In this document: positions 1 through 64,000 of the stretch, piece after piece
Position numbering within the stretch: the first letter of the stretch is position 1
Layout: each line of letters begins with the position of its first letter
Origin: Streptomyces sp. NWU339
Lineage (GTDB): Bacteria > Actinomycetota > Actinomycetes > Streptomycetales > Streptomycetaceae
Assembly (NCBI RefSeq): GCF_003143855.1
Contig: NZ_QFRK01000025.1
Coordinates: 12,940-76,939 of the forward strand
Length of the DNA: 64,000 bases
Direction: 5' to 3'
Translations under genes and position numbers: made by a program
Notes under the pieces: model-generated
Told to the model about the DNA's origin: nothing
Database searches by the model: none
The model's input: only the letters and a program-made list of their open reading frames with translations

Positions 1-517
1 CACGGTCGGCAGCATCCACGCGGGCACCGGCCCCAACGTCATTCCCGACAGCGCCGTCATCGAGCTCAACGTGCGCACCTACGACGACGCCACGCGCCGC
101 CACGTCCTGGACGCGATCACCCGGATCGTCCGTGCCGAGTGCGCGGCGTCCCGCTCGCCCGGGGAGCCCGAGATCGAGCGGACCACCTCCTTCCCGCCCA
201 CCGTCAACGACGAGGCGGCGACCCGGAGGGTCGCCGAGGCGTTCGCCGCGCACTTCGGAAAGGACGCGCACACCATCGACCTGCAGACCGCGAGCGAGGA
301 CATGAGTGAGATCCCCGGGGCGTTCGGCGTGCCGTTCACCTACTGGGGCATCGGATGCGTCGACCCCGCCCGCTACGCCGAGGCCGCCCGCAGGGGCACC
401 CTCGACCAGGACATCCCCGTCAACCACAGCCCCGCCTTCGCCCCCCTCGTCCAGCCCACCCTGGACACCGGCGTCCGCGCCCTGACCGTGGCCGCCCTCG
501 CCTGGCTCGGCACCTGA
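1..517 (+). CDS. M20-family amidohydrolase/peptidase, C-terminal part (cut by window edge)
   Basis: The reading frame is open from base 2 and has no start in the window, so the N-terminus lies outside. The visible 171 residues begin TVGSIHAGTGPNVIPDSA, the dimerisation-domain stretch of M20 metallopeptidases and amidohydrolases (IAA-amino-acid hydrolase and carboxypeptidase type). The later SEDMSEIPGAFGVPFTYWG stretch is the C-terminal part of the catalytic domain, where one metal-binding Glu/Asp region closes the active site. Family members hydrolyse N-acyl amino acids or amide bonds with two metal ions in the cytoplasm. The substrate cannot be told from this fragment. It ends 4 nt before the 3' end of a converging gene. 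Confidence 0.85.
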   Translation, partial: TVGSIHAGTGPNVIPDSAVIELNVRTYDDATRRHVLDAITRIVRAECAASRSPGEPEIERTTSFPPTVNDEAATRRVAEAFAAHFGKDAHTIDLQTASEDMSEIPGAFGVPFTYWGIGCVDPARYAEAARRGTLDQDIPVNHSPAFAPLVQPTLDTGVRALTVAALAWLGT

Positions 518-521
518 GCCG

Positions 522-920
522 TCAGTGGCGGCCCGGCCCGCCGCTGCCGAACCCGCCGCTGCCGCCCTCCTCCCAGCGGGGCCGGTCCTGGGAGGTGCCG
601 GTGCGGCTGCCGGAGCTGCCGCCGTGCAGGTCGTGCGGCAGCAGGCGGTCCTCGCTCCGGGGCATCTCGTCGGGCTCCCGGCGTTCACGGGCCTCACGCA
701 CCGGGCCGCCCTCGGGCATCCGGGGCTGTTCATCGGGGCGCGGCCTGGGCGAGTCCCCGCGCCTGACCCGGCGGCTGCCGACCGTGAACAGGCTGATCAG
801 CAGGCCCACGACCAGCACGGCCACCACCAGCCCGATGCCGATGGTGCCGCGGCTCGCGGCGAGGTCGGCCGACTCGGCCCGGGAGGTGTGCATCAGGGTG
901 TTCACCGCAGTACTCAACAT
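522..920 (-). CDS. DUF6479-type small membrane protein
   Basis: 132 residues. A short N-terminal segment is followed by one strong transmembrane helix (about residues 27-48, GTIGIGLVVAVLVVGLLISL). After it comes a long charged, Pro/Glu/Arg-rich tail ending in a Gly/Ser-rich stretch (GGSGGFGSGGPGRH). This pattern (helix, GSRRVRR, PRPDEQP, GPV..REPDE.PR, PRW.EG..GGFGSGG) is that of the Streptomyces DUF6479 family, whose function is unknown. The ATG at 918-920 has GGGAG just upstream. The protein is probably an inner-membrane protein with a cytoplasmic tail. It converges on the M20 gene. Confidence 0.8.
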   Translation of the reverse strand: MLSTAVNTLMHTSRAESADLAASRGTIGIGLVVAVLVVGLLISLFTVGSRRVRRGDSPRPRPDEQPRMPEGGPVREARERREPDEMPRSEDRLLPHDLHGGSSGSRTGTSQDRPRWEEGGSGGFGSGGPGRH

Positions 921-1062
921 GGCTCCCGAGTGCCCAGGGCTCGCCCGCCGAACCCTTCGGACGGGCCACGGGGCGTCCCCGTGGGGGCCGCGGTGAGGGA
1001 CGGACGACGAACCCTGGAGTGCGGCGGGTTTGACCGCCCGCGGCCAGGGCTACCCGCGCGGC

Positions 1063-1434
1063 GTGACGACGACATCGCAGCAGGAGCTGTTCCAGTTCCT
1101 CGAGGACCGTTTCGCCTGTGCGCAGGCGTGCACGGAGTGCGCGCGGGCCTGCGCGGTGCGGGCGAGCCTCGTGGACCCGGACAGCGGCAGCAACCAGGAA
1201 CTCGTGCGGCGCAGGGGCATCATGTGCGCGGAGGTGTGCGACGCGACGTGCCGTGTGCTGTCCGAGGACAGTCAGGTGGACGAAACGACCATCCGGCTCC
1301 AGGTGGAGTGGTGCCGGCAGGTGTGCCTGGAGGGCGCGCACGTCTTCGACGGGCACTCCGGTGCGGAGCGCACGGCCGAGGCGTGCCGGGCCTGCGCGCG
1401 TGCCTGCACGGACTTCCTCACCACGTTGAACTGA
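1063..1434 (+). CDS. Four-helix-bundle, Cys-rich copper-binding (Csp/DUF326-like) protein
   Basis: 123 residues with cysteines in the regular spacing of the DUF326/Csp family: CAQACTECARAC near the N-terminus, CAEVCDATC in the middle, CRQVC, and CRACARAC near the C-terminus. Family members fold as a four-helix bundle whose core thiols can hold many Cu(I) ions; many are annotated as ferredoxin-like, which is probably wrong. No signal peptide is seen, so it is likely a cytosolic copper store or buffer. A TTG at 1030 would add 11 residues, but GTG 1063 (MTTTSQQELFQFLEDRF) matches the usual family start better. A clear hairpin follows the stop. Confidence 0.8.
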   Translation: MTTTSQQELFQFLEDRFACAQACTECARACAVRASLVDPDSGSNQELVRRRGIMCAEVCDATCRVLSEDSQVDETTIRLQVEWCRQVCLEGAHVFDGHSGAERTAEACRACARACTDFLTTLN

Positions 1435-1453
1435 CGGCGAGGACGCTCTCCAG

Positions 1454-1500
1454 GAAGCGTGCCCCTCGACGGAGCGTGCTCTTCGTCGAGGGGCTGCTTC
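1454..1500 (+). terminator. Rho-independent-like hairpin after the Cys-rich gene
   Basis: Nested inverted repeat: outer arms GAAGC/GCTTC and inner arms CCCCTCGAC (1462-1470) / GTCGAGGGG (1485-1493) around a 14-nt loop. There is no long T-run, as is usual in Streptomyces. It lies 20 nt after the stop at 1434. Confidence 0.7.
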
Positions 1501-1982
1501 ATCGGGCGCAGACCTGGTGAGGGCGCCTCGGTGGGGTGATCTCCGGGGTTTGCCGGTGCGGTCGGCCCGGCGGACTTCTGGAGATCACTCCTCGGTCTTC
1601 CTAATTACCGGGGGTGAGCGGCCGAGGTACTGCTGTGCGTCTCCCCTGAGGAGGAGCTGTTCGGCGGTCGGGTCGAGGAAGCCGGCCTTCTTGCCGCCGG
1701 CGCCTACGGGGCGTTCGCCGAGTGGGCGGGGGTTCCCGGATCGGGCCCACCCTGTGGGCCGGTGCGGACCCAGAACCTCGAGCGCGGGCACCGGAGTGAC
1801 GCAGGCGATGCGGGTGAGGACGTCCTGGGTGAACACCTGGTACCTGCGCGACCTGCGCTCGCCGTTCGGTGGCGCCGGCCTGTCGGTATCGGCCGCGAGG
1901 GCGGGCGGCACCCGCGGCACTTTCGCACTCGACCGACCGGCGTCTGCGTTCAGCTGTGACCGTGGCGGGGACGGGAGAGACC
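1501..1982. other. Region without a recognised gene
   Basis: About 480 bases in which I recognise no gene. A reverse open frame (1585-1920, 111 codons) and forward frames exist, but none matches a family I know and none has a convincing ribosome-binding site. A 9-bp inverted repeat, GTGATCTCC (1536-1544) / GGAGATCAC (1580-1588), lies at the left side and could be the edge of a lost element or a second terminator. The local base composition is somewhat less GC-rich than the flanks. Because the next gene (1983) is a deletion remnant, this may be decayed DNA. Confidence 0.4.
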
Positions 1983-2503
1983 ATGACCGACCGCAGGGTG
2001 CCGGCCGCCCGCCTCGACGAGGCGGTGCGCACCGCGGCGCCGATTCCTCAGCTCACCGCGTCCACGGCGACCCGCTGGCCGCCGTGGACGCGGTGGAGCC
2101 GGCCCTGGAGATCATCGACAGCCGCTACCGCGACTTCCGGTTCAGCCTGGCCGACGTGGTCGCCGACAACACCTCGGCGTGCGCCTTCGTGATCGGGCCG
2201 TGGCAGCAGCCGGGCCCGGTCGATCCGGCCGATCTCGCGTTAGGCCTGCACGTGGACGGCGAGACGGTGGCGACCGGTTCGTCGGCCGACATCCTCGGTC
2301 ACCCGGAACGGGCGCTGGAAGCGATCAAGCGGATGGCCCGGCTGCACGGGATCGCGCTGCCGGCGGGTGCCGTCGTGCCGGCGGGTGCGGCCACGGCCGC
2401 CGCCCCGCTCACCGCGGGGGCGGAGGTCGTCGCCACGGTCGGCGACCCGGGCAGGGTGTCGGTGCGCACCGCCGGTACGGCGCGGATGCCCTCGGACGCG
2501 TGA
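1983..2503 (+). pseudogene. 2-oxopent-4-enoate hydratase (MhpD/FAH family) remnant with internal deletion
   Basis: ATG 1983 has GGGAGAG upstream and encodes MTDRRVPAARLDEAVRT and then APIPQLTA, the usual N-terminus of 2-keto-4-pentenoate hydratases and 4-oxalocrotonate decarboxylases. After about 27 codons the reading frame shifts. From about 2085 another frame gives VDAVEPALEIIDSRYRDFRF and the ADNTSACAFVIG stretch, which in intact proteins starts near residue 145, and it runs to a normal C-terminus at 2503. Roughly 110-115 residues of the middle, including most metal ligands and active-site residues, are therefore missing, with a frame change at the scar. No activity is expected. Family enzymes act in meta-cleavage degradation of aromatics, but no other pathway gene is nearby. 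Confidence 0.8.
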
Positions 2504-2533
2504 AGAGGGGGCCGGGGCGGATGTGGACGGAGC

Positions 2534-2570
2534 CGGGAGCCCGGCGGCCGCTGCGGTCGCCGGGCTCCCG
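2534..2570 (+). terminator. Hairpin after the hydratase remnant
   Basis: Perfect 13-bp stem CGGGAGCCCGGCG (2534-2546) / CGCCGGGCTCCCG (2558-2570) with an 11-nt loop, 30 nt after the remnant's stop. It separates the remnant from the kinase gene. Confidence 0.75.
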
Positions 2571-2727
2571 CTTCTCGGGACGGCAGGACGCTGGGACCGC
2601 CGCCGCACCGGGCGCCCCGGAGGAGGGGCGCGCCGCAAGAGGGGTGGGCACCGTACAAAATCGGGCGAGACATCGCCATACTGGACGGGCCAGGGGAGGG
2701 CGCGTTGGACATCGACGGGGGCGGGAG

Positions 2728-5022
2728 ATGGGGGACAGCAGGCTGATCCATGGCCGGTACCGGCTGCTCGATCCGATCGGGCGGGGCGGCATGGGGGAGG
2801 TGTGGCGGGCACGCGACGAGTCACTCGGCAGACAGGTCGCCGTGAAGTGCCTCAAACCACTGAACGCCCACCACGACCACGCCTTCAGCCGGGTACTGCG
2901 TGAGCGGTTCCGGCGGGAGGCCCGGGTGGCGGCGTCCCTGCAGCACCGCGGGATCACCGTCGTGCACGACTTCGGCGAGTCCGACGGAGTGCTGTATCTG
3001 GTGATGGAGCTGCTGCAGGGACGTGACCTCAGCCGGCTCCTGGAGGACAACAAGCAGCACCCGCTGCCGGTCGACGAGGTCGTGGAGATCGCCGAGCAGG
3101 TAGCCGCCGCCCTCGCGTACACCCATGACCAGGGCATCGTGCACCGGGACCTGAAGCCCGCCAACATCGTGCGGATCGCCGACGGCACCGTGAAGATCTG
3201 CGACTTCGGCATAGCCCGCCTCGGTCACGACATCGGATTCACGTCCCGGCTGACCGGCACCGGCGTCGCGATGGGCACGCCGCACTACATGTCGCCGGAG
3301 CAGATCAGCGGCACCGAGGTCGACCGGCGCAGCGACCTGTACTCCTTCGGCTGCGTGCTCTACGAGATCGCCACCGGGGTGCCCCCGTTCGACCTCGACG
3401 ACGCGTGGGCGATCCTCGTCGGCCACCGTGACACCCCGCCCCGGCCGCCGCGCGGCCACCGTGCCGAACTGCCCGAGCGGCTGGAGCGGATCATCCTCGA
3501 CCTGCTGGCCAAGGACCCGGGCCGGCGCCCCGACAGCGCACGCGAACTGGCCCGCCGGATCGGCGCACTGCGGGCCGCGCCGACGCGGCTGCCGGTGCCG
3601 GCCGCGGTGACGGCCTGGCCGGAGCCCGCGGGCCCGACCGGTGCGGGCGAACGTGTGGCCCTGCCGCCCCCGGCGGACCCGGCGCCCGAGCCGGTGGCGG
3701 GTGCGCCGCGGCTGCCGTCCTGGACCCGCGGCATGACCGGCGGCCGCAAGGCGGTCGCCGCCGGAGCGCGCACCACGCCCCCGGATCCGGCGGCCGGGCT
3801 GTCCGGCGAGTGGATCGCCCGCCCCGCGACCGGCCGTGCCGAGCCGCCCCCGCAGGGGGAGCGGCCCGCCCCGTCGCCGGAAGCCCTGACCGCCCTGGCC
3901 GGCCGGCACAACGCGGGCCTGAGCCTCGGCCGCCTCGACCGCTGGACGGAGGCGGGGGAGGTGCACCGCGCGGTCGCCGCGGAACGCGAACACCTCCTCG
4001 GCCCGGACCACCCCGACACCCTCGCCAGCCGCTACGAGGTCGCCTTCACCCTCAGCCGCACCGGCCGCGCCGCCGACGCGCTGCGCGCGTACAAGCACGT
4101 GGCCGAGGCCCGTATCCGCGCGCTCGGGTCCGACCACCCCGACACCCTGGCCGCCCGTCAGGAAATGGCGTACGTCATGGCCCAGTTGGGCCGGCCCTTC
4201 GACGCCCACCAGGTCTATCTGTCAGTGCTCTCGGCCCGCGAGCGCACCATGGGGGCCGAGCATCCCGACACCCTGCGCTGCCGGCACAACCTCGCCTTCA
4301 ACCTCTCCAGGCTCGGCCGCCTGGAGGACTCGTACAGCATGGCGTGCGAAGTGGCCGCCGCCCGCGCCCGGGTGCTCGGCCCCGACCATCCGGACACCCT
4401 GGTCACCCGCTACGAAGTCGCCTACACGCTCGGGCAGTTGGGCCGGTGGGCGGAGGCTCTGGAGACTTACCGCGAGGTCGCCGGAGCCCGCGCGCGGGTT
4501 CTCGGCCCGGACCACCCCGACACGCTCGCCGCCCGCTACGAGACCGGCATCGGCCTGGGCCGGCTCGGCCACACCGCACAGGCCCTCGACCTCTACCGCG
4601 GCCTGGTCGACGACCGCACCCGGGTCCAGGGCCCCGCCCATCCCGAGACCCTGCGCGCCCGGCACGGTCTGGGCGTCAACCTCGGCCGGCTCGGCCGCTG
4701 GGCGGAGGCCCTCGCCGAATCCCGCGCGGTGTGCGCCCTGCGCGAGGGGGTGCTCGGCGCCGACCACCCGGACACCCTGGTCAGCCGCCGCGAGGTCGCC
4801 GTCGGTCTGGGCTGGCTGGGCCGCTGGGCGGAAGCGCTCACCGAGTACCGCAGGGTGGCCGCCGGCCGAGAACGCGTCCTCGGCGCGGACCACCCCGACA
4901 CCCTCACCGCCCGCGACGACGAGGCCCGCTGCCTGGAGCAGCTCGGCCACGGCGCCGCGGCCGCCGCGTTGCACCGCGAGGTGGCGGGACTGCGACGGCA
5001 GCGGGCCGCGGGCGGAGCCTGA
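2728..5022 (+). CDS. Ser/Thr protein kinase with C-terminal TPR (kinesin-light-chain-like) array
   Basis: 764 residues. The N-terminal kinase domain (about 10-275) has every catalytic element: GRGGMGEVW glycine loop, VAVK with Lys40, HRDLKPAN with Asp141, CDFGIA with Asp159, and GTPHYMSPEQ. A Pro/Ala-rich linker (about 280-385) follows. The C-terminal part (about 390-750) is a run of TPR-like units of 42 residues, each carrying the sequence LGxDHPDTLxxR, with eight HP(D/E)TL copies. There is no transmembrane helix or PASTA domain, so it is probably a soluble kinase whose repeats bind a partner protein. The open frame reaches further upstream, but ATG 2728 (GGCGGGAG before it, then GRYRLL) fits kinase N-termini. 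Confidence 0.9.
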   Translation: MGDSRLIHGRYRLLDPIGRGGMGEVWRARDESLGRQVAVKCLKPLNAHHDHAFSRVLRERFRREARVAASLQHRGITVVHDFGESDGVLYLVMELLQGRDLSRLLEDNKQHPLPVDEVVEIAEQVAAALAYTHDQGIVHRDLKPANIVRIADGTVKICDFGIARLGHDIGFTSRLTGTGVAMGTPHYMSPEQISGTEVDRRSDLYSFGCVLYEIATGVPPFDLDDAWAILVGHRDTPPRPPRGHRAELPERLERIILDLLAKDPGRRPDSARELARRIGALRAAPTRLPVPAAVTAWPEPAGPTGAGERVALPPPADPAPEPVAGAPRLPSWTRGMTGGRKAVAAGARTTPPDPAAGLSGEWIARPATGRAEPPPQGERPAPSPEALTALAGRHNAGLSLGRLDRWTEAGEVHRAVAAEREHLLGPDHPDTLASRYEVAFTLSRTGRAADALRAYKHVAEARIRALGSDHPDTLAARQEMAYVMAQLGRPFDAHQVYLSVLSARERTMGAEHPDTLRCRHNLAFNLSRLGRLEDSYSMACEVAAARARVLGPDHPDTLVTRYEVAYTLGQLGRWAEALETYREVAGARARVLGPDHPDTLAARYETGIGLGRLGHTAQALDLYRGLVDDRTRVQGPAHPETLRARHGLGVNLGRLGRWAEALAESRAVCALREGVLGADHPDTLVSRREVAVGLGWLGRWAEALTEYRRVAAGRERVLGADHPDTLTARDDEARCLEQLGHGAAAAALHREVAGLRRQRAAGGA
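3900..4960 (+). repeat. Tandem ~126-bp coding repeats (TPR units) within the kinase gene
   Basis: Eight units encode the recurring core (G-P/A/S-D/E-HP-D/E-TL) followed by R.E.A..LG.LGR..EAL. The underlying DNA is also repetitive: versions of GACCACCCCGACACCCT recur about every 126 bases. Such arrays can expand or contract by recombination, so unit number may vary between strains. Confidence 0.85.
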
Positions 5023-5106
5023 CGGCACGGCGGGGCGGCGCGACGCCGTGGCCGAAGGGGCCCGCTGCCTGGTCGGCGCGGATCCGCACGTGCTACGAAG
5101 AACCAC

Positions 5107-6669
5107 ATGAGCGCAGACGAGGGAACCCGGACGTACGACGCCGTCATCGTCGGCGGAGGCCACAACGGTCTCGTCGCCGCCGCCTATCTGGCCCGAGCGG
5201 GACGCTCCGTCCTGGTGCTGGAGCGGCTGGACCACACGGGCGGGGCAGCGGTGTCCACCCGGCCGTTCGCCGGTGTCGACGCACGGCTGTCCCGGTACTC
5301 GTACCTGGTCAGCCTGCTGCCCCGGAAGATCGTCCAGGACCTGGGGCTCGACTTCCGGGTACGCTCCCGCACCATCTCCTCCTACACCCCCGTCGAACGC
5401 GACGGGCGGCCCACCGGGCTGCTCGTCGGCGGCGGCGAGCGGCGCACCCGCGAGGCGTTCGCCCGCCTCACCGGATCCGACCGTGAGTACCGGGCCTGGC
5501 AGCGTTTCTACGGCATGACCGGCCGTGTCGCCGAGCGGGTCTTCCCCACCCTCACCGGGCCGCTGCCCACCCGCGAGGAGCTGCGTGACGCGATCGACGA
5601 CGAGGAGGCCTGGCGGACCCTGTTCGAGGAACCGATCGGTGTCGCCGTCGAGGAGCGCTTCACCGACGACCTCGTGCGGGGTGTGGTCCTCACCGACGCC
5701 CTCATCGGTACCTTCGCCGACGCCCACGACCCCACGCTCCAGCAGAACCGCTGCTTCCTCTACCACGTCATCGGCGGTGGCACCGGCGACTGGGACGTGC
5801 CGGTCGGCGGCATGGGAGCCCTCACCGACGCGCTGGCCGCCGCCGCGCGCGACGCGGGCGCCGTCATCGCCACCGGTCACGAGGCGGTACGGATCGACAC
5901 GGACGGACGCACGGCCGAGGTCATCCACCGCACGGCCGACGGCGAGGGGGTCGCCGCCGCCCGGCACGTCCTGGTGAACGCCTCCCCGCGGGAACTGGCG
6001 GCGCTGACCGGCGACACACCCCCCGCCCCGGTCGAGGGCGCCCAGCTCAAGGTGAACATGCTGCTCAAGCGGTTGCCCAGGCTGCGCGACAGTTCCGTCG
6101 ACCCGCGTGAGGCGTTCGCCGGGACCTTCCACATCGCCGAGGGATACGGGCAACTGGCCGCCGCGCACGCGCAGGCCGCCGCCGGTGAACTGCCCGCCGC
6201 GCCGCCCTCCGAGATCTACTGCCACTCGCTCACCGACCCGACGATCCTCGGCCCGGACCTCGCCGCACAGGGCTACCAGACGCTCACCCTCTTCGGCCTG
6301 CACACCCCGGCCCGGCTGTTCGAACGGGACAACGACGCCGTGCGGGAAGAGCTGTTGAAGTCGACGCTCGCCCAGCTCGACGCCCATCTGGCCGAACCGC
6401 TCGCCGACTGCCTGGCGACCGACGCGGACGGGCGTCCGTGTCTGGAGGCGAAGACCCCGCTGGACCTGGACCGCGACCTCGGGCTGCCCGGCGGGAACAT
6501 CTTCCACCGCGAGCTGTCCTGGCCCTACGCCCAGGACGGCACCGGCCGGTGGGGCGTGGAGACCCGGCACGCCAACGTCCTGCTGTGCGGTGCGGGCGCG
6601 GTGCGCGGCGGCGGGGTGAGCGGGGTGCCGGGGCACAACGCGGCCATGGCGGTCCTGGAGGCGGGCTGA
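5107..6669 (+). CDS. NAD(P)/FAD-dependent oxidoreductase, phytoene-desaturase/PYROXD2-like
   Basis: 520 residues. The N-terminus YDAVIVGGGHNGLVAAAYLARAG is a classic Rossmann dinucleotide-binding motif (about residues 10-32), followed by the ERLDHTGGAA segment. The C-terminal LLCGAGAVRGGGVSGVPGHNAA matches the FAD-binding end of CrtI-type and amine-oxidase-type flavoproteins. The length is normal for the family. The substrate is unknown; no carotenoid genes are nearby, so a role in pigment synthesis is not supported. The ATG lies 84 nt after the kinase gene on the same strand, so co-transcription is possible. Confidence 0.85.
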   Translation: MSADEGTRTYDAVIVGGGHNGLVAAAYLARAGRSVLVLERLDHTGGAAVSTRPFAGVDARLSRYSYLVSLLPRKIVQDLGLDFRVRSRTISSYTPVERDGRPTGLLVGGGERRTREAFARLTGSDREYRAWQRFYGMTGRVAERVFPTLTGPLPTREELRDAIDDEEAWRTLFEEPIGVAVEERFTDDLVRGVVLTDALIGTFADAHDPTLQQNRCFLYHVIGGGTGDWDVPVGGMGALTDALAAAARDAGAVIATGHEAVRIDTDGRTAEVIHRTADGEGVAAARHVLVNASPRELAALTGDTPPAPVEGAQLKVNMLLKRLPRLRDSSVDPREAFAGTFHIAEGYGQLAAAHAQAAAGELPAAPPSEIYCHSLTDPTILGPDLAAQGYQTLTLFGLHTPARLFERDNDAVREELLKSTLAQLDAHLAEPLADCLATDADGRPCLEAKTPLDLDRDLGLPGGNIFHRELSWPYAQDGTGRWGVETRHANVLLCGAGAVRGGGVSGVPGHNAAMAVLEAG

Positions 6670-6713
6670 CGGGCCGGGGCCGAGGGGGAGGACCGGCGGA
6701 GGGCGGCCGGGTA

Positions 6714-8498
6714 TCAGTCGGCCGACCGGCTCCACCCCACGGCCCGGACGCGTGCCGCGTCCGCCGGGCGAGCCTCGTCGAAGAGCACGCCGTCACCGGT
6801 CGCGACGCGCATCCCGTCGACGTACGCACCGCGTCCGACGTACAGCCGGTCCGTCGCGTAGCGCCAGCGCAGGGTGAGGCCCCGTACGGCGGGCAGGCCG
6901 GCGGTGAGCCCGTGCCAGACACGGCCCGACCAGCCGGTGGCGGCGCCCGAGGGATGCCGCTCCGGCTCCCCGCCCCGGCGTTCCGTGGTGAACGGCACCG
7001 GCTGCCAGCTCGCGCCGCCGTCCACCGTGGCCTCCAGGGTGAGGACGTCGGAGCGCGGTTCGGTGTCCCACCACAGGGCGCAGCGCAGCCGCGCGCCGCC
7101 GGACGACGTGTCGACTGCGGGCAGGGTGAGGGTCGCCGTCGCCGAACTCGCCATCCCGGAGAACCAGGCCGTGCGTCCCTGCGCCGGGCGGACCGGGACC
7201 GCGCGGGCCAACCGGTTCGCGGCGGCCACGCGGGGAGCCGATCCCGAACGCCAACTGCGTACGGGATGAACCGAGTTGCCGAGCAAGACGAGGAACGAGT
7301 CGGTGGTCGGATCGAGCACCAGCGCGGTGCCGGTGAAGCCGGTGTGGCCCGCCGTGCGCGGGGTGGCCATCGCGCCCATGTACCAGTGCTGGTACAGCTC
7401 GAAGCCCAGGCCGTGCTCGTCCCCGGGGAAGTCGGTGTTGAAATCGGTGAACATCAGGTCCACCGACTCCGGTCTCAGCACGCGAGCCCGGCCGTAGCGG
7501 CCGCCGTTGAGCAGGGTCCGCCCGAGCACGGCCAGGTCCCAGGCGCACGAGAACACGCCCGCGTGGCCCGCGACCCCGCCCAGGCTGTAGGCGTTCTCGT
7601 CGTGCACCTCGCCCCACACCAGCCCCCGGTCGAGACCGGACCAGGGCAGGCGGGCGTCCTCGGTGGCGGCGATCCGCGGCTTCCAGGAGGCGGGCGGGTT
7701 GTAGCGGGTGCGTCGCATGCCCAGCGGGCCGGTGACCTCGTCATGGAGCAGGACGTCCAGGGGGCGGCCCGTGACCTTCTCCAGCACCAGCTGGAGCGAG
7801 ATCAGGTTCAGGTCCGAGTACGAGTATGCCGTGCCCGGAGGGCTGACCGGCGCCTCGTCGAGGACGAGGCGGACGCGCTCCTCGTACGTGGGCGCGCTGT
7901 AGAGCGGGATCCAGGGACGGAAACCCGAAGTGTGCGTGAGAAGTTGGCGAACCGTCACATTCGCCTTGCCGGCGTTGCCGAAGTCCGGCAGGTACGAGGC
8001 GACGGTCGCCTCCAGCTCCAGGGCGCCCCGTTCGATCTGCTGCACGGCGAGGATCGAGGTGAACAGCTTCGACACCGAGGCCAGGTCGAAGACGGTGTCC
8101 TCGGCCATGGGGATCTGCCGGTCCGCCGGGAACTCGACGCCGGTGTCGGTCTTCTCGTCGTACGCCTGGTAGCGCACGGCCATGCCGATGGGCCGGTGGA
8201 GTGCGACGGTGCCGCCGCGTCCGGCGAGCAGCACGGCGCCCGCGTACCAGGGGTGTTCGGGGGACGGACCGAGGAACGCCTCGGCGTCGGTGACGAGTTG
8301 GCTCAGATGCTCCGCGAGCAGGCCGGCCTGCCGGGCCGATCCGTGCCGCAGGGTCGGGCGTCCGCTGCCCGCCGCCGACGGCGAGGCCGCTGCCGCGGGG
8401 CCGGCCGGGAGGGAGGCGAAGGCCAGGGCGCCGCCCAAAGCCAGTGCGCGTCCGCCGAGCTGCCGGCGGGTGAGACCGCTCGACCCTGCGTCCGTCAT
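6714..8498 (-). CDS. Exported serine hydrolase, beta-lactamase (class C/esterase) fold
   Basis: 594 residues. The N-terminus (LTRRQLGGRALALGGALAFA, twin Arg at residues 11-12) is a Tat-type signal ending near AAAA. The hydrolase domain shows SVSK (Ser141-Lys144, the SxxK nucleophile motif), a YSYSDLN stretch (about 225-231) at the YxN position, and HTGFTGTA replacing the KTG box. Such enzymes are esterases, D-aminopeptidases or beta-N-acetylglucosaminidase-like, rather than true resistance beta-lactamases. The last 150 residues (LRCALWWDTEPRSDVL, DGGASWQPV) look like a beta-sandwich domain. ATG 8498 has GGAGG upstream; the open frame extends 33 codons further but without support. Confidence 0.85.
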   Translation of the reverse strand: MTDAGSSGLTRRQLGGRALALGGALAFASLPAGPAAAASPSAAGSGRPTLRHGSARQAGLLAEHLSQLVTDAEAFLGPSPEHPWYAGAVLLAGRGGTVALHRPIGMAVRYQAYDEKTDTGVEFPADRQIPMAEDTVFDLASVSKLFTSILAVQQIERGALELEATVASYLPDFGNAGKANVTVRQLLTHTSGFRPWIPLYSAPTYEERVRLVLDEAPVSPPGTAYSYSDLNLISLQLVLEKVTGRPLDVLLHDEVTGPLGMRRTRYNPPASWKPRIAATEDARLPWSGLDRGLVWGEVHDENAYSLGGVAGHAGVFSCAWDLAVLGRTLLNGGRYGRARVLRPESVDLMFTDFNTDFPGDEHGLGFELYQHWYMGAMATPRTAGHTGFTGTALVLDPTTDSFLVLLGNSVHPVRSWRSGSAPRVAAANRLARAVPVRPAQGRTAWFSGMASSATATLTLPAVDTSSGGARLRCALWWDTEPRSDVLTLEATVDGGASWQPVPFTTERRGGEPERHPSGAATGWSGRVWHGLTAGLPAVRGLTLRWRYATDRLYVGRGAYVDGMRVATGDGVLFDEARPADAARVRAVGWSRSAD

Positions 8499-8669
8499 GG
8501 GGGTTCCTCCCGTGTCGTGGCCGCGGGCGGCCTGAAAGAATCTTTCGGGGATCGCCTTGCGGGGTGAAACTTTCCTGTCAGGTGCGGGATGTGTCAATGG
8601 GGCGTGCGCGGTCGCGGGAGAAGTCGAAGTCCTTGACCTCCCCGGCCGGTCGACCGAGGATCATCTGTC

Positions 8670-10166
8670 ATGACGCCCGGACACAGAAGCACGGTCGACG
8701 GACTCCTGCGACGCAGCGCCCGGCGCACCCCGGCGCGTACCGCCCTCGAGTACGGCGATCGCACCTGGACCTACGACGCGCTCGACACCGCCGTCTCGGC
8801 GGCGGCGAGCGTCCTGCTGGCGGAGGGGCTGTCCGCCGGGGACCGGGTCGGCGCCTACGGCCACAACTCCGACGCCTATCTGATCGGCTTCCTCGCCTGC
8901 GCCCGCGCGGGCCTGGTGCACGTCCCGGTCAACCAGAACCTGACCGGCGACGACCTCGCCTACCTGATCGGCCAGTCCGGCAGCACACTCGTCCTCACCG
9001 ACCCCGACCTCGCCGGACGGCTCCCGGACGGTGTACGGGCGCTGCCCCTGCGCGACGCCGACGGTTCGCTGCTCGACCTGCTGGCCGGGGCACCCGCGTA
9101 CGACGGCCCCGAGCCGCGCTCCGAGGACCTGGTGCAGCTGCTGTACACCTCCGGCACCACCGCCCGGCCCAAGGGCGCGATGATGACGCACCGCGCACTG
9201 GTGCACGAGTACCTGAGCGCCATCACCGCCCTCGACCTCGGCGCGGGCGACCTCCCCGTGCACTCGCTCCCGCTCTACCACTCGGCGCAGATGCACGTCT
9301 TCCTGCTGCCCTACCTCGCGGTCGGCGCGACCAGCGTCATCCTCGACGCGCCCGACGGCGACCGGATCTTCGACCTGATCGAGGCGGGCCGCGCGGACAG
9401 CCTGTTCGCCCCGCCCACGGTCTGGATCGCCCTGTCCGGCCGCCCCGACTTCGCCACCCGCGACCTGAGCGGACTGCGCAAGGCGTACTACGGGGCGTCC
9501 GTCATGCCGGTGCCGGTCCTGGAGCGGCTGACGCGGCGGCTGCCGGACCTGGCGGTCTACAACTGCTTCGGACAGAGCGAGATCGGACCGCTGGCCACCG
9601 TCCTCGGCCCCGACGAGCACAAGGGGCGCATGGACTCCTGCGGGCGGCCCGTGCTGTTCGTGGACGCGCGGGTGGTCGACGAGGACGGCAAGGACGTGCC
9701 CGACGGGACACCCGGTGAGATCGTCTACCGGTCGCCGCAGCTGTGCGAGGGGTACTGGGACAAGCCCGAGGAGACCGCCGAGGCCTTCCGCGACGGCTGG
9801 TTCCACTCCGGGGACCTCGCGGTGCGCGACGCCCACGGCTACTTCACGATCGTCGACCGGGTGAAGGACGTCATCAATTCCGGTGGCGTCCTGGTCGCCT
9901 CACGGCAGGTCGAGGACGCGCTGTACACGCACGAGGCGGTCGCCGAGGCCGCCGTGATCGGCCTCCCCGACGAGCGCTGGGTGGAGGCCGTCACGGCGGT
10001 CGTCGTGGCGCGCGGCGAGACGACGGAGGAGGAACTGATCGCGCACGCGCGCGAACGGCTCTCGTCCTTCAAAGCGCCGAAGAGGGTCCTGTTCGTGGAC
10101 GAACTGCCGCGCAACGCCAGTGGGAAGATCCTCAAACGGGAGCTGCGCCACCGCTTCACCGGATGA
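8670..10166 (+). CDS. AMP-dependent acyl-CoA synthetase (FadD-like)
   Basis: 498 residues. Motifs of the ANL superfamily are all present: LLYTSGTTARPKGAMMTH (P-loop, about residues 155-172), YNCFGQSE (A5), HSGDLAVRDAHGY (A7), RVKDVINSGG (A8) and NASGKILKREL (A10, with the catalytic Lys). It activates a carboxylic acid to acyl-AMP and then the CoA thioester in the cytosol. Chain-length preference cannot be read. The gene diverges from the exported hydrolase with 171 bp between starts, so promoters for both should lie there. Confidence 0.9.
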   Translation: MTPGHRSTVDGLLRRSARRTPARTALEYGDRTWTYDALDTAVSAAASVLLAEGLSAGDRVGAYGHNSDAYLIGFLACARAGLVHVPVNQNLTGDDLAYLIGQSGSTLVLTDPDLAGRLPDGVRALPLRDADGSLLDLLAGAPAYDGPEPRSEDLVQLLYTSGTTARPKGAMMTHRALVHEYLSAITALDLGAGDLPVHSLPLYHSAQMHVFLLPYLAVGATSVILDAPDGDRIFDLIEAGRADSLFAPPTVWIALSGRPDFATRDLSGLRKAYYGASVMPVPVLERLTRRLPDLAVYNCFGQSEIGPLATVLGPDEHKGRMDSCGRPVLFVDARVVDEDGKDVPDGTPGEIVYRSPQLCEGYWDKPEETAEAFRDGWFHSGDLAVRDAHGYFTIVDRVKDVINSGGVLVASRQVEDALYTHEAVAEAAVIGLPDERWVEAVTAVVVARGETTEEELIAHARERLSSFKAPKRVLFVDELPRNASGKILKRELRHRFTG

Positions 10167-10213
10167 GCGTGGTCCGGCCCGCGCCGGCGTGGGCCGTGAC
10201 CGGGGATGCCCGC

Positions 10214-12013
10214 TCAGCCGGTGGGGCCCGGCGCGGCGCCGCTGCCGCCCTGGGGCCCGTACGCCGTCATGAAGCGGTCCCGGAAGGTGTCCATGCCCCA
10301 ACGGGGCGCGGTCGGGGCGGGTTTGAGGCCGTCGGTCCAGTTCCAATCGGCCACCCGGTCCAGGACCTCCGGGTCCTTGGCGACGATGCTGATCGGCACG
10401 TCCTTGCTGGTGCTCCCGGCGGTGACGGTCGGGACCGGCTGGTGGTCGCCGAGGAAGACCAGGACCGTGTCCTCGTCGCCGTACCGCTCCATCCACTCGA
10501 TCAGGCTCCGCAGCGAGTACTCGATGGACTTGCGGTACTCGGTGCGTACCCTCTCCGGGTCCTGCCAGACCTCCTTGGGATCGGTGCCCTCCTTCTTGAT
10601 CTGGTGGAACACGGAGCCGTCGCCGAGGTCGTCCCAGTCGATCATACGGGCATTGGGGGACCACGGGTTGTGGCTGGAGGCGAGGATGATCTCCGCCATG
10701 ATCGGCTCGCGGTCCTTCCTGCCGTGCTCCAGGCGCTCGAAGGCCTCCATGCTGAACTGGTCGGGCACCGGCGTCCAGCTGAAGTACGGTCCCCGGTAGC
10801 CGAGGTGCTCGGAGTCGTAGATGTGGTCCAGGCCAAAGTACTTGCCCTCCGGCCAGGCCCGCCGCACCCCGGGCACGATGCCGACGGTGCGCCAGTCACC
10901 GGCCTTGCGGAAGTAGCTGGTGAGGGTCATGCGGTCGCTGGTGGTGAGGCTGCGGTAGCGCTGCTGGTTCTTGATCCACAGGCCGGACAGGAAGGTGGAG
11001 TGGGCGAGCCAGCTGCCCGCGCCCGTCACCGGTGACTCGAGCCATCCGCTGCGCGACTCGAAACCGGCGGCCTCCAGGGTGTCGGTGCCCTCCTTCAGTA
11101 CCGCGTCGATCGGCTCCGCCATCGCCGGGTCGTCGATCGCGACCCGGCCGTAGCTCTCGATGAACGTGAACAGGACGTCCTTGCCGCGCAGTTCCGTGAA
11201 CAGCTGGTCGGGCGGAGTGTCGGCGAAGGCGTCGGCCGCGGCCTGCTGTTTGAAGACCCGCCCGTCCTTGATGCCCGCGCGCATCTGCTCCACCCGGTTG
11301 CCCAGCATCTCCGCGGTGCCCTTGGTGGCCAGTGGGACGCCGGTGACCTGCACGCCCAGCGTGACGCAGGTGATCCACGCGACGCCGAGGACCAGCGTGG
11401 TGCGGACGGCGGCGGGACGGTGGCGCACCATCAGGTTCGTGATCCGCACCGCTGCCAGTGTCATCAGTGCCAGCAGGGTGATGAACAGGATGATCAGCCC
11501 GATCACGGCGAGGATCTGCCCGCCCCGGCCGAACGACTCCCGCACGAACTCCGCCGCGTGCTCGAACAGGATCCAGTCGAGCACCAGGTCGAACGGCCGG
11601 GCCAGTACCTGGTAGAAGCCCATGTCCACCATCTTCAGGACGGTGAGCAGCCCGAGGAGGACGCCCGAGACCACCGCGGTGATCCGCCGGGGTTTCGGCG
11701 GCAGCGCGAGCAGCAGGGTCGCCAGCAGGATTCCCTCGGCCGGGACACGGAGGAACGCCTCGAACGTGAGCCGCTCCACGCGGTTCGGCACGAGGAGGGC
11801 GAAGAGCAGGAGCGCCCCGGCCGTCACGGTCGTCCCGACCGTGACGCCGCGGGCCGCACGCGGGTGACGCCGGCGCAGGCGCTCCCACCGAGCGGGTGCC
11901 GTGCCCTCCGGCGCCTCCCCGGCGGCCTCGCCGGAGGCGGTGGGGCCGTCGTCCGGGTCCGCTCCGCTCCCGGTGGTGTCCGACAGCTGACGGGAGCGAG
12001 TGAAGAGCTGCAC
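10214..12013 (-). CDS. LtaS/MdoB-type membrane sulfatase (phosphoglycerol transferase-like)
   Basis: 599 residues. After a charged N-terminal segment come about five transmembrane helices (roughly residues 55-240), then an extracellular alkaline-phosphatase-fold domain. Metal and nucleophile regions are visible: DVLFTFIESYGR (Glu ligand), GAGSWLAHSTFLSG (Ser/Thr nucleophile region) and VFLGDHQPV (Asp-His ligands). Relatives transfer phosphoglycerol in wall teichoic or lipoteichoic-type polymers, so a cell-envelope polymer role is likely. The chosen start is GTG 12013 (VQLFTRSRQ) with GGAAGGA upstream; an earlier in-frame codon at 12082 lacks a site. Confidence 0.85.
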   Translation of the reverse strand: MQLFTRSRQLSDTTGSGADPDDGPTASGEAAGEAPEGTAPARWERLRRRHPRAARGVTVGTTVTAGALLLFALLVPNRVERLTFEAFLRVPAEGILLATLLLALPPKPRRITAVVSGVLLGLLTVLKMVDMGFYQVLARPFDLVLDWILFEHAAEFVRESFGRGGQILAVIGLIILFITLLALMTLAAVRITNLMVRHRPAAVRTTLVLGVAWITCVTLGVQVTGVPLATKGTAEMLGNRVEQMRAGIKDGRVFKQQAAADAFADTPPDQLFTELRGKDVLFTFIESYGRVAIDDPAMAEPIDAVLKEGTDTLEAAGFESRSGWLESPVTGAGSWLAHSTFLSGLWIKNQQRYRSLTTSDRMTLTSYFRKAGDWRTVGIVPGVRRAWPEGKYFGLDHIYDSEHLGYRGPYFSWTPVPDQFSMEAFERLEHGRKDREPIMAEIILASSHNPWSPNARMIDWDDLGDGSVFHQIKKEGTDPKEVWQDPERVRTEYRKSIEYSLRSLIEWMERYGDEDTVLVFLGDHQPVPTVTAGSTSKDVPISIVAKDPEVLDRVADWNWTDGLKPAPTAPRWGMDTFRDRFMTAYGPQGGSGAAPGPTG

Positions 12014-12221
12014 CCGGGGGTCCTTCCGTGCGGTACTGCGGTGGCATGGCAAACCGGGCCCGGTGGACGGGCCTGCCGCCATCAGTACGTTCGCACGTCA
12101 CTCCGTGTTCAATCGCGCCCGCGTGGATTCGCCGGCCCGGATCCACGCGTCCGGACCCACCCGCCTGCCGCGACCCGGAAACGGACGACGACGTGGCCTG
12201 TCGGGGGCCGGAACCGGTCGC

Positions 12222-12227
12222 TAGGCT
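12222..12227 (+). promoter_or_regulatory. Probable -10 element upstream of the DUF397 gene
   Basis: TAGGCT is a common Streptomyces vegetative -10 hexamer. It lies 35 nt before the GTG start of the DUF397 gene, whose ribosome-binding site GGGAGGAG lies between. No good -35 is obvious. Confidence 0.5.
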
Positions 12228-12262
12228 GGCCGCGGACGACGGAAATCGGGAGGAGCACGGAC

Positions 12263-12505
12263 GTGGCCGACAGCACCACCCAGCAGCGACCGCTCACCGG
12301 CTGGGACAAGCCTGACCTGGACCTCAGCAACGCGCAGTGGCAGTCCAGCAGCCGAGGCCTGGGGGATGTCCAGATCGCCTTCGTGGAAGGCTTCATCGCC
12401 ATGCGGAACAGTGGCCGCCCGCAGAGCCCTTCCCTGATCTTCACCCCGGCCGAGTGGGGCGCATTCGTGTCGGGAGCCCGGGAGGGGGAGTTCGACCTGA
12501 CGTGA
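12263..12505 (+). CDS. DUF397 domain protein
   Basis: 80 residues. The sequence NAQWQSSSRGLGDVQIAFVEGFIAMRNSGRPQSPSLIFTPAEWGAFVSGAREGEFD has the DUF397 signature (W.SSS, VAFV..G.IAMR.S, L.FTP.EW.AF..G...GEFD). These small proteins usually pair with an XRE regulator and relate to the BldB/WhiJ network; here no XRE partner sits next to it. GTG 12263 has GGGAGGAG eight bases upstream. Confidence 0.88.
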   Translation: MADSTTQQRPLTGWDKPDLDLSNAQWQSSSRGLGDVQIAFVEGFIAMRNSGRPQSPSLIFTPAEWGAFVSGAREGEFDLT

Positions 12506-12663
12506 GCCGGGCGCGTACGCCCCGCCGCAGAGCGGAACGATCGTGGCGCCGGGTGTGGTCGCCGGTACTTCCGGACAGACGACCGGGGATACTCTTCCGG
12601 GACCGGGCCTGAGCCAGGCCGGCCCGGGAAGGTGCGGGTCGTGGTCCGGAAGTGAGGAAGCCC

Positions 12664-13581
12664 ATGAGCACCCAGCCGGTCGTCGCGGCGGTCGACGGTT
12701 CGGACGACAGTCTGCGCGCCCTGGAGTGGGCCATCGACGCCGCGCGCCGGCGTGCGGCCCCGCTGAGGGTGGTGCACGTCCGTCAGTACGCCGCCTGGGG
12801 CCAGCCCGAGGTGCTGGCCGCCGGACCGCCCGCCCCCGCGGAGGACCCGGTCCTCGATCTGGTCCGTGCACGGCTGGCGGGACGGACCGGGCTCCCCGCC
12901 GTCGATTTCGTCGCCCTGGACGGGGCTCCCGGCGCCCTCCTCCCCGAACTCGGCGCCACCGCGCAGCTGCTGGTGCTCGGCTCCCGGGGCCGCGGAGGGT
13001 TCGCCAGTCTGCTGCTCGGCTCCAACTCCCTGGCCGCGGCCAGGGACGCCGAATGCCCCGTCGTCGTGGTGCCCCGGCCCGGGCGGGGGGCCGGGACCGG
13101 CACCGGCACGCCCGCCGGTACCGACACGGCCGGCCCGTTCGTGGTCGTCGGACTGAACGTCGACAGCCCCGACGAGGCCACCCTCGCTCACGCCTTCGAC
13201 GAGGCCGCCCTGCGGGACATCCGGCTCCGGATCGTCGCCGCCTACCCGTGGCCCCCGCAGACCTGGATGCTGCCCGGGGAGATGCCGTCGCCGCAGATCG
13301 ACCAGGGCGCCGTCGAGCACGAGTCCCGGACTCTCGCCCGCGGATGCCTCGCCCCGCACCGCGAACGGCACCCCGGAGTCGTCGCCGAGATCCTGGTACT
13401 GCCCGGTGATGCCGCCGGACACCTGGTCGCGGCCTCCGAGAACGCCGAGCTGGTCGTCGTGGGGCGCCACCGACGACGCCTGCTGGCACCGGCCCGCATG
13501 ATGGGCTCCGTCACCCAGGCCGTCCTGCTGCACGCGGCCGGCCCCGTCGCGGTCGTCCCACCGGCTCCCCCCGAGGAGTAG
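12664..13581 (+). CDS. Universal stress protein, two UspA domains
   Basis: 305 residues holding two tandem UspA domains. Domain 1 (VVAAVDGSDDSLRALEWA to about residue 140) has the ATP-type loop VLGSRGRGGFASLLLGSNS. Domain 2 (about 155-300) ends VVVGRHRRRLLAPARMMGSV followed by AGPVAVVP. It is a cytosolic nucleotide-binding stress protein, often under dormancy or hypoxia control in actinobacteria. ATG 12664 has GGAAG five bases before; GTG 12652 is an alternative. A second, separate two-domain Usp gene lies at 60014. Confidence 0.92.
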   Translation: MSTQPVVAAVDGSDDSLRALEWAIDAARRRAAPLRVVHVRQYAAWGQPEVLAAGPPAPAEDPVLDLVRARLAGRTGLPAVDFVALDGAPGALLPELGATAQLLVLGSRGRGGFASLLLGSNSLAAARDAECPVVVVPRPGRGAGTGTGTPAGTDTAGPFVVVGLNVDSPDEATLAHAFDEAALRDIRLRIVAAYPWPPQTWMLPGEMPSPQIDQGAVEHESRTLARGCLAPHRERHPGVVAEILVLPGDAAGHLVAASENAELVVVGRHRRRLLAPARMMGSVTQAVLLHAAGPVAVVPPAPPEE

Positions 13582-13652
13582 CTCCCGGAGCGCGCCCGCC
13601 TCGGGGGGAGTGGCGGGCGTTGCCCGGCCGCCCGGCGGCGGGTGCGGGCACG

Positions 13653-13658
13653 TACCAT
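13653..13658 (+). promoter_or_regulatory. -10 element positioned for a leaderless transcript
   Basis: TACCAT (TANNNT) ends six bases before ATG 13665, and no ribosome-binding site is present. In Streptomyces this spacing is typical of transcripts that begin at the start codon. Confidence 0.5.
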
Positions 13659-13664
13659 TGCGGC

Positions 13665-14162
13665 ATGTCGTTCCTCCGCCGCCGCAGCGCCACTCCCGCC
13701 GGGCCCGACTTCGACGTACTGGCCATGGACCCGGGCGACTGGCCCGGAAACCTGGGCGCCGGCCTGCTGCCCGCCCCCGACGGTACGTGCCAGGGCGTCT
13801 TCCTGCGCTACGACCTGTTCGGCGGTCGTGGCCCCGCCATGATCATCGGCAATCTGCCGGAGGGATCCGCGGCCCGTGAGGTCGCCGAGGGCGAGGTCCC
13901 CTTCGAGGTGGGACAGCTGCTGCTGGCGCTGGAGAACGAGGAGGAGGTGACCGTCGTCGGCACCGAGGACGTGCCCGTGATGCAGGGCGACAACCTGCTG
14001 ATCGTGCGCCGCGTGAAGCTCTCCGAGAGCCGGATCTCCTGCGTGCAGTTCGACCGCAGCGACAACGTCCTGGTCACCATCGCCGCCTGGGACCGCCCCA
14101 TCACCGACGACCTGTACGCCCTCCTCAAGCCGCTGCCCGCGGAACTGTTCCAGCAGGGCTGA
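13665..14162 (+). CDS. Conserved hypothetical protein
   Basis: 165 residues, not recognised as a named family. It begins MSFLRRRSATPAGPDFDVLAMDPGDWPGN, has no membrane helix, and consists mainly of predicted beta strands with acidic stretches (LENEEEVTVVGTEDVPVMQGDN). The C-terminus (VTIAAWDRPITDDLYALLKPLP) looks helical. Coding is well supported by strong third-position GC bias. The start lacks a Shine-Dalgarno sequence but has a leaderless-type -10 box. It converges with the amidase gene. Confidence 0.75.
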   Translation: MSFLRRRSATPAGPDFDVLAMDPGDWPGNLGAGLLPAPDGTCQGVFLRYDLFGGRGPAMIIGNLPEGSAAREVAEGEVPFEVGQLLLALENEEEVTVVGTEDVPVMQGDNLLIVRRVKLSESRISCVQFDRSDNVLVTIAAWDRPITDDLYALLKPLPAELFQQG

Positions 14163-14244
14163 CCCGGACCGGCTGATTGGTTTCCGCCCCCCTTCCCGGC
14201 CCGGCCCCGTCCCCGGCCCGGGAACGGGACAGGACCGGTCGGTG

Positions 14245-16260
14245 CTACGAGGACTTCACCGTCACGTCCGCCGCCCGTACGAAGGCGATCCGGTGGCCGT
14301 ACTGAATCTGGTAGTACGGGTCCTCGCCCCTGACCACCCGGTGCGAGGCCTCGTCGAAGGTCACCGCGTACAGATACTCGCCGGGCACCTTGCCCGCGGT
14401 GACGTACTCCTGGCCCTTCGGCAGCCTGTACGGCAGCGGGGACACCTTCTGCACGGGCACCTCCGCCGGGTAGGCGGCCTCCTCCGGGTAGGCGCGCCCG
14501 TACACCGGCACGGAGTCCAGACCCTTCCTCGGGGTCACGACCCGGCCCGCGGCGGGCACTGCGGTGGGCCGCTCCTGAGGGTTCCTGAACCAGGCCTTCT
14601 GCCCCAGGTACCAGATGGCGGTCCAGTCGCCCCACCGGTCGGCCACCGCGTACTGCTGGCCGGTCGACACCCGTGAGGACAGGTCGTTCACCCCGGTCGT
14701 CGGGGCCGAACCCAGGGAGCTGTCCCTGATCAGGGGGGACTTCTCGTCGTGGTCGGAGTACAGGCGCACCGCGCTGGACCCGTGCGCCGCGCACGGCTCG
14801 CCGGCGCTCCCGCAGCCCGTGAACACCGGGCTGTGGGTGGCGTAGTCGGGACGGATCGTCACCAGTGCGCCGTCCTCGCCGGCGGTGGCCTCGAAGGGAC
14901 GGCCCAGCAGCGCGAAGTAGTGCGCCCAGTCCCAGTAGGGCCCGGGGTCGGTGTGCATGCCGGACACGGCCTCCGTGGTCGGACCGGGCACGGTGTCGTG
15001 GCCCAGGATGTGCTGCCGGTCCAGGGGGATGTCGTACTTCTCGGCGAGATACCGCACCAGACGGGCCGAGGAACGGTACATCGCCTCGGTGTACCAGGCG
15101 TCGGGCTTCGCCAGGAAGCCCTCGTGCTCCAGCCCGATCGACCCGGCGTTGACGTACCAGTTGCCCGCGTGCCAGGTGATGTCCTTGGCCTTCACATGCT
15201 GGGCGATGTGACCGTCGGTCGAGCGCAGACTGTAGTTCCACGACACATAGGTGGGATCCCGCACCATGTCGAGAACACCCTCCCAGGCGCCCTCGGTGTC
15301 ATGGACGACGATGTACCGGATGGGCTGCGAGACAGGTCGGTTCCCCAGGTCGTGGTTGCCGTAGTCGCCGTCCCCGAACTCCTCGTACGGTGCCGGGACC
15401 CACTCGCAGGACACCGTCTCGGGACACTCCGTCGCGGCGGTGGAGGCGGTACGCAGACCGGTGCGGGCCAGCGCGGACCGGTCCGGCGCGAGGTCCGCAC
15501 GGGCGGCCAGGACGACCTCTTGTCCCGCGTCCGTGACGCGCCGCGCACCGGCGCGGATCACCTCGTAGACGTCGTTCGCGTACGCCGCCGCCGACGCCGT
15601 GTCGTCCGCCCCGGAGAAACGGGCCACCGCGCCGTACCAGTCGGCCGGGTCCTCGCTCGGCGGCTCGCCCAGCTCCCGCTGGGCCTCGGCCAGCAGCGCG
15701 GCGCCGCCCGCCACATTCGCGGCCGGGTCCTCACGCAGCCGCGCGGCGCTGAGCCCGGTCAGCCCGGACGCCCTCGGCAGGGTGGCCAGACGGTCCGGGA
15801 CCGCGCCGGTGCGCGGTGGCCGCGCGTCGGAGCGCAGTGCCTCGGCACGCCGTTTCCTGGGCCGCAGCGCGGGGCGGGCGTCGTCACCCCGGGGATCCTC
15901 CGTCCCCTCGTCGTGATGCGGCGTCGCCGCGGCCAGCGCGGTACGGGCGTCCGTGAGGTGCATCGGGCCGTAGCCGCCGGTCACACTCGGCGCTCCGTCG
16001 TGCGTGTCCCAGCGGGACTGGAGGTAGGAGACGCCCAGCAGCACGCTCCGCGGCACCTCGTACGCGGCGGCCGCGGCACTGAACGCCTGCTGCAGCCGGG
16101 TCGCGTCCGGTGGGGTCGGGTCCGGGCGGGCCCCGGACGGTGCCGCGCCGAGCAGCGGCAGCGTGAGCGCAGCCGCGACCAGGGCACCGGTGGTGCGGTG
16201 GGAACGGCGATGCCCGGCCGCCGCACGGCCGGGTTCGGTGGGGGGAGATCCTCGCAACAC
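14245..16260 (-). CDS. Secreted N-acetylmuramoyl-L-alanine amidase (PGRP/Amidase_2 type)
   Basis: 671 residues. A signal peptide (RRSHRTTGALVAAALTLPLLGAAPSGA) is followed by a lytic-transglycosylase-like stretch (YEVPRSVLLGVSYLQSRWD; the usual Glu position is Gln here) and a long helical region. The Amidase_2/PGRP domain is at about 320-490: YIVVHDTEGAWEG (first Zn His), GLEHEGF and ILGHDTVPG. The C-terminal 180 residues contain SH3-like segments (YAVADRWGDWTAIWYLGQKAWF). It cleaves the bond between MurNAc and the stem peptide outside the cell. GTG 16260 has AGGAG upstream. Confidence 0.88.
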   Translation of the reverse strand: MLRGSPPTEPGRAAAGHRRSHRTTGALVAAALTLPLLGAAPSGARPDPTPPDATRLQQAFSAAAAAYEVPRSVLLGVSYLQSRWDTHDGAPSVTGGYGPMHLTDARTALAAATPHHDEGTEDPRGDDARPALRPRKRRAEALRSDARPPRTGAVPDRLATLPRASGLTGLSAARLREDPAANVAGGAALLAEAQRELGEPPSEDPADWYGAVARFSGADDTASAAAYANDVYEVIRAGARRVTDAGQEVVLAARADLAPDRSALARTGLRTASTAATECPETVSCEWVPAPYEEFGDGDYGNHDLGNRPVSQPIRYIVVHDTEGAWEGVLDMVRDPTYVSWNYSLRSTDGHIAQHVKAKDITWHAGNWYVNAGSIGLEHEGFLAKPDAWYTEAMYRSSARLVRYLAEKYDIPLDRQHILGHDTVPGPTTEAVSGMHTDPGPYWDWAHYFALLGRPFEATAGEDGALVTIRPDYATHSPVFTGCGSAGEPCAAHGSSAVRLYSDHDEKSPLIRDSSLGSAPTTGVNDLSSRVSTGQQYAVADRWGDWTAIWYLGQKAWFRNPQERPTAVPAAGRVVTPRKGLDSVPVYGRAYPEEAAYPAEVPVQKVSPLPYRLPKGQEYVTAGKVPGEYLYAVTFDEASHRVVRGEDPYYQIQYGHRIAFVRAADVTVKSS

Positions 16261-16446
16261 AGTCTCCTGGGGACGATCGGTCGGGACGAACCGTGCGGGG
16301 GCGGCGGTCGGATGGTGCTACCGACGTGCCGATGATCCGTCAATCATGCCCAGAAAGAGCGGAATTCCCCGGCAATCCGGGCCGCGGGTCGTGGCGGAGA
16401 GCCAGTGCCGCGACGCGGTCGAAGCGCGGGGAACGTGCGGGGACAT

Positions 16447-16496
16447 GTGAGAGGTCCGCGGCGCTCCCCTTCGGGAAGACACCGCGGACCTCTCAC
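16447..16496. terminator. Strong hairpin between amidase promoter region and phosphotransferase gene
   Basis: Perfect 15-bp stem: GTGAGAGGTCCGCGG (16447-16461) pairs with CCGCGGACCTCTCAC (16482-16496), loop 20 nt with an inner TTCG. It lies ten bases after the stop of the leftward phosphotransferase gene. Confidence 0.8.
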
Positions 16497-16505
16497 GCAC
16501 CCCGG

Positions 16506-17645
16506 TCAGCGAGTGCCTACCGCCGCGCGCACGGCCCGGCGGGCCATCTGGCAGTCGTCGTGCAGGCGCCGCAGCAGCAGCCGCTGCTCCTCACCGGACG
16601 GCAGAACGCCCTGCTGGGCAGGGCCCGGTCCCACCGGGCCCACCTCGCGCATCGAACGCTGCACGGCCGTCTCGTAGGTACGGATCTCACGCGTCAGCAC
16701 CAGCATCAGGTTCACCAGGAACGCGTCGCGTGAGGCAGGGCCCGCCGACTGCGCGATCTGGCTGATCTGCCGCCGGGCCGTCGGCGCGTCCCCGAGCACC
16801 GCCCACAGGGTCGCCAGGTCGTAGCCCGGCAGGTACCAGCCCGCGTGTTCCCAGTCCACCAGCACTGGACCGGCCGGTGAGATCAGGATGTTGGAGAGCA
16901 GCGCGTCGCCGTGACAGAACTGGCCCATGCCGTGACGCCCGGCCGCGTGCGCGATGCCGTGCAGCAGTTTCTGCAGATCGCCCATGTCCCGGTCGGTGAG
17001 CAGGCCCAGCTCGTGATAGCGGGCGATCCGCGCCGCGTAGTCCAGCGGGGCGTCGAAGGTACCGGCCGGCGGGCGCCACGCGTTCAGTCGGCAGATCGCG
17101 CCGAGTGCCGCCTTGATGTCCGCTCGCGGCGGTGCCTCCGCCGGGTGCCGCTGGAGCGCCGCCACCCGGCCGGGCATCCGCTCGATCACCAGGGTGCAGT
17201 TGTCCGGGTCCGCCGCGATCAGCCGGGGCGCCCGCACGGGTGGGCGATGCCGGACGAACGAGCGGTACGCCGCTATCTCGTGCCGGAACCGCTCGGACCA
17301 GACGGGGGAGTGATCCGTTAAGCACTTGGCCACCGCGGTGCTCCGGCCGGTCGTCCCGACCAGGAGGATGGACCGGCCGCTGCGGCGCAGCACCTGCACC
17401 GGTGCGAACTCCGGACAGATACGGTGCACCGACGCGATCGCCGTGCGTAACTGGGCGCCCTGGGGCCCGGACAGGTCGAGCCTGCCGCTGAGCGGCTGGG
17501 GGCCGGCGCCCGGAGCGCGCCGCACCTTGCCCGGGCCCGGCACGGTGGCCGCCGGGCGCGCGGGGGCGAGGTAGGGGCCGTTGTCCGACGGACGCGGACG
17601 CAGTGGCCTGGGCGGTGCGGACACGGAGGACGATGCTGCGTACAT
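16506..17645 (-). CDS. Aminoglycoside-phosphotransferase-fold kinase (phosphotransferase family)
   Basis: 379 residues. The catalytic loop [12 protein letters not shown] (HGD, then Asn four residues on) and the metal site [10 protein letters not shown] are clear. An upstream [15 protein letters not shown] segment supplies the ATP-contact Lys. Such enzymes phosphorylate small hydroxyl compounds; there is no evidence that this one confers drug resistance. It diverges from the TPR regulator at 17881, and the 235-bp gap holds a triple repeat, so the two may be controlled together. ATG 17645 is preceded by GAAGGGA. Confidence 0.8.
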
Positions 17646-17792
17646 GGGCGATACAGATCCCTTCGTGTGCCTGCGACGTCATCGCGCCACCCGGCCCGGT
17701 CGCCCAGGCGCACCCTGGGGAATGCCCCCGGCGGAGACCGGGTCGTGGTGGCGCGTTCCTACTCGACACCCGATGCCCCCTGGCACACCATC

Positions 17793-17820
17793 TGGCGAAC
17801 CCTGGCGAACCCTGGCGAAT
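17793..17820. repeat. Three tandem 10-bp repeats upstream of the TPR regulator
   Basis: CTGGCGAAC / CCTGGCGAAC / CCTGGCGAAT: three copies, one helical turn apart, followed by a partial GTCGCC. They lie in the divergent gap between the phosphotransferase and regulator genes, 60 nt before the regulator start. This placement suits an operator for repeated binding on one DNA face. Confidence 0.7.
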
Positions 17821-17880
17821 AGTCGCCCGGCAACTCGCACGGGGCTACTGTCAACTCAGCCGAGAACCTGGGGGCTTGAC

Positions 17881-19377
17881 GTGAGCGGACAACCCAACAC
17901 CCGGCTCTCGGACCTGTTCGGCCTGGCCGGCTGGTCCAAGGGCGAACTCGCGAGGCTGGTCAACCGGCAGGCGGCGGCCATGGGCCACCCCCAGCTGGCG
18001 ACCGACACCTCCCGGGTGCGGCGGTGGATCGACATGGGAGAGATCCCGCGCGATCCCGTGCCGCGGGTGCTGGCGGCCCTGTTCACCGAGCGTCTCGGCC
18101 GTGTCGTGACCATCGAGGATCTCGGTCTGGTCCGGCACGGGCGTACGGGGAAACGGCCACGCGGCGGGAGTGCGGAACATCCCGACGGAGTGCCGTGGGC
18201 GCCCGAGCGGACAGCCGAGGTCCTCACCGAATTCACGGGAATGGACCTCATGCTCAACCGACGCGGCTTGGTGGGCGCGGGCGCCGCGCTCTCCGCCGGC
18301 TCCGCACTCAGCAGCGCCATGCACGACTGGCTGCACACCGATCCGGCACTGACCACCGACGCTCCCCGAATCGACCATCCGCTGCACGCCGACTCCGTCG
18401 GGTTCGACCGCTACGAGGCCGCTCCCATCGGGTCTCAGGAGATCGAGGAACTCGAGCGCTCCGTGGAGGTGTTCCGCGCCTGGGACGCCGCCCGGGGCGG
18501 CGGCCTCCAGCGCAAGGCGGTGGTCGGCCAGCTCAACGAGGTGGGCGGCATGCTCGCCTACCACCACCCACCCCACCTCCAGCGGCGCCTGTGGGGCGTC
18601 GCCGCCAACCTCGCCGTCCTGGCGGGCTGGATGTCGCACGACGTCGGCCTGGAACCCACGGCCCAGAAGTACTTCGTCATCGCGGCGCACGCCGCCAGAG
18701 AGGGAGGTGACCGGCCGCGCGCGGGTGAGGCGCTGTCCCGTGCGGCCCGCCAGATGGTGCACCTGGGCCGGCCCGACGACGCCCTGGACCTGCTGAAGCT
18801 CGCCCAGTCCGGGTCGGGCGGGGAGTTGCTGCCGCGCACCCGCGCGATGTTCCACACCATCGAGGCCTGGGCACAGGCGTCCATGGGCAAAGGGCAGGCG
18901 ATGCGTCGCACACTGGGCCGGGCCGAGGACCTGTTCGTCTCCGACCGGGGGGCCGATCTGGAGCAGCCGGACTGGATGCAGACCTTCAAGGACGAGGATC
19001 TGTACGGCATGCAGGCCCTGGCCTACCGCACCCTGGCCGAGTTCGAGCCGGGCGCGGCCGCGCACGCCCAGCACTACGCGGAGAAGGCGCTGTCCCTGCG
19101 CGTCGACGGCCGGGAACGGTCGAAGATCTTCGACCATCTCTCCATGGCCTCCGCCTGCTTCATCGCGGACGACCCCGAGCAGGCCGACCGGTACGCGCGT
19201 CTCGCGCTGATGTCGATGGGCTCCAACTCCTCGCGCCGCACTTGGGACCGGCTGCGCCAGATGTACCGGCTCACCGCCGAGTACTCCTCGTACCCGAGGA
19301 TCCAGGTACTGCGGGAGGAGATCAGGCAGGCCCTGCCGAGGCCCAGGGGGAAGGGCGGCAACAGCGCACCGGCATAA
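17881..19377 (+). CDS. Helix-turn-helix/TPR-type regulatory protein (NsdA-like family)
   Basis: 498 residues. The N-terminus (LSDLFGLAGWSKGELARLVNRQA, then DTSRVRRWIDMGEIPRDPVPRVLAALF) is an XRE-like DNA-binding domain (about 5-75). After a linker with the oddly signal-like NRRGLVGAGAALSAGSAL (about 125-145), the C-terminal two thirds are helical repeats of TPR type (ALSRAARQMVHLGRPDDALDLLKLA, HAQHYAEKALSLR). This architecture matches the NsdA-like developmental and antibiotic regulators of Streptomyces. GTG 17881 was chosen because the upstream frame lacks a family N-terminus. It is likely self-controlled through the repeats at 17793. Confidence 0.8.
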   Translation: MSGQPNTRLSDLFGLAGWSKGELARLVNRQAAAMGHPQLATDTSRVRRWIDMGEIPRDPVPRVLAALFTERLGRVVTIEDLGLVRHGRTGKRPRGGSAEHPDGVPWAPERTAEVLTEFTGMDLMLNRRGLVGAGAALSAGSALSSAMHDWLHTDPALTTDAPRIDHPLHADSVGFDRYEAAPIGSQEIEELERSVEVFRAWDAARGGGLQRKAVVGQLNEVGGMLAYHHPPHLQRRLWGVAANLAVLAGWMSHDVGLEPTAQKYFVIAAHAAREGGDRPRAGEALSRAARQMVHLGRPDDALDLLKLAQSGSGGELLPRTRAMFHTIEAWAQASMGKGQAMRRTLGRAEDLFVSDRGADLEQPDWMQTFKDEDLYGMQALAYRTLAEFEPGAAAHAQHYAEKALSLRVDGRERSKIFDHLSMASACFIADDPEQADRYARLALMSMGSNSSRRTWDRLRQMYRLTAEYSSYPRIQVLREEIRQALPRPRGKGGNSAPA

Positions 19378-19397
19378 CGGAGTTGCGGAGGATCTTC

Positions 19398-20816
19398 CTA
19401 CGAGGTCACGCGGGCGACCAGCACGCAGGCCTCCTCCTCGCGCGCGGTGTCGCCGAACTCCCGCAGAACGACCGGCAGGCAGTCCCGCGCGGTGCGGTCC
19501 CCGGTGAACTGCGGGGCCAGCCTGAGGAGGTGCGGGACGGTGGCGGTCCCGGCCCGCCCGGGTACCGGCCCGCCGGTGTGCAGCACCAGCACATCGCCGA
19601 CTTCGAGGGTCTCCTCGGCCTGCCCGTAGCAGGGGGCCGGGGAGGCACCGAGCCGACCGCCCTCCGGGGCGTCCAGGGCGCGCCCCGTCCCGCCGCGGAA
19701 CAGCAGCGGGACGGGGCGTCCGGCCCGCGCCCACACCAGCGAGCGGGTGTCGGGCCGGTAGTACATACAGAGGCCACTGCCGAGGGCCGGTTGCCCGGTG
19801 GCGTCGAGTAACCGGTCGAGGCAGGCCAGCAGCGGACCCGGTGCGGTGCCGGCCATCGCCATGCCGCGCATCGCGCCGAGCAGCATCGTCATGCCCGACG
19901 ACGGGCCGGCGACCTGCCCGGTCAGCTCGCCGACGCTGAGCAGGGCGGTGCCGTCGGGCAGTTCGAGGGTGTCGTACCAGGTGCCCCCGGTCGGTGCTCC
20001 GGCAGGCGACGGGAGGTGCCGGGCGGCGAGGTCCAGGGTTCGCGGGCCCCGGTGAGGGAGGGGCAGGGAGCCGTGCCACGGGGACGGCACGGATTCCTGC
20101 GGCTCGATCGCGGGCCGGTGCCCGGTTCGCGCCGCGGCCTGTCGCTGGTGGTGCAGCGATGCACGGGTCTCGCTGACCGCCCGTCGGCAGCGGCGCAGTT
20201 CGCTGACGTCCCGCAGCACGGCCCACATCGAGGCGGTGCTGCCGTCGGCCCCGAGGACCGGTTCGCCCATCATGTGCACCGTCCGGGCGCTGCCGTCGGG
20301 ACGCAGCAGCCGGAACTCCCCGTCGATGGGCCGGGCGTCGACGAGACAGCCCGTGACCATCGCGGTGAGCTTCGGCCGGTCCTCGTCGTGCACGAGGGAC
20401 GGCAGTTCGTCGAGGGTGAGCGGGGGAGCGGCCGGGTCGCGGTCCAGGATGCGGTACAGCTCCCCGGACCAACTGGCCTCGTCCGTCAGCAGGTTCCACT
20501 CGGCGCTGCCGACCCGACTGAGCAGGGAGTCGTGCCGGGGCGGTGCGGCGGGCCCGGACCCGGCCGGCGCCGGTAAGGGCGGGGGGCCGTCCCGCAGCTG
20601 GGCCAGGTGCTCGTCCAGGTCGTTGAGCTGGTGCAGCGCCAGGTCGTACAGTGCGCGTTGCCAGCGGTCCTTCGGGTCCGAGGCGTCGGCCGCGGTGTCG
20701 CGCCGTACGGCGTCCACGTCGCCCCTGAGCCGCCGGGTCTGCGAGATGAGCGCGTCGACCGGGCCGCGTCCTGGCGGCTGGGCGGCTGAGCGGTCCGCGG
20801 AGAGGTGGGGCGGCAT
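19398..20816 (-). CDS. PAS domain plus degenerate SpoIIE/PP2C-type domain (probable pseudophosphatase)
   Basis: 472 residues: helical N-terminus (20-75), PAS_3-like sensor (about 100-205: GSAEWNLLTDEASWSGELYRIL, PIDGEFRLLRPDGS), coiled linker, then a SpoIIE-type PP2C fold (about 260-470). The metal-binding acidic residues of active PP2C are replaced. GGDWYD is GGTWYD (Thr279), GDVTGHG is GELTGQV (Glu297), and YTDG is HTGG (Gly415). Phosphatase activity is therefore unlikely, and a binding or scaffold role in anti-sigma signalling is a reasonable guess. ATG 20816 has GGAG upstream. Confidence 0.82.
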   Translation of the reverse strand: MPPHLSADRSAAQPPGRGPVDALISQTRRLRGDVDAVRRDTAADASDPKDRWQRALYDLALHQLNDLDEHLAQLRDGPPPLPAPAGSGPAAPPRHDSLLSRVGSAEWNLLTDEASWSGELYRILDRDPAAPPLTLDELPSLVHDEDRPKLTAMVTGCLVDARPIDGEFRLLRPDGSARTVHMMGEPVLGADGSTASMWAVLRDVSELRRCRRAVSETRASLHHQRQAAARTGHRPAIEPQESVPSPWHGSLPLPHRGPRTLDLAARHLPSPAGAPTGGTWYDTLELPDGTALLSVGELTGQVAGPSSGMTMLLGAMRGMAMAGTAPGPLLACLDRLLDATGQPALGSGLCMYYRPDTRSLVWARAGRPVPLLFRGGTGRALDAPEGGRLGASPAPCYGQAEETLEVGDVLVLHTGGPVPGRAGTATVPHLLRLAPQFTGDRTARDCLPVVLREFGDTAREEEACVLVARVTS

Positions 20817-20933
20817 GACGCACTCCGATGTGGGACGGTTCGGGCCAGAGGCGGGCGGAGGGACCGTTACGACTGTGGCACAGCGCGCCACGCCCTGTAA
20901 GGGATTCGGCAAGACGCCCCAAGGTCATGTCGA

Positions 20934-20945
20934 TGGCATATGCCA
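20934..20945. repeat. 12-bp perfect palindrome upstream of the PAS-PP2C gene
   Basis: TGGCATATGCCA lies about 120 nt upstream of the PAS-PP2C start in a 272-bp non-coding gap (20817-21088). The gap otherwise holds only weak short frames, one of which contains a rare TTA codon. It resembles a small dimer-binding site. Confidence 0.4.
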
Positions 20946-21088
20946 CCGTCTTCGTGGAGTTACCCGGAGGTAGGTGCCGGATGCCCGTCGGTCGGAACAA
21001 CTCCGTTGGTGCGCAGGTTACTTGAGGGTGCGTTCAGTGCCCGCCCGTCGCCCGCTCGCCTGTTCGATGGACGGGCGTCCGTCCGTAC

Positions 21089-22183
21089 TCAGTACCGCAG
21101 CACGCCCGCGATCCGGTCCGCGCTCCCCAGTGTTCCGTCCGGGACGAAGCGGACCTCGGCGCCGGTCTCCAGGCACTGCTCGACGATCTCGTCCACGATG
21201 TCCTCGCGGGCGTCCAGGTCGCCGGTCTCGGCGAGGACCAGATGCTCACCCATGTCGCGCACCGTCACCCGGAAGTTCTCCTCGACGGCCAGCAGCCGGA
21301 CCCGGCCGTCCCGGGCGTTCTGCCACAGCTCGTCGACGCCGCCCGCGAACTCCTTGCGTCCGCGGGCCGTCTCCAGGGCCCGGACGACCTCCTCGGTGCT
21401 CTTGCGCGCTTCGCTCTCGAGTACCGGACGCAGGGCCTGCCACACCGCGTCGGGCGTGCCGTGCGCGAGCCCGCCGTGCTGGACGTGCACCGCCTCCCGG
21501 GCCACGCCGCCCACCTCGCCCAGCAGGGACAGTGCGGCCGGCTCGCCGGTGACGTACAGAGGCCGGGGGTGCTCGCGCAGCACCGCGCGCATCGCGGTGT
21601 CGGTCTCGCGCAGGAACCGGCGGGTGCCCTCGTCCCGGTAGGAGCTCGGCTGGTCGCCGACCTGCTCCAGGCGCTCGGGGTCGAAGTTCTCCATGCTCCG
21701 GACCAGCGGGAAGGCGCCGAGGTGCTCCTCGGTGACCCGGTCCACGCCGCCGCTCCACAGCGTGGCCCGGTCGGGGGCGAGCGACAGCGCCCAGAAGGGG
21801 CGCTCCGCCGTGTGGGCGGACACCAGGTTGCGGGTCAGGAAGGTGTCCGAGAGCACCACACGCTCCGGTACGGAACGGGCGAGCGACCACACCTGGTGCT
21901 CACCCGGGGCGGCGAAGATGACCAGTCCGTCCTCGGCGTGCGCCAGATCGACCTCGGCCAGCGCCCGGTCGAGCTGCAGGGCGACCTCGCTGCGCCGGTC
22001 CCGGGTGACCGCGGGATCGGCCTCCAGCTGTTTCTTGGCCTCGGCCACCACGTTGCGCAGCCGCACCGGATCCTGGGCGTTGAGGGGCTCGCGCCGGTGT
22101 GTCGGCGTCAGCACCGACACCGCGGGGTAGGGGCGCGGGCGACGAAGCTCGGCAAGGGTCGCGGGACTCAGATCGTGCTCCAT
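21089..22183 (-). CDS. baeRF3-like (bacterial archaeo-eukaryotic release factor-fold) protein
   Basis: 364 residues. The N-terminal part (YPAVSVLTPTHRREP, LFFR-type core VIFAAPGEHQVWSL) and C-terminal part (DELWQNARDGRVRLLAVEENF, ETGAEVRFVPDGTLGSADRIAGVLRY) fit the eRF1/pelota-like baeRF3 family, sometimes misnamed a chemotaxis protein. The C-terminal domain resembles the L7Ae-like fold. Members are suggested to act on ribosomes or RNA under stress, but the biochemistry is unknown. ATG 22183 has no ribosome-binding site but has TATGGT ending six bases before, suggesting a leaderless mRNA. Confidence 0.75.
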   Translation of the reverse strand: MEHDLSPATLAELRRPRPYPAVSVLTPTHRREPLNAQDPVRLRNVVAEAKKQLEADPAVTRDRRSEVALQLDRALAEVDLAHAEDGLVIFAAPGEHQVWSLARSVPERVVLSDTFLTRNLVSAHTAERPFWALSLAPDRATLWSGGVDRVTEEHLGAFPLVRSMENFDPERLEQVGDQPSSYRDEGTRRFLRETDTAMRAVLREHPRPLYVTGEPAALSLLGEVGGVAREAVHVQHGGLAHGTPDAVWQALRPVLESEARKSTEEVVRALETARGRKEFAGGVDELWQNARDGRVRLLAVEENFRVTVRDMGEHLVLAETGDLDAREDIVDEIVEQCLETGAEVRFVPDGTLGSADRIAGVLRY

Positions 22184-22189
22184 GAAAGC

Positions 22190-22195
22190 ACCATA
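22190..22195 (-). promoter_or_regulatory. -10 element for a leaderless transcript (baeRF3-like gene)
   Basis: On the minus strand TATGGT is followed by six bases and then ATG 22183. There is no Shine-Dalgarno sequence in between. Confidence 0.45.
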
Positions 22196-22255
22196 GAGCG
22201 GATTCACCGAGAGGGCATTTGGAGCAATCCCGCCGTCGTCGCCCCGCGAGCGGAC

Positions 22256-23830
22256 TCACTCACGAAAGTCCTCCTCGGAACCGCACGAGCTGCCGCTGGA
22301 GGGCAACGAACCGTAGAGCAGGAAGTCGTCGACCTTGCGGTGCACGCAGTCGGACGATCCGTAGCCGGTGTGGCCCTCACCCCGGTTGTCCAGCACCACC
22401 GCCGAGGAGCCGAGCCGCTCGGCCGTCTCCACCGTCCACCGGTACGGCGTGGCCGGGTCGCCCCGCGTGCCGACCAGCAGCATCTTCGGAGTGTCGACGT
22501 TCTTGACCTCCTCGCGGATGTAGTCGGTCCCCTTGGGCCGGCCGTGGCACATCAGCACCTGGGCGAGCCGGTAGCGGCCGAAGACCGGTGAGGCCTTCTC
22601 GTAGGCGGCGCGCAGCCGGGAGAGGTCCCGGGTCACCTGCTCGGCGGCCGGACGGTCCGGGTCGTCCGCGCAGTTCACCGCCATCAGTGCGGCGGGGAGG
22701 TTGTCCAGGGGGACGTCCTCCTCGTCGACGAGCGGGTCGTTCTCCCGCTGCGGCGCGGGGAGCGTCACCCCGCCGGTGGCGAAGGCCTCCACCCCGCGCG
22801 TCTCCCCGTCCTCCATCAGCTGCGAGAGTGCCCGTTGCAGCAACGGCCACATTTCCCTGCTGTAGAGGCCCTGCGCCATGGCGCCCGCGAGGTCCTGGCC
22901 GGTGAACTCGTGGCCGAGGCCCGTCGGTACCGGGTTCTCGTCGAGCGAGGCGACCAGCTTCACGGCCAACTCCCTTGCCCCGCGCGGGTCACGGCCGAAC
23001 GGGCAGGCAAGGTCCTTTGTGCACCAGGTCAGGAAGTGCTCGAGTGCGAGCTGCTGCCCCCTGACGCTCGCCAGCCCTTGTTCGGCCAGTGGTTCGGTCA
23101 GGGTGTCCACCCCGTCCAGTACCAACCGGCCCACCCTCTCGGGGAACTGGGCAGCGTACACCGAGGCCAGCCGGGTTCCGTAGGAGAACCCCAGGTAGTT
23201 GAGCTTCTTGTTGCCGAGTACCTCGCGCAGCACGTCCAGGTCCCGTGCGACGTTCACGGTGCCGATGTGCGGGAGCACCGGGCCCGAGTGCGCGGCGCAC
23301 TCGGCGGCCACCTCGCGCAACCGGGTGAGTACTTCCCGCGGATCGGACATGTCCTCGCCGCCGGTCGCCTTCAGCGCCTGACCGGTGGCCTGGGTGCCGC
23401 AGCTGACCGGTGAGGAGCGGCCGACACCGCGAGGGTCGAAGGACACCACGTCGTACTCGTCGGTGAGACCCATGAACTCCTTGCCGGCATGGGCGAGTCC
23501 GAGGACGCCCGAACCGCCCGGCCCGCCGAAGTTCAGCACCACCGAGCCGCGCGGGTCGCCGGTGCCCCGGTAGCGGGCGAGGGCCAGGTCGAGGGAGCCC
23601 TTGTCGGGCTCGGCGTAGTCGACGGGGACGGTGATCTTCCCGCACTGCAGGTCCTTGGGCATGTCCGTGCTCTTGCACGCCGACCACTTGATCTTCTGGT
23701 CGTAGAACCGGTCGAGGTCCCCGTCCGCGGCAACGGCGGCCGGGAGACCCGCGCTCAGCAGGGCCAGTCCGACTGCTCCGGTGACCACGCGGCGCCGGAC
23801 CGGGGGTCGCGTTGACAGCTTGGCCAGCAT
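22256..23830 (-). CDS. Secreted alpha/beta-hydrolase peptidase (S33, SlpD/Tap tripeptidyl aminopeptidase-like)
   Basis: 524 residues. The signal peptide VVTGAVGLALLSAGLPAAVAA is followed by a mature protein with the family landmarks: VVLNFGGPGGSG (oxyanion region), SFDPRGVGRS, the nucleophile elbow LGFSYGT (Ser), a C-terminal Asp in GTRGDPATPYRW, and His in RGEGHTGYG. The cysteines near DCVHRKVDDFLLYG close the C-terminus as in Streptomyces secreted tripeptidyl aminopeptidases. It trims N-terminal tripeptides from extracellular proteins. ATG 23830 has GGAGG upstream. Confidence 0.9.
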   Translation of the reverse strand: MLAKLSTRPPVRRRVVTGAVGLALLSAGLPAAVAADGDLDRFYDQKIKWSACKSTDMPKDLQCGKITVPVDYAEPDKGSLDLALARYRGTGDPRGSVVLNFGGPGGSGVLGLAHAGKEFMGLTDEYDVVSFDPRGVGRSSPVSCGTQATGQALKATGGEDMSDPREVLTRLREVAAECAAHSGPVLPHIGTVNVARDLDVLREVLGNKKLNYLGFSYGTRLASVYAAQFPERVGRLVLDGVDTLTEPLAEQGLASVRGQQLALEHFLTWCTKDLACPFGRDPRGARELAVKLVASLDENPVPTGLGHEFTGQDLAGAMAQGLYSREMWPLLQRALSQLMEDGETRGVEAFATGGVTLPAPQRENDPLVDEEDVPLDNLPAALMAVNCADDPDRPAAEQVTRDLSRLRAAYEKASPVFGRYRLAQVLMCHGRPKGTDYIREEVKNVDTPKMLLVGTRGDPATPYRWTVETAERLGSSAVVLDNRGEGHTGYGSSDCVHRKVDDFLLYGSLPSSGSSCGSEEDFRE

Positions 23831-24016
23831 CGATGCCTCCAGGGACGCCCCAGAGCGGACCGGATCCGGCGCCCTCGATCACCATAAGGGGGCTGCGGAG
23901 GCCCCGCCTGTCGGCCGGACGGCCCTGTACGGTGGCGGGCCCGGAGCTTTCGGGGTTCGTCATCACGGGGGCGGCGCTCCTCCTGGGCGGAGTCGCCCTG
24001 TACCGCCGCAGCCGCC

Positions 24017-24053
24017 GGCCCCCCTTCCCGGCTGAAGGCCGGGAAGGGGGGCC
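24017..24053. terminator. Strong hairpin between peptidase promoter region and deaminase gene
   Basis: Perfect 15-bp stem GGCCCCCCTTCCCGG (24017-24031) / CCGGGAAGGGGGGCC (24039-24053), loop CTGAAGG. It sits 23 nt beyond the stop of the leftward deaminase gene. Confidence 0.8.
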
Positions 24054-24075
24054 GGGAAAGACGGGGCCCCGCCGC

Positions 24076-24561
24076 TCAGCCGCGGGCGCTGTGGAACCTC
24101 CTGTGCAATTCCCGCACCGCCTCCGTCAGTTCGGGAACCGGGCCGTCCACGGTCACGCCCGGTGCGATCTCGCCGACGGGCAGTGGCCGCACCGGTGGGG
24201 CGGGCACTGCCAGCTCGGCGAGCCAGGTCAGCAGCTGTGCAGAGGAGGCGACGTAGACGATCCGGCCGAGGCCCACCCAGGCATGCGCCGCCGCACACAT
24301 CGGACAGTGCTCGCCGGAGGTGTACACCGTGGCGGCGGCCCGTTCCTCGGGCGTCATGTGGGCGGCCGACCAGCGCGCCAGCTCGAACTCGGGGTGCCGG
24401 GTGCGGTCCCCGGCGGCCGTCCGGTTGCGGTCCTCGGCGAGCACCGACCCGTCGCCGGCCACCAGGACCGAACCGAACGGATCGTCCCCGGCGTCCAGCG
24501 CCTCGGTCGCCAGCTCGACACAGCGACGCAGGTGGGGCAGTTCGGAATCCTCGACAGTCAC
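24076..24561 (-). CDS. Nucleoside/cytosine-type deaminase (CDA fold)
   Basis: 161 residues. Zinc-site motifs are present in the order of guanine, cytosine and tRNA-type deaminases: HPEFEL (the His and catalytic Glu of the HxE motif) and SGEHCPMCAAAH (the CxxC motif). A conserved FGSVLVAGDGSVLAEDRNR precedes them. It deaminates a purine or pyrimidine base or nucleoside; which one is not clear. GTG 24561 (VTVEDSELPHL) has AAGGG nine bases before. GTG 24603 would add 14 residues and is possible. It diverges from the GNAT gene. Confidence 0.82.
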   Translation of the reverse strand: MTVEDSELPHLRRCVELATEALDAGDDPFGSVLVAGDGSVLAEDRNRTAAGDRTRHPEFELARWSAAHMTPEERAAATVYTSGEHCPMCAAAHAWVGLGRIVYVASSAQLLTWLAELAVPAPPVRPLPVGEIAPGVTVDGPVPELTEAVRELHRRFHSARG

Positions 24562-24701
24562 GGGCGCCGCCCTTCTCACGACTACGGCTCGATCAACAGT
24601 CACGGCAACCTTAGGCTCACGCGATCACGGACGCGAAGCCGGTGTGCCGGCGCCCCGTAAACCCGTTGCCCGAACGTCGGAACGGTGCTGGAGTGAGCGG
24701 C

Positions 24702-25487
24702 ATGGATCACGCCGCGGTACTCGCCCTGTTCGACCGTGACCTGCGCGAAGGAGCGCGGCCCGACGGCCCCGGAGCCCGCGTCGAGCGCACCGGCCACGTG
24801 GTGCGGCAGACCGCCCCGCGGCACGGCTGGAACGGCGTCGTCTGGTCCGCCCTGGACGACACGGACGCGGACGCGGCGATCGCCGGACAGATCGCCCACT
24901 TCACCGGGCTGGGCCGTGAGTTCGAGTGGAAGCTGTACGGCCATGATCTGCCGGTGGACCTCGGGCAGCGGCTCGTGGCGTCCGGGTTCACGCCCGGACC
25001 GGAGGAGACGCTGATGGTCGGCGAGATCGCCGAGCTGCTCCTCGACACCCGGCAGGCTGCGCTGCCCGAGGGTGTCCGCGTCGTCCCCGTCACCGACCGG
25101 GCCGGTGTCGATCTCATGGCCGAGGTGCACGAGAAGGCCTTCCACGCCGACGCGTTCTGGCTGCGCCACCAATTGCTCGCCCGGCTCGCCGCCGGACCCG
25201 ACACCGTTATTGCGGTGGTGGCCCTGGCCGGCCGGGAGCCGGTGAGCGCGGCCCGGATGGAAAACGTGCCGGGCACCCGGTTCGCCGGGCTCTGGGGCGG
25301 CGGCACCGTCGAGACCTGGCGGGGCAGGGGCGTCTACCGTGCGCTGGTGGCCCACCGGGCCCGCGTCGCCGCCGAGCGCGGCTGCCGTTACCTCCAGGTC
25401 GACGCGTCCGGGCAGAGCCGTCCGATCCTCGAGCGCCTGGGCTTCGTCCCGCTCGGCACGACGACACCGTACGTGTACGTCCCGTAG
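24702..25487 (+). CDS. GNAT-family N-acetyltransferase
   Basis: 261 residues. The C-terminal half holds the GNAT core: ALAGREPVSAARMEN, then GGTVETWRGRGVYRALVAHRARVAAERGC (the acetyl-CoA-binding R/Q-x-x-G-x-G/A loop as RGRGVY), and LQVDASGQSRPILERLGF. The N-terminal 120 residues (GREFEWKLYGHDLP) look like a second, degenerate GNAT-like half. It transfers an acetyl group to an unknown small molecule or amine. ATG 24702 follows GGAGTGAGCGGC; GTG 24693 is an alternative. Confidence 0.85.
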   Translation: MDHAAVLALFDRDLREGARPDGPGARVERTGHVVRQTAPRHGWNGVVWSALDDTDADAAIAGQIAHFTGLGREFEWKLYGHDLPVDLGQRLVASGFTPGPEETLMVGEIAELLLDTRQAALPEGVRVVPVTDRAGVDLMAEVHEKAFHADAFWLRHQLLARLAAGPDTVIAVVALAGREPVSAARMENVPGTRFAGLWGGGTVETWRGRGVYRALVAHRARVAAERGCRYLQVDASGQSRPILERLGFVPLGTTTPYVYVP

Positions 25488-25547
25488 GGCCGCCCGGCTC
25501 CCGGGTTCTCCCTGCGGTCCCCGGCCCGGGGCCTTCGCCGGGAGGAC

Positions 25548-25598
25548 GGACGGGTCCGGCGGGCCGCACCCCTGCGGTGCTTCCCGCCGGACCCGTCC
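25548..25598. terminator. Bidirectional hairpin between converging GNAT and GlsB-type genes
   Basis: Perfect 16-bp stem (25548-25563 with 25583-25598; arms GGACGGGTCCGGCGGG and its complement). The 19-nt loop itself folds CCGCA/TGCGG. Confidence 0.85.
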
Positions 25599-25636
25599 TG
25601 CGCCCGTACGCCGTCCCGGGCCGCCGCACCGCCCAG

Positions 25637-25900
25637 TCAGCGCGGGGCTTTCGCACGGTCCAGCGCGGCCACCCCGAGTGCGGCGAGGCCGATCTGGATG
25701 AGCCACTCGATCCAGTCGACGCCCTTGGTGTCGGCCACCCCGATCGCCGCGGCGATCGCCGAGCCGATCAGCGCGGCGACGATGCCGACGAGGATCGTCC
25801 ACAGCACCCCGATGCGCTGACGCCCGGGAACCACGAGCCGGCCCAGGACGCCGATGACTATGCCGATGACGATGGCACTGATGATGCCGCCGATCTCCAT
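25637..25900 (-). CDS. GlsB/YeaQ/YmgE-type stress membrane protein
   Basis: 87 residues with three hydrophobic helices: MEIGGIISAIVIGIVIGVLGRL (about 2-22), IGVLWTILVGIVAALIGSAIAAAIG (about 30-54) and WIEWLIQIGLAALGVAALD. The Gly-rich pattern and the PGRQRIG loop match the transglycosylase-associated (GlsB/YeaQ) family, a general-stress-linked inner-membrane protein of unknown activity. ATG 25900 has AGGAGGGG upstream. The next gene upstream on this strand is another small stress-type membrane protein, separated by a hairpin. Confidence 0.9.
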   Translation of the reverse strand: MEIGGIISAIVIGIVIGVLGRLVVPGRQRIGVLWTILVGIVAALIGSAIAAAIGVADTKGVDWIEWLIQIGLAALGVAALDRAKAPR

Positions 25901-25990
25901 TTCGCCCCTCCTTCTCGGAACCCCGCTGAAGGACTTGTGCCCGCGCTCGGCGGCGGCAGTCACCCGCGCCGGGGACGGCCGGTACGGACA

Positions 25991-26033
25991 GGGCGGGGCC
26001 CGGCCTGCGGGGGACGCGGACCGGGCCCCGCCC
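25991..26033 (-). terminator. Hairpin between the SPW protein and GlsB-type genes
   Basis: Perfect 13-bp stem GGGCGGGGCCCGG (25991-26003) / CCGGGCCCCGCCC (26021-26033), 17-nt loop, 24 nt past the SPW gene stop. Confidence 0.75.
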
Positions 26034-26057
26034 TCGCGGTTCCCTTTCCGGCCGCGA

Positions 26058-26498
26058 TCAGGTCCTGGGGGCGTTCCTGGCCGCCGTGGCGACGCACATG
26101 ACGCCGAGCAGCAGGGTCAGCGCGCCGATGACGACGTTGTTCCAGATGACGCCGGCGTCCGGACCGGTGCCGACGATCCACGGCGAGATGATCATCCACA
26201 CGCCGAGGGCGCACATGGCTCCGCTGAGGCCGTACATGCGCGCCGGAGCTGCGGCGAACCCGAGGCCGAGCAGGCCGATCGCGATGCCGACGATCAGGTT
26301 GTGGGGCACGAGCGCGGGCTGGCTCGTCGTGTAGTGGAGTATCCAGGGGGACACCGCGCAGTAGAGGCCGAGCAGGAACACCGGTCCGTCGACCAGCACC
26401 ACATCACGACCGCCGAGCACGCGGTCGTACCGTGCCCGCATTTCTGAAGCATCGGGGTGGCTGGTGATGTCACCGCGGGGATGCGAGACGTTGGCCAT
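26058..26498 (-). CDS. SPW-repeat membrane protein
   Basis: 146 residues. It has two copies of the SPW repeat (GLYCAVSPWILHY and VWMIISPWIVG), each in a pair of transmembrane helices, giving four helices in all (about 40-145). The N-terminal 35 residues are hydrophilic (HPRGDITSHPDASEMRARYDRVLGGRDVVLVDGP). The role is unknown. ATG 26498 has GAAGGAGG upstream, so expression should be strong. Confidence 0.88.
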   Translation of the reverse strand: MANVSHPRGDITSHPDASEMRARYDRVLGGRDVVLVDGPVFLLGLYCAVSPWILHYTTSQPALVPHNLIVGIAIGLLGLGFAAAPARMYGLSGAMCALGVWMIISPWIVGTGPDAGVIWNNVVIGALTLLLGVMCVATAARNAPRT

Positions 26499-26729
26499 GA
26501 GTCGCCTCCTTCGACTAGCGGGCCTGACCGCTTATGGGCGATATGCGGCAAGCCTCGCTTGGGGTCATTCTGCCCTTATTTATCCTTTATGTGTAGAGGT
26601 CGGGGAGGGGTGGCCGCCCGCTCTGTCCCGTCCGCCTCCGCACCGCGGGCCCGGCGCCGATGCCGCCGCCCGGTCGCCGGGCCCGGCGCGCGAAGGCGCC
26701 GTGCAGGGCTCGGGCCGCCAGCGGTGCAG

Positions 26730-27012
26730 ACTCCGCCCTGCGCCTTCGCAGCATGAGCAGCACCCGCCCACCGGGCCGACGAAACCGGCGTCAGCTTGCG
26801 CTTGCGCACCGCCCGCGCTCCGGCGTCGTGGTCCAGGCCGTCACGGCCGCGCGCCTTCAGGCCGCGGGAGGCGGTCGGGTGCCCGGACGGGCACCCGACC
26901 GCCGCAACACCCGCTCATCGGCGGTGGTGAGCTGCTTGAGCCGGGTACGGACGGCCGCGCCCGAGGGGTCCGGTGCGGCGAACAGTGCCGCAAGCTCCCG
27001 CAGGCCACTCAC
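26730..27012 (-). pseudogene. Decayed TnpB-like (IS1341/IS605 orfB-type) transposase, N-terminal part
   Basis: On the minus strand from GTG 27012, VSGLRELAALFAAPDPSG, then RTRLKQLTTADERVLR, resembles the N-terminus of a widespread Streptomyces TnpB-like protein. The frame is then lost (stop at 26857). A second frame (about 26885-26732) gives ASRGLKARGRDGLDHDAG followed by RKRKLTPVSSARWAGA, which aligns with the next part of those proteins (SRDLKARC, EHDA, RKR.LTP.SSSRWAG). Beyond about 26730 nothing more is recognised: the RuvC-type catalytic part and zinc finger are missing. It is a dead remnant of an insertion sequence. The family match is from memory, so confidence is moderate. Confidence 0.6.
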
Positions 27013-27300
27013 CCCGCACCCCCGATCGGCTGTGAAGACCCCCCCGCCTCACCCGACGATGACCACCTGCCGGAGGTCGCGCATTCGACAGGCGGACTTC
27101 CGTTCTCGCTTCGGATGCGGAGCCTTCCGGCCTCACCTCCGTGCTCACTCATTCACGCCAGGGCGCATTCACGCGCAGTCGAAGACCGGCAGTTCCCAAC
27201 CCCTTCCAGGAGGGTGCGGAGCCCGCGGTCTCCGACCAAGTTCCCTTTGCATAGCAGGAGTTGACGCATGATGGGGGCGAAGGGTCTGGCCGGTCCACCG
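27013..27300. other. Intergenic sequence upstream of the chitinase promoter
   Basis: About 290 bases without a recognised gene. A reverse frame (26915-27148) is open, but its translation is unlike any family I know and has no ribosome-binding site. A short homopolymer-C region is the only visible oddity. Confidence 0.4.
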
Positions 27301-27301
27301 C

Positions 27302-27331
27302 TTGACTGGTACAGACCAATGCGGTTAAGTG
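27302..27331 (+). promoter_or_regulatory. Chitinase promoter with DasR-type (dre) operator
   Basis: ACTGGTACAGACCAAT (27305-27320) is close to the published DasR-responsive element A(C/G)TGGTCTAGACCA(G/C)T. It overlaps the -35 TTGACT (27302-27307) and fills the 17-nt spacer before TTAAGT (27325-27330). Repression by DasR with release by glucosamine-6-phosphate would fit the chitinase gene 130 nt downstream. Confidence 0.75.
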
Positions 27332-27457
27332 TGCCTGACCCCCCCCACCACGGCCGCCCCCACACCGTGGCCGGCTCCGCCGGCGCGCGTGCGGCGACGG
27401 TTTGCTCAGGCATGTCCCCGCCCGGGAGCGGCCGTGTCCCGCAGAGGAGTTGATCCC

Positions 27458-28381
27458 TTGTCGAGACGCCGCATGTCCGCCGTGCTGGCCGCAGTCGTCA
27501 TCGCCGGCAGCGCACCGGTGCTGCTTCCCGCCGCGACCGCTTCCGCCGCGACCGCTTCCGCCGCTCCCGCGTCGGCCGCCGCCGCGTGCTCCAGCTATCC
27601 GAACTGGGTGGCCGGGCAGTGGTACAACGCCGGTGACATCGTCCGCTACACCGACGGCCGCGCCTACATCGCCGAGCACGCCAACCCGGGCTACGACCCG
27701 ATCATCAGTACCTGGTACTGGGAGCCGTACTCCTGTGACAACGGCCCCGGAACACCGGTCGGGAACTTCGTCGTGACCGAGGCGCAGTTCAACCAGATGT
27801 TCCCGAACCGGAACTCTTTCTACACCTACAGCGGGCTGAAGGCGGCCCTGAGCGCCTACCCCGGCTTCGCCAACACGGGCAGCGACACGGTGAAGAAGCA
27901 GGAGGCCGCCGCCTTCCTGGCCAACGTCAGCCACGAGACCGGCGGTCTGGTGCACGTGGTCGAGCAGAACACGGCCAACTACTCGCACTACTGCGACTGG
28001 GGGCAGCCGTACGGCTGCCCGGCCGGTCAGTCCGGTTACTACGGGCGCGGGCCGATCCAGCTGAGCTGGAACTTCAACTACAAGGCCGCGGGCGACGCGC
28101 TCGGCATCGATCTGCTGAACAACCCCTGGCTGGTGCAGAACGACGCGTCCGTCGCCTGGAAGACGGCCCTGTGGTACTGGAACACCCAGTCCGGTCCCGG
28201 CAGCATGACGGGGCACAACGCCATGGTCAACCAGGCCGGTTTCGGCCAGACGATCCGCAGCATCAACGGCTCCCTGGAGTGCGACGGCCGCAACCCGGCG
28301 CAGGTGCAGAGCAGGGTGACCACGTATCAGCGGTTCACTCAGATCCTCGGGACGTCACCCGGCGGCAACCTGTACTGCTGA
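27458..28381 (+). CDS. Secreted family 19 chitinase with N-terminal chitin-binding domain
   Basis: 307 residues. The signal peptide (SRRRMSAVLAAVVIAGSAPVL, Ala-rich to about residue 45) is followed by a CBM5/12-type domain (CSSYPNWVAGQWYNAGDIVRYTDGRAYIAEHANPG, WYWEPYSC; about 47-92). The GH19 catalytic domain is at about 100-307: the VTEAQFNQMFPNRNSFYTY start, Glu acid in ANVSHETGG, and YYGRGPIQLSWNFNY. It cleaves beta-1,4 bonds of chitin with inversion. TTG 27458 lies eight bases after GAGGAG; ATG 27473 is the alternative. A DasR-type operator precedes it. Confidence 0.92.
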   Translation: MSRRRMSAVLAAVVIAGSAPVLLPAATASAATASAAPASAAAACSSYPNWVAGQWYNAGDIVRYTDGRAYIAEHANPGYDPIISTWYWEPYSCDNGPGTPVGNFVVTEAQFNQMFPNRNSFYTYSGLKAALSAYPGFANTGSDTVKKQEAAAFLANVSHETGGLVHVVEQNTANYSHYCDWGQPYGCPAGQSGYYGRGPIQLSWNFNYKAAGDALGIDLLNNPWLVQNDASVAWKTALWYWNTQSGPGSMTGHNAMVNQAGFGQTIRSINGSLECDGRNPAQVQSRVTTYQRFTQILGTSPGGNLYC

Positions 28382-28428
28382 CGCGGGACCGCGGGGCATG
28401 GTGTCATGCTCCTGACCATCCGTGACCT

Positions 28429-28454
28429 GGCCGCGTGCCCTCGCGCACGCGGCC
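28429..28454 (+). terminator. Hairpin after the chitinase gene
   Basis: Perfect 10-bp stem GGCCGCGTGC (28429-28438) / GCACGCGGCC (28445-28454), 6-nt loop, no T-run. It ends 25 nt before the phospholipase start. Confidence 0.65.
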
Positions 28455-28479
28455 ATCCTTCGGACGAAGGGCACCCACC

Positions 28480-29862
28480 ATGCGCACCCCCCACGCCCTG
28501 CTCGCCCCGGCCGTCACGACCGCCGCGCTGGTCGCGGCGGTCGTGACGCCGACGCCCGCGGCGGGGGCCGACGCGGTCCCACCGCCCGGCACCACCCACT
28601 ACGTGCAGAGCGCCGCCACCGGACTCAACGCGGCCGACAGCGCCGGAGCGGTCGAGCAGCACCGGCCGCGCGGCAACGAGGACCGCCAGCAGTGGACGCT
28701 GCGGGTGAACGGTGCCTCGTACCTCCTGGAGAACACCGACACCCCCGGCAGCTGCCTCGGCCGTGGCGGCGACCTGGCCAGGACCGTTCCCTGCGCGAGC
28801 GCGGACGCCGCCTGGGAGATCACTCCCGTCGGTGCCGACCGGTACACCCTCGGCGTCCCCGGCACCGACCGTCGCCTCACCGTCGCCCCCAGACCCGCGG
28901 GGGCCGACCACCCCGCCCGACTCGCCGTCGCCGGCGGCTCCGGGGACCTCGCCCACTGGTATCTCACCCCGGTCGCTCCCGCCACCCGGCCCATGCCGCC
29001 CCAGGACACCCGCACCCTGGACCAGGTCACCTTCCTCACCTCGCACAACGCGTACGCCAACGGGGTCGACGGCGGCTTCGCCCCGCCGTTCGTCAACCTC
29101 TTCCCCAACCAGACGCGCGGCATCGAACGCCAACTCGCCGACGGTGTACGCGGATTCATGCTGGACATCCACCAGACCCCGGACGGCGCGATCCTCTGCC
29201 ACAACAGCTGCACCCTGGTCAGCAGGCCCGTCGCGCTGTGGGTGGACCTCCAGCGCATGGTGGACTTCCTCAAGGCCTACCCCGACCAGGTCGTCACCGT
29301 GTTCCTCGAGGACTACGTCGACCCGGGCGTACTGCGCGCCGAACTCGCCCGCGTCACCGGCCTGTCGGACGTCCTCCACCGGCCGGACCGCACCGGGGTG
29401 CGCGAGAACGGCTGGCCGACGATGGCGGAGCTGACCGCCACCGGGAAGCGGCTGCTGATCTTCAGCGACCACAGCCGCTCCGCCGACCAGGCCGCGGGAC
29501 TGACCCGGGACAGCTTCGGCGTCATGTACCAGCGGGAGTGGACCGTCGAGAACCACTGGTCCATGGGTTCCGGAGTCGGCACCTCCGACTGGTCCTGCTA
29601 CAGCCGCTGGTACGACGCCGGCACCGGCATCCCGCTCACCCGCACCGAGCCGGGCTTCCGGCCCCTCTTCGTCATGGACCACTTCCGGGACACCCCGATC
29701 GCGAACACGGCCGGCACGGACAACGCCAAACTCGCCGACCGCGCCCGCCGGTTCTGCCAGCCGGCCGCCCGCAAGAAGCCCAACTTCCTCGCCGTGGACC
29801 GCTACGACCTCGGTGACCCGGCAGCGGCCGTCGCGGCCCTCAACGCGTACACGTACCCGTAG
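28480..29862 (+). CDS. Secreted PI-PLC-like phosphodiesterase
   Basis: 460 residues. The signal peptide (HALLAPAVTTAALVAAVVTPTPAAGA) is followed by a ricin/RICIN-like or lectin-type N-terminal domain (about 35-170: HYVQSAATGLNAADSAG, QQWTLRVNG, CLGRGG). A PI-PLC X-type TIM-barrel domain (about 180-460) has the catalytic His in FLTSHNAYAN and the second in ILCHNSC, plus VTVFLEDYVDP. Actinobacterial relatives cleave phosphatidylinositol or related phosphodiesters outside the cell. ATG 28480 has GAAGGG upstream. It is downstream of, and possibly co-expressed with, the chitinase. Confidence 0.82.
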   Translation: MRTPHALLAPAVTTAALVAAVVTPTPAAGADAVPPPGTTHYVQSAATGLNAADSAGAVEQHRPRGNEDRQQWTLRVNGASYLLENTDTPGSCLGRGGDLARTVPCASADAAWEITPVGADRYTLGVPGTDRRLTVAPRPAGADHPARLAVAGGSGDLAHWYLTPVAPATRPMPPQDTRTLDQVTFLTSHNAYANGVDGGFAPPFVNLFPNQTRGIERQLADGVRGFMLDIHQTPDGAILCHNSCTLVSRPVALWVDLQRMVDFLKAYPDQVVTVFLEDYVDPGVLRAELARVTGLSDVLHRPDRTGVRENGWPTMAELTATGKRLLIFSDHSRSADQAAGLTRDSFGVMYQREWTVENHWSMGSGVGTSDWSCYSRWYDAGTGIPLTRTEPGFRPLFVMDHFRDTPIANTAGTDNAKLADRARRFCQPAARKKPNFLAVDRYDLGDPAAAVAALNAYTYP

Positions 29863-29892
29863 CCCCGTGCGGGTCCGGCACCGCGAGGCGCC

Positions 29893-30354
29893 CTACACCA
29901 GCCAGATCCCGTCCCGCATGAGATGCCGCTTCGGCATTTCGCGTACCTCGTGCCATGCCTGCACCGCCCGGGGGCGTACCCGGAAGAACGCGTAGACGGC
30001 CCGGTCCGCACGCGGATCCCAGCCGGTCTTCTCCCGGAACGCCTCCGCCGCCACCCGCGGCACCTCCCGCGCGTCGTACGTCTCCACCTCGCCGTCGATC
30101 AGGACGACGTCCCGCGTGTCGCCGAACGCCAGCCGGGTCCGGCCGCCCTCCCGCAGATTGCGGCCGGTGGGGTTGGCCGGCCGGGTCGCCAGCCAAACGG
30201 CCTCGCCGTCCCACACGAACCACAGCGGCACCAGGCAGGGCAGTCCCTCGGCATCCGTCGAGGCCACCCATATGTCCATCTCCCGCTCCAGCCGGTCCAG
30301 GACATCCCTTCTGCGCTGCTCCCGACTCCGCTGCGGTAACTCGGTGATCTTCAT
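29893..30354 (-). CDS. Pyridoxamine-5'-phosphate-oxidase-fold (PNPOx-like) flavin protein
   Basis: 153 residues. The split-barrel pattern is clear: DIWVASTDAEGLPCLVPLWFVWDGEAVWLATR at about 27-58, then NLREGGRTRLAFGDTRDVVLIDGEVETYD. Relatives bind FMN or F420 and reduce small molecules or act as heme-handling proteins. The ATG at 30354 lacks a ribosome-binding site, but TACCGT ends six bases upstream, which suggests a leaderless message. It diverges from the adenosine deaminase gene. Confidence 0.85.
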   Translation of the reverse strand: MKITELPQRSREQRRRDVLDRLEREMDIWVASTDAEGLPCLVPLWFVWDGEAVWLATRPANPTGRNLREGGRTRLAFGDTRDVVLIDGEVETYDAREVPRVAAEAFREKTGWDPRADRAVYAFFRVRPRAVQAWHEVREMPKRHLMRDGIWLV

Positions 30355-30360
30355 ACACGG

Positions 30361-30366
30361 ACGGTA
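30361..30366 (-). promoter_or_regulatory. -10 element for a leaderless transcript (PNPOx-like gene)
   Basis: Minus-strand TACCGT, six bases, then ATG 30354: the TANNNT-N6-ATG arrangement. Confidence 0.5.
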
Positions 30367-30545
30367 GCCGGGCGACCCGCCCGGGCGCTTCGGTCTTCCG
30401 TCGTAGGCCCTCGGGACCAGGTCCGGGGCGCCGCCGGGAGCGGGACTGGCGCGCATTGACGTTTTACGTATAACCTCTGCGATCGATCCCACCCCGCCGG
30501 GTGACTCCGCACTTCACCACAGAACCACTGAGGAACGCATCGCCC

Positions 30546-31625
30546 ATGACCACGTCCCGCCTCGACACCGCCACCCTCCGCCGGCTGCCCAAGGCCGTAC
30601 TGCACGACCACCTCGACGGCGCCCTGCGCCCCGCCACCCTGGTGGAGCTGGCGGACACGGTCGGCCACACCCTGCCCACCACCGACGCCGACGAGCTCGC
30701 CGCCTGGTACGTCGAGGCCGCCGGCTCCGGTGACCTGGTGCGTTACATAGCCACCTTCGAGCACACCCTCGCCGTCATGCAGAGCCGCGAGGGCCTGCTG
30801 CGCACCGCCGAGGAGTACGTGCTCGACCTCGCCGCCGACGGTGTCGTCTACGGCGAGGTCCGCTACGCCCCCGAGCTGATGACCAAGGGCGGGCTGACCC
30901 TGCCCGAGGTGGTCGAGGCCGTGCAGGAGGGGCTCGCCGCCGGCATGGCCAAGGCCGCCGCCGGGGGGACGCCGGTGCGGGTCGGGACGCTGCTGTGCGG
31001 CATGCGGATGTTCGACCGGACGCGGGAGATCGCCGATCTGGTGGTGGCGTTCCGGGACGCGGGCGTCGTCGGCTTCGACATCGCCGGCGCCGAGGACGGC
31101 TTCCCCGCCGCCGACCACCTGGACGCCTTCGAGCACCTGCGCCGCGAGAGCGTGCCGTTCACCATCCACGCCGGCGAGGCCCACGGCCTGCCCAGCATCC
31201 ACCAGGCCCTCCAGGTGTGCGGCGCGCAGCGTCTCGGCCACGGTGTGCGGATCACCGAGGACATCCCCGACCTCGCGGCCGGCAAGCTCGGCCGACTCGC
31301 GGGCTGGGTCCGTGACCGCCGGGTCGCGCTGGAGATGTGCCCCACCTCCAACATCCAGACCGGCGCCGCCGACTCGATCGCCACGCACCCCATCACCGCG
31401 CTGAAGGACCTCGGCTTCCGGGTCACCCTCAACACCGACAACCGGCTGGTGTCCGGCACCACCATGACCCGCGAGATGTCCCTGCTGGTGGAGCAGGCGG
31501 GATGGACGGCCCGGGACCTGCGGACCGTCACGGTCAACGCCGTCAAGAGCGCGTTCCTCCCGTTCGACGAGCGCAACGCCCTCCTGAGGGACGTGGTGCT
31601 GCCCGGCTACGAGTCCGTGCTCTGA
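30546..31625 (+). CDS. add: Adenosine deaminase
   Basis: 359 residues. All zinc and catalytic motifs of adenosine deaminase are present: [10 protein letters not shown] (metal HxH), [10 protein letters not shown] (His and catalytic Glu), LGHGVRI, and [11 protein letters not shown] (Asp of the TD motif; the NR variant is usual in actinobacteria). It converts adenosine or deoxyadenosine to inosine in purine salvage. ATG 30546 has GAGGA ten bases upstream. A rare AT-rich stretch (TTGACGTTTTACGTATAACC, about 30457-30476) lies in the promoter region. Its 3' end overlaps the converging DinB gene by 19 nt. Confidence 0.93.
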
Positions 31626-32122
31626 AGGAGCCCGCGCACATAGGCCGCCTGTCCGGCGTGCTGGAGGTCGTCGGACAGGACGCTGACCAGCCGCACCCCG
31701 AGGCTCACCGGTGGGTCCCAGCGCTCGTCCACGATGCGCTCCAGGTCCTTGGCCCGCAGTGCGCGCAGCGCCTCCAGGCTCTGCGCGTGCACCGCGTCGT
31801 GATAGCCGGTCAGCAGGTCGGCCGAGTCGACCCGCACCTCGGCGACCCGCGCCGGGGTGTGGCCGTACCCGGTGTCACGGCGGGGCAGACCGAGCGCGAA
31901 CCGCTTCTCGAAGTCCTGGGCGAGCCACACCTGGTCGAGCCCGAAGGCGTCCGCGACGTGGTCGTCCTGGATCCGGGTGAGGTGCCAGACCAGCCAGGCG
32001 ATGGAGTTGGTGCCGGGCGCGGGCCGGGCGTTGAGGACGTCGGGGCCGAGCCCGGCCACCGCGGCGTGGACTTCTTCGCGGATCCTGCCGAAGCCGTCGA
32101 TGAGGATGTCCTTGGCATGCAT
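31607..32122 (-). CDS. DinB/mycothiol-dependent (MDMPI-like) metal enzyme
   Basis: 171 residues, four-helix DinB fold. Metal His residues are seen in [13 protein letters not shown] (near residue 47), the YHDAVH region, and [13 protein letters not shown] (near 155). Conserved [12 protein letters not shown] is the usual first motif. Actinobacterial DinB proteins are often thiol-S-transferases using mycothiol. ATG 32122 has GAGGGTGGA upstream. It overlaps the add gene tail to tail by 19 nt. Confidence 0.85.
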
Positions 32123-32186
32123 GGGTCCACCCTCGCGCATCCCGCCCCCGCCCGCGCCCCGTTCCCTCGATGGGGGGCGGCCGCGT

Positions 32187-33071
32187 TCACGCGTCCGCGT
32201 CGTCCAGCAGGGCCATCAGCGCCCGCGCGGCGGGGCTGGTGGCCGCCGTCGGCGGGAGCAGCGCCACGGTCTCGTACACCGGCTCACCGGTGTCCTTGAG
32301 CGGCAGCGCGGTCAGCGCCTCACGCTTGTGCCGGAAGTGCTGGGGGACGACGGCGATGCCGAGGCTCTCGTCGACCAGGTCCAGGAGGCTGTGCACGTCG
32401 TTCACCTCCAGTGCGACCGTGCGCCGTACCCCCGCGGTGGCGAACGCGGTGTCGGTGGCCCGGCGCGGCCCCCAGTCGGGATGGAAGTCCACGAACACCT
32501 CGCCGCCCAGGTCGTGCGGGGTCAGCGGCGCACCGGCCCGCGCGAGCCGGTGCTCGGGATGGCACAGCACGGTCATCGGCTCACCGGCCAGCGTCACCGG
32601 CCGCAGCTGGTCCGGGTCCGCCTGGGTCCGGTAGGCGAAGGCCAGGTCGAGGCGTCCCGCCGCGACCTCCTCGGCCAGTGCCGCCGAGCCCCCCTGCCGC
32701 AGCCGGATCTCCACGTCCGGATGGCGCCGCCGGAACGCGGCCAGCAGCTTCGCCACGTGCACCCCGGCGATGCACTGCTCGGTGCCCACCGCGAGCGTGC
32801 CGCGCAGCACGCCCTGCACCGCGGCCACCGCCTCGTGCGCGGCCCGCACCTGGGCCAGGACGCGCTCGGCCTCCACCAGCAGGGCCCGTCCGGCCTCCGT
32901 CAGCGTCACCCTCCGGGTCGTCCGTACGAACAACGGGGTCTGCAGCTCGCGCTCCAGTGCGCGGATCGACGCCGACAGGCCCGACTGGGAGACCAGCAGC
33001 CGCTCCGCCGCCCGGGTGAAGTGCTGCTCCTCGGCGACGGCGACGAAATGCTGGAGGTGGCGCAGTTCCAT
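32187..33071 (-). CDS. LysR-family transcriptional regulator
   Basis: 294 residues. The N-terminal winged helix-turn-helix is canonical: MELRHLQHFVAVAEEQHFTRAAERLLVSQSGLSASIRALERELQTPLFVRTTR. The effector domain follows (about 90-294), including the LDLAFAYRTQ and LGIAVVPQHF stretches. It diverges from an aldo/keto reductase gene with 123 bp between, the usual layout in which the regulator controls itself and its neighbour. The inducer is unknown. Confidence 0.93.
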   Translation of the reverse strand: MELRHLQHFVAVAEEQHFTRAAERLLVSQSGLSASIRALERELQTPLFVRTTRRVTLTEAGRALLVEAERVLAQVRAAHEAVAAVQGVLRGTLAVGTEQCIAGVHVAKLLAAFRRRHPDVEIRLRQGGSAALAEEVAAGRLDLAFAYRTQADPDQLRPVTLAGEPMTVLCHPEHRLARAGAPLTPHDLGGEVFVDFHPDWGPRRATDTAFATAGVRRTVALEVNDVHSLLDLVDESLGIAVVPQHFRHKREALTALPLKDTGEPVYETVALLPPTAATSPAARALMALLDDADA

Positions 33072-33194
33072 GATTGAGAAGCGTATCCGCTGAATTCCAT
33101 CGGATTCTTCTGTTGGACCGCTGCCCGCGGTGCGCGCCAGAGTGGAGCCACGGTTCGACGGAACCGGACACCCGTGTGCCAACCCCCTGGAGTC

Positions 33195-34190
<996 letters not shown>

Positions 34191-34213
34191 GCCCCTCACC
34201 CGGGCAGGCCGCC

Positions 34214-34255
34214 CACCCGGCCGCGTCGTGGTCCTCAGCACGACGCGGCCGGGTG
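34214..34255 (+). terminator. Strong hairpin after the aldo/keto reductase gene
   Basis: Perfect 17-bp stem (34214-34230 CACCCGGCCGCGTCGTG; 34239-34255 its complement) with an 8-nt loop, 23 nt after the stop. Confidence 0.88.
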
Positions 34256-34477
34256 CGGCGTCGTACTTCCGGTCACCCTGCGCGCCGCATTCCGGCCAAC
34301 GGGAGGGGCGAATATGCCAGGAGAGTGGCCGGAAAGGCATGGTGACAGTGATTCAGTGGTGAACATACTCGACAACGAGAGCGCTTCACCCCGCGCGACG
34401 GCGCCCTCACGCACAGCACGCGACCCACCGGAGAGCGAGCGCGGTCGGCCGCCGGGCAACGCAACGGGGGGAGAATC

Positions 34478-34888
34478 GTGCACGACGAGTTCCTGTGCCA
34501 CGTCACGGCGTACGGGGTCTGCGACGGCCGGCGCATCGGCGTACCCCTCGGGACCTACCGCGCGCCCACCCTGGCCCTGGCCCTCTGGTGGCTGCGCGAT
34601 CGCGCCTCGTGGATCGCCGAGCGCCTCGACCCGCAGCCCGAGGCCGAGCACTTACCTCCGGGCGCGCTCGTCCCCGTCGCGGACGGCGTGCCCGACGTAC
34701 CCGCCGTGCTGCGTGCCTGGTGCGGTGACGCCGCCCGGCAGGAGGAGACGGCGGAGGCGCTGGCCGCCGGACAGCTGGTGCGCCTCGCCACCGGCGACGA
34801 CACCACCGAGTACGAACTGCTGGCCGAATCCGTGGACGCCCTGCGGATGCAGCGCGCCGCCCCGGTGCTGGGCGTCCCGGTCGCCTGA
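34478..34888 (+). CDS. Conserved hypothetical protein
   Basis: 136 residues; family not recognised. It opens MHDEFLCHVTAYGVCDGRRIGVPLGTYRAPTLALALWWLRDRASWIAERLDPQPE and has no membrane helix or signal. The middle (AVLRAWCGDAARQEETAEALAAGQLVRLATGDD) is helical. GTG 34478 has a strong GGGGGGAG six bases before, which supports a real gene. Its stop overlaps the beginning of the FHA remnant, so the two may once have been one operon. Confidence 0.7.
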   Translation: MHDEFLCHVTAYGVCDGRRIGVPLGTYRAPTLALALWWLRDRASWIAERLDPQPEAEHLPPGALVPVADGVPDVPAVLRAWCGDAARQEETAEALAAGQLVRLATGDDTTEYELLAESVDALRMQRAAPVLGVPVA

Positions 34889-35238
34889 CCGTCCCGTCCC
34901 CACAGCCCACCACCGTACGTCCGCTGTCCACCCGCGGCGTCCGCACCGGCCGCGCCGCCGATCACGACCTCGTCATCGACGACCTCGTGGTCTCCCGCCG
35001 ACACGCCGAACCACGGGTGCTGCCCGACGGGACGCACGAGATCGCCGACCTCGGCAGCCACAACGGCGCGTACCTCAACGGCCGTCCCGTCACCCGCGCC
35101 CCGGTCGGCCCCGGCGGCATCGCCGGCATCGGTCACTCCGCGTGCTGCCTCGTCGGCGACGAACTCCAGGAGTACGCCGACACCGGCGAGATCTCCCTCG
35201 ACCTGCAGGACCTCACCGTCGCCGTGGACCGCGGACGT
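34885..35238 (+). pseudogene. FHA-ABC transporter (Rv1747-like) remnant: FHA domain only
   Basis: In one frame the sequence reads TVPSPQPTTVRPLSTRGVRTGRAADHDL, then VIDDLVVSRRHAEP, IADLGSHNGAYLNGRPV and VGDELQEYADTGEISL, ending QDLTVAVDRG. This is the FHA domain (SRRHA and SHNG phosphothreonine-binding motifs) and the first residues leading to the ABC ATPase of a known actinobacterial fusion. Intact proteins continue with Walker A and six membrane helices (about 800 residues). Here the sequence stops just before the ATPase and runs into the 3' end of the opposite-strand streptophobe gene. No good start codon is visible (CTG 34885 overlapping the upstream stop). I read it as truncated by deletion. 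Confidence 0.75.
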
Positions 35239-35269
35239 AGAACACCCGGCAGCGGTCCGGCAGGTCCCG

Positions 35270-36517
35270 TCAGCGCCGCCTCCCCCGCGCCAGCAGCGCG
35301 CCCGCGAAACCGGCGACCAGGCCCCACAGGAGGGCCAGACCCAGCGCGCCCGCCAGACGCGGTTCGAGCAGCACCTGACCGGAGAGCCCGGTGCCGAGGT
35401 CGCCGATGCCGAGCACGGAGAGGCCGAGCCGGGCGGAGATCCGGCCGACCAGGCAGATCATCAGAACCGTCAGCGCGAGCGCCACCGCCAGGTGCACGGC
35501 GTGCTGCCAGACCCGGACCCGGGCCGGTGACAGGGCCGCCATCACGAACGCGACGGCCAGCAGCAGCACCGCGTCGGCCACCAGCAGCCACCACACTCTG
35601 CCGTCGTGCTCGGCGAGCGTGCTCAGGTTCAGCGCCGAGACGTCCTCGGTGCGCAGCACCTCGTCGAGCACGTGCGGCATGGGCAGCCCGAAGGGCCCCT
35701 GCACCCTGCCGTCCCAGGTGGCGCCGAGCCCGATGGTCAGCGCGAGCCAGGTCACGTTGGGCAGACCCAGCAGGATCACGGCGAACGTCTCCGCCGGGTG
35801 CCCCCGCGTCGCGGCGACGACCAGCGCGATCACGGCACCGATGACGACGAAGGCGAGCAGCAGCCGCAGCATCGCGCGCGCCGCGGGCCGCACCGCCGTC
35901 TGGAACCGGAGCAGCCGGCCCGGCAGTGGAGCACCCCGCGACACCAGCAGGGCCAGCACCAGCACACCCGCCAGCCAGAGCAGGCCGACGAGGACGGTCG
36001 GCGGCACCTCGGCGGCGAAACCGACCTTGGGGGAAATCCCCAACAGATCCCTGAGATCGTTCAGGAGCCCGCCCCTGAGCGAGACCTCGAAGGTGTGCCG
36101 GGCGGCGAACGCCAGCCCGAGCAGGGCGAGCAGCCACAGGGCGGCGATCCGCGCGGCCCACCCGATCAGCTCGGGCGCCCCGGCGACGGCCCGGTGGCGC
36201 AACGGGTGCAGAAAGCCCCGGCCGATGAGCAGGGCCCCGGTGAGCGTGACGGACAGCGGCATGACCGTCAGGCCGCCCTCCGCGCCGGCCAGCTCGCCCG
36301 CGTCCCCGGACAGCCTCACCGAGCCGCCCACGGCGGTGACCACCGTCGCCGCGACCACCTTGGGGAAGGAACCGTCGGGGAGGTTCGTGGCACCGGCCGC
36401 CCACAGCCCGAGCGCGGCCACGACGCCCATGGCGAGCAGCCCGCCCACCACCGTGACCAGGGCCTGCGCCCAGCCGTGGCGGGCGGTCACCCGGTCGGAG
36501 ACGGTACGTGAGCTCAC
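35270..36517 (-). CDS. Streptophobe-family integral membrane protein
   Basis: 415 residues with about nine to ten transmembrane helices, beginning near AQALVTVVGGLLAMGVVAALGLWAAG and ending LGLALLWGLVAGFAGALLARGRRR. Several hydrophilic loops carry the family's conserved stretches (ATNLPDGSFPKVVAATV, GLGATWDGRVQGPFGLPMP). Its function is unknown. GTG 36517 has GCAGGGG upstream. In intact loci a streptophobe often lies next to FHA or protein-kinase genes; here its 3' end abuts the FHA remnant. Confidence 0.8.
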   Translation of the reverse strand: MSSRTVSDRVTARHGWAQALVTVVGGLLAMGVVAALGLWAAGATNLPDGSFPKVVAATVVTAVGGSVRLSGDAGELAGAEGGLTVMPLSVTLTGALLIGRGFLHPLRHRAVAGAPELIGWAARIAALWLLALLGLAFAARHTFEVSLRGGLLNDLRDLLGISPKVGFAAEVPPTVLVGLLWLAGVLVLALLVSRGAPLPGRLLRFQTAVRPAARAMLRLLLAFVVIGAVIALVVAATRGHPAETFAVILLGLPNVTWLALTIGLGATWDGRVQGPFGLPMPHVLDEVLRTEDVSALNLSTLAEHDGRVWWLLVADAVLLLAVAFVMAALSPARVRVWQHAVHLAVALALTVLMICLVGRISARLGLSVLGIGDLGTGLSGQVLLEPRLAGALGLALLWGLVAGFAGALLARGRRR

Positions 36518-36874
36518 CCCTGCACGCTAAGCGGGCTTTTGCACCGGGCGCCTGTCGGAAAGGTCCGTCCGCGTCGGCTTGCGACCGGTGCGCCACCGGA
36601 GCACACAACGAACGGGTGACGGAAGCGGTGGCGTGTATCCGCAGGAACCCGCGGAAACAGTCGGCAGAGGCCTGATGCCGGTGCGACGTGTGACTGTCGC
36701 GGACCAGCCGCGCGGGAAGAGGGGCTCGTGAGCGCCGAACCACCGTCCTCCGGCCGGCCCACCGGTCCTCCCTCCGGGCCGTTGTCGGGCTCCTCCCGGC
36801 CGACCGCCCTCAGGGCCGCCCCCGCCACCGACGCTGCCGACGTCGCGAGCGGCGTCGCTCAGCCGGTCGCCTGG
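36518..36874 (+). other. Gap with a possible truncated ORF (start GTG 36728)
   Basis: About 357 bases lie between the streptophobe start and the end of the PRC-barrel gene. GTG 36728 has a good AGAGGGG site and reads MSAEPPSSGRPTGPPSG, then SSRPTALRAAPATDAADVA, resembling the N-termini of Streptomyces SpoIIE-type phosphatases. The similarity stops after about 42 codons and the frame then runs antisense into the PRC gene. It may be another truncated gene, but the call is weak. Otherwise I see only promoter-length DNA. Confidence 0.3.
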
Positions 36875-37324
36875 TCAGTCGTGCGGTGCCGGTGTTCCGA
36901 GCCCCGTACCCCGAGCGCGGATCACCAGGGCGTAATCGCCCAGCCCCAGGAAGTGGTCGGCCGGGAGTTCGCCGCGCGTGGTGAGGACCGCCTCGATGCG
37001 GGCGGTGAGCGGATCGAAGGCCGCGTCGAGCACGGTGCCGCGCTCCTCGCCCTCCTCGGTGAGGACCCTGCTGCCGAGCAGATCGTGATGCGGTGGGGAC
37101 TCGGCCGAGGCGGAGGAGGGCGGGAGGGCGATCAGCATGTCCGGACCGGCGGCGTCCACGTCGTCCCAGGCCAGCAGGGTCTCCCTGCGCAGGCGCCCGC
37201 TCCGTATCCGCACGTGGGTGACCGTGCCGGACGCCGCGTCGACCGTCAGCGCCCGCACGACGCCGAGCCGTTGCCCGTCCCCCGGGGTCAGCACCGGCAG
37301 CCCTCGCACCCGGGAGAACAGCAT
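36875..37324 (-). CDS. PRC-barrel domain protein (second of a pair)
   Basis: 149 residues. Two PRC-barrel-like halves: MLFSRVRGLPVLTPGDGQRLGVVRALTVDAASGTVTHVRI (about 1-40) and LGSRVLTEEGEERGTVLDAAFDPLTARIEAVLTTRG (about 85-120). PRC-barrels are small beta-barrels that bind proteins or RNA or act as surface anchors. The start codon overlaps the stop of the preceding gene (TGATG), so translation is coupled. Confidence 0.82.
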   Translation of the reverse strand: MLFSRVRGLPVLTPGDGQRLGVVRALTVDAASGTVTHVRIRSGRLRRETLLAWDDVDAAGPDMLIALPPSSASAESPPHHDLLGSRVLTEEGEERGTVLDAAFDPLTARIEAVLTTRGELPADHFLGLGDYALVIRARGTGLGTPAPHD

Positions 37325-37914
37325 CACGGCAGCGCGCCCGTCCGCCGGGCGTGGAACGCGCCGACCCGCGCCACGAAGTCCGACAGGTCGTCGGTGACGT
37401 AGGTGGTGGCTTGCGTGGGGATGACCAGCGACCGGCCGGAGACGGAGACGGACACCGCCTCGTCCCACGGCACGTACACCCGGTGCCGGCGGTGTCTCGA
37501 GCCCGGCACCGACTCCCGGTGCGCGGCGAGCCGGAAGGCGACGATCCGGCCACTGGTGCCGCCCTCGACCAGGACGTCGAGCACCGTGCCGACCGCGTCG
37601 CCCTCGTCGGTGAGGACCTGCGCGCTGAGCAGCCGCCCGTGCAGGGCGTCGCGGCGAGCCACCGACAGGGGCACGTCGCACAGTGCCCTCCCGTCGCGGA
37701 CCATGACCGCGTGCCGGCCGAGGGAGTGCACCGCCGGCCAGGGCAGGTCCCGGGGCAGGGGGCCCGACAGCAGAGTGCGGCCGGTGAGCGTGAAGCCGGT
37801 GACGCGCCCGGCCGTGGCGTCGAGGACCGTGTCCTTGACGTGGGCCACCGCATCGCCGCCCAGCGTCACCACGGGCAGCGTCCGCAGGCACCGCACCGCC
37901 AACAGTTCGTTCAT
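37324..37914 (-). CDS. PRC-barrel domain protein (first of a pair)
   Basis: 196 residues. Tandem PRC-like units: AVRCLRTLPVVTLGGDAVAHVKDTVLDATAGRVTGFTLTGR (about 5-45) and LLSAQVLTDEGDAVGTVLDVLVEGGTSGRIVAFRL (about 92-127). A C-terminal segment YVPWDEAVSVSVSGRSLVIPTQATTYVTDDLSDFVARVG follows. ATG 37914 has AAGGGCG upstream. It pairs with the next gene through a one-base stop/start overlap. Both probably encode partners in one complex. Confidence 0.82.
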   Translation of the reverse strand: MNELLAVRCLRTLPVVTLGGDAVAHVKDTVLDATAGRVTGFTLTGRTLLSGPLPRDLPWPAVHSLGRHAVMVRDGRALCDVPLSVARRDALHGRLLSAQVLTDEGDAVGTVLDVLVEGGTSGRIVAFRLAAHRESVPGSRHRRHRVYVPWDEAVSVSVSGRSLVIPTQATTYVTDDLSDFVARVGAFHARRTGALP

Positions 37915-38075
37915 GGCTCGCCCTTCCCACCGGAGGCGGCCCCACTCCGCCCCCGCTTGTCCGGGTGCCCGCCGTGTGGCATGACGAACACCGATCGGGG
38001 GACTGCGCCGCCCGACCCGGGGTAGGTGCACCGGTGCAGATCGTCCGGCCAGTCCGGCTTTCCAGAGAGAAACGC

Positions 38076-38531
38076 ATGACCGATCACCTGGACGGGGCAG
38101 TGATACCGATTGGTTTCGACGTGCCCGTGGAACCGCTGCGGCGGACGGCACACTTCACCGGCGAGCCGGGATGCATCGCCGAGGCGCGCGACTTCGCCGC
38201 GCGCTTCCTGGAACAGCTGAGGACCGAGTGGTGCGCCACCATCGGCCGGCGGACCGACGGCGCGGCACTCCTGGTGGTGAGCGAACTCGTCACCAACGCC
38301 GACCGGCACAGCGGCGGCCCGTACATCCTGGAGCTGGAGGGCACGGACGAAGCGATCACGGTCGCCGTGTACGACAGCAGCGGCACCCTGCCCCGGGTCT
38401 TCCCCCGCGATCCCCAGCGCATCGGCTGCCACGGACTGGAGATAGTCCGGGCCCTGGCGCGGGACCTCTTCGTGGAGCGGGTACCGGTCGGCAAGCGCGT
38501 CGGCGCGGTGCTGAGCCTCGACGCCGGCTGA
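38076..38531 (+). CDS. RsbW/SpoIIAB-like ATP-binding protein (HATPase_c anti-sigma kinase type)
   Basis: 151 residues. GHKL ATPase motifs: SELVTNADRHSGGP (N-box Asn), VAVYDSSGTLPRVF (G1, D.S.T.P) and CHGLEIVRALA (G2). There is no transmembrane or DNA-binding part. These proteins bind and inhibit sigma factors or phosphorylate anti-anti-sigma proteins. Next to it, in opposite orientation, is a SigB/SigF-type sigma factor, the natural candidate partner. ATG 38076 is preceded by GAGAGAAA. Confidence 0.85.
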   Translation: MTDHLDGAVIPIGFDVPVEPLRRTAHFTGEPGCIAEARDFAARFLEQLRTEWCATIGRRTDGAALLVVSELVTNADRHSGGPYILELEGTDEAITVAVYDSSGTLPRVFPRDPQRIGCHGLEIVRALARDLFVERVPVGKRVGAVLSLDAG

Positions 38532-38672
38532 GACACCGGCCGGCGTCGGCTGAGGCTGAGAACGCCTGACGGAGAACGCCCGCCGGACAAGCGCTCAACT
38601 CCGCTCCCACTCCCCAAGAGCGCCTTCGGACGGCCCTGCACCCACCGGATCCACCGGGAGACGACGAACCGA

Positions 38673-38720
38673 GTACGCGGCTGCCGGCCCACCCTCACAG
38701 GTGGGCCGGCAGCCGCGTAC
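38673..38720. terminator. Very strong hairpin between RsbW-like and sigma factor genes
   Basis: Perfect 21-bp stem (38673-38693 with 38700-38720) around a 6-nt loop CTCACA; the arm starts GTACGCGGCTGCCGG. It is placed to end transcription from both converging genes. Confidence 0.88.
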
Positions 38721-38743
38721 GGTGTCCGTCGTCCCTCGGGGCG

Positions 38744-39631
38744 TCAGGCGCAGCCCAGCTCGCCCAGCATGCCCTTCCGCAGACGGCCGATGATCCGCTT
38801 GATCAGCCGGGAGACGTGCATCTGCGAGCACCCGAGCCGCTCGCCGATCTCCGCCTGGGTGGCCTCCTCCACGAACCGCATGCGGATGATCTCCCGGTCG
38901 CGGTCGCTCAGCTCGGCCATGAGCGGCGCGAGTGAGTGGAAGTCCTCGACGAGCCGCAGTCCCTCCTCCTCCATACCGATGAAGTCGGCGAGGACGGCCT
39001 CGCCGTTCTCCGGGCCGTCACCGGTGAGGGCGGCGTCCAGCGACGAGGAGTTGTAGCCGTTCGCGGCGAGCTGCCCCTCGTTGACCTGCTCCTCGGTGAT
39101 GTTCATCAGTGTGGCGAGCTCGGCGACCGTGGGGTCGCGGTCCAGCCGGCTGGAGAGCTCCTCGCGGGCCTTGGCCAGTTCCACCCGCAGCTCCTGGAGC
39201 CGCCGCGGCACATGCACCGCCCACGTGGTGTCACGGAAGAAGCGCTTGATCTCGCCGACGATGTACGGCAGCGCGAAGGAGGTGAACTCGACCTCGCGCG
39301 ACAGCTCGAACCGGTCGATCGCCTTGATCAGACCGATCATGCCGGTCTGGACGATGTCCTCCATGTCGTCGCCGCGGCCGCGGAACCGTCCGGCCGCGAA
39401 CCGCACCAGCGACATGTTCATCTCGATCAGAGTGTTGCGCGCGTACTGGTATTCGTGTGTGCCCTCCTCCAGCTCCGCCAGACGACGGAAGAACTGCCGG
39501 GACAGTTCCTTGGCGTCGCGCGGAGCGACGGCTCGGGGATCCACCACCCCCGGCAGGCTCCCGCCACCCGTCCCGGCCTCGGCGTTCTTCTCGACGACCT
39601 GTGCCTGCGGCCGGATCACGGCGGTCTCCAT
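38744..39631 (-). CDS. RNA polymerase sigma factor, SigB/SigF/SigG subfamily
   Basis: 295 residues. Sigma region 2 is at about 65-135 (NTLIEMNMSLVRFAAGRFRGRGDDMEDIVQTGMIGLIKAIDRFE, FTSFALPYIVGEIKRFFRD). Region 3 has WAVHVPRRLQELR, and region 4 ends LSDRDREIIRMRFVEEATQAEIGERLGCSQMHVSRLIKRIIGRLR. The N-terminal 30 residues are variable. Streptomyces has many such stress or development sigma factors, so a precise name is not given. ATG 39631 is used; the upstream region carries a SigB-type promoter (39693-39717). Confidence 0.93.
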   Translation of the reverse strand: METAVIRPQAQVVEKNAEAGTGGGSLPGVVDPRAVAPRDAKELSRQFFRRLAELEEGTHEYQYARNTLIEMNMSLVRFAAGRFRGRGDDMEDIVQTGMIGLIKAIDRFELSREVEFTSFALPYIVGEIKRFFRDTTWAVHVPRRLQELRVELAKAREELSSRLDRDPTVAELATLMNITEEQVNEGQLAANGYNSSSLDAALTGDGPENGEAVLADFIGMEEEGLRLVEDFHSLAPLMAELSDRDREIIRMRFVEEATQAEIGERLGCSQMHVSRLIKRIIGRLRKGMLGELGCA

Positions 39632-39692
39632 ACCTCTACCTCTCCCCACGAACGTGCACGGGCGGATGTGCGTCGGTCCTTCGGAAGTTCTG

Positions 39693-39717
39693 GTACCCAG
39701 CCCGTTCCCGAACACTC
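39693..39717 (-). promoter_or_regulatory. SigB-type promoter of the sigma factor gene
   Basis: On the minus strand GAGT, 15 bases, then GGGTAC: an exact fit to the S. coelicolor SigB-type consensus GNNT-N14-16-GGGTAC/T. The start codon is about 60 nt downstream. It implies self-activation or control by a related sigma factor. Confidence 0.65.
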
Positions 39718-39753
39718 CCCCCGACTTTTCGAGGGTCCCGCAGAGGCTCGGTG

Positions 39754-39803
39754 TTCCGCCCCTTCACTCAGGGCGGAATGCCGCTCCCTTCCCCTCGGAG
39801 CGG
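39754..39803. repeat. Two inverted repeats between sigma factor and popR
   Basis: TTCCGCCC (39754-39761) / GGGCGGAA (39771-39778) with a 9-nt spacer, and CCGCTCC (39781-39787) / GGAGCGG (39797-39803) with a 9-nt spacer, back to back just upstream of the popR -10. They may be operators or transcript hairpins for either divergent gene. Confidence 0.5.
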
Positions 39804-39810
39804 GGATTCC

Positions 39811-39816
39811 TAGGCT
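39811..39816 (+). promoter_or_regulatory. -10 element of popR
   Basis: TAGGCT, six bases, then GTG 39823. The spacing suits a transcript that starts at or near the GTG, though AAGGA also lies between, so a short leader cannot be excluded. Confidence 0.55.
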
Positions 39817-39822
39817 GAAGGA

Positions 39823-40284
39823 GTGAGCAATCAAGCGCCCCTTGACGTCCGTGTCATTCCCCTGCGGCCCGCGGCCGCACGCCCGGAGCCCGCGCGCCGG
39901 GCCGCGGCTCCGCCGGGCCCGGCCCCCACCGTCCCCGCCCCCGCTCCGGCTTCCGCTCCGGCCCCCAGGGAGCCGCTGTGGCGCGACCTGGTCGGCGACG
40001 TGCTGCGGCGTGAACGGCTCGCCCAGGAACGGACGCTGAAGGACGTCGCCGACACGGCCCGGATCTCCATGCCGTACCTGTCGGAGGTGGAGAGGGGCCG
40101 CAAGGAGGCATCGTCGGAGGTCCTCGCGGCCGCCGCCCAGGCCCTCGGACTGGGCCTGGGCGACCTGTTGTCGCGGGCGCAGGGAGAACTCGTCCGCGTC
40201 ACCGGCCTGCGGGCTCCCGCCGGTCGGGGCGCGAACCGGGGCACCCCCCGCGCCTCGTACGACGGGCTGTGCCTGGCCGCCTGA
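39823..40284 (+). CDS. popR: PopR, XRE-type activator of clpP3-clpP4
   Basis: 153 residues. A Pro/Ala-rich N-terminus (about 15-50) precedes an XRE helix-turn-helix of the ClgR/PopR type: WRDLVGDVLRRERLAQERTLKDVADTARISMPYLSEVERGRKEASSEVLAAAAQALGL (about 53-108). The protein ends CLAA; in S. lividans the two C-terminal Ala residues of PopR make it a ClpP1P2 substrate, so clpP3P4 is expressed only when the main ClpP fails. It converges with clpP3-clpP4, whose promoter has the PopR motif. Identity rests on motif, tail, site and neighbours together. Confidence 0.88.
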   Translation: MSNQAPLDVRVIPLRPAAARPEPARRAAAPPGPAPTVPAPAPASAPAPREPLWRDLVGDVLRRERLAQERTLKDVADTARISMPYLSEVERGRKEASSEVLAAAAQALGLGLGDLLSRAQGELVRVTGLRAPAGRGANRGTPRASYDGLCLAA

Positions 40285-40300
40285 CGCGACCGTGCCGGGC

Positions 40301-40330
40301 CCGGCGCCTCACACACCCACGAGGCGCCGG
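40301..40330. terminator. Hairpin between converging popR and clpP4
   Basis: Perfect 10-bp stem CCGGCGCCTC (40301-40310) / GAGGCGCCGG (40321-40330), 10-nt loop; it includes the last codons of clpP4. Confidence 0.65.
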
Positions 40331-40911
40331 CTCAGCACCTCGTCGGCCAGGCCGTAGGACACGGCCTCCTGCGCGGTGAACACCTTGTCGCGGTCCATGT
40401 CCGCGCGCAGCGTCGCCACGTCGTGGTGCGTGTGCCGGGACAGGACCTCCTCCACCTGCGAACGGATCCGCAGCATCTCCTTGGCCTGCAGCGACAGATC
40501 GGAGACCGTGCCCCGCTGCCCGCCCGTGGCCGGCTGGCCCAGCAGCACCCGCGCGTGCTCCAGCACGAACCGGCGCCCCGGGTCCCCGCCGGCCAGCAGC
40601 ACCGCAGCCGTGGACGCCGCCTGACCGACGCAGTACGTAGAGATCGGCGCCTGGACGAACGCCATGGTGTCGTAGATCGCCATGAGCGAGGTGAACGAGC
40701 CGCCCGGGGAGTTGATGTAGACCGCGATCTCGCTCTCCGGCGCCGACGACTCCAGATGGAGGAGCTGCGCGATGACGACGTTGGCCACCCCGTCGTCGAT
40801 CTCGGTGCCCAGGAAGATGATCCGCTCGGACAGCAGCCGGCTGAACACGTCGTAGGACCGCTCGCCCTGCGGGGTGCGCTCGACGACGTTCGGAATCGTG
40901 TACGTACCCAT
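40309..40911 (-). CDS. clpP4: ClpP4, ClpP-family subunit lacking the catalytic His
   Basis: 200 residues, ClpP fold. The nucleophile motif [14 protein letters not shown] keeps Ser100, and [16 protein letters not shown] keeps the Asp region. However, the motif that normally reads R-V-M-I-H-Q-P is RVLLGQP here, with Gly125 replacing the catalytic His. By itself the subunit should be inactive or very weak; it likely works as the partner ring of ClpP3. ATG 40911 starts two bases after the clpP3 stop (GTGACG ATG), so translation is coupled. The protein begins [21 protein letters not shown]. Confidence 0.9.
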
Positions 40912-40913
40912 CG

Positions 40914-41567
40914 TCACAGCCCCATCCGGCGTCGTGTCGCGGCCGGCCGGACATCGTCCAGCGACTCCACCACCCGGTCCACCATGCCGTACTCCCTGGC
41001 CTCCTCGGCCGTGAACCAGCGGTCGCGATCGCCGTCCCGGGAGATCGTCTCCGCCGACTGGCCGGTGTGCTCGGCGGTGATCCGCTCGATGGTCCGCTTG
41101 GTGAACTCCAGGTTCTCCGCCTGGATCTCGATGTCGGCGGTGGTGCCGCCGATCCCGGCGGACGGCTGGTGCATCATGATTCGCGCGTGGGGCAGGGCGT
41201 ACCGCTTGCCCGGTGCGCCGACGCTCAGCAGGAACTGGCCCATGCTGGCCGCGAATCCCATGGCGAGCGTCGAGACGTCGTTGGGGATCAGCCGCATCGT
41301 GTCGTAGATCGCCAGGCCCGCGTGCACGGAGCCGCCGGGGCTGTTGACGTACAGGCTGATGTCGGTGCGCGGGTCCTCGGCGGACAGGATCAGCAGCTGC
41401 GCGCACACCCGGTTGGCGGAGACCTCGTCGACCTGGGTCCCGAGCAGCACGATCCGCTGCGCGAGGAGCTGCGCGGCCAGATGGTCGTCGAACCGGGTCA
41501 AAGGGGTGTCGCCCTCCTCGGCCCGGGGCAGCGGAGCCGGCGGCCGGCCGGCGGTGAGTGGAGACAT
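40914..41567 (-). CDS. clpP3: ClpP3, ATP-dependent protease proteolytic subunit
   Basis: 217 residues with the full catalytic triad: Ser108 in GFAASMGQF, His133 in [11 protein letters not shown], Asp182 in [12 protein letters not shown]. The N-terminal extension (first 25 residues) is Pro-rich and probably a propeptide. ClpP rings degrade unfolded or tagged proteins with ClpX, ClpC or ClpA ATPases. ClpP3P4 is the reserve pair of Streptomyces, switched on by PopR. ATG 41567 has GGGAG upstream. The 5' leader (41568-41683) holds a 9-bp hairpin GGCACACGG/CCGTGTGCC (41619-41645). Confidence 0.92.
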
Positions 41568-41683
41568 CGGCGCTCCCGTGTTGTCGGTGTTATCGGTGTT
41601 TTCGCCGAGTTGCTCTTCGGCACACGGCCGGTGCGACCGTGTGCCCTCACTCTTGACCGGCTGCGGCGGCCCGCAGGGCTTTC

Positions 41684-41713
41684 TCTGCCCGTGGCAGATT
41701 CGCCAGGGGCAGA
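41684..41713 (-). promoter_or_regulatory. PopR operator: two tandem TCTGCC-N3-GGCAGA sites
   Basis: TCTGCCCGTGGCAGA (41684-41698) is an exact match to the palindrome reported for PopR in S. lividans. The adjacent TTCGCCAGGGGCAGA (41699-41713) keeps one perfect half. The centres are 15 bp apart, upstream of clpP3. Confidence 0.85.
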
Positions 41714-41800
41714 GCGCCGCCGACCGATGAGTTCCGAGGGGCGGGCCGGTCGACACTGACGACCGCTCTCCACGCCCTTTCCACACCCCGGGAGGTATCC

Positions 41801-42283
41801 GTGACCACCGACGGATTCACCACATGTCTCTGGTTCGACGGGCAGGCCGAGGAGGCCGCGGACTTCTACGTCTCCGTGTTCAAGGACTCGAGCGTCGGCC
41901 GGATCCTCCGGTACACCGAGTCCGGGTACGGCACGACGGGCTCCGTCCTCACCGTGGAGTTCACGGCCAACGGACAGAGGTTCGTCGCGCTGAACGGCGG
42001 ACCCGAGTTCACCTTCAGCGAGGCGATCTCCTTCCAGATCGACTGCGCCGACCAGGCGGAGGTCGACCACTACTGGGACAAGCTCGTCGAGGGCGGTGGG
42101 GAGCACGGCCCCTGCGGCTGGCTCAAGGACCGGTTCGGCGTGTCCTGGCAGGTCACCCCGGTACGGCTGACCGAGCTGATCAGCGACCCGGACCAGGAGA
42201 AGGCGGACCGCGCCATGAAGGCCATGCTGTCGATGGGCAAGCTCGACATCGCCGCCCTGGAGAAGGCGTACGCGGGCGAGTGA
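41801..42283 (+). CDS. VOC-superfamily protein, PhnB/3-demethylubiquinone-like
   Basis: 160 residues. The paired beta-alpha-beta-beta-beta units are visible: FTTCLWFDGQAEEAADFYVSVF (1-30), FSEAISFQIDCADQAEVDHYWDKLVEGG (about 67-95), then CGWLKDRFGVSWQVTP. This is the PhnB (PF06983) branch, where the metal ligands are often lost. The role is unknown. GTG 41801 has GGAGG upstream. It diverges from clpP3. Confidence 0.88.
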   Translation: MTTDGFTTCLWFDGQAEEAADFYVSVFKDSSVGRILRYTESGYGTTGSVLTVEFTANGQRFVALNGGPEFTFSEAISFQIDCADQAEVDHYWDKLVEGGGEHGPCGWLKDRFGVSWQVTPVRLTELISDPDQEKADRAMKAMLSMGKLDIAALEKAYAGE

Positions 42284-42295
42284 CGCCGGCGCGGG

Positions 42296-42324
42296 CGGGC
42301 GGGACCACGGACGGGTCCCGCCCG
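42296..42324 (+). terminator. Hairpin after the PhnB-like gene
   Basis: Perfect 11-bp stem CGGGCGGGACC (42296-42306) / GGTCCCGCCCG (42314-42324), 7-nt loop. Confidence 0.7.
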
Positions 42325-42365
42325 GCCGACGGCGGCCGGGCCCGAGCGGATCGCCGCCCCCGTGG

Positions 42366-42572
42366 AGCCCGCTCGGCCAGGATCTCCTTGATCACATGCC
42401 GTGAGTTCGCCGCGGGTGCCGGGTCGGTGTCCCAGCGGTACGGCAGTCGGACGAGCGGGATCGACCGCAGGCGACGCACCGGCAGTCCGGCCCACCGGGG
42501 GAGCCGCCCGGCGATGAGCCGGCTGACGGGAGCGGCGTCGATGTCCACCTCATCCGGTTCGTCGGGACGCAT
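42366..42572 (-). pseudogene. Aminoglycoside-phosphotransferase-like remnant with internal deletion
   Basis: From ATG 42572 the frame reads EVDIDAAPVSRLIAGRLPRWAGLPVRRLRS, the opening of a common Streptomyces APH-like kinase. It is followed immediately by LVRLPYRWDTDPAPAANSRHVIKEILAERA, which matches the C-terminal end of the same family (LPYYRDTNPV, ARHVI.EVLA). The roughly 220 residues between, with the HGD catalytic loop and metal site, are gone. The join is at about 42457-42464 and stays in frame, so a small nonfunctional peptide could still be made. No ribosome-binding site is seen. Confidence 0.65.
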
Positions 42573-42642
42573 CCCCGTGGCGTACACGCCGTCCGTCCCA
42601 GCGGTGAACGCGCCTGTTGCCTAACGGTTTTGACGCGCCCCG

Positions 42643-43608
42643 TCAGCGGGAGCGGACATGCTCCGCGATCACCCGGGTGATCTCCCGCGCGATGCGCAGG
42701 ATGCCGGGGGAGCGGACCGGGCAGGGTTTCGGCGTCGACGTCGTGGGTGCCAGGCAGAAGTGCAGGTAGTCGTCGTCCAGGTGCAGGGCGGTGCGGCCTC
42801 GGCCCTGCTGGGTGCAGTACTCGGGATGGGCCCGCTCGTAGGCGTCGCAGGGCAGGTACTGCGACCAGGTGTAGCGTGCCCCGGCCGGACTCACCGCGCC
42901 GCCCGCGTCGGCCACCAGGCCGCCGGAGGTGGCGGCGTGGTCCTCGTAGAGCGTGTTCACCCGGCGGACCCGGTCGGGGGTGATCGGGTCGGGGCCCTGC
43001 AACACCCAGACGATCCGGGGCGGTCGGGCCGCACCGGCCGCGCGGATCTGCTCGGTGAGCCGGTGCGCGGCGGCCGCGTACCGCTCGAAGTACTTCTCCG
43101 GAGAGGCGGCGTGGGTGATTCCGTCCATGCAGGGGGTGTAGTCCCAGGCGTTGCCCCAGAACTGCAGCACCACGTAGTCCGGCCGCAGCGAGCGCACCAG
43201 CGCCGCCGCCTTGTCCGCCGCCGGGACCAGGGACCGTTCCGCGGAACCCTCCAGGTAGTCGCACAGGGTGGTACCCGAGTAGGGCGCGCTCGTGTACCGC
43301 GCGCGCAGGTCCTTGCGCAGTTCCCGACCGAGGACCTTCTGGCTCTCCATCGCGAGCGAGTCGCCGAGGTACAGCACGGCGGGCGGCTCGGGCGGCTCGC
43401 CGGACGCTGCGCCGGGGGAGACGTCCCGGGAGCCGCCCGCACCGGGCGAAGGGGGACCGGGTGTGGCCGCGGGCCTTTGGTGCGTGGTGGCCGACGCCTC
43501 GGGCGAGGCGGGCGGTGGCGGCTCGGCCCCGGGCCCGGACGACGGGTCCCCGCACGCGCCGAGCAGCACGGCGGCCAGCGCCACCCCCACGACCCACGGC
43601 TTGCGCAT
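42643..43608 (-). CDS. SGNH/GDSL-type hydrolase lipoprotein
   Basis: 321 residues. The lipoprotein signal peptide VVGVALAAVLLGACGD has its lipobox Cys near residue 19, then a Pro/Ser-rich spacer to about 70. The SGNH domain starts AVLYLGDSLAMESQ (GDSL block I Ser), continues VVLQFWGNAWDYTPCM (block III Gly-Asn), and has a C-terminal DDYLHFCL that supplies the His block. Cys residues probably form disulfides outside the membrane. It is probably an O-acetylesterase or polysaccharide deacylase. ATG 43608 has GGGAG upstream. Confidence 0.85.
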   Translation of the reverse strand: MRKPWVVGVALAAVLLGACGDPSSGPGAEPPPPASPEASATTHQRPAATPGPPSPGAGGSRDVSPGAASGEPPEPPAVLYLGDSLAMESQKVLGRELRKDLRARYTSAPYSGTTLCDYLEGSAERSLVPAADKAAALVRSLRPDYVVLQFWGNAWDYTPCMDGITHAASPEKYFERYAAAAHRLTEQIRAAGAARPPRIVWVLQGPDPITPDRVRRVNTLYEDHAATSGGLVADAGGAVSPAGARYTWSQYLPCDAYERAHPEYCTQQGRGRTALHLDDDYLHFCLAPTTSTPKPCPVRSPGILRIAREITRVIAEHVRSR

Positions 43609-43797
43609 ACGGCGACTCCCGCCCCGCCCGGCGAAAACGGCTCCCCAGGCAAGCACAGCAGGGCCCAGGGGGGAAGACACGGTTCGGGAAAGGCCGTTCA
43701 CCGGGGGCGCGCGGGCCGTGCCCGGCGCGCGGGTCCGGGCAGCGGTGACTAGCGTGACGCGAAGGACCGACCAGCCGTCCGGAGAGGGCACGCCGCC

Positions 43798-44589
43798 ATG
43801 GCCGTACAACCCGAGGGGACACCCTGCTGGGCCGACGCGATGTTCAACGACGTCGAGGCCGCCAAGGCTTTCTACGGAGACGTCCTGGGCTGGACCTTCG
43901 GCGCGTCGTCGGAGTTCGGCGACTACACCCAGGCGTACGCCGACGGCAAGGCGGTGGCGGCCGTCGTGCCGCCCATGCCGGGCCAGGAGGGCCCGTCGCA
44001 GTGGTGCCTCTACTTCGCGGTCCGGGACGCCGCCGCCACCGTCGTCCGGATCGGGGACAACGGCGGCGAACCGCTGATGGAACCGATGCGGGTCGGCGAC
44101 TTCGGCACGATGTGCCTGGCCCGTGAACCCGGCGGGGCCGTCTTCGGCCTCTGGCAGGCCGGCACCCACGAAGGCTTCGAGGCGACGGCCGTTCCCGGTG
44201 CGTACTGCTGGGCGGAGGTCTTCACCCGGGACCCGGAGAAGACCGACGCGTTCTTCCCCGCTGTCTTCCCCTACCGGTCGAAGCAGCTCGAGGACGAGGC
44301 CGACTTCCGGATCTACGACCTGGGCGAGCGCTCCGTGCTCGGCCGGATGAAGATGACGGAGGACTTCCCGCCCGAGGTGCCGCCGTACATCAACATCTAC
44401 TTCACCGTCCGGAACTGCGACGAGGCGGTGGCCCTGGCCACCGAGCGCGGCGGCATCCTGCGCTTCGGGCCGACGAACACCCCCTTCGGGCGCTTCGCGG
44501 CGCTCAGCGACCCGCAGGGCGCGAACTTCTCGGTGATCGACATCACGACCACGACGGGCGGGATGCCCGGGACGACGGACGTCACCTGA
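43798..44589 (+). CDS. Two-domain VOC (glyoxalase-fold) protein
   Basis: 263 residues with two glyoxalase/VOC units: residues 8-118 (CWADAMFNDVEAAKAFYGDVLGWTF, GGAVFGLWQAG) and 133-255 (YCWAEVFTRDPEKTDAFFPAVFPY, FGRFAALSDPQGANFSVID). This layout matches the small-molecule dioxygenase/hydroxylase-like 'CFP32' group of actinobacteria. The reaction is unknown. ATG 43798 lies after GGAGAGGGC. Confidence 0.88.
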   Translation: MAVQPEGTPCWADAMFNDVEAAKAFYGDVLGWTFGASSEFGDYTQAYADGKAVAAVVPPMPGQEGPSQWCLYFAVRDAAATVVRIGDNGGEPLMEPMRVGDFGTMCLAREPGGAVFGLWQAGTHEGFEATAVPGAYCWAEVFTRDPEKTDAFFPAVFPYRSKQLEDEADFRIYDLGERSVLGRMKMTEDFPPEVPPYINIYFTVRNCDEAVALATERGGILRFGPTNTPFGRFAALSDPQGANFSVIDITTTTGGMPGTTDVT

Positions 44590-44638
44590 GGAGCCCGCCC
44601 GGACCGGCGCACCGCCCGGCCATGGCATGATCGGGCGC

Positions 44639-45337
44639 ATGCGTGAACGTGTTGTGGCCGCGTGCGACGGGGCCTCCAAGGGCAACCCCGGACCCGCCGC
44701 CTGGGCCTGGGTGATCGCCGACGCCTCCGAGACCCCGGTCCGCTGGCAGGCGGGCGCACTCGGCAGAGCCACCAACAACGTCGCCGAACTCACCGCGTTG
44801 GAGCGGCTGTTGGCGGCGACCGACCCCGATGTGCCGCTCGAGGTCCGGATGGACTCGCAGTACGCCATGAAGGCGGTCACCACCTGGCTGCCCGGCTGGA
44901 AACGCAACGGCTGGCGCACGGCGGCCGGGAAACCGGTCGCCAACCAGGAACTCGTCGTCAGCATCGACGAACTCCTGCAGGGCCGCTCCGTCGATTTCCG
45001 CTACGTCCCGGCCCACCAGGTCGACGGCGACCGGCTCAACGACTTCGCCGACCGGGCCGCCAGCCAGGCGGCCGCCGCCCAGCAGGACGCGGGCAGCGAC
45101 GCGGGCTCGCCCGAGCCGCCGCCCTCCCCGGACACCCCGTCGGCCGGCGCCGCGAAACGCCGCGCCTCCGCCGCCAAGGCGTCCTCCCGGCCGCGCGGTG
45201 GCTCCTCGACCCGCACGATCAAGGCGAAGTTCCCCGGCCGCTGCCTCTGCGGCCGCTCCTACGCGGCGGGCGAGCCCATCGCCAAGAACGACAGCGGCTG
45301 GGGCCACCCCGAATGCCGCACGACCGCGAGCGTCTGA
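44639..45337 (+). CDS. rnhA: Ribonuclease HI with C-terminal zinc-ribbon-like tail
   Basis: 232 residues. RNase HI core at 1-145 with the catalytic acids: CDGASKGNPG (Asp), NNVAELTALERL (Glu), RMDSQYAMK (Asp) and LNDFADRAA (Asp). It removes the RNA strand of RNA-DNA hybrids. After an Ala/Ser-rich linker, the tail FPGRCLCGRSYAAGEPIAKNDSGWGHPECR has three cysteines and a His in a zinc-ribbon arrangement, which may add nucleic-acid binding. The tail is not part of the standard enzyme. ATG 44639 has no clear ribosome-binding site. Confidence 0.9.
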   Translation: MRERVVAACDGASKGNPGPAAWAWVIADASETPVRWQAGALGRATNNVAELTALERLLAATDPDVPLEVRMDSQYAMKAVTTWLPGWKRNGWRTAAGKPVANQELVVSIDELLQGRSVDFRYVPAHQVDGDRLNDFADRAASQAAAAQQDAGSDAGSPEPPPSPDTPSAGAAKRRASAAKASSRPRGGSSTRTIKAKFPGRCLCGRSYAAGEPIAKNDSGWGHPECRTTASV

Positions 45338-45394
45338 GCAGGACCGCTTCGTCTCGCCGTCCCACCGGGCCGCGACGGATGACAGACTGACGCC

Positions 45395-46378
45395 ATGGAC
45401 GAGCGCACATTCGACAGGTCGGGTCAGCACGCCTCCGTGATCGGTCTCGGCACCTGGCAACTCGGGGCGGACTGGGGGGAGGTCGACGACAAGCAGGCCC
45501 TCACGGTCCTGGAGGCCGCCGCCGAGTCCGGGGTCACCTTCTTCGACACCGCCGACGTGTACGGCGACGGGCGCAGCGAGCAGACCATCGCGTCGTTCCT
45601 GAGCGGCCGGCCCGATCTGCACGTCCTGGTCGCGACCAAGATGGGCCGCCGGGCCGAACAGCTCCCGGAGAACTACGTGCTGGACAACTTCCGCGCGTGG
45701 AACGACCGTTCGCGACGCAACCTCGGCGTCGACCGCATCGACCTGGTGCAGTTGCACTGCCCGCCGACGCCCGTCTACTCCTCCGACGAGGTCTTCGACG
45801 CCCTCGACACCCTGGTGGCGGAGGAGCGCGTCGCCGCCTACGGGGTCAGCGTGGAGACCTGCGCCCAGGCACTGACCGCGATCAGCCGGCCGAACGTGGC
45901 GAGCGTGCAGATCATCCTCAACCCGTTCCGCATGAAGCCCCTGCTCGAGGTGCTCCCGGCGGCCCGCGCGGCGGGCGTCGGCGTCATCGCCCGCGTCCCG
46001 CTGGCCTCGGGGCTGCTGTCGGGCAGGTACACCAAGGACACCGTCTTCCCGGAGAACGACCACCGCACCTTCAACCGGCACGGTGAGTCCTTCGACCAGG
46101 GCGAGACCTTCTCCGGTGTGGACTACGCGACCGGCGTCGAGGCCGCCGCCGAGTTCGCCGCGCTCGCCCCCGAGGGCTACACCCCGGCCCAGCTGGCCCT
46201 GCGCTGGATCGTCCGGCAGCCCGGCGTCACCACCGTCATCCCCGGTGCCCGCTCGCCCGAGCAGGCCCGCGCCAACGCACACGCCGCCCGGCTCCCGGAG
46301 CTGTCCGAACGGACGCTCACCGCGATCGACGACCTCTACGCACGGCGGATCAAGGACCAGGTGGAGTCCCGCTGGTAG
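45395..46378 (+). CDS. Aldo/keto reductase
   Basis: 327 residues. AKR TIM barrel with Asp/Tyr in FFDTADVYGDGRSE, Lys in VATKMGRR and His in LVQLHCPPT. The NADPH pocket is at VIPGARSPEQARAN. The opening FDRSGQHASVIGLGTWQLG and the CAQALTAISRPNVASVQIILNPF segment place it in the general oxidoreductase branch (not YghZ). It lies 57 nt after rnhA on the same strand. Confidence 0.92.
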   Translation: MDERTFDRSGQHASVIGLGTWQLGADWGEVDDKQALTVLEAAAESGVTFFDTADVYGDGRSEQTIASFLSGRPDLHVLVATKMGRRAEQLPENYVLDNFRAWNDRSRRNLGVDRIDLVQLHCPPTPVYSSDEVFDALDTLVAEERVAAYGVSVETCAQALTAISRPNVASVQIILNPFRMKPLLEVLPAARAAGVGVIARVPLASGLLSGRYTKDTVFPENDHRTFNRHGESFDQGETFSGVDYATGVEAAAEFAALAPEGYTPAQLALRWIVRQPGVTTVIPGARSPEQARANAHAARLPELSERTLTAIDDLYARRIKDQVESRW

Positions 46379-46429
46379 GAGTCCCCGGCAGAGTCGGTCG
46401 GCGGCTCCGCCGGCAGCGGCCCGGAACCG

Positions 46430-46768
46430 TCATGGCTCCAGGAGCAGCTGCCTCTCCTGCTCCTGGTCGCCGGAGGCGGCTCCCTCGTCACGCGTGGTGA
46501 AGGCCCGGGCGAGCGTCTCGCTCGCCCGCCGCACCGCACCCGGGGCGCCCTGTACGGTGACGGCCACCGGCGCGGACAGATGTCCGGGGGCCGTGGGAGA
46601 GCCCTCGGCCCGGGCCTCCCCGGTGAAGGTCGCCATGTGGACCGTCGCCTTCTCGTCGGAGGGAAGCTCGTCCGGCGCCCCGAACGCCTGCTCGAGGGCC
46701 CGGACGACCACACGTGCGTCGCCGACGCCCTCGCCGCTGAGTGTCACGGTGAGCTGGGTATCGGGCAT
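46430..46768 (-). CDS. Conserved hypothetical protein
   Basis: 112 residues, no recognised domain. It begins MPDTQLTVTLSGEGVGDARVVVRALEQAFGAPDELPSDEKATVHMATF, ends in a charged Gln/Glu-rich stretch, and has no membrane segment. The regular beta-helix alternation suggests a small alpha/beta domain (VAVTVQGAPGAVRRASETLARAF). Gene reality rests on GC bias and a plausible start. It converges with the aldo/keto reductase gene. Confidence 0.65.
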   Translation of the reverse strand: MPDTQLTVTLSGEGVGDARVVVRALEQAFGAPDELPSDEKATVHMATFTGEARAEGSPTAPGHLSAPVAVTVQGAPGAVRRASETLARAFTTRDEGAASGDQEQERQLLLEP

Positions 46769-46930
46769 ACGTCCCACAACCTCCCGGTCTCGATGTCGTA
46801 GGCGTCCGTGTAACCGGCTGTCCGGCACCCGAAACGGGCCCGGGAACCGGCTCCGGAGCCGGGGAGAACGGCCGCGGACGGGGAAGACGCGGGAGGAGAG
46901 GGACCGAGGGCGTTCAACCCAGGAGGCATC

Positions 46931-47428
46931 GTGCCGGACCCGGAGCAGGGCGAGAGCAGGCGCAGGGGGCGTAACGAGACCGAGGAGGAGCGGGCGGACC
47001 GGATGTGGCAGGAGGTCATCCAGGAGGTCCGCGTCGCGCAGACGGGTGTCCAGATCCTCTTCGGCTTCCTGCTGACGGTGGTGTTCACCCCGAAGTACGC
47101 GCAACTGTCCGACACGGACCAGATGATCTACATCATCACGGTAGTCCTCGGCGCCTGCGCCACCGGTGCGCTCATCGGCCCCGTCTCGCTGCACCGGCTC
47201 GTCTCCGGGCGGCGCGTCAAACCGCAGGCGGTGCGGTGGGCGTCCCGGCTGACCCTGCTCGGCCTCGTCCTGCTGCTCGCCACCACCAGCGCCGCACTGC
47301 TGCTGATCCTGCGCGTGGCGACCCACGACGCCTTCGTCCCGTACCTGGTCGCCGGGGTGGTCACCTGGTACCTGGTGTGCTGGTTCGGGCTCCCGCTGTG
47401 GACCCGGCACCGGCACACGGCGAGGTGA
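46931..47428 (+). CDS. DUF6328 family membrane protein
   Basis: 165 residues. The N-terminal GRNETEEERADRMWQEVIQEVRVAQTGVQILFGFLLTVVF, then GPVSLHRLVSGRRVKPQ, are the DUF6328 signature. Four transmembrane helices are seen (about 38-58, 68-90, 105-125, 135-155). The function is unknown. GTG 46931 follows a perfect AGGAGG at 46921-46926, so it should be well translated. Confidence 0.85.
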   Translation: MPDPEQGESRRRGRNETEEERADRMWQEVIQEVRVAQTGVQILFGFLLTVVFTPKYAQLSDTDQMIYIITVVLGACATGALIGPVSLHRLVSGRRVKPQAVRWASRLTLLGLVLLLATTSAALLLILRVATHDAFVPYLVAGVVTWYLVCWFGLPLWTRHRHTAR

Positions 47429-47457
47429 CGCCGTTGTCTGTTGTCCGATGTCATCCC

Positions 47458-47883
47458 TCAACCGCCGGCGAGGACGTCCGCGAGGAAGTCGTCGAGGTGG
47501 ACCTCCTCGTGTCCCGGTGCGACCGTCCGGTACGTCTCGCGCAGGAAGTCCCCGACGGTCTCGGCCCACGCGAACACCACCGCGTGGTGCCTGCCGCCGT
47601 CGGCGTGGGCCGCACCGAAGAACTCCATCCGCAGTTCCCGCCCCACGCCCGGGGACTCCGGACGCAGCCGCACATCACCGGTGCCGGTCGGGCGGGTGAG
47701 GCCGTCGAAGACCATGTCCCGGTCCAGCTGCCAGCGTGCGAGGACCCGGCCCCCGTGGCTGAACACGAGGGTGACGGCGAAGGGATCCGCGGGGTCGTAG
47801 CTCAGGTGGGCGAGCCCGGGAATGCGATCCGCGACGCCCGCCTGGATCTCCACCACCAGGGTCTTGTGCACGAACGAGTTCAC
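47458..47883 (-). CDS. SsgA-like (SALP) sporulation and cell-division protein
   Basis: 141 residues. Matches the SsgA/SsgB family along its length: LSYDPADPFAVTLVF, RWQLDRDMVFDGLTRPTGTGDVRLRPE, HLDDFLADVLAGG. SALPs localise with FtsZ or at peptidoglycan-remodelling sites and control septum placement in sporulating actinomycetes. Which subtype this is cannot be stated from sequence alone. GTG 47883 has GGAGG upstream. Confidence 0.9.
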   Translation of the reverse strand: MNSFVHKTLVVEIQAGVADRIPGLAHLSYDPADPFAVTLVFSHGGRVLARWQLDRDMVFDGLTRPTGTGDVRLRPESPGVGRELRMEFFGAAHADGGRHHAVVFAWAETVGDFLRETYRTVAPGHEEVHLDDFLADVLAGG

Positions 47884-48003
47884 GAGAGGGCCTCCGGGAA
47901 GTACCGACACAGAACCCTCTGGTACCCCGCAACCGGGCCGGATGCTCATCCCTTCGGGCGATTCCTCGGTGCCGCGCCCGGCCCGCCCCCGGCGGGGTTC
48001 CGC

Positions 48004-48975
48004 TCAGCCGAAGGCGCTCCGCAGCGCCGGCAGCAGGGTCTTCTCCGACCAGTCGAGGTACTCCGGCTGTGTGTCGCCGCCGATCTGCACGAGGGCGATC
48101 TCGGTGAAACCGGCCTCCACGTAGGCGCGGACGGCCTCGACGAAGTCCGCCGGGTCGCTGCCGCAGGGGATCGAGCCGGCGACGTCCTCGGGCCGCACGA
48201 ATCGGGTGGCCGACGCGAAGGAATCCGGGTGCGGCAGCTCGGAGTTGACCTTCCAGCCGTTGCCGAACCAGCGGAACTGGGAATGAGCGCGTTCGACGGC
48301 CGTGGCGCGGTCGGGGTCGTAGCACACGGGCAGCTGTCCCACCCGCGGCTTGCCCGCGCCGCCGTGCCGGTCGAACGACTCGAGCAGCCCGGCTTCCGGC
48401 TCCGTGGCGATCACCAGATCCGCGAGCCGGCCCGCAAGGGCGCAGGACCGCTCCCCGGAGACCGCGACACCGATCGGCGGCGGTTGGTCCGGCAGGTCCC
48501 ACAGCCGGGCCGACTCGACGTCGAAGTGGGTGCCGCGGTGGTTCACATGCCCGCCCTCGAACAGCGCACGGATGACCTCCACCGCCTCCTCGAGCATCTC
48601 GTGCCGCACATCCACCGACGGCCAGCCGCCTCCCACCACATGCTCGTTGAGGTTCTCTCCCGAGCCGAGTCCCAACCGGAACCGGCCCTCGGAGAGCAGC
48701 TGCATCGTCGCGGCCTTCTGCGCCACCACCGCCGGGTGATACCGGAACGTGGGACACGTCACATACGTCATCAGCGGAATCCGCGAGGTGGCCTGGGCCG
48801 CCGCACCCAGCACGCTCCACGCGTACGGCGCGTGACCCTGTGACCGCAGCCACGGGAAGTAGTGGTCCGAGGTCACGGAGAAGTCGAAGCCCGCCTCCTC
48901 GGCCCGCACCACATGGCCGACCAGCTCACGGGGCCCGCTCTGCTCGGTCATCATCGTGTATCCGATATGTGTCAT
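48004..48975 (-). CDS. F420-dependent LLM-class oxidoreductase (TIGR03557-like)
   Basis: 323 residues, luciferase-like TIM barrel. Key stretches: MTHIGYTMMTEQSGPRELVGHVVRAEEAGFDFSVTSDHYFPW (N-terminus), LMTYVTCPTFRYHPAVVAQKAATMQLLSEGRFRLGLGSGENLNEH, and the ending YLDWSEKTLLPAL. The F420-glucose-6-phosphate-dehydrogenase-like branch fits best, using reduced F420. The substrate is unknown. The ATG start 48975 has only a weak ribosome-binding site. It lies between the SsgA-like gene and the sulfur-regulator gene on the same strand. Confidence 0.87.
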   Translation of the reverse strand: MTHIGYTMMTEQSGPRELVGHVVRAEEAGFDFSVTSDHYFPWLRSQGHAPYAWSVLGAAAQATSRIPLMTYVTCPTFRYHPAVVAQKAATMQLLSEGRFRLGLGSGENLNEHVVGGGWPSVDVRHEMLEEAVEVIRALFEGGHVNHRGTHFDVESARLWDLPDQPPPIGVAVSGERSCALAGRLADLVIATEPEAGLLESFDRHGGAGKPRVGQLPVCYDPDRATAVERAHSQFRWFGNGWKVNSELPHPDSFASATRFVRPEDVAGSIPCGSDPADFVEAVRAYVEAGFTEIALVQIGGDTQPEYLDWSEKTLLPALRSAFG

Positions 48976-49031
48976 GAGGACCGAGTCCCCGGTCGAAGAG
49001 CGCGATAACGGTGGATCATGCACCGGTGGGC

Positions 49032-49685
49032 TCAGGACCGCGCGAGGGCCGCGAGGCGCAGGTCGCGGGTGCGGCTCTGGTGCTCGATGACGTGCTGCCG
49101 GGCGGCCGACGCGTCGCCGCGGCGGATCGCGTCCAGGATCCGGGTGTGCTCCTCGAGGATCAGGGTGAGGTTGTCCGGCCGGGTGGTGGTGCCGGAGTCG
49201 TAGACCTTCAGCTGGGCGTCCAGACGGTCCATCAGCTCGATGATCGTCGCATTGTGCCCGGCCTCGCGCAGTGCCCGGTGCCACTGTTGGTTGAGTTCCT
49301 GCAGCTCCGCGGGGTCCGTCGACGCCGCGGCGGACTCGTGGACGTGGACGAGTCGGGCCAGGTCGAGCTCGGTCCGCCGGGTCGCGGCCGTCTGCGCGGC
49401 CGACGATTCCAGTGCGATGCGCGCCTCGCAGATCTCCAGGATCTCCTGGGGGGTGCGGGTGCGTACCACATAGCCGCGAGTGGCCCGGGTCACCAGGCCT
49501 TCCTGCTCGAGCCGGATCAGCGCCTCCCGGACAGGAGTGCGCGAGACGTTGAACTGCGTGCTGAGACCAGTCGGGATCAGGACGGTTCCGGGGGGTGACT
49601 GGCCGTCGAGGATGCTCTGCCGGATCCGGGCGTAGTGGCTGCCCGCGCCCGTATCGGCGCCCCGGTCTCCCCGTGCGGTGCTCAA
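49032..49685 (-). CDS. GntR-family (FadR type) regulator of the sulfur operon
   Basis: 217 residues. N-terminal winged HTH (ARIRQSILDGQSPPGTVLIPTGLSTQFNVSRTPVREALIRLEQEGLVTR, about 18-65) and an FCD-type ligand domain (EARIALESSAAQTAATRR to HNATIIELMDRLD, then EHTRILDAIRRGDASAARQHVIEH) with its metal-type His positions. It diverges from the sulfonate operon, and the palindrome at 49794 between them is a fitting operator for itself and the operon. TTG 49685 follows GGGGAG nine bases away. Ligand unknown, perhaps a sulfonate or a degradation product. Confidence 0.88.
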   Translation of the reverse strand: MSTARGDRGADTGAGSHYARIRQSILDGQSPPGTVLIPTGLSTQFNVSRTPVREALIRLEQEGLVTRATRGYVVRTRTPQEILEICEARIALESSAAQTAATRRTELDLARLVHVHESAAASTDPAELQELNQQWHRALREAGHNATIIELMDRLDAQLKVYDSGTTTRPDNLTLILEEHTRILDAIRRGDASAARQHVIEHQSRTRDLRLAALARS

Positions 49686-49793
49686 ACTGGTCGCTCCCCT
49701 TCCGTACCGAGGACCGGCCCGTCGTCGGCGCACGCGAAGCGGTGCTTTCGGCGGACAGGTGTTCTCGCGATTCGAGACGCCCATAGTCTGCCA

Positions 49794-49813
49794 CTGTCTA
49801 CATGTGTATACAG
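49794..49813. promoter_or_regulatory. 20-bp palindrome, probable GntR operator
   Basis: CTGTCTACATGTGTATACAG: arms CTGT-x-TACA and TGTA-x-ACAG are symmetric apart from one position per arm. It contains TGTATACA. It lies in the divergent gap between the GntR gene and the sulfur operon. Confidence 0.65.
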
Positions 49814-49918
49814 TTGCTTGCAGTTGAATCCGGACATGGGGACCGTCGCGTCCTCAGGTCCGGGTCCACGTTCGAGTGCATGAGCCATGCACGCCTGACG
49901 GGATTTCGGGAGCTTCTG

Positions 49919-50059
49919 ATGCATCGTGGCGCGCAGCCAGGGCGGTACGCCGCCCACCCGGCGCACCCGGTAGCCGGGCCGACCTCCCGCTTCTGCAACA
50001 GCCTGACGAGCCGTCGGCACATCGACTTCATGCGCGTCGTCAGCACGGGCTGTTGTTGA
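49919..50059 (+). CDS. Cysteine-ended leader peptide upstream of the sulfur operon
   Basis: 46 residues from ATG 49919 with GGGAG six bases before. The C-terminus LTSRRHIDFMRVVSTGCC carries the R-R-H-(I/V)-D motif seen in the small leader peptides found upstream of many actinobacterial sulfur genes, and ends in Cys-Cys before the TGA. Such peptides are thought to make translation, and hence downstream expression, respond to charged tRNA-Cys. A strong RNA hairpin follows (50079-50115). It is 262 nt upstream of the first transporter gene. Confidence 0.78.
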   Translation: MHRGAQPGRYAAHPAHPVAGPTSRFCNSLTSRRHIDFMRVVSTGCC

Positions 50060-50078
50060 TCGCACGCGCACTCCGCCT

Positions 50079-50115
50079 GCCGCGTTCCGGCCGCTGAGAC
50101 AGCGGCGGGCGCGGC
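50079..50115 (+). promoter_or_regulatory. RNA hairpin after the leader peptide (attenuator candidate)
   Basis: GCCGCG (50079-50084) pairs with CGCGGC (50110-50115), and the inner CCGCTG (50091-50096) pairs with CAGCGG (50100-50105) around AGA. It begins 20 nt after the leader stop, inside the region a ribosome stalled on the Cys codons would influence. Confidence 0.5.
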
Positions 50116-50321
50116 CGTGTCCGGCCCGACCGCAGGCGCGTCCCGTCTCCCGCCCCAGCTCGCCCCGCCCAGTCCACTGTTCGGCATGGCTCCGGGAGCC
50201 GGCTCCGGGCACCGCCCCCAAGGCCTCACCGCCACACGGCCCCGAAGTCCTTCCCGGCTGTCGCCCCACACCGGCCAAGCGGTCGGACGGGCGGCCGAAC
50301 CACTCCTGAAGGGGATCTCCC
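50116..50321. other. Long 5' leader of the sulfur operon
   Basis: About 200 bases without a gene between the leader hairpin and ssuC. It probably carries a rearranging RNA region; I see GC-rich segments that could pair with the leader hairpin but no clear terminator with a T-run. Confidence 0.35.
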
Positions 50322-51227
50322 ATGCCCGAGCAGACGCTGCTCGCCAAGGACCGACCACCGCATCCCGGTCCTGACGGCCCTGTCGGACGACCCGGCGCAC
50401 CGGGGAAGGGGGCGGCCGGGCCGTCCTCCGCCGGACGCAACCGCCGGGCGCTGCTGCGCACCGCCCGCACGGCCGGCCCCTGGGCCGTCCCCCTGCTGGT
50501 CCTGGTGGTGTGGCAGTGGACCGCCGCGGCCGGCATCCTGCCGCCGTCCATCCTCCCCGCCCCCGAAGCGGTTCTGCGGGCGGGAAGCGATCTGGCCGCC
50601 ACCGGAGAACTCCAGTTCCACATCCTCACCAGTCTGCGGCGCATCCTGCAGGGCTTCGCCCTGGGCGCGGCCACCGGCCTGCTCCTGGGCTTCCTGGTCG
50701 GCATGTCGAAGGTGACGGAGATCCTCCTCGACCGGTCCCTGCAGATGGTGCGCACCATCCCGCACCTGGCTCTGGTGCCGCTGATGATCGCCTGGTTCGG
50801 CATCGGGGAGGAACCCAAGATCCTCCTCGTGGCGCTGGGCACCTTCTTCCCCATCTACCTGAACACCGTGACCGGCATCCGCGGGGTCGACCCCAAGCTG
50901 CTGCAGCTCGGCCGCTCCTACGGACTGGGACGGTGGCGCCTGGTGCGCGACATCGCCGTCCCCGGGGCCATGCCCACCATCCTGTCCGGCATCCGGTACT
51001 CCCTCGGCGTCGCCTGGATGACCCTCGTGGTCGCCGAGACCATCTCGGCCAGCGACGGGATCGGCTACCTCGCCCAGAACGCCCGCGAGTTGCTGCGCAC
51101 CGACCAGATCGTCCTCGCCATCGTGCTGTACGCACTGGCCGGCCTGCTCGCCGACCTCCTGACCAGGCTCATCGAAAGGAGGGTGCTCCGGTGGCACCCC
51201 AACTACCGCCCGCGGGCGACCCAGTGA
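50322..51227 (+). CDS. ssuC: Aliphatic-sulfonate-type ABC transporter permease
   Basis: 301 residues with an unusual 40-residue hydrophilic N-terminus, then about six transmembrane helices starting at TAGPWAVPLLVLVVWQWTAAAGIL. The EAA loop is LLQLGRSYGLGRWRLVRDIAVPGAMPTILSGI (about 190-220). BPD_transp_1 family, sulfonate/nitrate/taurine type. It forms the membrane channel with the SsuB-like ATPase and the SsuA-like binding protein that follow. ATG 50322 has GAAGGGGA upstream. It is the first gene of the operon and overlaps ssuB by 37 nt. Confidence 0.9.
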   Translation: MPEQTLLAKDRPPHPGPDGPVGRPGAPGKGAAGPSSAGRNRRALLRTARTAGPWAVPLLVLVVWQWTAAAGILPPSILPAPEAVLRAGSDLAATGELQFHILTSLRRILQGFALGAATGLLLGFLVGMSKVTEILLDRSLQMVRTIPHLALVPLMIAWFGIGEEPKILLVALGTFFPIYLNTVTGIRGVDPKLLQLGRSYGLGRWRLVRDIAVPGAMPTILSGIRYSLGVAWMTLVVAETISASDGIGYLAQNARELLRTDQIVLAIVLYALAGLLADLLTRLIERRVLRWHPNYRPRATQ

Positions 51228-51967
51228 CCCCGGCGCGGGCGGGCGCCCGGCTCGCCCTGGACGGCCTGGGCCGGCAGTACGGCGACCGGTGGGTCCTGGA
51301 GAACCTCGACCTGGACGTCGAAGCCGGCTCCTTCGTCTCCTTCCTCGGTCCCAGCGGCGCGGGCAAGAGCACCCTGCTGCGGATCGTCGCCGGGCTGGAG
51401 GAGCCGAGCGCGGGAACCGTCCAGCTCCACGGTGCCGGTCCACAGCCGCCCATGGTGCGGATGATGTTCCAGGAGGACCGGATGCTGCCCTGGCGCACGG
51501 TCGAGGACAACGTGCTGCTGGGTGTCAAGGGCCGCAGGGATGAGGCACGCACCCTGCTGGAGGCCGTGGGACTGGCCGACCGCGGCGGCGCCTGGCCGGC
51601 CGAGCTCTCCGGTGGGCAGAGGCAGCGCGTCGCCCTGGCCCGCGCCCTGCTCCACCACCCCGAACTGCTGCTCCTGGACGAGCCGTTCGGTGCTCTGGAC
51701 GCGATCACCCGGATCGCCATGCAGCAGCTCCTGGAACGCCTGTGGCTGGAGCAGCCGCGCACCGTCCTGCTGGTGACCCATGACGTGGAGGAGGCGCTCG
51801 TGCTCTCCGACCGCGTCCTGGTGCTGGCCGACGGCGCCGTCGGCCGCGACCTGCACATCGACCTGCCCCGCGGGGAGCGGCGCGGCCACCCCCGCCTCGT
51901 CGCCTGGAAGGAGGAACTGCTCCAGGGTCTCCTCGAACCGCACTCCTCCGTCCCGGTCGACGCCTGA
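51191..51967 (+). CDS. ssuB: Sulfonate-type ABC transporter ATPase
   Basis: 258 residues. Walker A LGPSGAGKSTLL, Q-loop MMFQEDRMLPW, signature LSGGQRQRVALARAL, Walker B LLLLDEPFGALD, and H-loop LLVTHDVEEAL. It hydrolyses ATP to drive uptake. The start is GTG 51191, eight bases after a perfect AGGAGG (51177-51182); it lies inside the ssuC 3' end, giving translational coupling. A GTG at 51224 (GTGA overlap) is an alternative that loses the strong site. Confidence 0.92.
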   Translation: MAPQLPPAGDPVTPARAGARLALDGLGRQYGDRWVLENLDLDVEAGSFVSFLGPSGAGKSTLLRIVAGLEEPSAGTVQLHGAGPQPPMVRMMFQEDRMLPWRTVEDNVLLGVKGRRDEARTLLEAVGLADRGGAWPAELSGGQRQRVALARALLHHPELLLLDEPFGALDAITRIAMQQLLERLWLEQPRTVLLVTHDVEEALVLSDRVLVLADGAVGRDLHIDLPRGERRGHPRLVAWKEELLQGLLEPHSSVPVDA

Positions 51968-52046
51968 CCCCGCGCCCCCCACCGCCGCCACCCGCACCCC
52001 CGCTTCCGCCCGCCCGAGCAACGCGCCACCGAGAAAGAACCCGACC

Positions 52047-53168
52047 GTGACCGTGAACCGTCCGTTCTCCCGTTCGACCACGGGAGCCTCCCCGCTCCTG
52101 TCCAAAAACGTCTCGCGCCGCCGCATCCTGGCCGTCGGCGGTGCCGCCGCCCTCGCCCCGGCGCTGGCCGCCTGCGGCGGCGGAGCGCGGCCGGGCAACG
52201 CGGCGCTGGCCGACGGCGTGCCGCAGAAGCTCCGCTACGCGGTCATCGGCAGCGGCAGGACCGGTACCCCGGCGGCCCTGCGCTACAAGTTCGACGGCGT
52301 GGACCTGGGCAAGGAACTCGGCGGCACCACCGTCACCTGGCCGTCCGGGTTCACCGCCTCGCTGCCGGTGATGGAGGCGCTCAAGGCCGGCAGCGTCGAC
52401 CTCACCTTCGCCACCGCCACCGCCGTGGCCTACGCGATCGGCGGGGGCGTGCCCATCGTGCCGCTCGCCGCCTACCCGCTGCCCGCCAACGAGGTCGAGA
52501 TCCTCGTCCCCCAGAACTCTTCCATCCGCGGCGCCGCCGACCTCAAGGGCAAGCGGGTCGCCGACCAGCAGGGCACCACCGGCACCTACAGCCTCATCAA
52601 GTACCTGCAGACCGCCGGCCTGCGACTGGACGACGTCGAGTACGTCAACCTGCCGGCCGCCGACGCCGAGTCGGCCTTCGCCAACGGCAAGGTGGACGCC
52701 TGGATCAGCTGGACGCCGGCCATCAGCCTGGGCCGGGCCCGGCACAAGGCCCGCAGGCTGCCGAACGTCAGGACCTACGACTACTCCTTCTACGTGGCCA
52801 GCGAGTCCTTCGCCGAGGAGTACCCCGAGGCCGCGGCGAAGGTGGTGCGTGTCATCCGGGACACCCAGCGCCGCGTCAACGCCCGTCCCGAGGCGAGCGT
52901 CGAGTTCTTCGACAAGATCGGCGGATTCGGCTCGGAGGACCTCGAGCGCGAGGTGTTCCTCGAGCTGACCAAGGAGAAGAGGCTCTCGGACTCCAACGCC
53001 GACCAACTCGCGCCGGTGGACCGCAAGGCGATCGAGAACACCCAGGACCTCGCCGACAGCTTCCACGCCCTGGGCGTCTACCCCTCGAAGATCGACGTGA
53101 CCGGGTTCCTGCAGGACTCCCGGTTCGACACGGTCAAGAAGGCGGTGGCCGCCGAACTGGCCAAGTGA
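52047..53168 (+). CDS. ssuA: Sulfonate-type substrate-binding lipoprotein (Tat-lipobox)
   Basis: 373 residues. The N-terminus SRRRILAVGGAAALAPALAAC has a twin-arginine motif and a lipobox Cys, as for Tat-exported lipoproteins. The mature part is a type-2 periplasmic-binding fold of the SsuA/NrtA type: VTWPSGFTASLPVMEALKAGSVDLTFATAT, DLKGKRVADQQGTTGTYSLIKYL, KVDAWISWTPAI. It captures an organosulfonate outside the membrane and hands it to the permease. GTG 52047 was chosen; GTG 52053 is possible. Confidence 0.9.
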   Translation: MTVNRPFSRSTTGASPLLSKNVSRRRILAVGGAAALAPALAACGGGARPGNAALADGVPQKLRYAVIGSGRTGTPAALRYKFDGVDLGKELGGTTVTWPSGFTASLPVMEALKAGSVDLTFATATAVAYAIGGGVPIVPLAAYPLPANEVEILVPQNSSIRGAADLKGKRVADQQGTTGTYSLIKYLQTAGLRLDDVEYVNLPAADAESAFANGKVDAWISWTPAISLGRARHKARRLPNVRTYDYSFYVASESFAEEYPEAAAKVVRVIRDTQRRVNARPEASVEFFDKIGGFGSEDLEREVFLELTKEKRLSDSNADQLAPVDRKAIENTQDLADSFHALGVYPSKIDVTGFLQDSRFDTVKKAVAAELAK

Positions 53169-53224
53169 CCGACAGGGCGCACCACAGGACACACAGCACC
53201 ACAGCACGGAAGAGAGAACACGCA

Positions 53225-54592
53225 GTGAGCACCCCCGAGAACCAGATGCACCTCGCGGCCTTCGTGACCGCGGGCCCCGGCCGGCCCGGCGGCTGGCGCC
53301 ACCCCGGCTCCGAGCCCGGCTGGCTGTCGGCCTCCTACTACCAGCACATCGGCCGCGTGCTCGAGCAGGGCAAGTTCGACCTGATGTTCCTCCCGGACAT
53401 CCTGTCCGTGCCCGACCGCCTCGGCGGCAGCATGGACAGCCAGCTGCGCTACGGCGCGCTCGGCTCCCTGCGGCTCGATCCGACGCCGGTGCTGTCGGCG
53501 GTCGCCGCCGCCACCACCCGGCTCGGCGTGGCCGCCACGATCTCCACCAGCTACTTCGAGCCCTTCCCCGTGGCGCGCTCCTTCGCCACGCTCGACCACC
53601 TCAGTGACGGCCGCGCCGCCTGGAACGTGGTGACCTCCTTCCAGGACTCCGAGGCCCGCAACTTCGGCGAGGACCGGCACATCGACCGCGACCAGCGCTA
53701 CGAGCGGGCCGACGAGTTCCTCGAGGTGACCTGCAAGCTGTGGGACAGCTGGGAGGACGACGCCCTCGCGGCGGACCCGGAGGCCCCCCTCTTCGCCGAC
53801 CCCGACCGCGTGCACGCCATCGACCACAAGGGGGAGTGGTTCAACGTCCGCGGCCCGCTGAACACGCCCCGGCCGCCCCAGGGCTACCCGGTGATCATCC
53901 AGGCCGGGGCATCCCCCAAGGGCCGCGACTTCGCGGCGCGCTGGTCCGACGTCATCTTCTGCAGCCACGCCTCCCTGGAATCGGCCAAGGACTTCTACCA
54001 GGACATCAAGGCCCGGGCGGTCCGCCACGGCCGCCGTGCCGAGGACGTCAAGATCCTCCCCATGGCCACCCCCATCATCGGTCCCACCACCGAGGCCGCG
54101 CGCGAGGCCGAGCAGCGCCTGGCGGACCTGGTCCCGCCGCTGGCCGGCCTGTCGACCCTCGCCTACCACCTGGACGTGGACCTCTCGGAGCTGCCGCTCG
54201 ACGAGCCGCTGCCCGACGTCGACGTCCCCGGTGTCCAGGGGCACTACAAGGAGGTCGTGGAGATGACCCGGCGCGAGGGGCTGACCCTGCGTGAGCTGGG
54301 CAAGCGGTACGGCGGCCGTACCGAGGGCTCCTTCGTCGGCACGGCGGCCGAGGTCGCCGACGGCATGGCGCAGTGGTTCACCGAGGGCGCCTGCGACGGC
54401 TTCACCGTGGGCGCCGTCCACACGCCGGGCGCCTTCGAGGACTTCGTCCGCCAGGTGGTGCCCGACCTGCAGCGCCGCGGCCTGTTCCGCACCGAGTACG
54501 AGGGCACCACCCTGCGCGACCACCTGGGCCTGGAGCGCCCCGAGACCGGGCAGTGGCGCAACCGCCGGGACGGGAACGGCGACAACGGCTGA
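53225..54592 (+). CDS. NtaA/SnaA/DszA/DmoA-type FMN-dependent monooxygenase
   Basis: 455 residues of luciferase-like TIM-barrel type. Motifs: GKFDLMFLPDILSVPDRLGGSMDSQLRYG, ATISTSYFEPFPVARSFATLDHLSDGRAAWNVVTSFQDSEARNFGE, and GYPVIIQAGASPKGRDFAARWSDVIFCSH (flavin contact). This branch (nitrilotriacetate and dibenzothiophene-sulfone monooxygenases) is longer than SsuD (about 380). With the sulfonate transporter and FMN reductase it probably desulfonates or oxidises an organosulfur compound using FMNH2. The exact substrate is unknown. GTG 53225 has AAGAGAGAA upstream. Confidence 0.88.
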   Translation: MSTPENQMHLAAFVTAGPGRPGGWRHPGSEPGWLSASYYQHIGRVLEQGKFDLMFLPDILSVPDRLGGSMDSQLRYGALGSLRLDPTPVLSAVAAATTRLGVAATISTSYFEPFPVARSFATLDHLSDGRAAWNVVTSFQDSEARNFGEDRHIDRDQRYERADEFLEVTCKLWDSWEDDALAADPEAPLFADPDRVHAIDHKGEWFNVRGPLNTPRPPQGYPVIIQAGASPKGRDFAARWSDVIFCSHASLESAKDFYQDIKARAVRHGRRAEDVKILPMATPIIGPTTEAAREAEQRLADLVPPLAGLSTLAYHLDVDLSELPLDEPLPDVDVPGVQGHYKEVVEMTRREGLTLRELGKRYGGRTEGSFVGTAAEVADGMAQWFTEGACDGFTVGAVHTPGAFEDFVRQVVPDLQRRGLFRTEYEGTTLRDHLGLERPETGQWRNRRDGNGDNG

Positions 54593-54648
54593 CCCGCACC
54601 GCACCCCCCACACCGGATCCCGCACAGCGACGCCAAGGACCTCACGGC

Positions 54649-55083
54649 ATGACAGCGACAGGCGACATCACGAGCATCACCGGCCGCACCACCGACACCC
54701 AGGGGCGCTTCCTGGTGACTGCCCGGACGAACCACTTCGTCTCCGACGCCCGCACAGGGCCGGGGGAGGCCGTCGGGGCAGGAGAGCTGCTGCTGTCCGC
54801 CCTGGCCTCCTGCTCCCTGAGCAACATCCAGCTCCATGCCGAGGAACGCGGCTCCGGCCTGACCGGTGGCCGGGCCGAGATCAGCTACCAGCGGGACCCG
54901 CAGGACCCCACCCGCTACACCTACCTGCGGATCGAGCTGCTGCTCGAAGGAGTCGACCAGGGCGAGGCCGACATCCTGGTCGGGCTCTTCACCGGCAGCT
55001 GCCCGATCTACAACACCCTGCGCCGGGGCGGCCACGTCGAGGTGGCCGCCCGGGTGCAGGAACCGCTCGCCGGCGCCGCCTGA
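54649..55083 (+). CDS. OsmC-family thiol peroxidase/redox protein
   Basis: 144 residues. The two redox cysteines are in LLSALASCSLSNIQLHA and LFTGSCPIYNTLRRGG, both classical OsmC positions. The N-terminus DARTGPGEAVGAGELLLSAL is also typical. In this operon it may detoxify sulfite or organic peroxides or protect during organosulfur oxidation; that is inference. ATG 54649 lacks a strong ribosome-binding site. It is 56 nt after the monooxygenase. Confidence 0.88.
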   Translation: MTATGDITSITGRTTDTQGRFLVTARTNHFVSDARTGPGEAVGAGELLLSALASCSLSNIQLHAEERGSGLTGGRAEISYQRDPQDPTRYTYLRIELLLEGVDQGEADILVGLFTGSCPIYNTLRRGGHVEVAARVQEPLAGAA

Positions 55084-55234
55084 GGAACCGGCCGACCCGG
55101 CGCCGAATCACGCCGAAACCCCGCACTCGGCCCGCCGCACGGCAGGCATGTGAGCCCGGGGGCCGCCCCCGGCCCCCGGGCCCGCTCCACCGCATCCCGC
55201 ACCCTCCCCGCACGCACACCCGAAGGTGATCACC

Positions 55235-55786
55235 GTGGCCACCGTCCTGTCCGTCTCCGGCAGCCCCTCCGCCGCATCCCGCACCGCCCGACTGCTGCGC
55301 CACCTGGACGCGCGACTGACCGCCAGGGGGCACGAGGTGATCCCGCTGGACGTACGCACCCTGCCCGCCGAGGCGCTGCTCGGCGGCGACTTCGGCCACC
55401 CCGCGGTCCGCGAGGCCACCGCCCTGTTCGAACGCGCCGACGGCGTCGTGATCGGCACCCCCGTCTACAAGGCCGCCTACTCCGGCCTGCTCAAGTCCCT
55501 GCTGGACCTGCTCCCGCAGTACGCCCTGGCCGGCCGGACCGTACTGCCGCTGGCCACCGGCGGCTCCACCGCCCATGTCCTGGCCGTCGACTACGCGCTG
55601 CGCCCGGTCCTCGCCTCGATGGGCGCCGAGCACATCACCCCCGGCTGGTTCGTCCTCGACAAGCACCTGGCCACCGCCCCCGACGGCACCCTGGACATCG
55701 AAGCGGAGACCGCCCGCCACCTCGAGCGCGTCGTCGACGGCTTCGCCACCGCCCTCGAACGCAGCACCCTGCTGGCCGTCGGCTGA
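55235..55786 (+). CDS. ssuE: NADPH-dependent FMN reductase (SsuE-like)
   Basis: 183 residues, flavodoxin-like fold. FMN-binding LSVSGSPSAASRTARLLRHL and GVVIGTPVYKAAYSGLLKSLLDLLPQYAL fit the SsuE/MsuE family, which reduces FMN with NAD(P)H for two-component monooxygenases. The gene closes the operon and supplies FMNH2 to the monooxygenase at 53225. GTG 55235 has GAAGG eight bases before; GTG 55226 is the longer alternative. It converges with the pseudokinase gene. Confidence 0.9.
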   Translation: MATVLSVSGSPSAASRTARLLRHLDARLTARGHEVIPLDVRTLPAEALLGGDFGHPAVREATALFERADGVVIGTPVYKAAYSGLLKSLLDLLPQYALAGRTVLPLATGGSTAHVLAVDYALRPVLASMGAEHITPGWFVLDKHLATAPDGTLDIEAETARHLERVVDGFATALERSTLLAVG

Positions 55787-55821
55787 CCAGGAGCGGGCAC
55801 GTTCCCCCGCGGACCGGACCC

Positions 55822-57435
55822 TCACCCGGAGCCCGGCCGGAACGTGCGCAGGAACGTCCGTAGTGCCTCCTGGTTCTCCGTCTTCTCCCAGTCGGCGGCC
55901 GGGGCCGTCCAGCGCAGCGAGAAGCCGCGCCCGCCGCCCAGGAGGAACCCGCGGCCGAAGGTACGCAGCCGGAGGCCGTCGGCCGCCGACAGCCACTCCA
56001 TGTCGGCGGCTTCGCGCCCCTGGTACGTGGTCGCGCGGATCACGCCGATCCGCTCGTAGGCGTCCGTCCGCTCCAGGGGCGGCTCCACGTCGTCCCGCCA
56101 CACGGCCACCGGATCCGGGCCGACCCGCTCGCTGTAGGTGACCGCGAGGGTGCGGGCGTTCCCGTCCACGCCGAAGGTGACGCGGTAGGCGAGGTCGGAC
56201 ACGCGGGAGGTGTCCAGCCGTTCGAAGTCCTCGGGGAGCGCGAGGGAGAAGCCCTCCGGCGCACGGTAGAGGCGGTAGCCCGCCGGGAGCCCCGCTGTGC
56301 CCGAGGGGTCCGGGGCGGGTGCGGCGGACGGCGGGGAGGTGTCCCGGCCGCCCGGCTTGTCGGGTTCGGCCGCCCCGGACGGGTCCGAGGGGGCCGGCGC
56401 GGAGGCGGAGGCCGGCGGCGTGTCCGGCGCGTCGGCGGCGGAGCCGGTGCCGGTCCCGGGCAGCCCCCGGGCCGCGGCGAGCACGACGGCCGCCACGGTG
56501 ACGACGGCCAGGGCCGTGCCGAGGACCGTCGTCCGTCTGCTCCACTCCCGGCCCGTGTTCCCGAGGATGACGGTGCGGGTGCCGCGCAGCCGGGGGCTCG
56601 GCACCGCGCCCAGGGCCGCGTCGGGGTCCTCGCTGAGAGCACGGGTGAGCGCCTCGCGGACCACCTGCCGGGTCAGCCGCTCCCGCGCGTCCTTGCGGAG
56701 CAGACCCTGAACGACCTGGGTCAGGGGCCCCGCGCGCACGGGCGTGCGCAGCGGCAGCCGGTCCACCGCCTTCAGCGTGGACTCGGGTCGCCCCCGGTCG
56801 CGGAACGGGGGACGTCCCTCGACCATCGTGTAGAGGATCGCGCCCAGCGTCCACAGGTCCGCGGCGGGGCCGACGCGTTCGTCGCGGGCCTGTTCGGGGG
56901 AGGCGTACGACGGTGACGTGAGGCGGGGGGCCGGGGTCGAGCCGGCCAGACCGAACCCGGTGACCACGACCGGACCGGTGTCGCGCACGAACACCTGACC
57001 GGGGCTGAGTTCGCCGTGCGTGATGCCCGCCGCGTGCGCGGCGTCCAGCACGTCGAGCAGCTCCAGTCCGATGCGCGCGGCCCGCACATAGTTGAACGGA
57101 CCCTCCTCGCTGAGGAGTTCGCCCAGAGGTGTGCCGTCGACCCAGGTGGTGACGGTCCACAGGAAGCCGGCCTCGTCGACGGCGTCGACGACGGTGGCGA
57201 TCCGTCCGGGACACAACCGCGCCATGCTCTCGGTCGTGCGCAGGACACGGGAGGGGGCGCGGCGCACGGGCTCGGACGGATCCTCCGGGAGCGCGATCTG
57301 CGTGACCAGACAGGGACGTCCCGTCCCGATGTCGTCGGCGTACCAGCAGACGTGATGGGGTTCGCGATGGATGACCTCGGCCAGCCGGTACCTCCCGGCG
57401 ACCGGCTGGTGTGTGGAGACGTGCGCCCTGCCCAT
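55822..57435 (-). CDS. Transmembrane pseudokinase (Ser/Thr kinase fold, inactive catalytic motifs)
   Basis: 537 residues: kinase-like domain (about 15-265), a basic juxtamembrane region, one transmembrane helix (about 303-324) and an extracellular Pro/Ser-rich linker with a C-terminal domain (about 400-537). The active site is lost: HRDLKPxN is HGELSPGQ (His140, Gly141, Glu142), DFG is TGFGL (Gly160 in place of Asp), and the VAIK Lys region is PCLVTQIAL without Lys. The fold-defining SPSYASPEQ and AADLWTLGAILYTM are retained. It is probably a scaffold or regulator of another kinase or of wall synthesis. ATG 57435 is preceded by GAGGGATGGCC. Confidence 0.86.
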   Translation of the reverse strand: MGRAHVSTHQPVAGRYRLAEVIHREPHHVCWYADDIGTGRPCLVTQIALPEDPSEPVRRAPSRVLRTTESMARLCPGRIATVVDAVDEAGFLWTVTTWVDGTPLGELLSEEGPFNYVRAARIGLELLDVLDAAHAAGITHGELSPGQVFVRDTGPVVVTGFGLAGSTPAPRLTSPSYASPEQARDERVGPAADLWTLGAILYTMVEGRPPFRDRGRPESTLKAVDRLPLRTPVRAGPLTQVVQGLLRKDARERLTRQVVREALTRALSEDPDAALGAVPSPRLRGTRTVILGNTGREWSRRTTVLGTALAVVTVAAVVLAAARGLPGTGTGSAADAPDTPPASASAPAPSDPSGAAEPDKPGGRDTSPPSAAPAPDPSGTAGLPAGYRLYRAPEGFSLALPEDFERLDTSRVSDLAYRVTFGVDGNARTLAVTYSERVGPDPVAVWRDDVEPPLERTDAYERIGVIRATTYQGREAADMEWLSAADGLRLRTFGRGFLLGGGRGFSLRWTAPAADWEKTENQEALRTFLRTFRPGSG

Positions 57436-57497
57436 GGCCATCCCTCGTCCGAGCCGCTGCTTCCGCCTTTGCCAGAGGTACGTGTGACCGGGCGCCC

Positions 57498-57574
57498 TTT
57501 GTTCAAGGGGCGGCGCCCGAATCCCGGCGACGACGGATTCCCGTCCTTCGTTCAAAGGAGTTCGTTCGAAGGAA
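57498..57574. repeat. Three copies of a TTYGTTCRAAGG-type motif upstream of the pseudokinase
   Basis: TTTGTTCAAGGGG (57498-57510), TTCGTTCAAAGGAG (57547-57560) and TTCGTTCGAAGGAA (57561-57574); the last two are adjacent 14-bp direct repeats. They lie between the dehydratase-like gene and the pseudokinase, within its promoter region. Confidence 0.65.
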
Positions 57575-57614
57575 GGAGCGAGCGGATGCGGACCTCCGGA
57601 ACCCGGGAGAGGGC

Positions 57615-58574
57615 TCAGCGCAGCCCGAAACGGGACGCCCAGGCGATCATGTCGCCGGTGGTCGCGTTGCCCCCGCACACCACCAGTCCGATCCGGGCCC
57701 CCTCGCCGACCCGCTCCAGCACCCGGCGCGCCGCCGGCAGCAGACAGCCCGCAGCCGGCTCCGTCCACACCTTGGCGTGGTCCGCGAGGTCCAGCGAACC
57801 CTGTACGGCCTCCCGGTCCGGCACCACCAGCACCTCGGTGACCAGCGCCGACACATGATCGTACGTCAGCTGCGACACGGCCGGGGCACTGAGCGTGGAG
57901 ACGATCGACGACAGCGCGACCGGCACCGGTCCGCCCGCCGCGAGCGCATCGGACATGGCCTGGGCGCCCTCCGTCTCCACACCCCAGATCCGGATTCCGG
58001 GCCGCCGGGCCCTGAGCGCCGCCGCCACACCGGAGATCAGCCCGCCGCCACCGATGCTCACCAGTACGTCGGTGAGGTCACCGGCGTCGTCGGCGAACTC
58101 CAGTCCCACGGTGCCCTGCCCGGCGATCACCACCGGATCGTCGAAGGGGTGGACCAGGGTCAGCCCTTCCTGCTGAAGCCGCGTCATCAGGGCGAAGGCA
58201 CCGTCCATGTCGTCGGCCAGCCGCACCGACGCGCCGGCCGTCTCCGCCACCTCGACCGCCCGCGCGGGGGCCGACCGGGGCATCACCACCGTGGCCTTGA
58301 CGTCGAGCGCGGAGGCCATGACCGCGACGGCGATCCCGTGATTGCCGCCGCTCACGGCCACGACCCCGGCGGCCCGCTCCGCCTCGTTCAGCGACAGCAG
58401 CTTCGCCACCGCGCCGCGCGCCTTGAACGATCCGGTGCGCTGCAGCAGTTCCAGCTTCGCCGTGACCGGGGCGCCGAGCAGTGCCGACAACCCGGGGCTC
58501 GGCACCGTCGGCGTCCGTACCACGTGTCCGGCGATCCGCTCCGCCGCGGCCTCGATCTCCGGCATCCCGATCAT
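57615..58574 (-). CDS. PLP-dependent threonine dehydratase-like (serine/threonine racemase-dehydratase family)
   Basis: 319 residues, fold type II. The PLP lysine motif GSFKARGA, the phosphate-binding VSIGGGGLISGV loop and NHGIAVAVMASAL are present, as in catabolic threonine dehydratases and threo-3-hydroxyaspartate ammonia-lyases; the regulatory ACT domain is absent. It deaminates a hydroxy-amino acid to a 2-oxo acid or racemises serine. ATG 58574 has GGAAGG nine bases before. It is upstream of the pseudokinase on the same strand. Confidence 0.88.
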   Translation of the reverse strand: MIGMPEIEAAAERIAGHVVRTPTVPSPGLSALLGAPVTAKLELLQRTGSFKARGAVAKLLSLNEAERAAGVVAVSGGNHGIAVAVMASALDVKATVVMPRSAPARAVEVAETAGASVRLADDMDGAFALMTRLQQEGLTLVHPFDDPVVIAGQGTVGLEFADDAGDLTDVLVSIGGGGLISGVAAALRARRPGIRIWGVETEGAQAMSDALAAGGPVPVALSSIVSTLSAPAVSQLTYDHVSALVTEVLVVPDREAVQGSLDLADHAKVWTEPAAGCLLPAARRVLERVGEGARIGLVVCGGNATTGDMIAWASRFGLR

Positions 58575-58671
58575 GACAACCGCCTTCCGGCGCGGGGCGT
58601 GATCCGCGCCGTAACGAACCCTGACCCGGCCGGCCGCCAAGGTCAACAGGATGCGTCCGGCGGTACGGGCC

Positions 58672-59349
58672 TCAGTGCTGCTGAGGCTTGTGCGGCGTGG
58701 CCTCGCTGGGCCGCACGATGACGTGTCCCTCGCCCTGCAGCATCAGTTGCACCGCCTCGCCCGAGCCGCCGCGCAGCATCGAACCGAGCGACTGCGAGCG
58801 GTGCAGGGAAGTCGCCAGGCCCGCGGTCCAGCCGACGATCGCGTCCGTGTCGACGTGGACCGGGGACTGCGGCGACACCGGGAGGACCAGCGGATCGCCC
58901 TCGCAGACCAGGCCCAGCAGGCCGTGCCCCGTGAAGACACTGTTGAACAGGCCGCCGCCGGTGATGCCGGCGCCCTTCACGGTCGAGATGCGGTACGACA
59001 GTGTGGAGTCGAAGCACAGGACGTTGCGGCCGTTGACGGTGAACTCGTCGCCCGGCTCGAGCTGGACGATGAAGCAGTTCTGCGCCTCCTGCGCGAACCA
59101 GGCCTCGCCCTGTCCCCGCACCGCCATCAGCGGCAGTCCTTCACCCGTCACCGCGCGTTTGAGCATGCCGCCCACGCCCTGGCCCTTGCGCTCGAACCGG
59201 AGTCCGCCACGGTAGGCGATCATCGCACCCTGCCGGGCGTGCATCTCGCCGTTGACGACGTACCGGATGCACTTGGCGTTCTCGACCGTCATGCCCGGAG
59301 CCGAGGCGGGCTGCACCATGTGCCGGCTGGAAAACAGATCACCCTTCAT
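58672..59349 (-). CDS. AIM24 family protein
   Basis: 225 residues. The beta-rich TRAP-like fold pattern is evident: IRYVVNGEMHARQGAMIAYRGGLRFERKG, GGMLKRAVTGEGLPLMAVRGQGEAWFAQEAQNCFIVQLEPGD and GGLFNSVFTGHGLLGLVCEGDPLVLP. AIM24 proteins are of unknown function and possibly envelope-associated. ATG 59349 has GAGGATG upstream. It follows the UBP zinc-finger gene on the same strand. Confidence 0.88.
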   Translation of the reverse strand: MKGDLFSSRHMVQPASAPGMTVENAKCIRYVVNGEMHARQGAMIAYRGGLRFERKGQGVGGMLKRAVTGEGLPLMAVRGQGEAWFAQEAQNCFIVQLEPGDEFTVNGRNVLCFDSTLSYRISTVKGAGITGGGLFNSVFTGHGLLGLVCEGDPLVLPVSPQSPVHVDTDAIVGWTAGLATSLHRSQSLGSMLRGGSGEAVQLMLQGEGHVIVRPSEATPHKPQQH

Positions 59350-59488
59350 GAGGGCATCCTCGCCCGGAGGGTCCGCCTCCGCCAAGATCCCGCCAGGAAT
59401 CGAACTTGGGGACATCGGCGCGGCGGCCGGGACTGTTCCTCCCCACCACCGGACGGCCTCGGCGGCCGGGCGCCGACGCGTGCAACGT

Positions 59489-59842
59489 TCAGCGGCGAAG
59501 GCGCTCCGCCCAGTTCTCCGGTACGCGCTCGGCCGGGCCCGGGGACGGCTGGTCCGCTGGGTGGCTCACGGGCGGGGCCAGGTCGGGGCCCGACTCGTAC
59601 ATCTCGTCGGTGGCGTAGTTCCAGAACCAGGCCTCGCCGGGTTCGTAGCTGCGGACCACGGGATGCCCAAAGGCCCTGAAGTGCGCCGTGGCGTGCTGAC
59701 CGGGGGAACTGTCGCAGCAGCCGACGTGCCCGCACTGCGCGCAGCGCCGCAGATGGAACCACCAGCCGCCCGCGGCGTCGCACTCGGCGCACCCCGCGCC
59801 GCTCGGCGGAACACGGGGATCGATGGCGCGGTCGCTGGTCAT
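59489..59842 (-). CDS. UBP-type zinc finger protein
   Basis: 117 residues. Metal ligands follow the UBP pattern: GCAECDAAGGWWFHLRRCAQCGHVGCCDSSPGQHATAHFRAFGHPVVRSYEPGEAWFWNY. In eukaryotes this finger binds free ubiquitin C-termini; the bacterial form has no known ligand and is common in Streptomyces. ATG 59842 has GAGGAG upstream. Confidence 0.9.
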   Translation of the reverse strand: MTSDRAIDPRVPPSGAGCAECDAAGGWWFHLRRCAQCGHVGCCDSSPGQHATAHFRAFGHPVVRSYEPGEAWFWNYATDEMYESGPDLAPPVSHPADQPSPGPAERVPENWAERLRR

Positions 59843-60013
59843 GCCGACTCCTCGAGGACGTCGCGGAACTCCACCGGCAGTCGGTCCAGCGTATGCGGGA
59901 TCGCGACCGTCCGCTCGGGTACGGGCTGCTTCAGGCGGGACGCGAGGAGAGCACCGGAGACAGGTTGAGGAAGACTGGACCGCGTCTGATGGACACGACA
60001 CAGGAGGAACCGC

Positions 60014-60886
60014 ATGACGCGCCCGATCACGGCAGGGGTCGACGGAACCGAGGAGAGCCTCGCCGGACTGGCCTGGGCGGCGAGGGAGGCGGTCCGCCGG
60101 GGACGGCCGCTGCGGGTGGTGCACGCCTGGAGCTTCCAGACACACGAGGGCGTCGACGCCGGCGACGCCGCCACCCAGGGGCAGCGGGTGCGCGACGCGG
60201 TGGGCGAGTCGGTCCGCCGGATCACCGAGCGGCACCCGGATCTCGCGGTGACCACCGACGTCCTGGAGGGGGACGCCGTACAGACCCTGGCCGGCGCCGC
60301 GGCGGACGCGGAGATGCTGGTGCTCGGCTCGCGCGGGCACGGGCGGATCATCGGCTTCCTGGTCGGCTCGGTCGGCCAGCAGGTGATCGTCGACGCCACG
60401 CGGCCGGTGGTCTTCGTGCGGGCCGGGGAGCGGGCGTCGGGCGAGGCCGCCGGGCGGGAGATCGTCGTCGGTCAGCAGGGCGATCCGGAGGACAGCGCCG
60501 CCGCGCTGGACTTCGCCTTCGAGGCGGCCGCCGCACGGGGCGCCACCGTGCGCGCCGTACGGGCCTGGACCCTGCCGCCGATGTTCGTCTACAGCCCCGA
60601 AGTGCTGCGTCAGGTCGACGAGGCCGGGGGCCTGGAGCAGTACGAGCAGAAGGCTCTGTCCACGGCCCTCGCGCCGTTCCGCGAGCGTCACCCGCAGGTG
60701 CCCGTCGTCGAGCACGTGGAGATGGGCAGCGCCGGGCAGGTGCTGCTGTCGGTGGCCGGCACCGCCCAGTTGATGGTCGTCGGCCGTCGCGCGCGCCGCA
60801 CCGCCGTCGGCGCCCGGATCGGCTCGGTCGCCCACGGCGTCCTGCACCACGCCGACTGCCCGGTGGCGGTGGTACCCCCGGCCTGA
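60014..60886 (+). CDS. Universal stress protein, two UspA domains
   Basis: 290 residues. Domain 1: PITAGVDGTEESLAGLAWAAREAVRRG, ending VLGSRGHGRIIGFLVGSVGQQVI (ATP loop). Domain 2: about 150-290, ending VVGRRARRTAVGARIGSVAHGVLHHADCPVAVVP. It differs from the other two-domain Usp at 12664 in its linker and loop. Often dormancy- or hypoxia-induced. The ATG is 14 nt after an AGGAGG-type site (CAGGAGGAACCGC). Confidence 0.92.
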   Translation: MTRPITAGVDGTEESLAGLAWAAREAVRRGRPLRVVHAWSFQTHEGVDAGDAATQGQRVRDAVGESVRRITERHPDLAVTTDVLEGDAVQTLAGAAADAEMLVLGSRGHGRIIGFLVGSVGQQVIVDATRPVVFVRAGERASGEAAGREIVVGQQGDPEDSAAALDFAFEAAAARGATVRAVRAWTLPPMFVYSPEVLRQVDEAGGLEQYEQKALSTALAPFRERHPQVPVVEHVEMGSAGQVLLSVAGTAQLMVVGRRARRTAVGARIGSVAHGVLHHADCPVAVVPPA

Positions 60887-60904
60887 CCCAGCCGGCCGGG
60901 GGCC

Positions 60905-62024
60905 GCGGTGCTTCCCGGGGCCTGGGCAGGACGTTCCTGACGTAGTCCTCGACCGCCGTGTCGAGACCGATGTCGTGCTGGGCCCGCTCGGACAGGTACC
61001 AGCGGTGCTCGAGGAGTTCGTGGTGGATCTCCGTCTGGTCCATCGCGCCGCGCAGTTCGGGCGGCACGGCGCGCACGGCCGGGCGGAACACCTCCCGCAC
61101 CCAGCGGTGGGCGAGGGCCTCGGGGCGGGCGCCCGGGGGCTGCCCGGCACCGGTGCCCGTGCGCCGCCGCGAGGCGCCGCCGCGGCCCTCTGGGACGAAG
61201 TCCTCCTGGGTGGCCATCCAGCTCTCCAGGTCGTTCAGCAGCCGCCCGGCCTGGTTCTCCTCGGTGTCGAGCCCGGTCAGGCGCAGCAGTTGGCGCTGGT
61301 GGTGCCCGGCGTCGACGACCTTCGGCACGAAGGTGACCGTGTCGCCGGTGGAGGCGTGCTCGATCTGCATCTCGGCGACGTCGAAGCCCAGCTCGTTCAG
61401 CCGGCGGATCCGGCGCTCGATGTGGTGGTACTCGTCCGCCGGGTGGACGGAGGTGCGGGTCAGTTCCCGCCGGAGGCCCCGGTAGCGGGCGCAGATCACC
61501 GGTCCCGGCGTCCACCGGACAGGCGGCGTAGGCGCCCGCGTCCCGCCGGAACAACGTGTTCGACAGCGAGCAGTCGCCCCAGGCGAACCCGGCGACGTGC
61601 AGGCGTACCAGCAGCACGGCGAGGGCCTCCATCAGCCGGTGCACGGTCACCGGGCGCAGCGTCGTCTCGAACATCGACCGGTACGGCATCGCCCCCCGAG
61701 ATGCCGCGTGACCAGGACGCTCTCCAGCGGCTCGCCGACCGTGTCGGTGCGGCCGGTGACCACGGCGAGCGGGTCCACCGCCGGAACGCCGATCCGGTCC
61801 AGGTCGCGCAGCAGTCGGTACTCGCGCGGCGCGGGTCGCTGGGCGAGTTCCTTGACGGCGATCACTTCGTCGTCGGCGCGGGCGTAAGGCACCACGTGCC
61901 GGGAGATGCCGCGCGGCAGCGGCACCAGATACTCCTCGGGCCACTCCTCGAGGGGCGGGTGCCAGGGCAGTTCCAGCAGGAGCGCGGGATGCTCCGGGTC
62001 GGTCGCACTGATCTGCAGGGCCAT
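60905..62024 (-). pseudogene. DUF4032 protein gene, broken by a frameshift and a deletion
   Basis: From ATG 62024: MALQISATDPEHPALLLELPWHPPLEEWPEEYL, then RHVVPYARADDEVIAVKELAQRP, and on to VLVTRHLGG, as in intact DUF4032 kinase-like proteins. At a six-C run (61692-61697) the frame shifts; the next frame gives MPYRSMFETTLRPVTVHRL, then FAWGDCSLSNTLFRRDAGAYA. Near 61500 a second break jumps from VDAGTG straight to CARYRGLRRELTRTS, losing about 44 residues. The C-terminal part (ERRIRRLNELGFDVAEMQIEH, HRWYLSERAQHDIGLDTAVEDYVRNVLP) then runs past its normal stop. The first break is a homopolymer and might be a sequencing error; the second is not. Confidence 0.8.
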
Positions 62025-62094
62025 GGCTCGGGTGCCCTCGTCTCAGGGGCGGCCGTCTCCCGGCGGTCGTCACACCGGTGACCGCCCCCTCAGC

Positions 62095-62871
62095 CTATTG
62101 CGCGCGCTCGCGGGCCAGCCGCGCCGCGTCCCGCAGGGACCCCTCGTGCGCGGGGCCGTGTCCGGGCAGCAGGAGGTCGCTCTCCAACTCGGCCAGGATG
62201 TCCAGCGAGGCGAGGGCGGTGGCCCGCTCGCGGTGGAACATGCCGGGCAGCAGTTGCGGTCCGCTCACCCGGGAGGTCGGGTGAGCGCTCACCAGGGCGT
62301 CGCCGGACACCACTGCCCCGGTGTCCGGGAGGTGGAAGGCACAGTGCCCGTCGGTGTGGCCGGGTGTGTGCACGGGGACCGGTCGGCCGGGCAGGTCGAG
62401 CGGGCGGGGCGGATCCGGCGCGTCGGACCGGGGTTCGGGCCGCGGGAACGGCTCGGGGGCGGTGACCGGAACGTGCGCCGTGCCGCCGGAGCGCAGCGCG
62501 TGCAGGGCCCAGGGCAGCACGCCCGGCCGCCAGCCGTTGCGCAGGATCTGCCCGACGGTCACCTGGTGCAGGAAGTCCCGGCGAACGTGCGGGACTTCGG
62601 CCTCATGGGCGTACACGGGGGTGCCGTACGTGGCCCGCAGGTACTCCGCGGAGCCCAGGTGGTCCGTGTGTGCGTGGGTGATCAGCACGGCCGCGACTGC
62701 CTCCGGTGCGCTGCCCACCTCCGCCAGGGACGCGAGGAGTCGCTCGCGGTCACCGGGGTAGCCGGTGTCGATCAGGGTGACGGCGTCCCCCTCCTGGAGG
62801 ATCACCCAGTTGGTGTTCGAGCCGTGCACCAGGTGGGTGCCGTCGGCCACGTGCCGCACATCTGCCCGCAT
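62095..62871 (-). CDS. Metallo-beta-lactamase-fold hydrolase
   Basis: 258 residues. The two-metal site is complete: ITHAHTDHLGSAEYL (HxHxDH), HTPGHTDGHCAF, SGDALVSAHP (bridging Asp) and LLPGHGPAHEG. This is the glyoxalase-II-like/hydrolase branch, not a drug-resistance enzyme. The extended loop WALHALRSGGTAHVPVTAPEPFPRPEPRSD is longer than usual. ATG 62871 has GCGGGGCGAT upstream, a weak site; a longer N-terminus to 62922 is possible. Confidence 0.87.
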   Translation of the reverse strand: MRADVRHVADGTHLVHGSNTNWVILQEGDAVTLIDTGYPGDRERLLASLAEVGSAPEAVAAVLITHAHTDHLGSAEYLRATYGTPVYAHEAEVPHVRRDFLHQVTVGQILRNGWRPGVLPWALHALRSGGTAHVPVTAPEPFPRPEPRSDAPDPPRPLDLPGRPVPVHTPGHTDGHCAFHLPDTGAVVSGDALVSAHPTSRVSGPQLLPGMFHRERATALASLDILAELESDLLLPGHGPAHEGSLRDAARLARERAQ

Positions 62872-62928
62872 GATCGCCCCGCGTTCTGCCGTCCTGGCGT
62901 CCTGTCTGGAGGTCACCAGCAAAGCAGA

Positions 62929-64000
62929 TCAGGACGCCGGCGGCCGGGTCGGACCCGGCCGTGTCGGAGCCGTCGTGGGGCGGGGCCGGGGCTGCGGGCG
63001 CATCCCGAAGAGAAAGCGCGTCAGCCGCGTTCTGCGCACCCCGTACTCGTACACGGCGAGGATGACGGCCAGTGAGGCGGCGACGATCACCACGTACTTG
63101 ACGGCCATCGGCGCGGACCAGCCGACCACGCCGTAGGCGAAGGCGACCACGACCGGCTGGTGCAGCACGTACAACGGCAGCGCGGCGAGCGCCAGATACC
63201 GGCCGTACCGACGGGCACCGGCGGTCGTGTCCGGTGCTCCCGAAGTCCCGTTCCGGGGCCGGTCCAGCAGGCCGAGGAGGGCCAGCACCCAGCACCAGCC
63301 CGCCGCCCCGAACGCCGCCCGGGTGAACAGCGCGAAAGGGGTCCATGCGGTGAAGGGGTCGTTCCCCGCGACGAATCCGGGCGCCGTCGCGGCGAACAGG
63401 AGCAGCCCGAGCACACCGGCCGAGACGACCGCGCGGCGCGTCAGGGCGCGGACGCGCTCGTCGTCGCCGAGCCCGAACCCGTACAGCAGGAACAGGAGAT
63501 ACGCCCAGCGGTTCCAGCCCGCGAAGCCCTCCTCCATGCCCAGCAGGGCGTTGACGGCGGCGAGCGGCAGCGCGGGCAGCAGGAGCAGCACCGGGTGGCG
63601 GCCCAGCGCGGGAACCATGTGCCCGGCGGCGGACGCCAGCGGTCCCGCGACCGGTGCGAGCAGCAGGCAGAAGGCGAGCAGCAGCACGACGAACCACAGG
63701 TGCCCGGTCTCGAAGTGGTCCCCCTCCAGGACGAAGGGAAAGTCGGCGAGGTCCGGACGGACCGTCAGGAAGCGTGGCCAGAACCGCCCGTACGGCTCGT
63801 CGTACCCGGGGTCGGCCGCGCGCAGCCGCAGCCACTGCGGGAGCGGACACAGGACGACGGTGCCGAAGACCAGCGGGACGCCGAGGCGCAGCAGGCGCTC
63901 CCGGGCGAACCCCGCGGCCCCCCGGCGGCGGATCGAGTGCCGGGCGCCGAGACCGGCGACGAGGAACAGCATGGGCATCGCCCACACCACGCCGAACCCG
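62929..64000 (-). CDS. Acyltransferase-3-family membrane protein, N-terminus cut by window edge
   Basis: At least 356 residues visible, open to the end of the window (the frame continues GFGVVWAMPMLFLVAGLGARHSIRRRGAAGFARERLLRLGVPL). It has about nine transmembrane helices and the acyltransferase-3 pattern; the first helix and catalytic His are in the missing part. Such proteins O-acylate surface or exported sugars, antibiotics or glucans (OpgC-like). The Pro/Arg-rich C-terminal tail (RPQPRPRPTTAPTRPGPTRPP) is unusual. The stop is 57 nt before the MBL gene start on the same strand. Confidence 0.85.
   Translation of the reverse strand, partial: GFGVVWAMPMLFLVAGLGARHSIRRRGAAGFARERLLRLGVPLVFGTVVLCPLPQWLRLRAADPGYDEPYGRFWPRFLTVRPDLADFPFVLEGDHFETGHLWFVVLLLAFCLLLAPVAGPLASAAGHMVPALGRHPVLLLLPALPLAAVNALLGMEEGFAGWNRWAYLLFLLYGFGLGDDERVRALTRRAVVSAGVLGLLLFAATAPGFVAGNDPFTAWTPFALFTRAAFGAAGWCWVLALLGLLDRPRNGTSGAPDTTAGARRYGRYLALAALPLYVLHQPVVVAFAYGVVGWSAPMAVKYVVIVAASLAVILAVYEYGVRRTRLTRFLFGMRPQPRPRPTTAPTRPGPTRPPAS

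Follow-up and report, generated by a model that had tools for sequence, protein, structure and literature searches.

A putative cysteine-type leader peptide with a conserved UGU codon upstream of a Streptomyces ssu operon

In Escherichia coli, the leader tnaC senses free tryptophan, and a ribosome stalled near its stop codon blocks Rho. Leaderless polycysteine short open reading frames (ORFs) of mycobacteria were reportedly described by Canestrari in 2020. In the excerpts of Seliverstov 2005 that we consulted (PMC1262725), leaders with runs of Cys codons are described in mycobacteria, P. acnes and B. longum; there, Rho-dependent termination is a weak prediction for the mycobacterial cys leaders, and the tna operon is invoked. 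Ribosome occupancy of a Cys-run short ORF in M. smegmatis is reported in the available part of Shell 2015 (PMC4633059). The sections consulted of a 2021 S. lividans transcriptome (PMC8079986) give eight leader peptides, none of which is described there as cysteine-dependent.

Leaders with an RRHxD motif are already represented in NCBIfam by NF042934 (cis_reg_atten, 'putative leader peptide'), and NF042936 represents the Ms4527A family Cys-rich leader peptide. The literature that we searched held no mechanism for the RRHxD leaders of Streptomyces, and the titles and abstracts of this partial literature held no treatment of TGT codon invariance. Here, we describe an ORF of this kind in the 9.4-Mb genome of Streptomyces sp. 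NWU339, found in a window of 64,000 nucleotides (the whole stretch of DNA that we analyzed). What is new is a Cys at a fixed distance of 11 residues from the motif His (His+11) and the invariant TGT codon that encodes it. The preliminary description of this DNA missed this spacing, the codon and the C-rich downstream RNA. Like the mycobacterial polycysteine short ORFs, as the excerpted sources present them, the ORF described here is short, has Cys codons towards its end and precedes sulfur genes. Those leaders have Cys clusters on leaderless mRNAs, whereas the one in the window has a single conserved UGU, a likely 5′ untranslated region and a Shine-Dalgarno sequence.

The leader ORF and its operon

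The leader ORF occupies positions 49919 to 50059 of the forward strand (46 codons plus stop) and runs from MHRG to LTSRRHIDFMRVVSTGCC. Its Shine-Dalgarno sequence, GGGAG (49908 to 49912), lies 6 nt 5′ of the ATG. The motif RRHIDF is encoded at 50012 to 50029 (motif His codon, 50018 to 50020), and the conserved Cys codon, the candidate sensor, is a TGT at 50051 to 50053. It is followed by a second TGT Cys codon (50054 to 50056), which among the orthologs is peculiar to the window sequence. The distance from the leader stop to the ssuC ATG (50322) is 262 nt. A 46-codon ORF with a good ribosome-binding site, this ending and this distance from ssuC had been claimed before, and all of these were borne out. 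Both GGGAG and the ATG are retained in eight of the nine aligned orthologous regions, and pN/pS over 16 leader codons was 0.49 in frame, compared with 0.65 and 2.00 in the other frames. Because the RRH[IV]D leader is retained in all eight Streptomyces orthologous loci (SsuC identity of at least 70%) and pN/pS is lowest in frame, the ORF goes beyond chance; on this comparative evidence, it is real, conserved and under in-frame selection.

We consider this ORF very probably a cysteine-type leader. It aligns to model positions 2 to 19 of the 21 in NF042936, with E = 7.8 × 10−6 and 25.4 bits, below the cut-off of 45, and it also falls below the curated cut-off of NF042934 (E = 0.017; 14.8 bits against 27). 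It resembles the NF042934 leaders in the RRHxDL motif, the Cys at His+11 and the sulfur-linked genes downstream, but ends in STGCC rather than in a SAIC-like sequence. It fits the pattern H[VI]D[LF] with Cys at His+11, a feature that we read from NF042934 matches and that is not NCBI's definition. A search of Rfam over 49500 to 50500 gave zero matches up to E = 1, as did a tblastn search of plasmids with the leader as query. The ORF had been called too short to be noticed; its scores do lie below the NCBI cut-offs, but models for such leaders exist.

Downstream, on the same strand, are genes for an ssuC-like permease (50322 to 51227; NCBIfam PRK11365 SsuC, E = 5.2 × 10−86, below the equivalog cut-off), an ssuB-like ATPase (51224 to 51967; NCBIfam PRK11247, E = 6 × 10−88, below the equivalog cut-off), an ssuA-like substrate-binding protein with a putative start (51987 to 53168; TIGR01728, E = 4.1 × 10−47, 160.8 bits, just under the cut-off of 163.5) and an NtaA/DmoA-family FMN-dependent monooxygenase (53165 to 54592; TIGR03860, 534 bits against a cut-off of 279.7). 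Upstream, on the opposite strand, are a divergent gene for a GntR/FCD-type regulator (49032 to 49784; Pfam GntR and FCD) and a gene for an F420-type luciferase-like oxidoreductase. All eight Streptomyces orthologous loci have a gene for a GntR homolog ahead of ssuC, on the other strand; none was found in four proteobacterial loci, two of which offered only about 1.0 and 1.4 kb of upstream DNA; several of these twelve compared ssu loci are incomplete at their ends.

The palindrome TGTATACA (49805 to 49812, forward strand), a candidate GntR operator, has a single match in the 64 kb (0.02 expected) and is found in eight of the nine aligned orthologous regions. The preliminary description had suggested two-layer control, with a GntR regulator and its operator as one layer. 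The conserved palindrome and the divergent GntR gene support this as a suggestion, and a GntR protein at TGTATACA would probably set promoter activity. A candidate −35 box, TTGCAG (49818 to 49823, forward strand), was taken by eye from the alignment, in which eight of the nine rows are TTGC-like; in six of those eight, the box appears, again by eye, to stand 17 to 18 nt before a TAnnnT hexamer. The candidate −10 box from the same alignment, GACCGT (49841 to 49846, forward strand), is poor. Six orthologs have a TATGGT- or TATGAT-like sequence at this position, and S. hirsutus has TTCCAT. A sigma-70 scan gave zero promoters in the candidate −35/−10 stretch of the window. As regards the leaderless start of the mycobacterial polycysteine leaders, the leader described here has a Shine-Dalgarno sequence, and its orthologs have promoter-like boxes upstream.

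Related leaders and ssu lineages

The NF042934 family matched all 61 genomes of the same genus, with 3 to 16 matches per genome; at E = 0.01, the 14 control genomes gave no match. At E = 10, ten controls matched, none above the cut-off. Across the phylum, matches at E = 0.001 were found in 20 of 296 genomes and 8 of 197 genera, with 16 above the cut-off. In the genome of NWU339 itself, five matches pass the cut-off and one is just under it. These seem to precede cysO-cysM, a cysteine dioxygenase with a rhodanese, a dicarboxylate-type symporter, a sulfite reductase, a thiosulfate sulfurtransferase and an SsuA-like protein, all named from sequence and family tallies.

NF042934 loci were taken best-first from the match list, 80 of them retrieved from the genomes. 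Pfam families on 112 downstream proteins, a set that leaves out nine of the window ssu lineage, were ThiS (31), cysteine dioxygenase (24), luciferase-like monooxygenase (17), sulfatase (14), nitrite/sulfite reductase (10), NMT1-type (3), TauD (1) and rhodanese (1). About 100 of the 112 belong to sulfur-linked families, and SsuA_fam matched four of the downstream proteins scanned. The starts of genes downstream of the leaders are automatic guesses, and none was obtained for L271 and L200. RRH(I/V)D leaders had been said to lie upstream of actinobacterial sulfur genes, and the mostly sulfur-linked downstream genes agree with this.

A scan of genome contigs for SsuC (80 of 86 loci kept) gave eight Streptomyces loci (L106–L112 and L175) with SsuC identities of 70 to 97%, the 97% being that of S. 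hirsutus (L106), and four proteobacterial loci (L113–L116, from Burkholderiales and a Xanthobacteraceae MAG) with identities of 66 to 67%. The order ssuC-ssuB-ssuA is common to all twelve; an RRH[IV]D leader was found in none of the four proteobacterial loci. A related monooxygenase follows ssuCBA in three of the four Burkholderiales/Xanthobacteraceae loci, to which the window cluster (50322 to 54592) is close. One further locus labelled Streptomyces (L165; SsuC 49% identical) had no leader by scan. The DNA of its contig, which carries the label Streptomyces cinereus JCM 3040, is rich in AT and looks unlike that of Streptomyces, and contamination is possible; the locus was left out of the orthologs because of this foreign-looking DNA.

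A tree of SsuC places the four proteobacterial rows with S. radicis and the window clade in one supported group of 13 members. Next to it, on a long branch, stands the usual Streptomyces SsuC (about 47% identical), and the wider group of 20 that takes this in is also supported. This grouping indicates that the transporter is of a different lineage from the usual Streptomyces SsuC; the tree settles neither a transfer of the operon nor its direction. In the other Streptomyces SsuC lineage, all 28 loci examined (L078–L105) have a leader, RGHIDLLRVASAAC, with a TGT sensor codon. They are the top-scoring ones among 75 matches, which came from 64 of 150 genomes and include two of the window lineage.

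Six orthologs were scanned with NF042934: the leader of S. radicis passes the cut-off of 27 at 34.1 bits, and the five others fall below it, at 21.9 to 24.5. One leader of the other ssu lineage passes at 30.3. A DNA search of the genus gave matches in 77 of 295 genomes, long only in the window itself and one orthologue (G130), and a protein search with the leader gave matches in 27 of 295 at E = 0.01, mostly weak and several of them not leaders. At one short DNA match (L011 in G164), the leader is nearly identical to that of L109, and the locus may be a further orthologue. The phylum search for close ssuC genes matched 1 of 396 genomes, which was the own genome alone.

A single invariant cysteine codon

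Outside the poly-Cys leaders, the conserved Cys at His+11 was encoded by TGT in 171 of 171 leaders. This set was pooled with the phylum loci and de-duplicated, and consists of 166 Streptomyces leaders and five from four other genera (L302 and L321, both among the latter, are from one genome), with 68 distinct 15-residue peptides. As the leaders are related, 171 is not the number of independent events; the six named groups and the four other genera nevertheless agree. Selection required Cys at His+11 for the pooled 171, for a set of 44 (TGT in 44/44) and for the other ssu lineage (28/28), but not for a set of 79, which also had TGT throughout (79/79); TGT was likewise found in L199. Left out of the 171 were L263 (leader unlocated, the locus ending at a contig end), L314 (a phylum match without Cys), two duplicates and the six poly-Cys loci L296–L298 and L311–L313. 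The last six, from other actinobacterial genera and with a related motif, have TGT at His+11 in four and TGC in two.

A recheck of all loci yielded 13 further motif ORFs. Seven of these have Cys at His+11 (L010, L011, L055, L057, L058, L059 and L063), encoded by TGT in 7/7; the rest are L312, L314 and four RRHIDL ORFs without Cys at His+11 (L021, L051, L062 and, on the minus strand, a second site in L299). Of these four, three have a TGC Cys codon at His+7 and one has no Cys after the motif; a further TGC stands at His+12 in L062. The RRHIDL motif can thus exist without the candidate sensor, and such ORFs may respond to another signal. Three of the four precede similar-looking proteins, by eye perhaps glutathione-transferase-like.

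Within two codons of the sensor, 114 of the 171 leaders have no other Cys and 57 have one. In 123 of the leaders, the Cys codons at other sites were 135 TGC and 27 TGT, with TGC prevailing 42:1 at His+4 and 23:1 at His+9. Directly after the sensor, at His+12, the count was 11 TGT and 7 TGC. Cys codons at His−8 were TGT in nine cases and TGC in five, so TGT is not restricted to the sensor position. Background frequencies of TGT, a rare codon, were 15/105, 52/328 and 7/106. Synonymous sites elsewhere in the leaders vary (Asp, 100 GAC and 23 GAT; His, 95 CAC and 27 CAT; Arg, five codons).

The preliminary description took the two Cys codons before the stop as the signal. Both are present in the window, but the second is lacking in all eight orthologs: at the codon of 50054 to 50056, seven have CGC (Arg), and S. 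radicis has AGC (Ser). Each ortholog has one C-terminal Cys, not a run of Cys codons. By this comparison of orthologous sequences, the tandem is rejected as the signal.

Bacterial tRNA-Cys carries a sulfur-containing modification at A37. One pattern search, which other genes could have escaped, found two tRNA-Cys genes; both have the anticodon GCA, which would leave UGU to be decoded by wobble.

Twenty-nine leaders (L036 and 28 others) form a class that precedes cysteine dioxygenase (CDO). This class carries an additional Cys at His+9, for which 23 of the 24 codons are TGC. Because CDO consumes cysteine, the class misfits simple derepression on starvation: either its regulation has the opposite sign, or its signal is other than simple cysteine shortage.

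Alternative readings and a proposed mechanism

Absolute conservation is unusual for a codon, and the invariant TGT could be an RNA or DNA element (a protein site, a pause signal or base pairing) rather than a matter of codon decoding. When the 171 leader regions were folded, the third U of the sensor codon was predicted to pair 64 nt upstream in 15 of the 29 CDO-class leaders, which makes an RNA role possible in that class, and 70 nt upstream in 5 of the 28 leaders of the other ssu lineage. However, no partner of this U was common to all groups, and base pairing as a general cause of TGT is unsupported. The two TGC codons among the six poly-Cys leaders also count against an element. All positions from −6 to +8 around the sensor codon vary, some only slightly, and this variability, together with the missing common partner, favours a decoding effect; we judge an RNA or DNA element unlikely. 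In-frame selection on the motif would also be expected of a functional small protein with no cis-regulatory role, but such ORFs precede unrelated genes and their N-termini are variable, which makes this reading extremely improbable.

A classical attenuator would use the tandem Cys codons and a hairpin noted earlier at 50079 to 50115, and both are present: the hairpin corresponds to a nested inverted repeat at 50080 to 50114 of the forward strand. Its stability is that of shuffled sequence, however, with 76 of 200 dinucleotide shuffles of 50060 to 50140 folding at least as well (z = −0.16); folding z over nine orthologous 75-nt stretches ranged from −2.07 to +1.25. Conservation upstream of related ssu operons, proposed earlier as a check, holds for the ORF and motif (8/8), but the sequence of the repeat is retained in the alignment only in S. 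hirsutus. No intrinsic terminator (terminator hairpin with U tract) was found after the leader. The hairpin is rejected as a terminator and has no supported effector role, and with the second Cys lacking in the orthologs, a classical attenuator is very unlikely. The stall of a ribosome on the leader might instead open structure that hides the ssuC Shine-Dalgarno sequence; mycobacterial cysteine leaders are a precedent for such translational attenuation in the excerpt consulted of PMC13236596. The stretch CACTCCTGAAGGGGAT (50301 to 50316, forward strand), near-identical in eight of nine regions, contains this Shine-Dalgarno sequence with a complementary CTCC just upstream, and its predicted accessibility of 0.03 to 0.32 points to local sequestration. 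With a modelled ribosome at UGU, however, accessibility rose by no more than 0.02 in eight orthologous sequences, so release by the stall is unsupported in the folding model. In those eight, the leader stop lies 212 to 262 nt from the ssuC start. Consensus folds of five operon classes, which covered 110 nt after the leader stop, had helices within the leader, few pairs further down and no structure of this kind; their column-shuffle control is too weak a null. We regard translational attenuation as rather doubtful. CACTCCTGAAGGGGAT is retained although much of the spacer diverges, and its CTCC is able to pair with the Shine-Dalgarno sequence.

Taken as a whole, the earlier observation stands for the ORF, Shine-Dalgarno sequence, spacing, GntR gene, palindrome and inverted repeat, but not for the hairpin as a special structure. 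Its interpretation stands for a cysteine-type leader before a sulfur operon, but not for tandem Cys as signal or the hairpin as effector.

We propose that the ssuCBA-monooxygenase operon is controlled by 49919 to 50059, which would encode a leader peptide responsive to cysteine; for the full scheme, coupling included, we put the chances at about even. With ample charged tRNA-Cys, the ribosome would read through the leader, terminate and leave, and the C-rich RNA downstream would be exposed to premature termination, for which Rho is the most likely factor. Under a shortage of charged tRNA-Cys, the ribosome would stall at the slow wobble codon UGU. The RRHxDL segment of the nascent chain, which would lie in the exit tunnel some ten residues behind, would favour arrest. 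Halted close to the stop codon of the leader, the ribosome would then mask the loading region, and the operon would be transcribed. The logic resembles that of tnaC, where Rho is blocked by a ribosome halted close to the leader stop; the signal there is free tryptophan, whereas here it would be the charge of tRNA-Cys. Of the parts of this scheme, a stall at the single UGU codon is likely. The Rho-type coupling is the weakest link, and we suggest it tentatively.

The candidate Rho loading region, chosen by composition, is the C-rich spacer at 50060 to 50300 of the forward strand. For the 80 nt directly behind the leader, C minus G was 0.196 in the 171 leaders and 0.079 in 82 control upstream windows placed by automatically guessed gene starts, and it exceeded 0.1 in 91% of leaders versus 40% of control windows. 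This C-richness agrees with Rho-dependent termination, short of proof. Against the scheme, a classical attenuator would be expected to have more than one Cys codon, the C-richness after the leader is modest and the loci are related, and the −10 box in the window is poor.

A motif at fixed spacing, together with one synonymous codon that never varied in the sample, makes a sharp prediction: regulation should be weakened or lost on a silent change of UGU to UGC. It is possible, though we hold it with reserve, that Streptomyces has a genome-wide sulfur regulon run by arrest-type leaders whose cysteine sensing depends on one obligatory UGU; the G34-U wobble of tRNA-Cys(GCA), and perhaps the A37 modification too, would then be the sensor, and RRHxDL would replace runs of codons. 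At the locus described here, an operon with a transporter close to proteobacterial ones bears a leader of the actinobacterial type. More broadly, the leaders point to possible sites of regulation for many sulfur genes of Streptomyces.
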